From NCBI GenBank assembly GCA_016191165.1, contig JACPPF010000014.1, forward strand, positions 1 through 34,753: a stretch of 34,753 nt of DNA. Reading direction: 5' to 3'. This document shows positions 1 through 34,753 of the stretch, piece by piece. The notes beneath the pieces were generated by a model that was not told the DNA's origin, did no database searches, and saw nothing but the letters and a program-made list of their open reading frames with translations. The position numbers and the translations under genes were made by a program. The first letter of the stretch is position 1; each line of letters opens with the position of its first letter. Origin of the DNA: Planctomycetota bacterium (lineage in GTDB: Bacteria > Planctomycetota > Planctomycetia > Gemmatales > Gemmataceae).

Positions 1-192
1 CTTGACACCAACGACCTCATAGAAGGAACCCGTAGCCACGCCTTAAAGCACCTGTACAATCCCCTGAGCGTTTCAAGGGATGTCATCCTTTACTCGCTAA
101 CTCGAACGTGCGATCTTCCAATTCAGGCTGAACCAATACAGTTCCACTGGTGGAGGTCGGCAACTAGGTTACTTAATCCAAAAAACTCATAG
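1..192 (+). CDS. C-terminal end of an unknown protein, cut by the window edge
   Basis: Frame 1 is open from the first base to a TAG at 190-192, giving 63 residues with no start inside the window. The other two forward frames hit stops within the first 20 bases. The stretch is rich in ordinary residues (it ends with FHWWRSATRLLNPKNS) and base composition is less GC-rich than the core genes further right, as expected for an accessory region. I do not recognise the family. A chance open frame of this length is possible at this GC content, so the call is tentative. Confidence 0.35.
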   Translation, partial: LDTNDLIEGTRSHALKHLYNPLSVSRDVILYSLTRTCDLPIQAEPIQFHWWRSATRLLNPKNS

Positions 193-208
193 CGCATGAG
201 TCAAGTTT

Positions 209-281
209 GCATACTAGCCCGAAGCGTTAGCGAGGTTTTCCGTTGCAAGCGATCCCTCGCTTACGCTTCGGGCTAGTATGC
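209..281. repeat. Palindromic dispersed repeat (ARSVSEG type)
   Basis: Arms at 210-235 and 255-280 are 26 bases long and reverse-complementary with one mismatch, separated by 19 bases; one more base pair extends the stem outward. Read on the minus strand it encodes ARSVSEG. It resembles the palindromes at 8959-9021 and 26936-27000, which share an AGCCC...AGCG...AGCGAG-like core. It lies immediately beyond the point where the PfkB-like reading frame loses similarity to its family. Confidence 0.85.
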
Positions 282-527
282 GTGGGTTGCTTTGGTCTGA
301 GGTGGAAACCTCGCTAGCCGTTCGGCAGGAAAGCCGTGGGAAAGCCGGCTGATCGGCATGGCTCGCCAGCCGAGGTAACTGAGAATGGTGAGCACATTGC
401 CACACGTGCCACCAGCAAAGAAAGCCGGCACGCATTGCGACTGGGCATTGCAAACCACGTCCAGCGCGACGAGGCCAGTGCCAGTAATGGTGGGACGAAG
501 ACGACTTGTCGTGGCGCGCTTTTTCAT
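273..527 (-). pseudogene. N-terminal stub of a PfkB-family sugar/nucleoside kinase
   Basis: The first 62 residues (342-527) look like the N-terminus of a PfkB/ribokinase-family kinase: a first strand TGTGLVALDVV, then FAGGTCGNVLTILSYLGW, the glycine-rich substrate-binding motif (GGxxxN) followed by its helix, and ISRL. Beyond residue 62 similarity stops and the frame ends at 273 inside the palindromic repeat. A complete family member is about 300 residues and carries the catalytic GAGD motif near its C-terminus; that is absent. The ATG overlaps the TGA of the 377-residue gene upstream (ATGA), so the kinase was once translated in the same operon. Read as a truncated remnant; family assignment rests on the N-terminal motifs only. 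Confidence 0.6.
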
Positions 528-1657
528 TGGCTGAGCCCTTCCTTGCTGCTTTGGCCAACGTAGGCATCACCGTGGAGCCAAATATGAACTAGCTCGCCGC
601 TCGACGCGGCGACGGAATTTAACACCGTAAAGTTTACGTTGTACGCGATGGATTCGACGGAGACAACGGCAAAATCACGCTCCAGGGCCGCCATGAGTAT
701 CCCGAGCGAAAGGGCCTTGTTCCCCATCGGCGAGAGAATGAGCTGGGAACGACCCATCGCCTCAAACACCGGTGTTCGCGCATCGTCAATCCGGAGAATG
801 GTGCGGTAAAGATCTACTGGGTTTTTCTGATGCGCAAAAACGAGATCGCGGGTGTCGACATGCCAGGTGGTTTCAAAAGGGTCGCCGATGGAGTCGAATA
901 GGTCGCCATACTCTTCAATCAGCTGGTCCGGATCTCGCGGATGAGTTGCCGGAAATGGAAGAATTGGGCAAACCGCATGGGGCTTGACCAACTGGTGAAC
1001 CAAACGAAGGACCTCCCTCTTGCCCGGCCCGAGTTGGGGTAGCCAGAGCCTGGCCGCGTCGGTCATGGAGTCAAGGTTGAGACCGCCTTGAAAGGCATGC
1101 AATGGGCTGGCCTTGCCGCAAGATTCCGCCACAATTGCGCCGTCCGTTTTCGGATTGTCGAGAACAGCGACGTGAAGATTCAGTCCGGAGTTTCCCCCGG
1201 CTCGTTGGTAAAGGTACTTCGCGATGGGAAAAAACACTCCGACGGAAAGCGCGCTACAGTCAAGGATGACATCCGTAATGTTCGCGAGAGTGAGCAGCTT
1301 GTTGAGCAGGGCAGTTGCCCGGCGCCCACCAACGGCGGCCTCATCGATGTCGAAAATATCGAGGCGTTCGACTGCGCACCCAGCGCAAAGTCCGCGAAGG
1401 CTTTTTTCGTTTGCGTCGGCCACGTCGACAATTTCTTTGGCTGGTGACGGACGTTCTTCACGAATGAACAAAGCAGACAGGCGGGGTCCAGCGGCCTTTG
1501 AGAGAATCTGTGGCAACTGGGAGGTTCGAGGGTCGAAGCCGGCGCCAGCGATCAGTTGAATGCGCCGGTCGTCCTTGGCGAAATACTCCTCCACGAAGCG
1601 GACGGCGTCGTCGCCACGGTGGCTGATGCAAGGATCCCATCGTCGTGGCCGGTTCAT
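524..1657 (-). CDS. 377-residue protein of unknown function, middle gene of a three-gene cassette
   Basis: I do not recognise a named family. The protein is soluble, without signal peptide or membrane segment. Visible blocks are an N-terminal [18 protein letters not shown] (about residues 32-49), a central alternating strand/helix region with [20 protein letters not shown], and a C-terminal [20 protein letters not shown] followed by a strand with VVSVES. The last block has the shape of a Rossmann-like ligand-binding unit, but I cannot assign it. The ATG at 1657 overlaps the TGA of the upstream remnant and its own TGA overlaps the ATG of the PfkB-like stub, both as ATGA, which implies translational coupling of three proteins. 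It is the only member of the cassette that still looks full length. Being next to a broken integrase it is probably island cargo. Confidence 0.75.
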
Positions 1658-1845
1658 GGCTTCGTCTCCCGCGTGAAGCCGGCAACTTCGTCGGCGAAAC
1701 TCTTGATGAAGCCGCCACGCTTGAGCGTTAGACCGCTGGCAAGTAGCACCATGCCGCCAAGCTCAAGCAGACACCATTCGTCCTTTTGGCATGAGTAATG
1801 AGGAACAAGCGTGATTGCGTTGTATGCGACAGCGAACTGTAACAG
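1654..1845 (-). pseudogene. C-terminal remnant of the first gene of the cassette
   Basis: An open frame runs into the ATG of the 377-residue gene with an ATGA overlap. Its last about 55 residues (containing [20 protein letters not shown] and ending GFTRETKP) look like a genuine protein end. The 5' part is missing: upstream of about 1845 the DNA belongs to the integrase, in a different frame. No good start codon or ribosome binding site precedes it (the frame opens with TTG at 1863 inside the integrase sequence). The simplest reading is that a deletion joined the integrase 5' part to the 3' end of this gene. Family unknown. Confidence 0.5.
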
Positions 1846-2932
1846 CCGCGAGGTTCGAGGCAAAGGAATGGCGGAAGGCGTGGTATCCGCGGAGGACGTG
1901 CCACTTCGAGCCTTTCATTCCCGTGAGGAACGCTTTCCACGTCTGTCCATCCGTCAGCGTCACGTTCGGCTTTGAGCAAAAGGCATACACGCCGCCCGGA
2001 TGGTTTTCGGCGAAATACGTCCGCATCACCGATTCGAGAAACGGCGTCATGTCCACGGTGCGGAACGTCTCGCGGTCACGGTTCCGTTTCTTCTCCCGCA
2101 GAAGGACGAGTTTTGCATCGAAGTCCATGTCTTCGATTCGCGTCCGAAAGAGTTCGCTCCGTCGCGCGCCGGTGTGAGCTGCCGCGACGAGAAGCGGATA
2201 AAGATAGCGGTTTCTGCCTCTTCCACGAACGTGTTCGAGGACATCTGCAATCTCGGCAGGGTTGAGGAAGAGTCCGTCCCAGAGTTCCCGCTCTCGCCGT
2301 TTGTCGATGCCGCCTCGGGCAATAATGGCCTGAATCTGGGCGTAGGTGCGGAAGGGCTCCGGCTGCTTTTCTTTCGGGAAGACTAGCTTGACTTCCGGAA
2401 ATTTGCTCGGGACGTGTCCTTGGCGGTATGCCCAATTCCAGACGACGCGAAAGGTTGCCACGGCCTTCCGGACCGTCTTTGCCTTGACCGGGTGGCCGTT
2501 GAATTCCTCTCGGCTTCGCGCGTCCACAAATCTCTGCACCGTGCCGGCCGTCACTGAGGCAAGCAGCGTGTCCCCACCGATGATGCGGGTGAGGTGCTTC
2601 ATGTGAATGTCTTCCATCGCACGAGTGATGACCTCCTTCGCCCCGGCGGTGAATTCGGTTTGATAGGTACGAAATAGCTCGCTCAGGCGAACCGCCCGGA
2701 CCACTTCGACGGGCTTCTCCAGCCTACCGTCCGAAATCAGAAAGAGGCCTAGGTCGGCGCCCGGCGGAACGTCGAGCCTTCCCCGTTCGACGAGGCGGAG
2801 GTTTTCCTCCAGGCGAGCAAGGCAGCCGTTCGCCTCCTTCGGTTCGGTCGCCTTGAGATTGACGCGGAACTTTTCGCCCCTAAAACGAAACGCAATGCGA
2901 AATTTGTCGCCACGCTGTTCGAGCCAGGCCAT
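1763..2932 (-). CDS. Tyrosine recombinase (phage-type integrase), C-terminally truncated, probably inactive
   Basis: A site-specific integrase of 389 residues from the ATG at 2932, preferred over the TTG at 3016 because a GGGGG stretch lies just upstream and [17 protein letters not shown] is a typical integrase beginning. It has an N-terminal arm-binding region, a SAM-like core-binding domain and a catalytic domain with the first arginine in [12 protein letters not shown], the beta-strand lysine in LREKKR and the HxxR box in [13 protein letters not shown]. After NLAA (about 1843) the sequence becomes unrelated and ends 26 residues later. The second His/Trp and the nucleophilic tyrosine, normally 30-40 residues beyond HxxR, are missing. 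The protein should bind DNA but not cut it. It sits between a candidate attachment site on one side and cassette genes on the other, as an island integrase does. Confidence 0.85.
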
Positions 2933-3041
2933 GCAGCACCCCCGATAGTATTCGAATGGAACCGTGGGGTGAGAGCAATCGACGTAACCCCAACGCAGGG
3001 TCACGGCTGCCCCCAAATTGCCCCCAAACCTGGCTTCGGGA

Positions 3042-3076
3042 AGAAAAAAGGCTTCTCGGGAGAACCCGAAAAGCCT
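3042..3076 (-). terminator. Rho-independent terminator downstream of the FHA-GAF-phosphatase gene
   Basis: On the minus strand a 12-bp stem (3049-3060 with 3065-3076, one mismatch) closes a 4-base loop and is followed by a run of T (the AAAAAA at 3044-3049 on the plus strand). It lies about 100 bases past the stop of the phosphatase gene and just before the integrase start, so it should insulate the two. Confidence 0.6.
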
Positions 3077-3119
3077 GGAAAACGCACGGTTCTTGCAGTT
3101 TTCGACGTGTCAATCGCTG

Positions 3120-3144
3120 GAGGGTTCGAATCCCTCGCCTTCCG
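3120..3144 (+). other. tRNA 3'-end-like segment, candidate attachment site of the island
   Basis: GAGGG-TTCGAAT-CCCTC (3120-3136) is a perfect five-pair T-arm with the canonical TTCGAAT loop, followed by seven bases GCCTTCC and a G that fit an acceptor strand and discriminator. No matching 5' acceptor strand GGAAGGC, D-arm or anticodon arm lies in the preceding 100 bases, so it is a fragment. tRNA 3' ends are standard targets of tyrosine recombinases, and it is next to an integrase gene. A G discriminator and room for a long variable arm would suit tRNA-Ser, but that is a guess. Confidence 0.5.
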
Positions 3145-3175
3145 CTTTCTTGCGCCTCGACGGCGGTTCAGGACC

Positions 3176-4882
3176 TCAGGAATTGGCGGGGCGCCCGAAA
3201 CACAGGAGCGTGATGTCGTCGTATTGTGATCCGCCCTCGGCGTGTTTCTGGACCGATTCGACAAGCCGTTCACCCAGCTTGCGAGCGCCGTGCGCGGCGT
3301 CTTTTTCGAGGACGGCGTGAATGCCCTTCATGCGGAACGGTCGCCCGTCCACGTTTTGCGCATCGGTGACGCCGTCGCTGAACAACACCAGCGAATCGCC
3401 GGGATTCAAGGTGATCTGGTAGCATTGATAGCGGCAGGCAGCCTGGTGGCCCAGCGATTGGCCGTCGTCTTCCGGCGGAATTGCCTTGGAGAATTTTCGC
3501 GCGGCGCCATGATAAAAAAGCGGCGTGGGGTGCCCCGCGTTGACCAGGGTCACCGTGTGGGAAACCGGATCGAGCACGGCCGCCACCAGCGTCACGAAGC
3601 GGTCCATCGGACTGGTGAACGGGTGCAGCAGCGTATTGAGGCGTGCGATGGCCGCGGTCAGCTGCCGGTCGGTCAGGACGCACGACCGAAACTCCGACGA
3701 CAGTCTCGCCATGAGCAGCGCCGCCGGCATGCCCTTGCCGGCCACGTCGCCGACGGTCAAGGCCAGGCGGCCCTCGGGCAGGACCAGGAAATCGTAATAA
3801 TCGCCGCCGACCTCGCGCGCAGCCTTGTAGTAGGCGAAAAACTCATACCCGGGCACATCGGGCACGCTCTTGGGCAGGAAATTGAGCTGGACCTGCTGGG
3901 CGATGGCGAGTTCGTTCTGCACGCGTTCCTGTTCGTTGCGGGCGCGTTCCTGGGCCAGTTCCTGCGCGAGACGCAGCTCTTGCAATTCGCTCTTGGCGCG
4001 CTCCTGGGCCAGCTCTTGCGTCAGCCGCAGCTGGTGCAGGCGCACGTTTTCCATCGCCAGGGAAACCTGGTTGCCCACGCCCCCGAACAGACGCAGGTCG
4101 TCCTCGGCGAATTTCTTGGCGGCATCCTGGGTATCGAGCTGGATGACGCCGAAGGGCTCGCCATTGGACAGCATGAGCGGCACGCACATGACCGACCGGA
4201 TGTGAAACAGATTGACGCTATGGCTGCTCGCGGGCAGCTTGTCCCCTTCACGTAATAAAAGCGCCTGGGCGGTCTTGAGGCATTGATGCACGATCGTCTT
4301 GCTGAACTGGAGGCGAACTTCGTCCACCTGGATGCGCGCCTTGGCGATCTTGGGCGTCAAGCTGCCGGCGGCCGGGTCGTACAGGATCAGAAAGCAGCGA
4401 TCCGCCTGAGGAAAGATCTCCAGAAGCCCATCGACAACCGCCGGCAGTTGCTGATCGAGTTCCAAGGTCTTGCTCAGTTTCGCGGTGATTTCGAGCAAGA
4501 GCGCCAGCTTCGCCGCCGGCTGGGTTTCGAGTTTGTGATCGCTTTTGGAACTCAGCATCGCCTCGACGGTGGAATCGTTGTCCACCTCGAGAAACGTCGC
4601 CTCGAAGTCGCACATCTTGATATGATCTTGATGGTTCAGCGCGACCTGCGTGTGATACTCCAGCCGTTGCTCGTTGACGTAGGTCCGGTTGCGGCTCTCC
4701 TTGTGATCCTCGATGTAGCACTTCTCGTTGATACGCAGGATGCGCGCGTGATATCGGCTCACCGAATCGAGTTTACTGATGATCTCGTCACAGTCCGGAC
4801 TGCGTCCCAACACGATGACGTCGCGATCGAGCTGGATGATTTCGCCCTGTCGTTCCCCGCGATCCACGTGGAGCAATGCCAT
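3176..4882 (-). CDS. FHA-GAF-SpoIIE (PP2C-type) serine phosphatase
   Basis: A cytoplasmic 568-residue signalling protein. Residues 1-100 form an FHA phosphothreonine-binding domain (LGRSPDCDEI, SVSRYHARI, NRTYVN). Residues about 125-280 form a GAF sensor domain (VMCVPLML, GVIQLD). A coiled coil at about 283-330 contains two near-copies of the unit LRLxQELAQERAxxE. Residues about 340-565 form an RsbU/SpoIIE-type phosphatase with the metal-binding acidic motifs AREVGGDYYDF, VGDVAGKGMPAAL, FSDGVTDA and DDITLL. Such enzymes dephosphorylate STAS-domain anti-anti-sigma factors; the STAS gene at 9229-9582 is an obvious candidate substrate. The ATG at 4882 is preceded by GGAGGGGG. It is transcribed alone, with a terminator downstream. 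Confidence 0.93.
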   Translation of the reverse strand: MALLHVDRGERQGEIIQLDRDVIVLGRSPDCDEIISKLDSVSRYHARILRINEKCYIEDHKESRNRTYVNEQRLEYHTQVALNHQDHIKMCDFEATFLEVDNDSTVEAMLSSKSDHKLETQPAAKLALLLEITAKLSKTLELDQQLPAVVDGLLEIFPQADRCFLILYDPAAGSLTPKIAKARIQVDEVRLQFSKTIVHQCLKTAQALLLREGDKLPASSHSVNLFHIRSVMCVPLMLSNGEPFGVIQLDTQDAAKKFAEDDLRLFGGVGNQVSLAMENVRLHQLRLTQELAQERAKSELQELRLAQELAQERARNEQERVQNELAIAQQVQLNFLPKSVPDVPGYEFFAYYKAAREVGGDYYDFLVLPEGRLALTVGDVAGKGMPAALLMARLSSEFRSCVLTDRQLTAAIARLNTLLHPFTSPMDRFVTLVAAVLDPVSHTVTLVNAGHPTPLFYHGAARKFSKAIPPEDDGQSLGHQAACRYQCYQITLNPGDSLVLFSDGVTDAQNVDGRPFRMKGIHAVLEKDAAHGARKLGERLVESVQKHAEGGSQYDDITLLCFGRPANS

Positions 4883-5015
4883 GATGCCCCCTCCGCCGAA
4901 CGGATGTCAAATTGCCAAAACCATTGTACACGGTTTCGCGGTCCGTCGAAGTGGTAAAAAGCCGAAAAATGGCCGCACGCGAAGTCAGCCGACTCGCCAC
5001 CTGGCGAAAAGCGCG

Positions 5016-6146
5016 TCATTTTCGCGGTGGCAGCGGCAGATAGGCGGCGGGGGTGCCGAAGACGCGCTCGTGGTAAAGGTGTAATCCGTGGGCCGCGTGG
5101 TAAAGGGCCCCGCTTTCGACGTTTTGCTCGCGCGCGTCCAGGATGAGCATCGCCAGGGCGTTGACGGCATACTGCATGCGGCGATCCCTGAGCTCTTCAT
5201 CGGTCATGGCCAGCGCGAGCCATTCGACGATGTGCCCGGTGGTGCTGATGCGCGATTGCGGGTCGGGGTTGAAGTCCCTGGTCTTGAAGTAATCGGTCGA
5301 GAAAACGCCGTCCCCGTTTTGCATCTTCAATGCCTTTTCCTTGTACTCGTCGATCCTGGCTTCGACGTCTTTCCAGACGCCTTCCTTCTTGCCTCCGTTC
5401 TTGAGATGGAGGTGATACGCCCAGGTCAGTCCGAAGAGGCGGTGCGTGCCGCCGCAGGCCGCCTCGTCGATGGAAGCGTTCAATTCGTAGCGAACAACGT
5501 CGTGGTAGTTCAGCGTCTCCCCAAAGCTGTTCACCCACGGTTCGGGGCCGGTGCCATAAAACTGTGCGACGATGATGATCGCCCAGCTCAGCTCCTGCTG
5601 TTGCTTGACGCTGGCGCGCATTCGGCTCTGGCGGACGAAGTCGTCGAAGGTGTAATCTCGCCCAGCGACGCGGAACTTGCGATCCTTCTTTATGCCCCAC
5701 TGCGCCATCTCGGCAATGAACTGGTCTTGATGGCCTTGCGCGACGAATTGCAGGTCAGGCCGCGTGCGGACATCGATCACGTCCAGCCCATGCTGAGTTG
5801 GCGCGAACTGCATGCCGCGGATCTCGCCGCCGGCGCAAATGTAGTCGATGGCGCGAACGCGTTTTTTGGTCTTGGGATCGGTGAGCATCGTCTTATCGGG
5901 CCCGGTGCCCAGGATGCCATGAAAGACGGTCCAGAATGCGTGCGTGGTCAGGAGGTCGCGGTCGCGCACCTGCTTGAGCGCGTCCTCGATCCGCGTCCGA
6001 ACCCCATCGGGCGCCTCGATTGGCGTGTCGGCCTTGTCGGTGATCTTGACGCGGCCAGGCTTGACTGGATCGTCCTTGGGCGCCGGCGGACAGCCGATGC
6101 TCGTCAACGACATCAGGGCCAGGCCCAAAAAAAGATAACGACGCAT
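5016..6146 (-). CDS. Predicted lipoprotein with an alpha/alpha-toroid-like C-terminal part
   Basis: The N-terminus MRRYLFLGLALMSLTSIGC is a signal peptide ending in a lipobox-like SIGC, so the 376-residue protein is probably anchored by a lipid at residue 19. The rest is soluble. The C-terminal half has regularly spaced helices with a NGDGVFS motif and ISTTGHIVEWLALAM, a pattern seen in alpha/alpha-toroid folds such as prenyltransferase/squalene-cyclase repeats, but no catalytic motif is evident and no function can be given. It is the last gene of a minus-strand run with the HTTM gene (19-base gap) and the membrane-anchored gene upstream. A GGGGG stretch precedes the ATG. Confidence 0.8.
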   Translation of the reverse strand: MRRYLFLGLALMSLTSIGCPPAPKDDPVKPGRVKITDKADTPIEAPDGVRTRIEDALKQVRDRDLLTTHAFWTVFHGILGTGPDKTMLTDPKTKKRVRAIDYICAGGEIRGMQFAPTQHGLDVIDVRTRPDLQFVAQGHQDQFIAEMAQWGIKKDRKFRVAGRDYTFDDFVRQSRMRASVKQQQELSWAIIIVAQFYGTGPEPWVNSFGETLNYHDVVRYELNASIDEAACGGTHRLFGLTWAYHLHLKNGGKKEGVWKDVEARIDEYKEKALKMQNGDGVFSTDYFKTRDFNPDPQSRISTTGHIVEWLALAMTDEELRDRRMQYAVNALAMLILDAREQNVESGALYHAAHGLHLYHERVFGTPAAYLPLPPRK

Positions 6147-6165
6147 GGCGCCCCCGTTGAACGGA

Positions 6166-7272
6166 CTATTTCCTGATGGCCGTCGTTTCCGCCAGATCTC
6201 TTGACTTCATCGCGCCAGCGTCATTCTTTTGGTTCGCCACCCGGCTGATCACGCCGAGCAGCCTGGACTTGATCCATGCCCATTCGTCGGCGCTCAAAAA
6301 ACTCACGCAACCCAGACAAACGAACGGACCCCATAACGGCAAACGGTAAAGGAAGAACGCGCCAAGCCAAAACACCACGGCGCCACCCAGCAAAAGGGAC
6401 CGCCACGCCCACCCGCGACGCCACGCAAAAACCGGAAAGGCAAGCTGCCAGGCCAACGCGACGTATTGCGTCACACTCATCCAGAACAAGGTGAACGTGG
6501 CCCGCGGCATCTCGCGCTGAATGCTCTCCGCGGTAGTCTCGAAGGGCGGGTGCAGCGGAAACCAGAACGCCACCCCGGACCACCATTCCGCCATCTGAAG
6601 CTTATGGAGCACGCTGGTCACCATGATGATTGCGAAGTGGACCTGCAATAAACGAAGCGAAAAGTTGGTCGCGTAGCTCACACGCCCATTTTCGGCAGCG
6701 CCGCCAAAAACCCAGCGTGCCAGGAGGAAGTCATGGCGTGAACCCAGGATGCGCTCAGCGAGCGTCAGGCCCCCGTTCACCTGCCCGGTCAAAAGATGGC
6801 CAAGCATCAGGTAAAACGCGAGGACGCCGAGCAGGTAATCCCCTTCATAGTTGATGACCGGATTGACGAGGAACGAGACGACCACCACCCAGGTGAGCAC
6901 GCCAGTGACGCGCGTCGCGATGCCCAGCGTGAAGAGAATCACCACGGCAACGGACAGTCCATAGATCGTCTGGAACGCGCCCTCGTTCTGGCCCGCCAAA
7001 AAAACGATCGACCAGCCGACCGGCGCCGGGCCCAGCGGCTGCTGCCTTTGGATTTCGCGGTAACCCTGCTCATCCAGCCAGCCGTTCAAACTGAAGAACT
7101 CCGCCTGGTGTCCCAGGAAGGACAGGAGCCAGGCGCAAAAAAGAACGCCCGCGCAAACACGCAGAAAGCGCAGCCCCGTCAGCGGCGTCGCGGTGAACCA
7201 GAAGCGCGACCAGGCGTTTTCGCGCGCGGACGCGTCCGCGCCTGGCGTGTCGTCCGAACGGTCAATCGTCAC
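6166..7272 (-). CDS. HTTM-family multispanning membrane protein
   Basis: About 370 residues with many hydrophobic helices, starting with TPLTGLRFLRVCAGVLFCAW and continuing through VVVSFLVNPVINYEGDYLLG and LMLGHLLTG. This is the pattern of the HTTM family (horizontally transferred transmembrane domain), distantly related to vitamin-K-dependent gamma-carboxylase. In planctomycetes these often sit beside a small membrane-anchored partner, as here. The substrate is unknown. Start choice: GTG at 7272 has GGAG nine bases upstream and overlaps the upstream gene by 11 bases; a TTG at 7287 would add five residues but has a poorer site. Enzymatic carboxylation is not established for this branch. Confidence 0.88.
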   Translation of the reverse strand: MTIDRSDDTPGADASARENAWSRFWFTATPLTGLRFLRVCAGVLFCAWLLSFLGHQAEFFSLNGWLDEQGYREIQRQQPLGPAPVGWSIVFLAGQNEGAFQTIYGLSVAVVILFTLGIATRVTGVLTWVVVVSFLVNPVINYEGDYLLGVLAFYLMLGHLLTGQVNGGLTLAERILGSRHDFLLARWVFGGAAENGRVSYATNFSLRLLQVHFAIIMVTSVLHKLQMAEWWSGVAFWFPLHPPFETTAESIQREMPRATFTLFWMSVTQYVALAWQLAFPVFAWRRGWAWRSLLLGGAVVFWLGAFFLYRLPLWGPFVCLGCVSFLSADEWAWIKSRLLGVISRVANQKNDAGAMKSRDLAETTAIRK

Positions 7273-8008
7273 GGCGGAATTCTCCAAAATGGCTCTTGTA
7301 GATCGTGAAGTCGCCCGCTTGCGGCCCCAGCAGCAGTCGCTCCGGCCTTACCTGTGGCTGATGATGCCGAATCAGCTCGGCGGAGGCCGCGTTGTGTTTG
7401 CGGCAAAGATGGCGCAGGTAGGCCTGGGCCAATTTCTTGGATTCCTCGGACGGGCGTTCAAAGGGAACCTCACGGGGCAGAAGGTGTTCCTCGACGGTCT
7501 TGAGTTGCCAATTCTCCATGTCGGTTTTGTCCCAGAAATCAACCTTGGGCATTTCCTGGCCCTTGGGGGCGAGCACCTCGGTGCCGCGGCGCGGAAGAGC
7601 CTGGTCCTGGGCCAACAGGTGAGCGAGGATTCCCTGACGATGGCGCACCCAGAAGTTGGCCTTCGGGTCCGGGATGGTAATCGTTTGGATGACCTCGCCG
7701 GCTTGATCCTTCAACTTGACTTCGAAAAAAATTCCCAGGACCGCGGGGCGATTGGTTTCGAAGTGGTAGTTGTGCGTCATGCGCAGCGGGCGAAGGTAGT
7801 AGGGCTCCGTCGCCTTCATGGTGATGCGCACGGCGAAGTCGGGTCCCTCGGCTGGGCTCGGCTGTCCATTGGCCATGAGCCAGGGACCGCTTGCCGCCCC
7901 CAGAGCGAGCAGCCCAATCGAGGCGAGATGCCCGACCGCGAAAAGGCTGCCCAGGGCTTTGATCATCCCCGGCAAAGGCAGCGGCGCCTGCGTGTGCGTG
8001 GAGTTCAT
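7262..8008 (-). CDS. Single-pass membrane-anchored partner of the HTTM protein
   Basis: A 248-residue protein with one N-terminal hydrophobic segment (about residues 15-45, ALGSLFAVGHLASIGLLALG) and a soluble domain containing FAVRITMKATEPYYLRPLRM and NYHFETNRP. It has no enzymatic motif I recognise. Its 3' end overlaps the start of the HTTM gene, so the two are co-translated, which argues for a shared complex or pathway in the membrane. Known pairings of HTTM proteins with such anchored partners in planctomycetes support the gene call, but the role is unknown. Confidence 0.8.
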   Translation of the reverse strand: MNSTHTQAPLPLPGMIKALGSLFAVGHLASIGLLALGAASGPWLMANGQPSPAEGPDFAVRITMKATEPYYLRPLRMTHNYHFETNRPAVLGIFFEVKLKDQAGEVIQTITIPDPKANFWVRHRQGILAHLLAQDQALPRRGTEVLAPKGQEMPKVDFWDKTDMENWQLKTVEEHLLPREVPFERPSEESKKLAQAYLRHLCRKHNAASAELIRHHQPQVRPERLLLGPQAGDFTIYKSHFGEFRRDD

Positions 8009-8062
8009 GATGCTCGACTCCGTTTCGCGATTCGGTTTTGAGAAGGGCCATCGCCCTGCTGC

Positions 8063-8093
8063 ATCGAAACGGCGGAACTGGCGACGTTTCGAT
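8063..8093. repeat. Short inverted repeat in the upstream region of the HTTM operon
   Basis: ATCGAAACG (8063-8071) and CGTTTCGAT (8085-8093) form a perfect 9-base inverted repeat with a 13-base spacer, about 55 bases upstream of the ATG at 8008. It could be an operator or a leader hairpin. The rest of 8009-8300 is AT-richer promoter-like DNA in which I see no gene. Confidence 0.3.
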
Positions 8094-8300
8094 TTAATGT
8101 GACAATGGCTAGGTATAGTTTACCGAATCGAATCGATGATTAGAAATGAATTCGCCAGCTTTCGTATCCTTCCCAGGATCACACGGCGGTACGACCCATG
8201 CGGAAGGTAGAATCCATCGAGGCCGAAGTGAAAGTAAGAAGCGTATTACCTGGCGTGCCCTTCATCGCTCGGACTTGATACAACGAAGGAGCGCCTGGTT

Positions 8301-8825
8301 TCAGGATTCCAGATAATCCTTCAGATATTTCCCCGCGGAGAGTCCCTTACTGCCTTTACCGCCGGCGGCCTGGTCGGATTCGTCAGGCGTTCCGGAGGGG
8401 GCGGGGTCGAGGGTCGAGAGATCGATCATCTGCGTTGAGACGGCGGGGTCGAGCACTTCGGAGTCATCGCCGTCGACCAGCAACCATTGAACCGAGTCCT
8501 CCGCGAAGCCTGGATCGACCTCGTTCGGATCCACGGAAATGCGAAAGGCAAAGGAGAGATCGCCGACGTCGAGCACGTCGCCGTCGCGCACTTCGATTTG
8601 ATTTTGAATGCGCTTACGATTCAGGAATGTCCCGTTGGCGCTTTTCAAATCGCGAACCAGCACGCGCCCGCCCCAGCAGGCAATGGCGCAATGGCGACGG
8701 CTAACCAGATCGCTATGCGGGCGCAGGTGACACAGCGGATCGCGGCCGATGATGAACATCGTCGCGGGAAGGGGAATCTCCCGGCCTTTCTGTTTCCCGG
8801 CCATTACCACCAGGTTAGCTCGCAT
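8301..8825 (-). CDS. FHA-domain protein
   Basis: A 174-residue cytoplasmic protein. Residues 1-100 are an FHA domain with the phosphopeptide-binding landmarks IIGRDPLCHLRP, SDLVSRRHCAI and KSANGTFLN, which bind phosphothreonine peptides. The remaining 70 residues are acidic, low in hydrophobics, Ser/Thr/Gly-rich and probably disordered. Such short FHA proteins act as adaptors for Ser/Thr kinases in planctomycetes; no kinase is encoded in this window. It stands alone on the minus strand between the STAS gene and the HTTM operon. Confidence 0.92.
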   Translation of the reverse strand: MRANLVVMAGKQKGREIPLPATMFIIGRDPLCHLRPHSDLVSRRHCAIACWGGRVLVRDLKSANGTFLNRKRIQNQIEVRDGDVLDVGDLSFAFRISVDPNEVDPGFAEDSVQWLLVDGDDSEVLDPAVSTQMIDLSTLDPAPSGTPDESDQAAGGKGSKGLSAGKYLKDYLES

Positions 8826-9228
8826 AAAACAACCTCATCGGTTGGTATCCTTTTGGAATCCACCTGCCGGTCGAAGCTCGAACAAACACCAGAGTTTACC
8901 GAAAACCGGGGCGCAAATCCTCTGATTTTATACTCCGCGCGATCGGGATTGACCCAGGTACCAGCCCGCAGCGTAAGCAAGGGTCTGCTCCCATTACCCT
9001 TGCTTACGCTGCGGGCTGGTATATCCCAATGGGTCAAACCTGCCCGTGCAAGGGATACATCAAAAATCCTTCAAAACTTGGTACGCAGCCGGAAAAAAGA
9101 ACCAGCTACGTTGGCCGCCTGGCATCTGGGAGAGGTTTTTGCGAACCTGGAAAAGCCGGGCGACCGAATTCATTCCTACGCCGAGACGAGATGACCGGTT
9201 CGATTAGCATTTCTTTTTCTTGGCGCGA
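8826..9228. other. Intergenic region, no gene seen
   Basis: The 403 bases between the STAS gene end and the FHA gene start hold the palindromic repeat at 8959-9021 and no open frame with protein-like composition on either strand. The part next to 8825 should contain the FHA gene promoter, but no clear -35/-10 pair is visible. Confidence 0.6.
8959..9021. repeat. Perfect palindromic dispersed repeat
   Basis: Arms at 8959-8983 and 8997-9021 are exact 25-base reverse complements with a 13-base loop. The core AGCCCGCAGCGTAAGCAAGG matches the layout of the repeat at 209-281 (AGCCCGAAGCGTTAGCGAGG). Both arms read ARSVSKG-like on one strand. It is not followed by a T-run, so it is a repeat element rather than a classic terminator, although transcripts through it would fold strongly. 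Confidence 0.9.
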
Positions 9229-9582
9229 TCATGCCAGCCCAGCCATGGCTGAATCTTCATCGGGAAATATCTTGAATATCTTGTCCAGTTTCGTGATTGT
9301 GAACACCTCCAGAATCTGCGGAATCACGTTGCACATGGTCAGTTTGCCCTTGAGGCCGGTCAACTTCTTGTGCAGGTTAATCAGTTTCCCGAGCGCGGCG
9401 CTCGACATGTATTCGACGTTGCTGAAGTTCAGCAGCAGTTTCCGACGGCCGTCGTCATCCACGAGCCCGAACAACTGTTCGGCGATGGCCTGGATGGTCG
9501 GCTCGTCGATGATTCGTTTGTCCAGAAAATGAATCACAGACACATCGGCAATCTGTTCAACTTTGAGGCGCTGAGCGGCCAT
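9229..9582 (-). CDS. STAS-domain anti-anti-sigma factor-like protein
   Basis: A 117-residue single STAS domain of the SpoIIAA/RsbV type: a strand VSVIHFLDKRI, then LLLNFSNVEYMSSAALGKLI with the serine that is normally phosphorylated by an anti-sigma kinase, and a final LEVFTITKLDKIFKIFPDED helix. In partner switching the dephosphorylated form binds and removes an anti-sigma factor. Two SpoIIE-type phosphatases are encoded nearby (3176-4882 and 9820-11022), but no RsbW-like kinase or sigma factor is in the window. The ATG is preceded by GAGGGA. The gene is 237 bases downstream of the receiver-phosphatase gene on the same strand. Confidence 0.94.
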   Translation of the reverse strand: MAAQRLKVEQIADVSVIHFLDKRIIDEPTIQAIAEQLFGLVDDDGRRKLLLNFSNVEYMSSAALGKLINLHKKLTGLKGKLTMCNVIPQILEVFTITKLDKIFKIFPDEDSAMAGLA

Positions 9583-9819
9583 GGGAAATCCCTCGGTAAT
9601 CTTTCATCTCGCGGACGAGCCTTGCCTGACTCTTAGTCTATCGGGCCAGCCCAAAACGGATTCTCTCGAATCGACTACTACCCGGATCGGATGCTGGGAA
9701 CAACTGCGATCTTTTGTGGCGGAAATTCATATCGGCCTGATTCTACGTGAACTTTTACCTCACGATTGCCCGCCAAGACCATGCCCGAACCTGCCGGTTT
9801 CTAATTGGTGGTTCGGCGG

Positions 9820-11022
9820 TCACGTGGCAAATCGCTCGAGCAACACCACCGAGGTGTCATCGTGCCGGCCGGATCCACCGGTGAATTCGGCGGTCGTCGC
9901 GAACAAATAGGCGAGAGTCTCCTCGATGTTCTTGGCCTGACAATTCTGCAAAGCCTTGACCAATCCCTGGGTGCCAAAGGCCAGATCGCTGTTGGCTCCA
10001 CCCTGGGGGGGGAGGGCGTCGGTCAGCCCGTCCGAATAAATTAATATACGGCTGCCGGCCGGGATTTGGAAGGTGGAGGAGGTGTATTCCACATCGGGAT
10101 AAATCCCCAGCGGCAGGCCGGTTTCGTCGTCGCTGCCAATCGGAGCGACTTCGTTGGTAATGAGGTTGTGCATTAACGCCACCGGGTGACCGGCGGACGT
10201 CCAGTGCATCACGTGGTTGTTGGTGTCGATCGCCGTGTAAAACAGCGTGATAAAACCGCCGCCCGATTGCACAATCGAATTCTCGCACAATCTCGAGTTG
10301 ATCTCGCCAACGAACTGCGCTGTTTCGCGATACCTGGCTCCCGTAAACATACGGATCAACGTGTGCATGGCCATGATCGACATGCACGCCTTCAGCCCGT
10401 GCCCGGAGGCGTCGCCGACCATCAAGGCCAGCTGATCCTTGTCCGGCAGAAACAGGTCGTAATAGTCCCCTCCCGCCATCACGACCGGCATTTCCCCGAT
10501 GACCGCCACCTGCGCGGGCTCGTACTTGGCCGTCATCGCATAACCGGGCGGCGGTGTCAGGCCCTTGGGGATGATCGACTCCTGCATGCGGCGAACGCCG
10601 TCCATCTCGTCGCGCAGCAACGCGTTCAGTTTCTTGGCCTCCTCGGCCCGCGTGGCCGCCACCGCCGATTCGAGACTCGTCAACGTCAGGAAAATGAAAT
10701 CGCCGTTGTCATCGCGCACCAAATAAAACCGCAATCCATGCGTCATGAATCGCGGCAAGTTGAGCATCTCGTGTTGCCTGCACGCCAGGACGGCCGGCAC
10801 GCCTGGCATTTGTTCTTGTTGTTTCAGATAGGTCTGGTAGCCATCCTCCGGTGTTTTCGGAAATGTCATCGCGATCAGCACGACATCCCATTTTCCCAAA
10901 ATATTCTCGGCCGCAAATTCCTCGCCTGTCAGGCAAACCTTGATGGTGTTCCCCTCGGCCCCAAGGTAGAGACCCATCAAGTCTGCCTGGTCAGAATCAT
11001 CCCACGCTACGAGAATCCTCAT
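9820..11022 (-). CDS. SpoIIE-type serine phosphatase with an N-terminal pseudo-receiver domain
   Basis: A 400-residue cytoplasmic protein. Residues 1-120 have receiver-domain topology (MRILVAWDDSDQADLMGLYL at the start, then WDVVLIAMTFPKTPEDGYQ), but the residue that should be the phosphoacceptor aspartate, in the strand DVVLIAM, is alanine. A helical linker (about 120-160) leads to a SpoIIE/PP2C phosphatase domain with VMAGGDYYDLF, VGDASGHGLKACM, SDGLTDA and RHDDTSVVLLE. RsbU-like enzymes dephosphorylate STAS proteins, and the adjacent STAS gene is the natural candidate. With no phosphoacceptor, control is likely by protein contact rather than by phosphorelay. Confidence 0.93.
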   Translation of the reverse strand: MRILVAWDDSDQADLMGLYLGAEGNTIKVCLTGEEFAAENILGKWDVVLIAMTFPKTPEDGYQTYLKQQEQMPGVPAVLACRQHEMLNLPRFMTHGLRFYLVRDDNGDFIFLTLTSLESAVAATRAEEAKKLNALLRDEMDGVRRMQESIIPKGLTPPPGYAMTAKYEPAQVAVIGEMPVVMAGGDYYDLFLPDKDQLALMVGDASGHGLKACMSIMAMHTLIRMFTGARYRETAQFVGEINSRLCENSIVQSGGGFITLFYTAIDTNNHVMHWTSAGHPVALMHNLITNEVAPIGSDDETGLPLGIYPDVEYTSSTFQIPAGSRILIYSDGLTDALPPQGGANSDLAFGTQGLVKALQNCQAKNIEETLAYLFATTAEFTGGSGRHDDTSVVLLERFAT

Positions 11023-11192
11023 GTATACCCTTTCCAGCGACAGGCGAAAGGCCGGGCGATTTCCCGACCTCCTAACGGGCTACTAAATCCTACCAAAAAA
11101 ATCTGGCAGGGGAAGTCGGCGTTTTCCTGATTTCAACATAGGTGTCATTTTTTTTCCGTCAAACGCGAATAGGAAAACTGCGCGGGGGCGCA

Positions 11193-14100
11193 TCAGTGCT
11201 TGTGATGCTCCCCGGCCTGGAAAAGCGGATGCTGCCGATTCCCACGCGCGGTCAGGTACGCGATCAGGTCGAGGACTTCCTCCCGCGTCAACTTGTCCAA
11301 CATGCCTTTCGGCATGATCGAGATCGGCGACTTGGCTCGGGAATCAATGTCCTTGACGAGCAACGTGATTGGCGTGGCCTTGGCCAGCGGGTTTTCGATC
11401 AGTTGAATCTCCTTGGGCGATTCCTTCAGAATCAGGCCGGTGATGGTTTTGCCCTTCCTGGTCTCGAAGATCCAGGTCTGGAATTTCTCGTTGATGCGAT
11501 GCGACGGTTCGATCACGTCCTTGAGGATGTCGAGCGATTTCAGCTTGAGGTCGAGCTTGGCCAGGTCCGGACCGAACTCGTTGCCCTGCCCGTCCATCTT
11601 GTGGCAAGCGACGCAGTTGGCGACCTTGAACATCGCCTGGGCGTTGCCAAAGTTGCGGCCCGGTTTCATCAATTCGACATCGGAGGCGAGATCGACGTAT
11701 TTCCATTCGGTGCGCGGCCGGCGGTCCTTGAGCAGCGGGTCCTGGATCTTGAGCGGATGTTTGGCGAGGTAGGCGTCGGGGTTCGCCAGGTACTCGTCGA
11801 GATTGTCGACCACGTAGAGCGCGCCGTGCATGCGCATCCAGTGGCCCGGATACGTGCAGACATAGGGATAAACGCCCGGCGTATCCGGCGCGAAGAAGCT
11901 CAGCCGTTGCAGCTCGCGCGGCTGCAGCAGCGCGCTGCCCAGCAACACCTTGTTCGATTTCGGCACGAAGGCACGGGCCTGGAACGCGGGGTCCTGCGCG
12001 TTCGCCTCGGCGTATTTGCCCAGTTCTTCCATCGAGCCTGGCACGCCGATGACCAGATTGTGGGGCATCAGATCGTAGTTCTCGAAGAGAAACTCGACGG
12101 CCTTGCTCTTCTCGACGACGATTACTTCCTTGTCGTAGGACATGCGCTCGGGCAACGTGCCCAGGCGAATGACGCGCACGCCGAGTTGGCCCAGTTCGGC
12201 GCGAACTTTCTTGGCCTGTTCGGGGACCAGGTGCGTCGTTAGCGCGTGCGCGAACTCCAGCGCGTCGAGGGCGTCAGGCTGCGTGCGATTCTTGACGGGG
12301 ATCTTGCGAATGTGTTCGAGCATCAGATCGACCAGCTTGCCGGCGTCATCCTTGGGCCAATACTGCTTTGGAATGCGCTGCATGGCTCGGATGGCGGCGA
12401 GGCGGTCGGTGTCGCTGGTCACGAATTTTGCCAGCGTCTGAAACGTCTTGGCTTCCTGCCCACGCACCGTGGTGAGCGCCGTCATCGCGGCGCGGCGGAT
12501 CACCACCAGCGGATCGACCGTGCCGAAGACATGGTCGGCCTTGACCATCGGCGCCGGCTGCTTGGCGATACGAAAGACTTCCTTCCGTGAGCGGTCGAGA
12601 ATCTTCAGGGTGTAGTTATTGAGTCGGCTGCCGAGGTTGCCATCGGTGCGGTTGAAGATGGCGATGGCTTCGATGGGAAACTCTCTGCCGAGATCGACCT
12701 CCCACCAGGGATTGGTGGTTCCCTCGGCCGTGTGGGTTTGACCGCCGCCCTGGAAGCTGCCGTTCTTGTTGCCATCGATGGCGCGTTTGGCGACGCCGCC
12801 AAAGCCGGTGCTCGATTGCGACGCCTTGCCGGCGCGGGCGACGTTTTTGCCATCGGAGAAGATTTCAACCTCGGCGAGCGTCAACGTGCGAAACTTGCCG
12901 GGCAGCTCGATGCGCACGAAGCGGCCGACGTGCCCTTTGCCGACCGGCGTGGTCGGCGCGAGGTGCGCGGGGAGTTTTGCGAGCAGCGGTTCGATTTTCG
13001 TGTAGAGGTTGGCGCGCACGCCGGCGTCAGAGATCATCGGCATGGCGCCGAGGAAATCGCGCAGCGCCGGCACGGACTTGCTGGCGAGCGCCCAGGCCTT
13101 GTCGGGCGAGCCGTCCACGTTGATCAGCGACACGTAGCCGATCTGGCGAATGACGGGTTGCCGCGCGTTGGCGGCGAGCTTCTCGAGTTCTGAGCGTGCC
13201 TGCTTCAACTCGGCGGGGCCACGCGTGGTCAACATGCGAACCAGATCGAAGATGACGTTTTCGTCCCGTTCTTCCTTTTTGTTGTCGATGCGCGCGATGG
13301 CGTTCAGGAGGATTTGCATTTCTCCTTTGCTTTCGAGCTTGGCCAGCTCCGTCACGGCTTCGCGGCGCACCTCATCGCGCAGGCCGTGGCGCAGGAGAAT
13401 CTCGTTGAATACCGCGTGATTCTTCTTGGCCTTCAGCAGGGCGTCGTTGCTGAGGCTTTTCAGAAAGAAACTCGCGCCGGCCGGGCTCGTTACCGGAATC
13501 GTTTGTCCCTTGGCGACCGCCGCCTTCCAGTACGGGTCGAGCGTGCGCCGGGTTTCCTTCATGCAGTAGTCGAGGTAGTAATCGGTCGCGTGCTCCGCCG
13601 CGATCAGGACGACTTCGATGGCGTCGGGGTTATTGAAAAAGCTGGCCGCCCGCACCGCTTCGAGACGGACGCGCGGGTGCTTGTCGTTGGCCAGTTCCTT
13701 GAGCATGTCGAGCGCGTCGGAAAGCAGCTCTCGTTGATAACACAGCACGCGGGTCGCCGCCGCCCGCGCTCGGCCATCCTTCGACGCCAGCACTTTCTTG
13801 AGCAGATCGCGATTGGCGACGTTGTGGTTTTGATGCACCCACAAACCTTCGAGTTGATGATGCTCGAACGCGGCGTCTTTCGTGTCGAGCTTGTCAAGCC
13901 AGGCGCCGGTCTTGGCGATCACGTCGTCCGTTTTGCGAGCGGACAACTCCAGGCGAGCGCGATAACGAACGCGATCTTCCGGATGCTTTAACGCCTTGAG
14001 CAGTTGTTCGATCGAGGCGCCGGCAATCTTCGGCGCCTTCGAGAGAGGCCTGCCGTCATACGTCACGCGGTACACCCGGCCATAGATGCGATTGCGATTG

Positions 14101-16181
14101 GGATCGCGCAGGTTGTGTTGCATGTGGCCGATGATGGGGTTGTGCCAATCGCTGAAGTAGATCGCGCCATCGGGACCGACCTTCACATCGGACGGGCGGA
14201 AATTGGGATCGCTGGAGTAAACGATCGGGTCGGCCTTGCCATTGAACTTGGCTTCCTCGGCGCTGAAGCCGGAGCCGTTTTCCTTGACGTGGTAGCGGAT
14301 GATGCCCTGAAAGCCGATGACGTTGGCATTGAGGTAGTTGCCCTGATACTCCGGCGGGAAGTGCTGGCTGGAAAGAATCTCATTGCCTGGGCAGGGGCGC
14401 GTCTTTTGTTGAAAGAACGCCTTGTACCCGCTGTGCCGGCTTGGGTACTCGATACGGCCCGAAAAAGGAGCGGCGAAGTAGTTGACGTTGCCTGTGCCAT
14501 CGGTGATGAAGTCCTGACCCCAGCGATCGAAGACATGGCCATGCGGGTTGGCAAAGCCATAGTTGATGTAGGTCTCGAACTTGAAGGTGCGTGGCTCAAA
14601 GCGGAAGGCGCCGGCGTTGGCGTTGCGCACGGGCGGGCCCCAGGGTGTTTCGACCTGCGTGTGATGGAACGTCCCTTCCTGGAAATAGAGCGCGCCGCCG
14701 CCGTCGATGACGAAACTGTTGAGGGCGTGATGCGTGTCCGCCGAGTCGATGCCGTGCAGGACGCGCTCGCGATAGTTCGCCTTGCCCTTGCCGTTGGTGT
14801 CCTTCAAGAACATCAGGTCCGGCTGCTGTCCGACGAGCAGGCCGCCGTTCCAGAATTCCAGGCCGGTTGGCACGTGCAACTTGTCGGCCCAGACGGTGCA
14901 TTTGTCAGCGACGCCGTCGCCATCGGTGTCTTCGAGGATGATGATCTTGTCATTCATCTCTTCCTTGGGCTTCCAGTGCGGATAGCTGGGCATGACAGCG
15001 ACCCAGAGCCGGCCCTGGTTGTCCCACGCCATCTGCACCGGGTTCGCCAAATCCGGGAATTCCTTTTCCGAGGCGAAGAGGTTGATCTTGAGATTCTTGC
15101 CCAGCGTCATCTTCTTGATCGCTTCCTTGCCGTCCAGAAACAAATGCTTGAGTCCGGGGAGCGGCCCTGGCTTGTTGGTGAAGATTTCGATGAAGGGCGG
15201 AGTATTCGAGTCGTCGACCTTGTACTCCTTGCCCTGGGCGGTAGCCCATACCAGCTTGTCGCGGTTGGCGGTCATGGCGTCGAGGATTTCCATCTCCCGT
15301 TGAGCGATCTCACGATTGGTGTTGATCTTGCCCGTCTTTTGGCGCGTCACCGGGTCAATCTCTTCGAAGCGGAGCCCGGCCCGGCCGCCGTAGATCGAGT
15401 AGCCGTCCACGGTGCGATAGCGGTTGAACCAGTGGAAACTACGGTCGAGAACCGCGGCACGAGTGGCTTCCAGACGTTTCTCATCAGGTTCTTTGGCAGG
15501 ACCGAAAAGGCTGCGGGCGATGATCTGCCCGACCCGGCGATCGCCGAGCTCATTGAGGTGAATGCCGTTGATGGTAAAGGGCCCCTTGTGGTTCCCGAAC
15601 AACTGACGGGTGGGATGCCACAGGTCGACGAAAACAACGTTGTTTTGCTCGGCAACAGCCTCGATGGCCGCGTAATAAAGCCGGAGTCGTTCGTTGTTCT
15701 CTTTGCCATCGGGCAGGTTCTTGTCCTTCAAATCCTCATGGGCGATCGGCGAGAACAGCACGACGCGCGGCGCGCTGACGCCATTGTACTTCTTGCTCTT
15801 GAGGTTCTTGACGTAGGCGTCCAAGTCACCCTTGAACTTCTCGACGCCGTCCTTGCCCTTGAACGATTCGTTGTAGCCGAAGAAGGCGAAGACGACGTCG
15901 GTCTTGGTTTTGGCCAGCCAGTCATCGGGTGAGCCGAAGCCGGCGGACCGGAGCCGCGTGGTGACTTCATCGCCGGAGAAGCCCAGGTTGCGGAAGACGA
16001 GATCATGTTTTGGGAAGCGCGTATGAATCAACGTCTCCAGCCAGCCGTGGTGCTGCATGCGCTCGGCGAGCGTGTTGCCGACGAGGCTGATGCGATCGCC
16101 TTTTTTAAGAACGAGCGGTTGAGCCTGAATGGCGGTCGCGGCAATCAAGATGGCGAGAGAAGCGACGAGGTGCTTCAGCAT
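11193..16181 (-). CDS. Giant secreted fusion: SGNH, heme-binding propeller, HEAT, discoidin, cupredoxin, cytochrome c
   Basis: A 1662-residue protein with a signal peptide ending around AIQAQP. Domains in order: SGNH-hydrolase-like (about 25-230); a PVC-type membrane-bound dehydrogenase/heme-binding beta-propeller (about 340-715, DTDGDGVADKCTVWADKL); HEAT-like helices (about 720-1070); an F5/8 type C discoidin domain (about 1080-1215, NPWWEVDLG); more helical repeats; a blue-copper domain (about 1335-1458) with ligands H1374, C1442, H1447 and M1451 in the azurin-like spacing C-x4-H-x3-M; and a C-terminal cytochrome c domain with CVACH at 1523-1527 and a distal IMPKGM methionine. In the SGNH part the usual GDS is GNT, so the nucleophile may be lost. 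The copper-to-heme order suggests intramolecular electron transfer outside the cytoplasm. It is a single gene, divergent from the VIT/vWA gene. Confidence 0.93.
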   Translation of the reverse strand: MLKHLVASLAILIAATAIQAQPLVLKKGDRISLVGNTLAERMQHHGWLETLIHTRFPKHDLVFRNLGFSGDEVTTRLRSAGFGSPDDWLAKTKTDVVFAFFGYNESFKGKDGVEKFKGDLDAYVKNLKSKKYNGVSAPRVVLFSPIAHEDLKDKNLPDGKENNERLRLYYAAIEAVAEQNNVVFVDLWHPTRQLFGNHKGPFTINGIHLNELGDRRVGQIIARSLFGPAKEPDEKRLEATRAAVLDRSFHWFNRYRTVDGYSIYGGRAGLRFEEIDPVTRQKTGKINTNREIAQREMEILDAMTANRDKLVWATAQGKEYKVDDSNTPPFIEIFTNKPGPLPGLKHLFLDGKEAIKKMTLGKNLKINLFASEKEFPDLANPVQMAWDNQGRLWVAVMPSYPHWKPKEEMNDKIIILEDTDGDGVADKCTVWADKLHVPTGLEFWNGGLLVGQQPDLMFLKDTNGKGKANYRERVLHGIDSADTHHALNSFVIDGGGALYFQEGTFHHTQVETPWGPPVRNANAGAFRFEPRTFKFETYINYGFANPHGHVFDRWGQDFITDGTGNVNYFAAPFSGRIEYPSRHSGYKAFFQQKTRPCPGNEILSSQHFPPEYQGNYLNANVIGFQGIIRYHVKENGSGFSAEEAKFNGKADPIVYSSDPNFRPSDVKVGPDGAIYFSDWHNPIIGHMQHNLRDPNRNRIYGRVYRVTYDGRPLSKAPKIAGASIEQLLKALKHPEDRVRYRARLELSARKTDDVIAKTGAWLDKLDTKDAAFEHHQLEGLWVHQNHNVANRDLLKKVLASKDGRARAAATRVLCYQRELLSDALDMLKELANDKHPRVRLEAVRAASFFNNPDAIEVVLIAAEHATDYYLDYCMKETRRTLDPYWKAAVAKGQTIPVTSPAGASFFLKSLSNDALLKAKKNHAVFNEILLRHGLRDEVRREAVTELAKLESKGEMQILLNAIARIDNKKEERDENVIFDLVRMLTTRGPAELKQARSELEKLAANARQPVIRQIGYVSLINVDGSPDKAWALASKSVPALRDFLGAMPMISDAGVRANLYTKIEPLLAKLPAHLAPTTPVGKGHVGRFVRIELPGKFRTLTLAEVEIFSDGKNVARAGKASQSSTGFGGVAKRAIDGNKNGSFQGGGQTHTAEGTTNPWWEVDLGREFPIEAIAIFNRTDGNLGSRLNNYTLKILDRSRKEVFRIAKQPAPMVKADHVFGTVDPLVVIRRAAMTALTTVRGQEAKTFQTLAKFVTSDTDRLAAIRAMQRIPKQYWPKDDAGKLVDLMLEHIRKIPVKNRTQPDALDALEFAHALTTHLVPEQAKKVRAELGQLGVRVIRLGTLPERMSYDKEVIVVEKSKAVEFLFENYDLMPHNLVIGVPGSMEELGKYAEANAQDPAFQARAFVPKSNKVLLGSALLQPRELQRLSFFAPDTPGVYPYVCTYPGHWMRMHGALYVVDNLDEYLANPDAYLAKHPLKIQDPLLKDRRPRTEWKYVDLASDVELMKPGRNFGNAQAMFKVANCVACHKMDGQGNEFGPDLAKLDLKLKSLDILKDVIEPSHRINEKFQTWIFETRKGKTITGLILKESPKEIQLIENPLAKATPITLLVKDIDSRAKSPISIMPKGMLDKLTREEVLDLIAYLTARGNRQHPLFQAGEHHKH

Positions 16182-16464
16182 GCGTGGAATCCCCTAGGTA
16201 GCCGGCGAGTTTGCTCGCTGCGGGAACAAATGGTTTGTTGTTCTTTTTATACGGGAAGGTTGGATGAAGCTCAAACGGAGATACGGAAATAGGCCTTCGC
16301 TTCGCGCCAACCAGACCCGCTCCGCGATTCGCTTGGCGGTTTCGCGCCGGGAGCCGGCGCGATCCTGCGAAATTACCAGTTGTCCCGGTCATCCCAACCT
16401 TTTACCCTTCTGATTCGTCTTATAAATAGTCAACAGGTTCCCAAGTGAAACAAGGGGTCTTGCC

Positions 16465-18888
16465 ATGCGACGAGTCTTGGTTGCGCTGGCGTTGGTATTG
16501 CTGGTCGGAAGCTCGGCGAACGCCACCGGGTTGTTGATTCCGACCGAGAAGAAACTGCCGCCGCTCGCGTTGGTTGATCAGAAGGTGACGATCAACATCG
16601 ACGATCAGGTGGCCACCACGCGGATCGAGCAATCGTTCCGCAATCACACCGGCCGCCAACTCGAGGCGACCTATCTTTTCCCGATTCCCAAAGGCGCGAG
16701 TGTGCGCAAGTTCACCATGTGGGTGGACGGCAAAGAAATGCCCGGCGAAATCGTCCCCGCCGCTCAAGCTCGCAAGATCTACACCGACATCGTCTCTCGA
16801 TCGCACGACCCAGGCCTTCTCGAATACATGAACAACAGCCTAATCAAGCTGCGCGTCTTCCCGGTGCCCCCCAAGGGCGATCAACGCATTTCGCTGACCT
16901 ACACCAGCGTCGCCAATGCGGACAACGGCTTGATCGAGTACATGTTCCCCATGCGGACCGACGGCAAGGCCGCCCAGACGCTCGAAAAATTCTCGATCAA
17001 CCTCACGCTCAAGTCGCAGCACCCGTTGACCAACATCTATTCGCCAAGCCACCCGATCACCATCCAGCGCCCCAACGACAAGGAAGCGGTCATCGGGTTC
17101 GAGAAGAATCAGGCCATCCTGTCGCGTGATTTCCAGCTCTTCTATCAAGCCGGCACCAAGGACATCGGCCTGACCGCGGCGACGCATCGCCCGATCGCCG
17201 ATCGGCCTGGCTACTTCATGCTTCTTCTCTCTCCGCGCGCCGAGCTGTCCAAGACACAACAGGTGCCGCGGGATTTCGTCTACGTCATCGACACCTCCGG
17301 CTCCATGCGTGGCAAGCGCATCGAGCAGGCGAGGAACGCCCTGAAATACTGTCTGAAGAATCTCAACGCGAATGACCGCTTCGCGCTCATCAACTTCGCG
17401 TCCACCGTCAACAAGCAGACCAACAACCTGCAAGCCGCCACTCCCGGCAACCTGGAAGCCGCCCGCAAATGGGTGGAGGATCTGGAAGCGACCGGCGGCA
17501 CGAACATCGACCAGGCGCTGAAAGACGCCCTCTCCATGCGTCCCGCTGACAAAGGCCGCACCTTCACCATGATCTTCTTCACCGATGGCCAGCCCACCTG
17601 GGGCGAACGCAATCCCGTCAAGATCATCGAGAACGTCAAGAAGCTCAACACGGGCAACACGCGCATCTTCAGCTTCGGCGTCGGTGATGATGTCAACACC
17701 GTTCTCCTGGATTCGCTGGCCGACAGCACCAAGTCGGTCAGCAGCTATGTCCGCGAAGCCGAGGATATCGAGTCCAAGGTTTCCAGTCTTTATGCCAAGA
17801 TCAGCAACCCGGTCCTGGCCAATCTCAAGCTGGAGATCGGCGAAGGCGTCACGGTCAGCGAAGTGTATCCGCCGCAGCTGCCCGATCTCTTCCACGGCAC
17901 GCAGCTCGTCGTCTTTGGCCGCTACACCGGCAAGGGCCAGACCAGCGTTCGCCTGACCGGGAACATCGGCAAGGACGCGAAGGAGTTCGTTTATGAACTC
18001 AAATTCGACGACAAGACCACCGGCAACAAGGGCTTCGTCGAAGACCTGTGGGCACGTCGCAAGGTCGGGTATCTGCTCGATCAGATCCGTGTGCAGGGCG
18101 AATCGAAAGAAGTCGTTGACGAAGTGGTGCAACTTGCCAAACGCTATGGCATCGCGACGCCGTACACGAGCTACTTGCTCGTGCCGGACGGCCCGCTACC
18201 GCCGATCGTTCGTGGACCCGGTGGGCCGATCAATCCTGGCCTGCCGCGTCCGGTGCCTCGCGCTCTCAAAGGCGGCGGCTTCGGCAAGGCCGGCGGGCCC
18301 GCGCAAAAGCTTGAAGATTTCGCCAAGGCTCTGCCAACCGCCGGCGCCCCATTTGGCGGCGGCGGCGGCATCGGCGCAGGCCGCCTTCAGCAAGAAGCCG
18401 ATCGCTTGCACGAACAGGCCAAACGCGGCGACGGCAAGGCCAAGAAGGACGCCAACGAGGCGCTGGCCCAACAGTCCGCCCTTCAGAAGGCCCAGGCGGC
18501 CTTCAGCCGTCGGCAACTCTATGACGTGCAGAACGGCCGGCTTGGCGTCGATTTCGCCGTCCGCAACAATGCCCTGCGTTTCCAGAACCAGCAATCCAAC
18601 ACCGCCTCGCGCAACGTGCAAAAACGCAACGTCATCGAGGTCGGCGGGGTCTGGATCGACGACGCCTTCACCGCCAAGACGGAGACCGTCGCCGTCAAGG
18701 CCCAGTCGGAAGCCTACTTCCGCATCCTCGAACGCCATCCCGAAGTAAAGGATGTCTACACGCTCGGCAACTACGTCATCTGGGTGACCCCGAGCGGCCG
18801 CGCCCTCGTCATCGACGCCAACAACGGCGCCGAAACCATGACCGACGCAGCCATCGACCGCCTGTTCGCGGCCCCCGCCAAGAAGTAA
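16465..18888 (+). CDS. Secreted VIT plus von Willebrand factor A protein
   Basis: An 807-residue protein with a signal peptide ending ANATG. A VIT domain (about 35-160, IEQSFRNHTGRQLEATYLFP) is followed by a vWA domain with a complete MIDAS: D276-T-S278-G-S280, T346 in TGGTN and D374 in FFTDGQP. This predicts divalent-metal-dependent protein binding. A helical region follows, then a glycine-rich low-complexity stretch (about 575-650), a charged helix with an AKRGDGKAKKDANEALAQQ segment, and a C-terminal globular part of about 130 residues. There is no sortase or obvious C-terminal anchor. AGGGG lies upstream of the ATG, and a TATAAA at 16421-16426 is a possible -10 element without a clear -35. 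The role is probably structural or adhesive at the cell surface; the ligand is unknown. Confidence 0.92.
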   Translation: MRRVLVALALVLLVGSSANATGLLIPTEKKLPPLALVDQKVTINIDDQVATTRIEQSFRNHTGRQLEATYLFPIPKGASVRKFTMWVDGKEMPGEIVPAAQARKIYTDIVSRSHDPGLLEYMNNSLIKLRVFPVPPKGDQRISLTYTSVANADNGLIEYMFPMRTDGKAAQTLEKFSINLTLKSQHPLTNIYSPSHPITIQRPNDKEAVIGFEKNQAILSRDFQLFYQAGTKDIGLTAATHRPIADRPGYFMLLLSPRAELSKTQQVPRDFVYVIDTSGSMRGKRIEQARNALKYCLKNLNANDRFALINFASTVNKQTNNLQAATPGNLEAARKWVEDLEATGGTNIDQALKDALSMRPADKGRTFTMIFFTDGQPTWGERNPVKIIENVKKLNTGNTRIFSFGVGDDVNTVLLDSLADSTKSVSSYVREAEDIESKVSSLYAKISNPVLANLKLEIGEGVTVSEVYPPQLPDLFHGTQLVVFGRYTGKGQTSVRLTGNIGKDAKEFVYELKFDDKTTGNKGFVEDLWARRKVGYLLDQIRVQGESKEVVDEVVQLAKRYGIATPYTSYLLVPDGPLPPIVRGPGGPINPGLPRPVPRALKGGGFGKAGGPAQKLEDFAKALPTAGAPFGGGGGIGAGRLQQEADRLHEQAKRGDGKAKKDANEALAQQSALQKAQAAFSRRQLYDVQNGRLGVDFAVRNNALRFQNQQSNTASRNVQKRNVIEVGGVWIDDAFTAKTETVAVKAQSEAYFRILERHPEVKDVYTLGNYVIWVTPSGRALVIDANNGAETMTDAAIDRLFAAPAKK

Positions 18889-18897
18889 CCCACCACG

Positions 18898-18919
18898 CCC
18901 GCAGCCGAAAGGCTGCGGG
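18898..18919. other. GAAA-tetraloop hairpin after the VIT/vWA gene
   Basis: CCCGCAGCC-GAAA-GGCTGCGGG is a perfect 9-pair stem with a GNRA tetraloop, 10 bases after the stop. It is not followed by T residues. With the next hairpin it forms a double structure at the transcript end and may protect the 3' end. Confidence 0.55.
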
Positions 18920-18932
18920 ATCGAAACCTGAC

Positions 18933-18973
18933 AGGGCCGCGCCGACTCAATTCGGTGCGGCCCTTTTCATTTC
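18933..18973 (+). terminator. Rho-independent terminator between convergent genes
   Basis: Arms 18933-18945 and 18952-18964 pair over 13 bases with one G-T pair, loop of six, followed by TTTTCATTT. It lies 45 bases after the VIT/vWA stop and 80 bases before the end of the convergent ligase gene, where it would separate the two transcripts. Confidence 0.75.
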
Positions 18974-19042
18974 CAAACATGAGCCCAGGTAGATTTTCGC
19001 CTTCGTCGCGAGTTTGACAATTCCATGCCCAAAAATCGATGG

Positions 19043-20413
19043 TTAGCCAGCGATTTCAGTGATCATGCTTTGAAATTTCCCGCTGTTTGGCAGCGCCAGC
19101 CGGTCATGAAACTCCAGCTCGACGCGGATGGGCGCCTCAAAGAATTCCTGCACGGCGCGGATCATTTCGTCGGCATGGCGGTCCGTCCAGGTCGGGTCGA
19201 TCGCCAGGCGCACCACCGCGTGGTCCACGGCCTTCTGGATCACCTGGTGCTGCCAGTGGCCGCCGATTTCGCGCACTGGGCCTGCCAGGTTCGTCGTGTT
19301 CTTTAGCTTCCCGCCTGGCAATCGGAACATCGGCAGGTTGCGGCCGATGATGCGCGTGAGCACCGGTAACCCGCGGCCGCACGAACAACTCTCCGGCCCG
19401 AGTGTCGCCTCGTCGCCCAGGTCATAGCGTATGAACGGGCCGCGCACGTTGTGCAAGTGCGTGATGAAAACGCGTCCCGTCTGTCCTGGCTGGCAGGGCT
19501 GATCGTTTTCATCGAGCACCTCCAGCAGGACGTTCTCCGCGTGAACGTGAAACCCTGGTCCGTCCGGGCAAGGGGAGGCGAGGTAGCCGGCCTCGTTGCA
19601 ACTGTAGGTGTTTTTCACGGGCACACCGAAGACGCTTTCGATCTCAACTTGTGCTCGAGGATCGAGGGTGCTGGATATGGAGTGAATGGTTTTCAGACCA
19701 GGAAGCGGCCCGGACTGTTTCGCCAGCGCGGCCAGCGCCTCCAGGTTTGCCGAGTAGCTGAGGAGACAATCGGCCGCGAAGCCGCGAAGCCATTGTAGCT
19801 GGACGCGCGGATCCTGGCGGATGTCCATCACGTTGGCGGGCCCGTACTGGATCAGCCCGTTCAGGGAAAGCAGCCAGCACGGGGCGGACTTGCCCTGCAT
19901 TTCCAAACCGACCTTGGGAAACTGGCGGATCACCGCCAGCGTGCCGGTCGGATCGATCTTGCACCACTCCAGATCGCGCAGGTAACAGGCATACCACCAG
20001 AGTTGCGTGAGGTTCGTCGTCAGCGCGAAGGTCGGCGCGCCGGAACTGCCGGACGTCGCCGTCGTGCCCAGCGCGACGGTTCCCTCGGGCAAAGCCGTGG
20101 CCGGGCGAGGGATGACTTTTTCCTGGTAAGTTCGTCGAGACAGGAGCGGGATTTTACGAAAGTCACCCATGCTTCGGATACCGCCAGGCCGAACGCCCGC
20201 CGCCGGGAGGGTTTCGCGAAAGTACGGAACGTTGATGATGCAATGCGCCAGCAAGGTGCGCACTTGTTCCAGTTGCCTTGCTTCCAGCTCGGCGCGCGAC
20301 AGCCACTGGGTGCGGTCAAGCTCCAGATAGGCATTCCAGATTTGCGCGAACTTCGAGTCGGGCAGCGCCGGCCACTGACAGCCCGGCACGGTGCGCAGTT
20401 GAAAGAATCCCAT
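19043..20413 (-). CDS. PaaK/CapK-like adenylate-forming ligase, copy 2
   Basis: A 456-residue cytoplasmic enzyme of the phenylacetate-CoA ligase (PaaK)/CapK branch of adenylate-forming enzymes, which activate a carboxylic acid with ATP. Landmarks are the P-loop TSGSSGAPT (120-128), the adenylate-binding TYSCNEAGYLASPCP, and IRYDLGDEATL followed by a CSCGRGLPVL cysteine pair and a C-terminal small domain ending SGKFQSMI. It starts three bases after the stop of a clearly homologous gene (20417-21838), so both are one operon produced by tandem duplication. Bona fide PaaK is about 440 residues, so the length fits. The substrate cannot be read from the sequence; CapK relatives occur in surface polysaccharide clusters, and rmlB/rmlC follow nearby. 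Confidence 0.88.
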   Translation of the reverse strand: MGFFQLRTVPGCQWPALPDSKFAQIWNAYLELDRTQWLSRAELEARQLEQVRTLLAHCIINVPYFRETLPAAGVRPGGIRSMGDFRKIPLLSRRTYQEKVIPRPATALPEGTVALGTTATSGSSGAPTFALTTNLTQLWWYACYLRDLEWCKIDPTGTLAVIRQFPKVGLEMQGKSAPCWLLSLNGLIQYGPANVMDIRQDPRVQLQWLRGFAADCLLSYSANLEALAALAKQSGPLPGLKTIHSISSTLDPRAQVEIESVFGVPVKNTYSCNEAGYLASPCPDGPGFHVHAENVLLEVLDENDQPCQPGQTGRVFITHLHNVRGPFIRYDLGDEATLGPESCSCGRGLPVLTRIIGRNLPMFRLPGGKLKNTTNLAGPVREIGGHWQHQVIQKAVDHAVVRLAIDPTWTDRHADEMIRAVQEFFEAPIRVELEFHDRLALPNSGKFQSMITEIAG

Positions 20414-20416
20414 CGC

Positions 20417-21838
20417 TCAAGCCCCCTTGCCCGCCGGGGCGGTCAGCTCGTTGATGATGCTTTGAAACTTTCCGCTCTCCGGCATCGGGATGCGATCGTG
20501 TATTTCCACATCCACGCGAATCGGCGCCTCGAAGAAATCGCGCAGCCGCGTCTTGATTGTCTCGGTATGTTCGTCGGTCCAGGAGGGGTCGATCGCGACG
20601 CGCACCACCACATGATCGCGCGCCTTCTGAATCACCTGGTGCTGCCAGTGCCCGCCGGCCTTGCGCACCAGGCGCGCAACCGGCGTCGAGCTTTTCAATC
20701 GTCCGTCTGGCAACTGAAACATCGGCGAGTTCTTGCCCTGCACCCTGGCGAGCAACGGCAGGCCGCGACCGCAGGGGCACCCTTTCATGCCGAGCGTTGC
20801 CTCGTCGCCGAGTTCATAGCGAATGATCGGCCCGCGGAAGTTGTGCAGATGGGTGATGAAGACCTGCCCGGTCTGCCCGGGCTGGCAGGGTTGGCCCGCG
20901 TCATCCAGCACCTCGAGGATGACGTTCTCCGCGTGAACGTGCAGGCCATGCCCCGCGGGACAGGGGGAGGCCAAATACCCTGCCTCGGCACAGCTATAGG
21001 TGTTTTTCACCGGTACGCCGAAGGCGTCCTCAATGTTTTTTTGCGCGTCCTCCGTGAGCGTATCGGAGATGGCGTGGACCGCCTTCAGACTCGGGAGTGG
21101 GCGAGCCGGTCCCGTGAGGGGCCGGAGTCCGCGCGCCAACTCCGCCAGAACTTCGAGGTTGGACGGATAGCTAAGCAAGTAATCCGGTGCGACGCCTTGC
21201 AGCCAGCGGAGTTGCACGCGATGATCCTGCTGGATGTCCATGACGTGCGACGGGCCCATTTCGATGAGGGGGTGGAGTGCCTGGAGCCAGGTTGACGCGC
21301 TGACGCCGTTGAGGAGTTTCAGTAACGTCGCGTCCTTCTTGCCGGTCGAGCGAATGGCGGCCAGGCTTCCCGATGGATCGATGCCGGCCCACTCCAGATC
21401 GCGCAGAAAAAAAGCATGCCACCACATGTGAACGAGATTGGTTTGAAAGACGGTGGTCGGCGTACCGGAACTGCCGGCGGTCTTGCGCGTGTTGGAGGCA
21501 ACCGTCGCGGCGGGCAACGTTTTGGCCTCGAACCTGGCGTTGTGCTCCTGGTAGGTTCGCCGGCGCAGGATGGGGATGCGCCGAAAATCGTTCATGGTCC
21601 GAATCGCGCCGGGCACGATGCCGGCTTGAGACAGCGCTTCACGGTAATACGGGACATGGGCTATGCTGTGCGACAGGAGCGTGCGAGCTTGCTCCAGTTG
21701 TTGTGTTTCGAGCCGATCCGGTTCGAGCCACTGGAGGCGATCCAGTTCAAGATAGGCGACCCATACCTGAGCGATCGGTCCGGCAGCCAGCGGCGGCCAG
21801 GCATATCCGGGCAACGTCCGCAATTGAAAAAAGGACAT
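20417..21838 (-). CDS. PaaK/CapK-like adenylate-forming ligase, copy 1
   Basis: A 473-residue paralogue of the next gene, collinear along its whole length: both begin M(G/S)FFQLRT and have the P-loop at 120-128, here TAGSSGTPT, with alanine replacing the serine of copy 2. YSCAEAGYLASPCP, IRYELGDEATL and GCPCGRGLPLL follow. Relative to copy 2 it has a small insertion around residues 230-250 (LARGLRPLTGPARPLPSL). It is the first gene of the pair. The two enzymes probably use related but not identical acids, or work as a hetero-oligomer; both are inferences. Confidence 0.88.
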   Translation of the reverse strand: MSFFQLRTLPGYAWPPLAAGPIAQVWVAYLELDRLQWLEPDRLETQQLEQARTLLSHSIAHVPYYREALSQAGIVPGAIRTMNDFRRIPILRRRTYQEHNARFEAKTLPAATVASNTRKTAGSSGTPTTVFQTNLVHMWWHAFFLRDLEWAGIDPSGSLAAIRSTGKKDATLLKLLNGVSASTWLQALHPLIEMGPSHVMDIQQDHRVQLRWLQGVAPDYLLSYPSNLEVLAELARGLRPLTGPARPLPSLKAVHAISDTLTEDAQKNIEDAFGVPVKNTYSCAEAGYLASPCPAGHGLHVHAENVILEVLDDAGQPCQPGQTGQVFITHLHNFRGPIIRYELGDEATLGMKGCPCGRGLPLLARVQGKNSPMFQLPDGRLKSSTPVARLVRKAGGHWQHQVIQKARDHVVVRVAIDPSWTDEHTETIKTRLRDFFEAPIRVDVEIHDRIPMPESGKFQSIINELTAPAGKGA

Positions 21839-21890
21839 GATCCATCCGCGAGAAGCCTCTCGCGTCCCTGGGAGAAACTTGACGTCCGTG

Positions 21891-21917
21891 AAGGCTACCC
21901 TGTTTCATGGTAGCCTT
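21891..21917. repeat. Hairpin in the divergent promoter region
   Basis: AAGGCTACC (21891-21899) and GGTAGCCTT (21909-21917) form a perfect 9-base inverted repeat with a 9-base loop, followed by TTG. It lies between the divergent ligase and rmlB starts, 53 bases upstream of the ligase ATG and about 107 upstream of rmlB. It could be an operator, a leader hairpin or an orphan terminator. Confidence 0.45.
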
Positions 21918-22023
21918 TTGCCTCTCGCGCGGCGACGGGCCAGGTGCGTTGGGAATACAATATCCCCGAGCGAGCCGATGGGCATGTCCCGTCGGTGTAC
22001 CACGCGATACGTCAGGTCCGACC

Positions 22024-22983
22024 ATGCATCTATTCGTCACCGGTGGCGCCGGTTTCATTGGCTCCGCGTTTGTCCGCCTGATCCTCGCGGAGGAGCCCGG
22101 CTGGCGCGTCACCAATTTCGATGCCCTCACCTATGCCGGCAACCTGGACAACTTGATTGGCGTCGATCCTCGGCGCCACCGTTTCATTCACGGCGACATC
22201 GCCGACCGCGCCGCCGTCGCCGCGGCGCTCGACGAAGGGATGGACGCGCTTGTTCATTTCGCCGCCGAATCGCATGTCGATCGCAGCATCGAGAGCGCGG
22301 ACGCCTTTCTGCGCACCAATGTGCTGGGAACGCAAGTGCTTCTTGATTGCGCCCGGCTCAAAAGAACAAAACGATTTGTGCAGATTTCGACCGATGAGGT
22401 CATGGGCAGCTTGCCCGACGACGCCAGCGCGTTTTTCCGCGAGGATTCGCCGTACGCGCCGAACAACCCCTATGCCGCTTCGAAGGCTGCTGCCGAGCAT
22501 TTGGTTCGTGCGGCCCATCACACGTTCGGGCTCGACGTCGTCATCACGCGCTGTGGCAACAACTACGGTCCGTTTCAATTCCCCGAGAAGCTGATCCCGC
22601 TGACGCTGGCGCGGGCACTGGCCGATCAACCGATCCCCGTCTACGGCGACGGCCGACAGGTACGCGACTGGATCTACGTCACCGATCATTGCCGGGCGAT
22701 ACGCGCCGTGCTTCTGAAAGGGCGAACGGGGGAGATCTATCACATTGGCAGTCGCAATGAACGGTGCAACCTGGAGCTGGTCGAGGCGATTCTGGATACG
22801 CTTGGAAAGCCAAGATCGTTGATCGAATTCGTGACGGATCGCCCGGGGCACGATCGGCGTTACGCGATCGACCCAGGCAAGATCGAACGTGAACTGGACT
22901 GGCGCCCACGCGAAACCTGGCAGAGCGGCCTGGCGCGGACGATTCGCTGGTATCAAGAGAATCCGCAATGGCGGCGCGGTTGA
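22024..22983 (+). CDS. rmlB: dTDP-glucose 4,6-dehydratase
   Basis: A 319-residue extended short-chain dehydrogenase converting dTDP-glucose to dTDP-4-keto-6-deoxyglucose, the second step of dTDP-rhamnose synthesis. It has the NAD-binding GGAGFIGS (7-14), NFDALTYAGNLDNL, HFAAESHVDRSI, the catalytic triad region STDEV (D124, E125) with Y150 and K154 in NPYAASKAA, and RCGNNYGPFQFPEKLIP. The usual STDEVYG is STDEVMG here. It is shorter than the common 340-360 residue enzymes, mostly at the C-terminus. The ATG at 22024 is chosen because MHLFVTGGAGFIGS is the canonical start; a longer frame from 21907 adds non-family sequence. rmlA and rmlD are not in the window. Confidence 0.94.
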   Translation: MHLFVTGGAGFIGSAFVRLILAEEPGWRVTNFDALTYAGNLDNLIGVDPRRHRFIHGDIADRAAVAAALDEGMDALVHFAAESHVDRSIESADAFLRTNVLGTQVLLDCARLKRTKRFVQISTDEVMGSLPDDASAFFREDSPYAPNNPYAASKAAAEHLVRAAHHTFGLDVVITRCGNNYGPFQFPEKLIPLTLARALADQPIPVYGDGRQVRDWIYVTDHCRAIRAVLLKGRTGEIYHIGSRNERCNLELVEAILDTLGKPRSLIEFVTDRPGHDRRYAIDPGKIERELDWRPRETWQSGLARTIRWYQENPQWRRG

Positions 22984-22993
22984 ATAACCCGGA

Positions 22994-23566
22994 TCACGAA
23001 ACCGCGGCAGGCTCCCAGCTCAACGGCTGAACCCGGTAATCCGCGAAGCTCGAAAGCCAGCGATCTTTTTTTGACAGGATCGGATCGCGCAGCGGCCAAT
23101 CGATGGCCAGGTCCGGGTCGTTCCAGGCGATGCCGCCTTCGCCGTGCGCGTCGTAAAACGCATCGACGCTGTAAATCACGTCGGCAGGCTCGTCGCCCAG
23201 CACGCAGAAGCCATGCGCGAATCCGGGCGGAATCCACAGCAGTCGGCCATTTTCGTCGCTGAGCTCCAGCGCGGAGTGCTTGCCAAACGTCGGCGAATCG
23301 GCACGCAGATCGACCGCGACATCCCAGATCTTGCCACGTATGACGCTAATCAGTTTACCCTGCGCCGGCGTGTGTTGATAATGCAGACCACGCAAGATCC
23401 CGGGCAGCGAACGTGAGTGATTTTCTTGCACGAACTGCGTTGGCAAGCCCAGCTCGTCGAAGTGCTCGGCATGAAAGCGCTCGCGGAAAAAGCCGCGCGC
23501 ATCGCGATGTACCGTCAGCTCGATGAGGACGAGACCTTTCAATCCCAGGGCACTTTCCTTCATCAT
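22994..23566 (-). CDS. rmlC: dTDP-4-dehydrorhamnose 3,5-epimerase
   Basis: A 190-residue cupin-fold epimerase acting directly after RmlB. Landmarks are DARGFFRERFHAEHF, FVQENHSRS, the catalytic-histidine motif GILRGLHYQ (H62), GKIWDVAVDLRADSPTFG, IPPGFAHGFCVL and a final NDPDLAIDWP. The start is the ATG at 23566 (or the next codon at 23563), preceded by GGTGG; a GTG at 23602 would add 12 unrelated residues. It is convergent with rmlB, the two stops being about 10 bases apart, so the two pathway enzymes are not co-transcribed, which is unusual for rml genes. Confidence 0.95.
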   Translation of the reverse strand: MMKESALGLKGLVLIELTVHRDARGFFRERFHAEHFDELGLPTQFVQENHSRSLPGILRGLHYQHTPAQGKLISVIRGKIWDVAVDLRADSPTFGKHSALELSDENGRLLWIPPGFAHGFCVLGDEPADVIYSVDAFYDAHGEGGIAWNDPDLAIDWPLRDPILSKKDRWLSSFADYRVQPLSWEPAAVS

Positions 23567-23707
23567 TCCACCCGCCGAGGCTATGTGGGGACCCCGAAGC
23601 ACTTCTCCATCCTACACGCCGTTTTGCATTTTGCCAAAAAAAACGCCAATGCTTTAACGAACCATGTGGAGAACGGGAAGGAAATGGAAATCGGCTGGCC
23701 GTTTGTG

Positions 23708-24289
23708 TCAAACCGCCTGGCCGATCAGGTTCCGAAACGTCAGGTTGATTCGCCCGTCAACGAATTGTTTGGTCTTTGGCACCATGTGGACCCAGTGATG
23801 CTGGCAGGTCCCGCCCATGACCAGCAGACTACCCGAGGCGAGGTCGAAATGCAGCTTGTCGCCCGTCGCGCCGTGCTTCAGGACAAATTGCCGAACCGCC
23901 CCGAGCGAGATGGACGCGATCACGGGGTTTTTGCCGAGCTCGGATTCATTGTCGGCGTGATACCCGATGGAATCCTGGCCGTCGCGGTAGTAATTTAACA
24001 ACACGCTGTTGAACGGCGTCATCGCAGCGGCTTCAACGCGGCGGCGAATCGCCAGCAGCGTGGCGGTCCAGGCGAGGGCTTCATGAGTCACGCCGGAATA
24101 ACTGTAGGTTAGCCCGGGGTCGGCATACCAGGCGGTCAGGCGCGGGAAAGGCCCGAGGCGGCTGCGTTCCTGGCGCCAGGGCGTGTCGTCTCGCAAGCGC
24201 GCGAAGAGAGCGTCCGCCTCGGCGCGGTCGAAGAACGCGTCGTCATAGTCGAGCGTGCCGCCGTCGTGAAGTTCGGCATGTTGCTTCAT
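23708..24289 (-). CDS. AlkB-like 2-oxoglutarate/Fe(II) dioxygenase
   Basis: A 193-residue dioxygenase of the AlkB family (ALKBH2/3-like), which removes alkyl lesions from nucleic-acid bases oxidatively. NYYRDGQDSIGYHADNE carries the iron ligands H111 and D113; the third is H168 in TCQHHWVHMVPK. R180 and R186 in GRINLTFR bind 2-oxoglutarate and substrate. The ATG at 24289 is preferred; longer frames run into the divergent gluQ gene. Only 16 bases separate the two starts, so their promoters must overlap the coding regions. The usual longer N-terminal lid is short. Confidence 0.92.
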   Translation of the reverse strand: MKQHAELHDGGTLDYDDAFFDRAEADALFARLRDDTPWRQERSRLGPFPRLTAWYADPGLTYSYSGVTHEALAWTATLLAIRRRVEAAAMTPFNSVLLNYYRDGQDSIGYHADNESELGKNPVIASISLGAVRQFVLKHGATGDKLHFDLASGSLLVMGGTCQHHWVHMVPKTKQFVDGRINLTFRNLIGQAV

Positions 24290-24305
24290 CAGAGCTCTCG
24301 AAATC

Positions 24306-25262
24306 ATGGAATCACACGCACCCATCGTGGGCCGACTTGCGCCATCGCCGACCGGGGCCCAGCACGTGGGCAACGCGCGCACGTATCTGATCGCCTGGCT
24401 GTCGGCGCGATCACGGGGCGGCTCGGTCGGGCTGCGTATCGAAGACATCGACTCGCCGCGCATCAAGCCTGGCGCCGCGGCGGGCGCCATCGACGATCTG
24501 CACTGGCTTGGCCTGGACTGGGACGGCGTGCCGTTGGTGCAGACCGAGCGCCTATCATTTTACGAAGCCGCCCTGGTCCAGTTGCAGGCGCGCGACCTGG
24601 TCTATCCTTGCACGTGTACGCGCACCGATGTGGAACGCGCCGCCAGCGCTCCTCACCCTGAGCACGAAGGCCCGATCTATCCGGGAACCTGTGCCCACCG
24701 CCGCGCCGTCGATGCCCGCGACCTGCCGCCCGGTTCGTTCGCCTGGCGCATGCGCGTCGGCAGCGAGACGATCGTCTTCGAAGATGGCTTTCACGGCCCG
24801 CTCGCAATGAACCTGCATGAAATCGGTGGCGACTTCGTCGTCTGGAAGTCGGCGGGCACGCCTGCCTATCAACTCGCCGTCGTCGTCGATGACGCGGCCC
24901 AGCAGGTCTCCGAAGTCGTGCGCGGCGACGATCTGCTTCCGTCCACGCCCCGGCAACTTTTGCTCTACCGCGAGCTCGGGCTCATGCCGCCGCGGTTTGT
25001 GCATGTCCCGCTGGTAATCGGCCCGGATGGCAAGCGCCTCGCCAAACGCCACGGCGACACGCGTCTGCAAGCACTGCGCGCCGCCGGCGTTTCGGCCCAG
25101 GCGCTGCTCGGCCTCCTCGCCTGGTCGTGTGGCTGGCTCGATTCGATTCGGCCGATCACGCTGAACGAGCTGCGCCTGGGTTTCGATCTGGCTACAATCC
25201 CGCGCCAGCCATTCACGCTGACACCGGAAGTGCTCGCTGAAATGGGTTACCATTCTCCGTAG
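24306..25262 (+). CDS. gluQ: Glutamyl-Q tRNA(Asp) synthetase
   Basis: A 318-residue class I aminoacyl-tRNA synthetase catalytic domain without anticodon-binding domain, the size of GluQ-RS (YadB), which glutamylates queuosine at position 34 of tRNA(Asp). The HIGH motif is HVGN (20-23) in LAPSPTGAQHVGNARTYLIA, and the KMSKS counterpart is KRLAKRHGD (about 243-251). The paired cysteines CTC near 102-104, followed by YPGTC, match the zinc site of the family. A canonical GluRS would be about 470-500 residues. The stop codon TAG (25260-25262) is contributed by the terminal repeat of the array that follows. Confidence 0.9.
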   Translation: MESHAPIVGRLAPSPTGAQHVGNARTYLIAWLSARSRGGSVGLRIEDIDSPRIKPGAAAGAIDDLHWLGLDWDGVPLVQTERLSFYEAALVQLQARDLVYPCTCTRTDVERAASAPHPEHEGPIYPGTCAHRRAVDARDLPPGSFAWRMRVGSETIVFEDGFHGPLAMNLHEIGGDFVVWKSAGTPAYQLAVVVDDAAQQVSEVVRGDDLLPSTPRQLLLYRELGLMPPRFVHVPLVIGPDGKRLAKRHGDTRLQALRAAGVSAQALLGLLAWSCGWLDSIRPITLNELRLGFDLATIPRQPFTLTPEVLAEMGYHSP

Positions 25263-25456
25263 GTCAGGCTTTCCAGCCTGACTTTTCGCCAACGCGGTCC
25301 GGCTATCCAGTCAGACTTTTCGCCAGCGCGGTCAGGCTTTCCAGCCTGACTTTTCGCCAACGCGGTCCGGCTTTCCAGCCTGACTTTTCGCCGACGCGGT
25401 CCGGCTTTCCAGCCTGACTTTTCGCCAGCGCGGTCAGGCTGGAAAGCCTGACCTAC
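25259..25456. repeat. 34-bp tandem repeat array with perfect 24-bp terminal inverted repeats
   Basis: Five consecutive 34-base units fill 25262-25431 (starts 25262, 25296, 25330, 25364, 25398) with a few substitutions. Most contain TCAGGCT-TTCC-AGCCTGA, a 7-pair stem with a 4-base loop, joined by ACTTTTCGCC. A sixth, inverted partial unit ends at 25456. The outermost 24 bases, 25259-25282 and 25433-25456, are exact reverse complements. The minus strand reads GQAFQPD and RLESLTYG, a phrase typical of planctomycete dispersed repeats. No spacers exist, so this is not CRISPR. It fills the whole gap between gluQ and the start region of the next gene. Confidence 0.92.
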
Positions 25457-25534
25457 CAGGAACTTTGCTTGGCTTGGCGCCGGCGTCATGGTACGATCAA
25501 ACCGGCTCGACACTTTTGGTCTCGGGAGTCAACC

Positions 25535-27649
25535 ATGTATTCTTGCCGCTGGTTCACATGGGCCATGATCTTCACGTGCGCAGGGTACTTGTGTCGCGCG
25601 CACGCCGACGACGCGAAGGACGCCAAGGACCTGGCGCGGCGTGACGCCAGGATCAAGCCCGCGGATCGGCGGCACTGGTCGTACCTGCCCGTGAAACGCC
25701 CCGCGCCGCCCAAGGTCAAGGACTCCAAGTGGGTGCGCAATCCGATTGACGCCTTCGTGCTGGCCCGGCTGGAAATGAAGGGCTGGAAGCCGGCGCCCCC
25801 CGCGGAGCCCCACGCCTGGCTGCGGCGCGTGCATCTCGACGTGACCGGCCTGCCGCCGACGATTGCCGAGCAGGACGCTTTCTTGAAGAACCCGACGCCG
25901 GCGGCCATGGACGCGGTCGTCAAGGACCTGCTGAGTCGCCCGACCTACGGCGAACGCTGGGGCCGACACTGGCTCGACGTGGTCCGCTATGCCGAGACCG
26001 CGGGCTACGAGCGTGACGCCATCAAGCCGAGCGTCTGGCGGTATCGCGATTACGTCATCAAGGCGGTCAACGACGACAAGCCCTATGATCGCTTCCTGCT
26101 GGAGCAGCTGGCGGGCGATGAACTCGATTCTCTCCCCTCTCCCCCACGCGGGAGAGGGGCCGGGGGCGAGGGGGACGCCGCGCAGTCGTTGGTCGCCCTC
26201 GGCTTCAACCGTCTCGGTCCCTGGGACGACGAGCCCGCCGACCCGAAGGAGGATCGCTTCGACCAGCTCGACGACATCGTCAACGCGACCTCGCTCGTCT
26301 TCATGGGCACTACCCTGGCCTGCGCACGCTGTCACGATCACAAGTTCGAGGCGTTGACCCAGCACGATTATTATCGCATGGTGGCGATCTTCAATCCGTT
26401 GGATCGCCCGCGCAACGGCCGGCAGGAACGCGACCTGCCGGTGGGCACGCGCGCCCAGATCGATCGCTACATCGAACGCGAAAGGCAAATCGGCGCCTTG
26501 CTGCAAAAAGCGCCCAAGGGCAAGCCGACGCCTGAACTCCAGGCCCAGATCGCGCGGCTGCGCGCAAAGACGCCCGATTTGCCCCGCGGGTATTTTCTGC
26601 ATGAGCCAGCAACGAAAACGCCGGAAACGCACCTGCTGATTCGCGGCAAGGCAACGCGACCGGGGCCAAAGGTTTTGCCCGGGATGCCAACGGTCCTGGT
26701 CGCGAAACAACCGACCTTTCCGCCGCCTGGCAAGTACACAAGCCTGCGCCGTCTCACCCTGGCGAAATGGCTCGCCAGCCCGGAGCATCCGTTGACCGCG
26801 CGCGTGATGGCAAATCGCATCTGGCATTACCATTTCGGCGTGGGCATCGTGCGCACGCCCAACGACTTTGGCGTCATGGGCCAGCCGCCAACACATCCGG
26901 AACTACTCGACTGGCTCGCGGCCGAGTTCGTCGCGCCAACCAGCCCCGAGCGCCAGCGAGGGGGTTCCTCGCCCCCCACGCTCGAGCGTGGGGCTGGTTG
27001 GAGCATGAAGCATCTCCACTACCTCATCCTCACGAGCAACACCTACCGCATGAGCAAACGCTGGCACGCCGACCAGGGCAAGGCCGATCCTGAAAACAAG
27101 CTGCTCTGGCGCTTCCCCTACAAGCGGCTGGAGGTCGAAGCCATCCGCGATTCCGCGTTGTTCGTCAGTGGCCAGCTCAATACGAAAATGTACGGACCGA
27201 GCATGTACCCCGAAGTCCCGAAGGAAGCCCTTGCCGGCAGCAGCGATCCCGACCGCATCTGGAAGAAGTTCGACGAAAAGGAAGCGTCGCGCCGCACGGT
27301 CTACGCTTTCATCAAGCGCAGCTTCGTTGTGCCGTTGCTGGAGACGCTCGACCTGTGCGACACGACGCGGCCCAACGACCAGCGCCTGACGACCACGGTC
27401 GCGCCGCAGGCGTTGACGCTCTTCAACGGCACGTTCGTCAATCGCCAGGCCAAACACTTTGCCGCGCGCCTGCGCAAGGAAGCCGGCGCCGACCCGGACC
27501 GCCAGATCGAGCGCGCCTATCGCCTCGCGCTATGCCGACCGCCCACCGCTTCAGAACGCGCGGTGTTGCGCGATTTCTTGGGTCGGCAGTCCCTGGAGCA
27601 GATGTGCCGGGTCGTGTTTAATTTGAACGAATTTGCGTATGCCGATTGA
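25535..27649 (+). CDS. Secreted DUF1549/DUF1553 planctomycete protein with internal CxxCH
   Basis: A 704-residue protein starting at the ATG 25535 (GGAG upstream; the frame is open further but unrelated), with a signal peptide ending RAHA. The DUF1549 part starts near residue 55 (NPIDAFVLARLE) and has HLDVTGLPPT, RHWLDVVRYAETAGYE and CARCH (C263, C266, H267), a possible c-type heme site followed by DHKFEALTQHDYY. The DUF1553 part holds LTARVMANRIWHYHFGVGIV and LHYLILTSNTYRMS. It lacks the separate N-terminal cytochrome domain (PSCyt1) of longer relatives. Two short repeats are inserted in frame, at about residues 200-215 and 468-488. These proteins are usually paired with a DUF1501 gene; none follows here. 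The function is unknown, presumably extracytoplasmic. Confidence 0.93.
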   Translation: MYSCRWFTWAMIFTCAGYLCRAHADDAKDAKDLARRDARIKPADRRHWSYLPVKRPAPPKVKDSKWVRNPIDAFVLARLEMKGWKPAPPAEPHAWLRRVHLDVTGLPPTIAEQDAFLKNPTPAAMDAVVKDLLSRPTYGERWGRHWLDVVRYAETAGYERDAIKPSVWRYRDYVIKAVNDDKPYDRFLLEQLAGDELDSLPSPPRGRGAGGEGDAAQSLVALGFNRLGPWDDEPADPKEDRFDQLDDIVNATSLVFMGTTLACARCHDHKFEALTQHDYYRMVAIFNPLDRPRNGRQERDLPVGTRAQIDRYIERERQIGALLQKAPKGKPTPELQAQIARLRAKTPDLPRGYFLHEPATKTPETHLLIRGKATRPGPKVLPGMPTVLVAKQPTFPPPGKYTSLRRLTLAKWLASPEHPLTARVMANRIWHYHFGVGIVRTPNDFGVMGQPPTHPELLDWLAAEFVAPTSPERQRGGSSPPTLERGAGWSMKHLHYLILTSNTYRMSKRWHADQGKADPENKLLWRFPYKRLEVEAIRDSALFVSGQLNTKMYGPSMYPEVPKEALAGSSDPDRIWKKFDEKEASRRTVYAFIKRSFVVPLLETLDLCDTTRPNDQRLTTTVAPQALTLFNGTFVNRQAKHFAARLRKEAGADPDRQIERAYRLALCRPPTASERAVLRDFLGRQSLEQMCRVVFNLNEFAYAD
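26134..26159. repeat. GC-rich palindromic repeat inserted in frame
   Basis: CCCCTCTCCC (26134-26143) and GGGAGAGGGG (26150-26159) are a perfect 10-base inverted repeat with a 6-base loop, followed by a GGCCGGGGGCGAGGGG tail. It encodes SLPSPPRGRGAGGEG between AGDEL and AQSLVALGFNRLGPW, where relatives run straight through. It belongs to the widespread REP-like elements with a CCCTCTCCC core. Confidence 0.75.
26936..27000. repeat. Second in-frame palindromic repeat in the same gene
   Basis: AACCAGCCCC near 26938-26947 and its complement near 26990-26999 bound a 60-base insertion with inner CGAGCG/CTCGAGCG complements. It encodes TSPERQRGGSSPPTLERGAG between WLAAEFVA and WSMKHLHYLI, which are adjacent in the family. 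It is related to the repeats at 209-281 and 8959-9021 by the CCAGCCC...AGCGAGG layout. Confidence 0.75.
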
Positions 27650-27721
27650 CACGTCTGGCACGCGAGCGGCAAGCGTTGCGCACCACGGCGTTTGATCGCC
27701 CGCGGTGAACGCGGCGCCTGT

Positions 27722-29056
27722 TTAGACGGATGCGCTGTCGTGGAGTTTTTGAAACACGCGCCGGTAGGCCAGTTCGTTCGACGGGAACAGCGCCGAAGGA
27801 AGTTCCACCGCCCCGTGCTGAAAGCGGCGCTTCGGAAAAATCGGCATGTCGAACCCGGTCACCGCCTTGACGCCCGCGGCGACGACCTGGCCTTTCAGTT
27901 CGTAAAGCCGTTGATGATCCCAGCCGGTCAATTCAATAAAGGGAATCCCCTCCGCGATTGCAATCACCGCCGGGCAAACGAAGGGACTGAGCCCCTCGAA
28001 GCCGCACTGCGTCACGGGCGCATAGGTTCGGGCGTACCCCCGGCTCTGGCCGCCGGAGTAGGTGAGCGAGTGCTTGATCGCGTGAACGCCCCAACCTTCT
28101 TGATAGAGCATCGAGTTGTTGAGGACGCTGCGAATGGTCAGCTCGGGGTTGTCCTCGATCGGATAGTCTTTCAAGTTTTCATCGCCGCCGTCGCCATCGA
28201 GTAGATGTTTCCAGTCGGGGTAGCGCGCGCGGATGCCCTGGCATAGCGCCAGGCACATGGCGGCGGATTGCACGTCGAGCGGCTTGTAATCTTCGATTGT
28301 GCGAATGGCATTGTCGATGCGCACCTGTTCGGCCCTCACCTCGATTGGCTCCAGGAACAATTCGAGGTTGAGCCGGCGCAGGAACTCGCGCGCCTGTTCG
28401 AGATCGGGTCCGCCGCCGTCCACGCTGAGGGTAAACGCCTTGAGCCGGGCCGGGCTGTCGCCGCGCTGGAGCAAGGCGTGGTAGGTCAACAGAAAAACCG
28501 CGCCGCTGTCGATGCCGCCGGAGAACGCAACGCCGACGGGCGCTCGCGCCGGCATGCGGTCGAGCCAGCGCGCGATTTCGTGATGCGCCGCGGCAACATA
28601 GCGTGCGCCGATCGCTGGTATGTCGGCCGGTTGCGTATTGCGCGCGGGCTTGAAAAACCTCGCATAACCCGGGCTCGGATCAGGGCAGCCCACCAGCTCG
28701 ATCCGAAGGACGTGGTGGGCGGGGACCATGCGCGTGTACGACGGATGAAACTGATCCGCCAACCCCAGATCGGCGAGTTTGCCCCGAATCGCGTCGATGC
28801 GGTCGGCGACAATCAGGATCGGGCCGTCATGGTACTTCGCGATGAAATAGCGCAGCAGCCGGCCGATGGTGCGCGCCAGGAAGACGCTTTTGCCCTGGTG
28901 AGCGACGAGCGCGAACTCCCCGTCGATGCGCCCCACCGCGTCGGAGTCGCCGCTCGCCAGCGCGGCCCGGGCCTCGCTGATCGTCATGTTGTAAATGCGA
29001 TTGCCCACCGGATCGGTCAAGTCGATGACGCGCGAGAGCGGCAGTGCGATGGACAT
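27722..29056 (-). CDS. Asparagine-synthetase-like protein with degenerate glutaminase domain
   Basis: A 444-residue protein from the ATG at 29056 (AGGAG upstream). The N-terminal 150 residues correspond to the class II glutaminase domain of AsnB, but residue 2 is serine (MSIALPL) and no cysteine is near the N-terminus, so glutamine hydrolysis is not expected. The synthetase domain is intact: the PP-loop FSGGIDSG (178-185), then LLDGDGGDENLKDYP and SPFVCPAVIAIAEGIPFIEL, and a C-terminal FPKRRFQHGA. It should adenylate a carboxylate and may use free ammonia or another amine, as beta-lactam synthetase and lasso-peptide cyclases do. No partner gene identifies the substrate. It is divergent from the TPR/UnbV gene. 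Confidence 0.85.
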   Translation of the reverse strand: MSIALPLSRVIDLTDPVGNRIYNMTISEARAALASGDSDAVGRIDGEFALVAHQGKSVFLARTIGRLLRYFIAKYHDGPILIVADRIDAIRGKLADLGLADQFHPSYTRMVPAHHVLRIELVGCPDPSPGYARFFKPARNTQPADIPAIGARYVAAAHHEIARWLDRMPARAPVGVAFSGGIDSGAVFLLTYHALLQRGDSPARLKAFTLSVDGGGPDLEQAREFLRRLNLELFLEPIEVRAEQVRIDNAIRTIEDYKPLDVQSAAMCLALCQGIRARYPDWKHLLDGDGGDENLKDYPIEDNPELTIRSVLNNSMLYQEGWGVHAIKHSLTYSGGQSRGYARTYAPVTQCGFEGLSPFVCPAVIAIAEGIPFIELTGWDHQRLYELKGQVVAAGVKAVTGFDMPIFPKRRFQHGAVELPSALFPSNELAYRRVFQKLHDSASV

Positions 29057-29182
29057 GGGTTGCTCCTGGCATGAACGAAAGCGATCGCCGTGGCGTATCC
29101 TATATACTATTCCCTCATCCATCCATCGTGCGGCGATCCGACGCGAAAACCCTGGATCGCCCCATTGCTCTTGAGAATCTCC

Positions 29183-32100
29183 ATGTCCACCAGCCAAGGT
29201 AGCCGTGTCAAGCCCGTGGTGATCGTGCTGCTGCTAATTGCGAGCGGGGCGGGTTTTGCCACGTACTGGTTCCGGGTGCGCCAGGCCGCGCTGCCGGGCC
29301 CAGGGACGCCTGCCTATCAAGCGTATCGCCGCGCGTTTCAGGTCGGCGTGGCGGCGCTGGAGGCGGGGCGCGAGGAACTGGCCCGGCCCCGTTTGACGGA
29401 AGCGACGGCGTTAATTCCCGGCGAACCCGCGGCCTGGGCAAACCTCGGTTTGATGAGTCTCCGCAAGAACGATTTGCAGCAGGCCGAGAAGGACCTGAAG
29501 AAGGCACACGCCCTGGCGCCGGACAGCGGCGAGATCGAGGCGCTGCTCGCGCTCCTGGCCGAAAAGCAAGGCCGGCTGCCCGAGGCGGTCGCGCATTATC
29601 GCAAGGCGATCGCCGCCAATCCGCGCGATCTGGCGTCGCTGTTCGCGCTCGCGGAAACGATCAGCCGGGAGGGAGGCGTGGGCAGCGAGGCCGAGTATCA
29701 GAAACTCATGGAGCAGATACTCCAGGCTCAACCGAACAATCTTCCGGTCTTGACCCGGCGGGCGGGGGCGGCGCTACGCAACCAGGACCAGGCCGCGTTT
29801 CAGGACACGCTCGACCGTTTCGCCCGGCTCGCGCCGGACTGGTCCGCCCTCTCACGCAAGGTCCTCGCCGAGTTGCAACAGGTTTCGAAGAAACCCAACG
29901 AGGCGATTCCCGTCCTGCAGGATCTGGATCGCGTCCTAAAAGGCGAGCGCAGCTATCAGCGGGATGGATTCGTGATTCTCCCGCAGCCGGCCGTGGTGGG
30001 ATCGCCCATCGTGCGCTTTCTGCGCCTGGTTCCCCCCACTCCTGGCCCGGCGGCGCCGGATCGCGACCTGACCTTCAGGATCGAAGCGCTGTCCGCCCCT
30101 GCCAAGGCCAACGGTCTCCCGACCGCGCTGGGCCTCGCCTGGCTGTTCACCGAGAAGCAACGCAAGGCCCTGGAGCAACACGCGGCCCAGGGCGTCGCGG
30201 ACGCATCGGCGCTCGCGGGTTTCACGCCGACCGTATTCGTCGCCAACGCCAAGGAAGTTCGTCCCGCGAACAAGGCGTCGCCTGGGTTTTCATTTCCGGG
30301 CGGTCCGAAAGGGATCGCGCCAACGTCGGCGTCGGTGTTGCCCGTGGACTGGGACAACGATTTGCGCATCGACTTCGTCCTCGCCGGCGCCGGAGGCCTG
30401 CGCTTCTGGCAGCAGCGCCTCGGCGGTTCGTTTGACGATATCACCGGCAAGACCGGTTTGGCGGCGGACATTCTAAACGGTGAGTACCACGGCGTCTGGG
30501 CGGCCGACATCGAGATGGACAGCGATCTCGACCTGATTGCCGCGCGCCGAACCGGCGCTCCCTTGCTCTTGCGGAATAATGGTGACAACACGTTCAAGGC
30601 GTTCGAGTCGTTCGCGGGCGTGAAGAACGTGCGCGCTTTCGCCTGGGCCGACCTCGACAGCGACGGCGCACCGGACGCCACGTTTTTGGATGACCAGGGC
30701 AGGCTGCACGTCTTCACCAACGATCGTTCCGGATTGTTCAGTCCCTGGCCCTTGCCCGCCGACCTCGGTACGTTTGTGGCGGTGACGGCTGCCGACATCA
30801 ACAACGACGGCGTGTTCGACCTGGTCGCTCTGCGCTCCGACGGCGCCTTGATGCGCATCTCGGACCAGGGCCAGCGCCAGGCCTGGCAGGTCGCTGAAAT
30901 CGCACGCGTGCCACTCGAAGAGAAAGCACCGCCCGGCGATATCGCCCTGTTCGTGGAGGATCTCGACAACAACGGCGCTCTGGACATTCTGGTCGCGGGC
31001 CCCAAAAGCGCCCAGATCGTTCTCGGCGCTGACGAACCTCGGTTCATCACCCTCGCCAGGTCCATCCCGTTGCGCGTCCTTGCCGTACACGATGTCAACA
31101 ACGATGGCCGGCTCGATCTCCTCGGCCTTTCCGCGGCCGACCAGCCGGCGCAGGCGCTCAATCAAAGTACGAAGAAATACCGCTGGCAGGCGCTTCGGCC
31201 CATCGCCAATCCCCTGGCGGGCGATGGCCGAATCAACTCCTTTGGCCTGGGCGGCGAGGTCGAAATCCGCTCCGGCGCGCTGGTTCAAAAACATTTGATT
31301 CACGCACCCGTCGTTCACTTCGGACTCGGCGAGGAAGACGCCGTCGATGTCGCCCGCATCGTGTGGCCCAATGGCGCGGCGCAATATGAGTTTGCCGGGC
31401 CGAGCGATCAACTGGTCACGGCGGTTCAGCGGCTCACGACCTCCTGCCCGTTCCTCTTCACCTTCGACGGCAAGGGCATGCGCTTCGCCGGCGACTTCAT
31501 GTGGGGCACGCCGCTCGGGATGTACATCAACGGGCAAAACATCGGCGACTTCCCGGAAACCACCGAATGGCTCAAGATTCCCGGCAAGCATCTCCTCCCG
31601 CGTGACGGCTATTACGACGTGCGCGTTCATGCCAATCTGTGGGAGGCGGATTATTTTGACAAACTCGCGCTGATTGTCGTCGATCATCCGCCGGAAACGG
31701 AGATTCACGTCGATGAACGATTCTTCCTCACGCCGACCAAACCGCGCCTTCATGTTACGACGCCGGTCAAACCGGTCGCCCGCGCCTGGGACCATCACGG
31801 CAAGGACGCGACCGCCGAGATTCGCGCCATCGATGGCGCCTACCTCGACCGCTGTGGCCGGGGCCGTTTTCAGGGCGTGACGCAAGATCACTGGGTCGAG
31901 GTGGATTTGGGGGAGGATGCGCCGCGCGCGGGGCCGGTGCTCCTGATCGCGCGCGGCTGGCTGCATCCGACCAACAGCTCGATCAACGTCGCGCTCGGCC
32001 AGGGCAAGCACGCCGCGCCGCGGCCACTGGTTCTCGAAGTGCCCGATGGCAAGGGCGGCTGGAAAGTCGGCCGGCCCGCGCTCGGCTTCCCCGCGGGCAA

Positions 32101-32743
32101 GGACAAGACCCTGCTCATTCGGCTGGATGGCATCGAGGGTAAACAGGTGAGCCGGCGCTTCCGCCTGCGCACCAGCATGGAAATCTACTGGGACTTCCTG
32201 GGTTACGCCACCGAACTGGACGAGAAGCTGGCCCGCCTGCAACGACCGGCCCCGCTTTCCGCCGACCTGCGCTTTCGCGGCGTGCTGGCAATGAGCCGAA
32301 AGAATGACAGTTCGCCGGAGGTGCCGGACTATTACCAGGTGATCCGCACCGCCCAGCCCTGGCGTGACTTGACCGGCTATTACACTCGCTTCGGCGATGT
32401 GGGCGAACTGCTGGCAAACGTGGATGACCGCTACGTGATCGCGAATGCCGGCGACGAAATCGCCCTGCGTTTTCCCGTGCCGGCCGCGCCGTCGGGCGGA
32501 TGGCAGCGCGACTTCATCTGGGAATGCGACGGCTGGACCCGCGACGGCGATCCGAACACGCGCTTCGGCACCGGCGTCCTCCCTTTGCCCGCCCACGGCG
32601 TGAACACCGACCTGCGCCCGCCCACGCGCCTTCAGGACGACCCGGTCTACCAGCGCTTCCCGGCGGACTGGCGCAACTACCATACGCGCTACGTGACCGC
32701 GCACGCTTTCGCACGCGGACTACGGCGGCTTCGCAACCCATGA
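29183..32743 (+). CDS. Membrane-anchored TPR, FG-GAP and ASPIC/UnbV (CRTAC1-like) protein
   Basis: An 1186-residue protein anchored by one N-terminal helix (about 11-28, VVIVLLLIASGAGFATYWF) with the rest outside the cytoplasm. TPR units run at about 45-250 (AAWANLGLMSLRKNDLQQAE, VAHYRKAIAANPRD). FG-GAP/VCBS propeller repeats run at about 385-680 with Asp-rich calcium-type loops (VDWDNDLRIDF, DIEMDSDLDLIAAR, DINNDGVFDLVALR, DVNNDGRLDLL). The ASPIC/UnbV domain is at about 683-760 (IVWPNGAAQYEF). The C-terminal 420 residues are a further globular region. The ATG at 29183 is favoured because MSTSQG leads directly into the helix. Its TGA overlaps the tsaE ATG. The role is probably scaffolding at the envelope; the ligand is unknown. 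Confidence 0.9.
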   Translation: MSTSQGSRVKPVVIVLLLIASGAGFATYWFRVRQAALPGPGTPAYQAYRRAFQVGVAALEAGREELARPRLTEATALIPGEPAAWANLGLMSLRKNDLQQAEKDLKKAHALAPDSGEIEALLALLAEKQGRLPEAVAHYRKAIAANPRDLASLFALAETISREGGVGSEAEYQKLMEQILQAQPNNLPVLTRRAGAALRNQDQAAFQDTLDRFARLAPDWSALSRKVLAELQQVSKKPNEAIPVLQDLDRVLKGERSYQRDGFVILPQPAVVGSPIVRFLRLVPPTPGPAAPDRDLTFRIEALSAPAKANGLPTALGLAWLFTEKQRKALEQHAAQGVADASALAGFTPTVFVANAKEVRPANKASPGFSFPGGPKGIAPTSASVLPVDWDNDLRIDFVLAGAGGLRFWQQRLGGSFDDITGKTGLAADILNGEYHGVWAADIEMDSDLDLIAARRTGAPLLLRNNGDNTFKAFESFAGVKNVRAFAWADLDSDGAPDATFLDDQGRLHVFTNDRSGLFSPWPLPADLGTFVAVTAADINNDGVFDLVALRSDGALMRISDQGQRQAWQVAEIARVPLEEKAPPGDIALFVEDLDNNGALDILVAGPKSAQIVLGADEPRFITLARSIPLRVLAVHDVNNDGRLDLLGLSAADQPAQALNQSTKKYRWQALRPIANPLAGDGRINSFGLGGEVEIRSGALVQKHLIHAPVVHFGLGEEDAVDVARIVWPNGAAQYEFAGPSDQLVTAVQRLTTSCPFLFTFDGKGMRFAGDFMWGTPLGMYINGQNIGDFPETTEWLKIPGKHLLPRDGYYDVRVHANLWEADYFDKLALIVVDHPPETEIHVDERFFLTPTKPRLHVTTPVKPVARAWDHHGKDATAEIRAIDGAYLDRCGRGRFQGVTQDHWVEVDLGEDAPRAGPVLLIARGWLHPTNSSINVALGQGKHAAPRPLVLEVPDGKGGWKVGRPALGFPAGKDKTLLIRLDGIEGKQVSRRFRLRTSMEIYWDFLGYATELDEKLARLQRPAPLSADLRFRGVLAMSRKNDSSPEVPDYYQVIRTAQPWRDLTGYYTRFGDVGELLANVDDRYVIANAGDEIALRFPVPAAPSGGWQRDFIWECDGWTRDGDPNTRFGTGVLPLPAHGVNTDLRPPTRLQDDPVYQRFPADWRNYHTRYVTAHAFARGLRRLRNP

Positions 32744-33195
32744 CGATCGACGTGGATAATATCGAAGGAACCAACGCGTTCGGTCGACGCCTCGCGCAAT
32801 GCCTGTTCCCCGGCGCCGTGGTCGCCCTCATAGGCCCGCTCGGTGCGGGCAAGACCCATCTGGTGCGCGCAATCGCGGAGGGCCTGGGCATCGCCAATTC
32901 GCAGGTCGTCAACAGCCCGACGTTCGTGCTGATTCAGGAATACGAGGCCCGGTTGCCGATCTACCACTTCGACGCCTATCGGCTCAAAAGCGAGGCCGAG
33001 TTCGCCGATCTGGGCGTGCATGAATATTTCGATGGCGACGGCGTATGCCTGGTGGAGTGGGCCGACCGGGTTCCGAAATCGATGCCCGCGGAGCGTTTAG
33101 AAATCCGCATCACAATCACCGGCCCGGAATCGCGCCGTTTTGAGGTTGAAGGATTCGGCGCGCGGCACGAAGAAATAATGGGAGCAACGAAATGA
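32740..33195 (+). CDS. tsaE: tRNA threonylcarbamoyladenosine biosynthesis ATPase TsaE
   Basis: A 151-residue P-loop ATPase needed, with TsaB and TsaD, for t6A37 modification of ANN-decoding tRNAs. It has the Walker A GPLGAGKTHLVRAIAEGLG, SPTFVLIQEYEARLPIYHFDAYRL and a late LVEWADRVP (the EW motif). Length is typical. The ATG at 32740 overlaps the TGA of the preceding gene (ATGA), which couples an essential cytoplasmic tRNA-modification enzyme to an envelope protein. tsaB and tsaD are not in the window. Confidence 0.96.
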   Translation: MTIDVDNIEGTNAFGRRLAQCLFPGAVVALIGPLGAGKTHLVRAIAEGLGIANSQVVNSPTFVLIQEYEARLPIYHFDAYRLKSEAEFADLGVHEYFDGDGVCLVEWADRVPKSMPAERLEIRITITGPESRRFEVEGFGARHEEIMGATK

Positions 33196-33272
33196 TTAAG
33201 CCGGCGAGCCGAGCCCCGTAAGGGGCCGGTTGAGGATGCTTGGTGTGCCGGGAATTCCGCAGAGAAAAGAAT

Positions 33273-33452
33273 ATGGTGTCCCCGGAACTCGCGCGAGCCG
33301 TCGCCGATGTCGATCAGCCGGAGCGTGTCAGAAAGGCGGCGTATTTTGGATTGTTTGAGGTGCGCGGCATTCCCATTCGTTCCCGACCCGATCCCGCGGC
33401 ATTTCGTTTTCCCCAGGGCGTGGACTGGGAGTTCGTGAAGACGTTTGGGTAG
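33273..33452 (+). CDS. Small protein of unknown function downstream of tsaE
   Basis: A 59-residue frame from the ATG at 33273 (MVSPELARAVADVDQPERVR to DWEFVKTFG), 77 bases after the tsaE stop, with a protein-like composition and codon use like its neighbours. An upstream TTG at 33240 would add 11 residues. I do not recognise it. It may be co-transcribed with tsaE; a weak 5-pair hairpin (GCCCC-GTAA-GGGGC, near 33212-33226) lies between them. Confidence 0.5.
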   Translation: MVSPELARAVADVDQPERVRKAAYFGLFEVRGIPIRSRPDPAAFRFPQGVDWEFVKTFG

Positions 33453-33585
33453 GAAAAGGCGGGAACGAACCAAGCTCAGCGGTCGGGCGGAAGTGACGGC
33501 GGCTTGATTCAAAAAAGCACCTATACGAGAATTGACCTATCCGCTGAAGCGACTTTTTTTCGGCGTGACTCTCAATCGAAACCGG

Positions 33586-33684
33586 AGGACGGCAAACGTT
33601 CAAGGTAACGTGCCGTGGCCGCTGCAACGGCGTGGTGTCGCGCGAAACAAGAATGCGGCCCCGGTCGGAGTGCAACGCCTGGTT
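33586..33684 (-). repeat. Dispersed repeat (QAL-x-x-DRGRI type), copy 1
   Basis: On the minus strand this stretch reads NQALHSDRGRILVSR...RPRHVTLNVCRP, matching copy 2 at 34524-34619 (YQALAPDRGRITVFR...RPRLLSFVVRP) at DNA and translated level. It begins 26 bases after the stop of the phosphatase gene, in the same orientation. It is part of an apparent non-coding gap; the surrounding 33453-33710 shows nothing else. Confidence 0.6.
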
Positions 33685-33710
33685 CGGCCGGTTTGCTCGC
33701 AACAACTCGA

Positions 33711-34220
33711 TCACTTCGGAATCCCTGTCACGAGTGCTTTTGCAAAATCCGTGATCCACCGACGTTGTTCGGGCGTTTCAGGCACCGAGCAGCCCCGCGC
33801 CTTGCCGACCCGCTCAATGGCTGTCGCCGGCTCTATTCCTGACACGGTAAGAAGGCAGATCGCGACTAATGCCGCTCGTCCGATACCTTGCCGGCAATGA
33901 ACCGCAATGTTCTGGCCGTTTGCGAGTTGCTCAGCGAGCTTGATCACCTGCTCCGCAAATGCCTCAGCCGACGAAGGAACACTTCGATCGACAATCGGAA
34001 ATGAAACAAACTCAATGCTGTTGGCCCGACACAACGATTCTTCGTCGCGCAGGTTCAACTCTGTTTGCTCTTCATGAGTAAGCAGAGAAACAACCACATC
34101 GACGCCCGATCGTCGCCAAGATTGAATTTCCTCCTCCAGCCAGTCCCCGCCGCGTGGCCGTGGCATGATTGCCAAACGTCCACGCCACGGTCCCTCGATC
34201 CAGTAGAGTTCTGTTCGCAT
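33711..34220 (-). CDS. Tyrosine/dual-specificity phosphatase family protein
   Basis: A 169-residue cysteine phosphatase. The active-site loop HCRQGIGRAA (HCx5R) is complete and a plausible general-acid aspartate is in FPIVDRSVP. The N-terminal MRTELYWIEGPWRGRLAIMPRP and LEEEIQSWRRSGVDVVVSLLT match small DSP/Cdkn3-like bacterial phosphatases. It starts four bases after the stop of the ParB-like gene, indicating one operon. The substrate could be a phosphoprotein, a phosphoinositide or a nucleotide; the sequence does not decide. Confidence 0.88.
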   Translation of the reverse strand: MRTELYWIEGPWRGRLAIMPRPRGGDWLEEEIQSWRRSGVDVVVSLLTHEEQTELNLRDEESLCRANSIEFVSFPIVDRSVPSSAEAFAEQVIKLAEQLANGQNIAVHCRQGIGRAALVAICLLTVSGIEPATAIERVGKARGCSVPETPEQRRWITDFAKALVTGIPK

Positions 34221-34224
34221 GGAG

Positions 34225-34494
34225 TCATCCTATTGCTGGATCCGAAATGGCTTCTTTCGGAATGATCTCGCGAGGCAAAGAATCCACATCGACACCCCGA
34301 TCCCGAAGAATCTTGATGCGATGGTGGCCATCGACAATTGTGCCGTCGGGCCGCACCTTGAGCGAACCCTGTTGGCCCGGTTTCAGAGAATCGATCAATT
34401 CCTGATCGGATAGCGTGCCGTACTTGTCGAGTTTCGACCCAATCAAAGAGCTATCGGCGTGCAACGGTTTCAGGCATGGCTGATTGCTATGCAC
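34225..34494 (-). CDS. Small ParB-like DGHHR domain protein, possibly an orphan toxin tip
   Basis: Up to 89 residues; the frame opens with GTG at 34494, with an in-frame TGA about 25 bases further upstream and no strong ribosome binding site. It contains KYGTLSDQELIDSLKPG, then VRPDGTIVDGHHRIKILRDR, the DGHHR motif of ParB/sulfiredoxin-like folds, and DVDSLPREIIPKE. Such compact ParB-like domains are known as C-terminal tips of polymorphic (RHS-type) toxins. No RHS or secretion domain is attached here, and a dispersed repeat lies directly upstream, so it may be the detached end of a longer gene. The next gene, four bases on, is a phosphatase. Confidence 0.65.
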   Translation of the reverse strand: MHSNQPCLKPLHADSSLIGSKLDKYGTLSDQELIDSLKPGQQGSLKVRPDGTIVDGHHRIKILRDRGVDVDSLPREIIPKEAISDPAIG

Positions 34495-34523
34495 AACTAT
34501 CCCCGGAAATCCTTCTCACTCCA

Positions 34524-34619
34524 AGGCCGAACGACAAAGCTCAGCAGCCGGGGCCGCCGAGAAACCAATGAACACCGAAAAACCGTAATGCGGCCCCGGT
34601 CAGGTGCAAGGGCTTGATA
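34524..34619 (-). repeat. Dispersed repeat (QAL-x-x-DRGRI type), copy 2
   Basis: Second copy of the element at 33586-33684. It shares TGC-(A)-CC-GACCGGGGCCGCATT at its core on the minus strand and the translated match given there. It covers the last 26 codons of the edge gene, in another frame, and continues up to the start region of the ParB-like gene. Confidence 0.6.
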
Positions 34620-34753
34620 CTGTTCATGGCCTCGTTGGGATGGGCGGAAACCTGTCCCAAGTTGGTATAAGGGATCGAGACACCCAGCGACGAGTTCTCG
34701 TCCCAAATGTGTGCGGGATCAAGCCCGCCCAACCCAAGGAGACCATGATGCGA
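34541..34753 (-). CDS. C-terminal end of an unknown protein, cut by the window edge
   Basis: An open frame of 70 codons enters from the right edge and stops at TGA (34541-34543). It reads GLDPAHIWDENSSLG and VSIPYTNLGQVSAHPNE, then enters the dispersed repeat (KPLHLTGAALRFFGVHW). The genuine part probably ends near PNE, with the repeat supplying a new C-terminus. The family is not recognisable from this fragment. Confidence 0.45.
   Translation of the reverse strand, partial: SHHGLLGLGGLDPAHIWDENSSLGVSIPYTNLGQVSAHPNEAMNSIKPLHLTGAALRFFGVHWFLGGPGC

Follow-up and report, generated by a model that had tools for sequence, protein, structure and literature searches.

Remnant of a five-gene CARF6, PRTase and PfkB set beside a truncated integrase in a planctomycete genome

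Near the left end of the window (the whole stretch of DNA analysed, 34,753 nucleotides of a planctomycete contig) lies what is very likely a decayed copy of a five-gene set, in which gene 4, encoding a CARF6 protein, alone is whole. The identity assigned to its parts is close to certain. When intact, the set encodes, as genes 1 to 5, a SIS-HAD isomerase/phosphatase, a PRTase-CE protein, an ORC/CDC6-like AAA+ ATPase, CARF6 and a PfkB-family kinase. Our preferred reading is that the set is a mobile conflict (defence) system built on phosphosugar/PRPP chemistry (probability about 0.62).

Leftward from position 3016 on the minus strand run a tyrosine integrase and ORFs of 69 aa (1654-1863), 377 aa (524-1657) and 84 aa (273-527). 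The initial annotation had placed the three ORFs at these positions and coupled them by two ATGA overlaps, both of which are present, the plus strand reading TCAT at 524-527 and at 1654-1657. The 69-aa tail was matched by the operon ATPase profile (2e-24) and the 84-aa stub by the operon PfkB profile (2e-22). Since the CARF6, ATPase and PfkB profiles all match, and the gene order and overlaps recur in relatives, the three ORFs are not chance occurrences. Homology to the ATPase starts only near 1850, inside the ORF drawn from 1863: the tail is 64% identical to the ATPase of locus L007, where Stieleria sedimenti has an intact operon at L007:5024-12228 (tblastn, E 3.6e-24), and the ATPase profile run on the window's own genome matched 1669-1860, equivalent to model positions 573-636 of 640. 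The larger gene ending in LTLKRGGF, postulated upstream of the 377-aa gene, is the AAA+ ATPase of the set. The PfkB stub shares 54% identity with the L007 PfkB (tblastn, E 1.8e-18) in an alignment that stops at 315, and the PfkB profile matched 312-527 (model positions 1-72 of 352). This copy keeps the N-terminal glycine motif AGGTCGNV and is missing the catalytic end with the C-terminal GD motif. The first ~70 residues of the stub ORF are PfkB, the last ~14 codons coming from a dispersed repeat; 273-527 was accordingly rejected as a complete small protein, its end being repeat DNA.

Table 1. Features of the decayed cassette and its surroundings (positions are those of the window).
Feature	Position	Strand	Evidence
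CARF6 protein, complete, 377 aa; tandem CARF (Rossmann) ligand sensor without effector domain	524..1657	-	PADLOC, AF2, VIA-align
ORC/CDC6-like AAA+ ATPase, last ~65 codons; C-terminal stretch with LTLKRGGF	1654..1850	-	tblastn, own-genome profile
PfkB-family kinase, N-terminal ~70 residues	315..527	-	tblastn, own-genome profile
Dispersed hairpin repeat, 27-bp arms 209-235 / 255-281	183..316	.	own-genome copies
Tyrosine integrase, truncated; C-terminal box with catalytic Tyr missing	1850..3016	-	Phage_integrase E 7e-13
tRNA-3'-end-like sequence GGAGGGTTCGAATCCCTCGCCTTCCGC, possible att site	3119..3145	+	read by eye; adjoins integrase start

The locus had been described as a tightly coupled trio beside an integrase. 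The order of large gene, 377-aa gene and PfkB, broken at both ends, stands; the original set, however, comprises five genes, SIS-HAD and PRTase having gone unnoticed. PfkB is indeed left as an N-terminal stub, although its cut at a dispersed repeat had been overlooked. Likewise, the integrase does adjoin the cassette, but is itself truncated, the loss of its C-terminal catalytic part having escaped attention.

The 377-aa product, left without a family in the initial annotation, is a CARF6 sensor: the PADLOC model PDLC01916 (CARF6) matches residues 9-361 at E 6.5e-98 (326 bits) and a second PADLOC CARF6 model matches at E 8.8e-89, both nearly over the full length. For this protein Pfam gave no family match; none of the CARF6, PRTase or ATPase members searched is covered by an NCBIfam model (June 2026), and PDB sequence searches with the CARF6 and PRTase profiles returned no meaningful match. 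An AlphaFold (AF2) model of the window CARF6, for which the alignment consisted of the window and genome-contig loci only, reached a pLDDT of 90.7 and a pTM of 0.92. When compared by VIA-align, the top 20 rows were all CARF proteins (Z 14.9 down to 8.1), with Can1 as the best match (6sce_A, Z 14.9 over 232 residues, rmsd 3.1). Cation-chloride-cotransporter C-terminal domains, placed above CARF proteins by plain Foldseek, were rejected at TM-scores of about 0.25 and rmsd of 18-20, the CARF fold standing clear in VIA-align. The model contains no effector domain and divides into two clear Rossmann halves, at about 30-190 and 200-365. A third CARF unit, as in the PADLOC family name (CARF6--CARF_CARF_CARF), is therefore not evident; that name denotes the sequence family of the 377-aa protein and implies no operon, ligand or function. 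Conserved loops (G40-F-D42-P-R44, D133-x-S135 and S309-P-x-G-x-K314) come just after core strands, with D42, D133 and S135 kept in 42/42 sequences and S309, P310 and K314 nearly so. Can1 is a type III CRISPR ancillary nuclease in which tandem CARF domains of one chain hold the activating cA4 between them (PMC6981274). The window CARF6 similarly has two CARF domains in one chain, but is without nuclease domains and lies outside a CRISPR locus. By offset (model 32 = Can1 3) rather than at the level of residues, D42 would correspond to Can1 Asp13, a cA4 contact.

A scan of genome contigs with the single CARF6 protein gave no match, and an alignment of three CARF6 proteins as query yielded 43 loci in the genome collection. 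Carriers are planctomycetes, alpha-, gamma- and other proteobacteria, acidobacteria, Zixibacteria and myxobacteria; within the window's own phylum, 3/392 genomes are carriers (the window genome and two others). The counts that follow refer to 43 distinct loci from other genomes, namely the genome-collection loci plus L005 and L006, minus the duplicates L025 and L037, and every locus was annotated with profiles built from two loci. All five genes were found in 35 of these 43 loci, and in 13 of the 14 plasmid loci. Three of the loci falling short (L005, L045 and L049) hit a contig end before PfkB and two (L018 and L041) begin at one; L044 and L046 are without PfkB and have a NADAR gene, and L012 is decayed. 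The order of large gene, CARF6 and full PfkB that the initial annotation had expected to recur was found across phyla, while homologues without these neighbours, or in housekeeping operons only, were not found. PfkB comes first in L027 and L031, and the order is PRTase-ATPase-CARF-SIS-HAD-PfkB in L034-L036 and L038; PRTase, ATPase and CARF are consecutive in all order variants. Four-base overlaps are the commonest spacing both from ATPase to CARF (15 loci) and from CARF to PfkB (14 loci). A NADAR gene, often antisense, is added in a subset of loci.

Two plasmids, pRt1078 of Rhizobium tumorigenes (L051/L103) and pRRI128_5 of Sinorhizobium meliloti (L056), each carry two PRTase-ATPase-CARF trios, the members of which are 24-37% identical within a plasmid, and one SIS-HAD/PfkB/NADAR module. 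Genes 2-4 form a block, which can be duplicated without a second such module, and we infer that the trio is a sensing/switching unit and that the remaining genes form a common metabolite module. On pRt1078 a patatin-like phospholipase gene lies between the two trios. Decay was also seen outside the window: in Singulisphaera (L032:8057-10588) the parts of a split CARF gene lie about 1.5 kb apart, in Rhizobium CC-CFT758 (L059) the PRTase, CARF and SIS-HAD frames are split, and the acidobacterial L012 has lost SIS-HAD, PRTase and half of the ATPase.

In the window, what is left of the integrase abuts the final ~65 codons of the ATPase at a junction near 1850, and the integrase frame continues out of frame into the ATPase tail, as read from the junction sequence and its translation. 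Because ATPase homology starts directly after integrase residues at this point, the C-terminal catalytic part of the integrase and the first ~570 codons of the ATPase have been lost. The junction is most simply explained by a deletion between the two genes, and by comparison with relatives SIS-HAD and PRTase would have lain inside the deleted stretch. At the other end, PfkB breaks off at residue ~70, where the hairpin repeat (183-~316) takes over. This repeat occurs at about 23 places in the same genome at >=95% identity, and the eight copies compared have a common span of 183 to 302-331. Several copies of the 134-bp element lie no more than about 120 bases from a contig end (C9, C65 and C29), so it may help to break the assembly. 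No PfkB match was found left of 183, the contig ending at position 1. The window's own genome (a 95%-complete assembly) gave no second copy of the ATPase, PRTase, SIS-HAD or operon PfkB, the PRTase and SIS-HAD searches being without a positive control in that genome; within this assembly the circuit is therefore not completed in trans. In the window the five-gene circuit cannot work, leaving the orphan CARF gene as a fossil that could at most serve as a ligand sponge. At position 277 it encodes Q, versus E in the other 41 sequences, a hint of relaxed constraint. Its GC3 is 0.63, as against 0.76-0.80 in four neighbouring core genes. ARAGORN detected no tRNA in the window and an Rfam search gave no match; the tRNA-3'-end-like sequence is unique in the assembly and could be an att site, with the full tRNA missing or at the island's other end. 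Beyond it, 3176-4882 encodes an FHA-GAF-SpoIIE phosphatase, apparently on core chromosome past the island edge.

The four enzymes accompanying CARF6 were characterised from the intact loci. Gene 1 is a double SIS phosphosugar-isomerase domain fused to a Cof/IIB-type HAD phosphatase. Its SIS half matches PDB 3hba and 8eol (E about 1e-5) and its HAD half matches Cof-type HADs among the PDB profiles (HAD-IIB), as well as Pfam HAD (4e-10); both the DxDGT and the SIS HGRH motifs are present in 23/23 sequences. Gene 2 matches Pfam PRTase-CE (6e-17), with an intact PRPP loop in 23/23. In gene 3, the PG-x-GKT columns of the P-loop are invariant. It matches Pfam PF24389 (ORC-CDC6-like) at E 2e-5 and 23.9 bits, below the cut-off of 27, and its model (pLDDT 89.3) finds ORC/CDC6, clamp-loader, STAND and BrxC ATPases at Z 9-11, the ORC/CDC6 values of about 10-11 being similar to those of clamp loaders and STAND. 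Gene 3 is thus predicted to be an ORC/CDC6- or STAND-like AAA+ ATPase, the ORC/CDC6 label deriving from the sub-cut-off Pfam match and the mid-range fold match. Gene 5 matches Pfam PfkB (1.5e-10), with fructokinases as the closest PDB profile (3e-18), and the PfkB proteins of intact relatives have the N-terminal glycine motif and the C-terminal GD motif in 20/20. A CPxC-type cysteine pair is found in 16/20 operon PfkB proteins. One such pair comes after a conserved HxFxxxCPxCG motif within the kinase and another is at the C-terminus, suggesting a metal-binding insert unusual for PfkB. In some loci the additional NADAR protein (Pfam 7e-27) belongs to the riboflavin-intermediate N-glycosidase family, and NCBIfam (June 2026) names a NADAR anti-phage family.

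Relatives of the set occur on 17 plasmids, and a search of phages and viral contigs for carriers returned 0 phages and 0 viral contigs. Among 160 flanking ORFs, the most frequent PADLOC/Pfam matches included Gabija GajB, Type I RM methyltransferase, MADS, PD-T7-1, and CBASS cyclase plus phospholipase. Mobile-element matches included relaxases, T4SS coupling proteins, TniB and transposases; Dpd is also among the neighbours. The 94 and 66 flanking ORFs matched 213 and 111 families, versus 35 for 111 control ORFs from other places in the same genomes; because the tallies are of models rather than genes, and the flanking and control sets differ in size and make-up, the enrichment is a tendency from which no rate can be quoted. 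The earlier proposal of an island-borne module is in agreement with the mobile and defence neighbours, the plasmids and the GC3 value; the defence part of that proposal stays interpretative, and we consider a conflict/defence-type role of the set probable.

A specialised metabolic or salvage operon, handling a phosphosugar or a modified nucleoside and using the CARF protein as an allosteric regulator only, with no conflict role, would present the same enzymes. Three of the five genes encode sugar-phosphate/nucleotide enzymes with intact active-site motifs, and the NADAR family of some loci also fits such chemistry. However, the conserved set has no recurring transporter, while it does include an AAA+ ATPase and a CARF sensor. 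Its patchy occurrence (3/392 genomes), on plasmids and with defence/mobile neighbours, and the repeated decay in L012, L032 and L059 would be unusual for a useful metabolic operon, and we hold this explanation to be rather unlikely.

The best-known role of CARF proteins is to read cyclic oligoadenylate (cOA) produced by CRISPR or CBASS enzymes. The five-gene set contains no nucleotide cyclase/CD-NTase (SMODS) synthase, and no cas genes were found in the conserved set or among the listed flanking families. Strong Cas10-palm matches were obtained in 5/32 host genomes and SMODS matches over cut-off in 6/32, absence counting for little in the many hosts that are draft or incomplete MAG genomes. 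Since most hosts searched are without Cas10 and SMODS synthases, a CRISPR or CBASS messenger is an unlikely ligand for CARF6. The window's own genome has a Cas10-palm match on another contig (G000:C97:6341-6739, E 2.6e-27), and so may encode a type III CRISPR-like protein outside the window. The operon PRTase matches the PADLOC PRTase_III-A models weakly. Both matches, together with a best fold match to the cA4-activated Can1 (PMC6981274), would suit a CARF6 that answers cyclic oligoadenylate from a Cas10 of type III CRISPR (or from a CBASS synthase) located elsewhere in the cell, with the enzymes as effectors. Such a dependence appears improbable given the low Cas10-palm and SMODS counts, even with several hosts being incomplete MAGs, and given flanks whose listed families include no cas genes. 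A counter-defence module, in which CARF6 as sponge or ring nuclease removes cOA and lets the element escape type III CRISPR/CBASS, would account for the frequent plasmid/island carriage and for a CARF without effector domain, but is very improbable, as it leaves four strictly linked enzymes unexplained and there are no phage or viral-contig carriers and no Cas10 in most carriers.

Under the preferred reading of a conflict system on phosphosugar/PRPP chemistry, the signalling details can be put forward only tentatively. The ATPase would act as threat sensor, the SIS-HAD and PfkB enzymes would prepare or remove a phosphosugar, and the PRTase would use PRPP to make or consume a nucleotide-like compound. 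CARF6 would bind a nucleotide-like ligand where its two CARF halves form a cleft; acting via the ATPase as switch, it would turn the PRTase on or off. By analogy, a nucleotide-depleting output instead of signal synthesis is a live alternative, because CARF-controlled HAD phosphatases deplete ATP and IMP in type III systems (PMC12715507). A further reading, possible though doubtful, is that the intact set would be an undescribed immune system with CARF-type signalling without a cyclase, in which the PRTase together with SIS, HAD and PfkB would make or destroy the messenger, and divergent sensor trios would use a common metabolite module.

The PRTase/HAD signal logic proposed here resembles that of the Ter systems (tellurite/phage-resistance type), for which PRTases and HAD phosphatases have been proposed to make a nucleoside/nucleotide-like signal that is read by ligand-binding proteins (PMC7824862). 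In contrast to Ter, the five-gene set has a CARF protein as its sensor and adds SIS, PfkB and an AAA+ ATPase, and no Ter proteins are among the Pfam matches of the conserved set. Chp, a CARF-HAD phosphatase effector of type III-A loci consisting of one membrane protein that has a single HAD (PMC12715507), similarly ties CARF control to a nucleotide-acting HAD phosphatase, whereas in the five-gene set the HAD is fused to SIS and the CARF is a separate chain. Unlike type III CRISPR ancillary effectors, the window CARF6 is without a fused effector domain and the conserved set without cas genes; CBASS requires an operon CD-NTase, of which the set has none. The CARF6 family itself is already known in PADLOC. 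A literature search for the five-gene combination found no description of it, and the set appears to be undescribed in the literature searched; the 2020 CARF classification of Makarova et al. was outside this search and may already note the operon. The window matters only as a fossil that exposes the set. The presence of a CARF reader together with PRPP/phosphosugar enzymes, in hosts mostly without CRISPR or CBASS cyclases, points to a different CARF ligand, and a defined gene set makes the existence of other CARF ligands a testable question.
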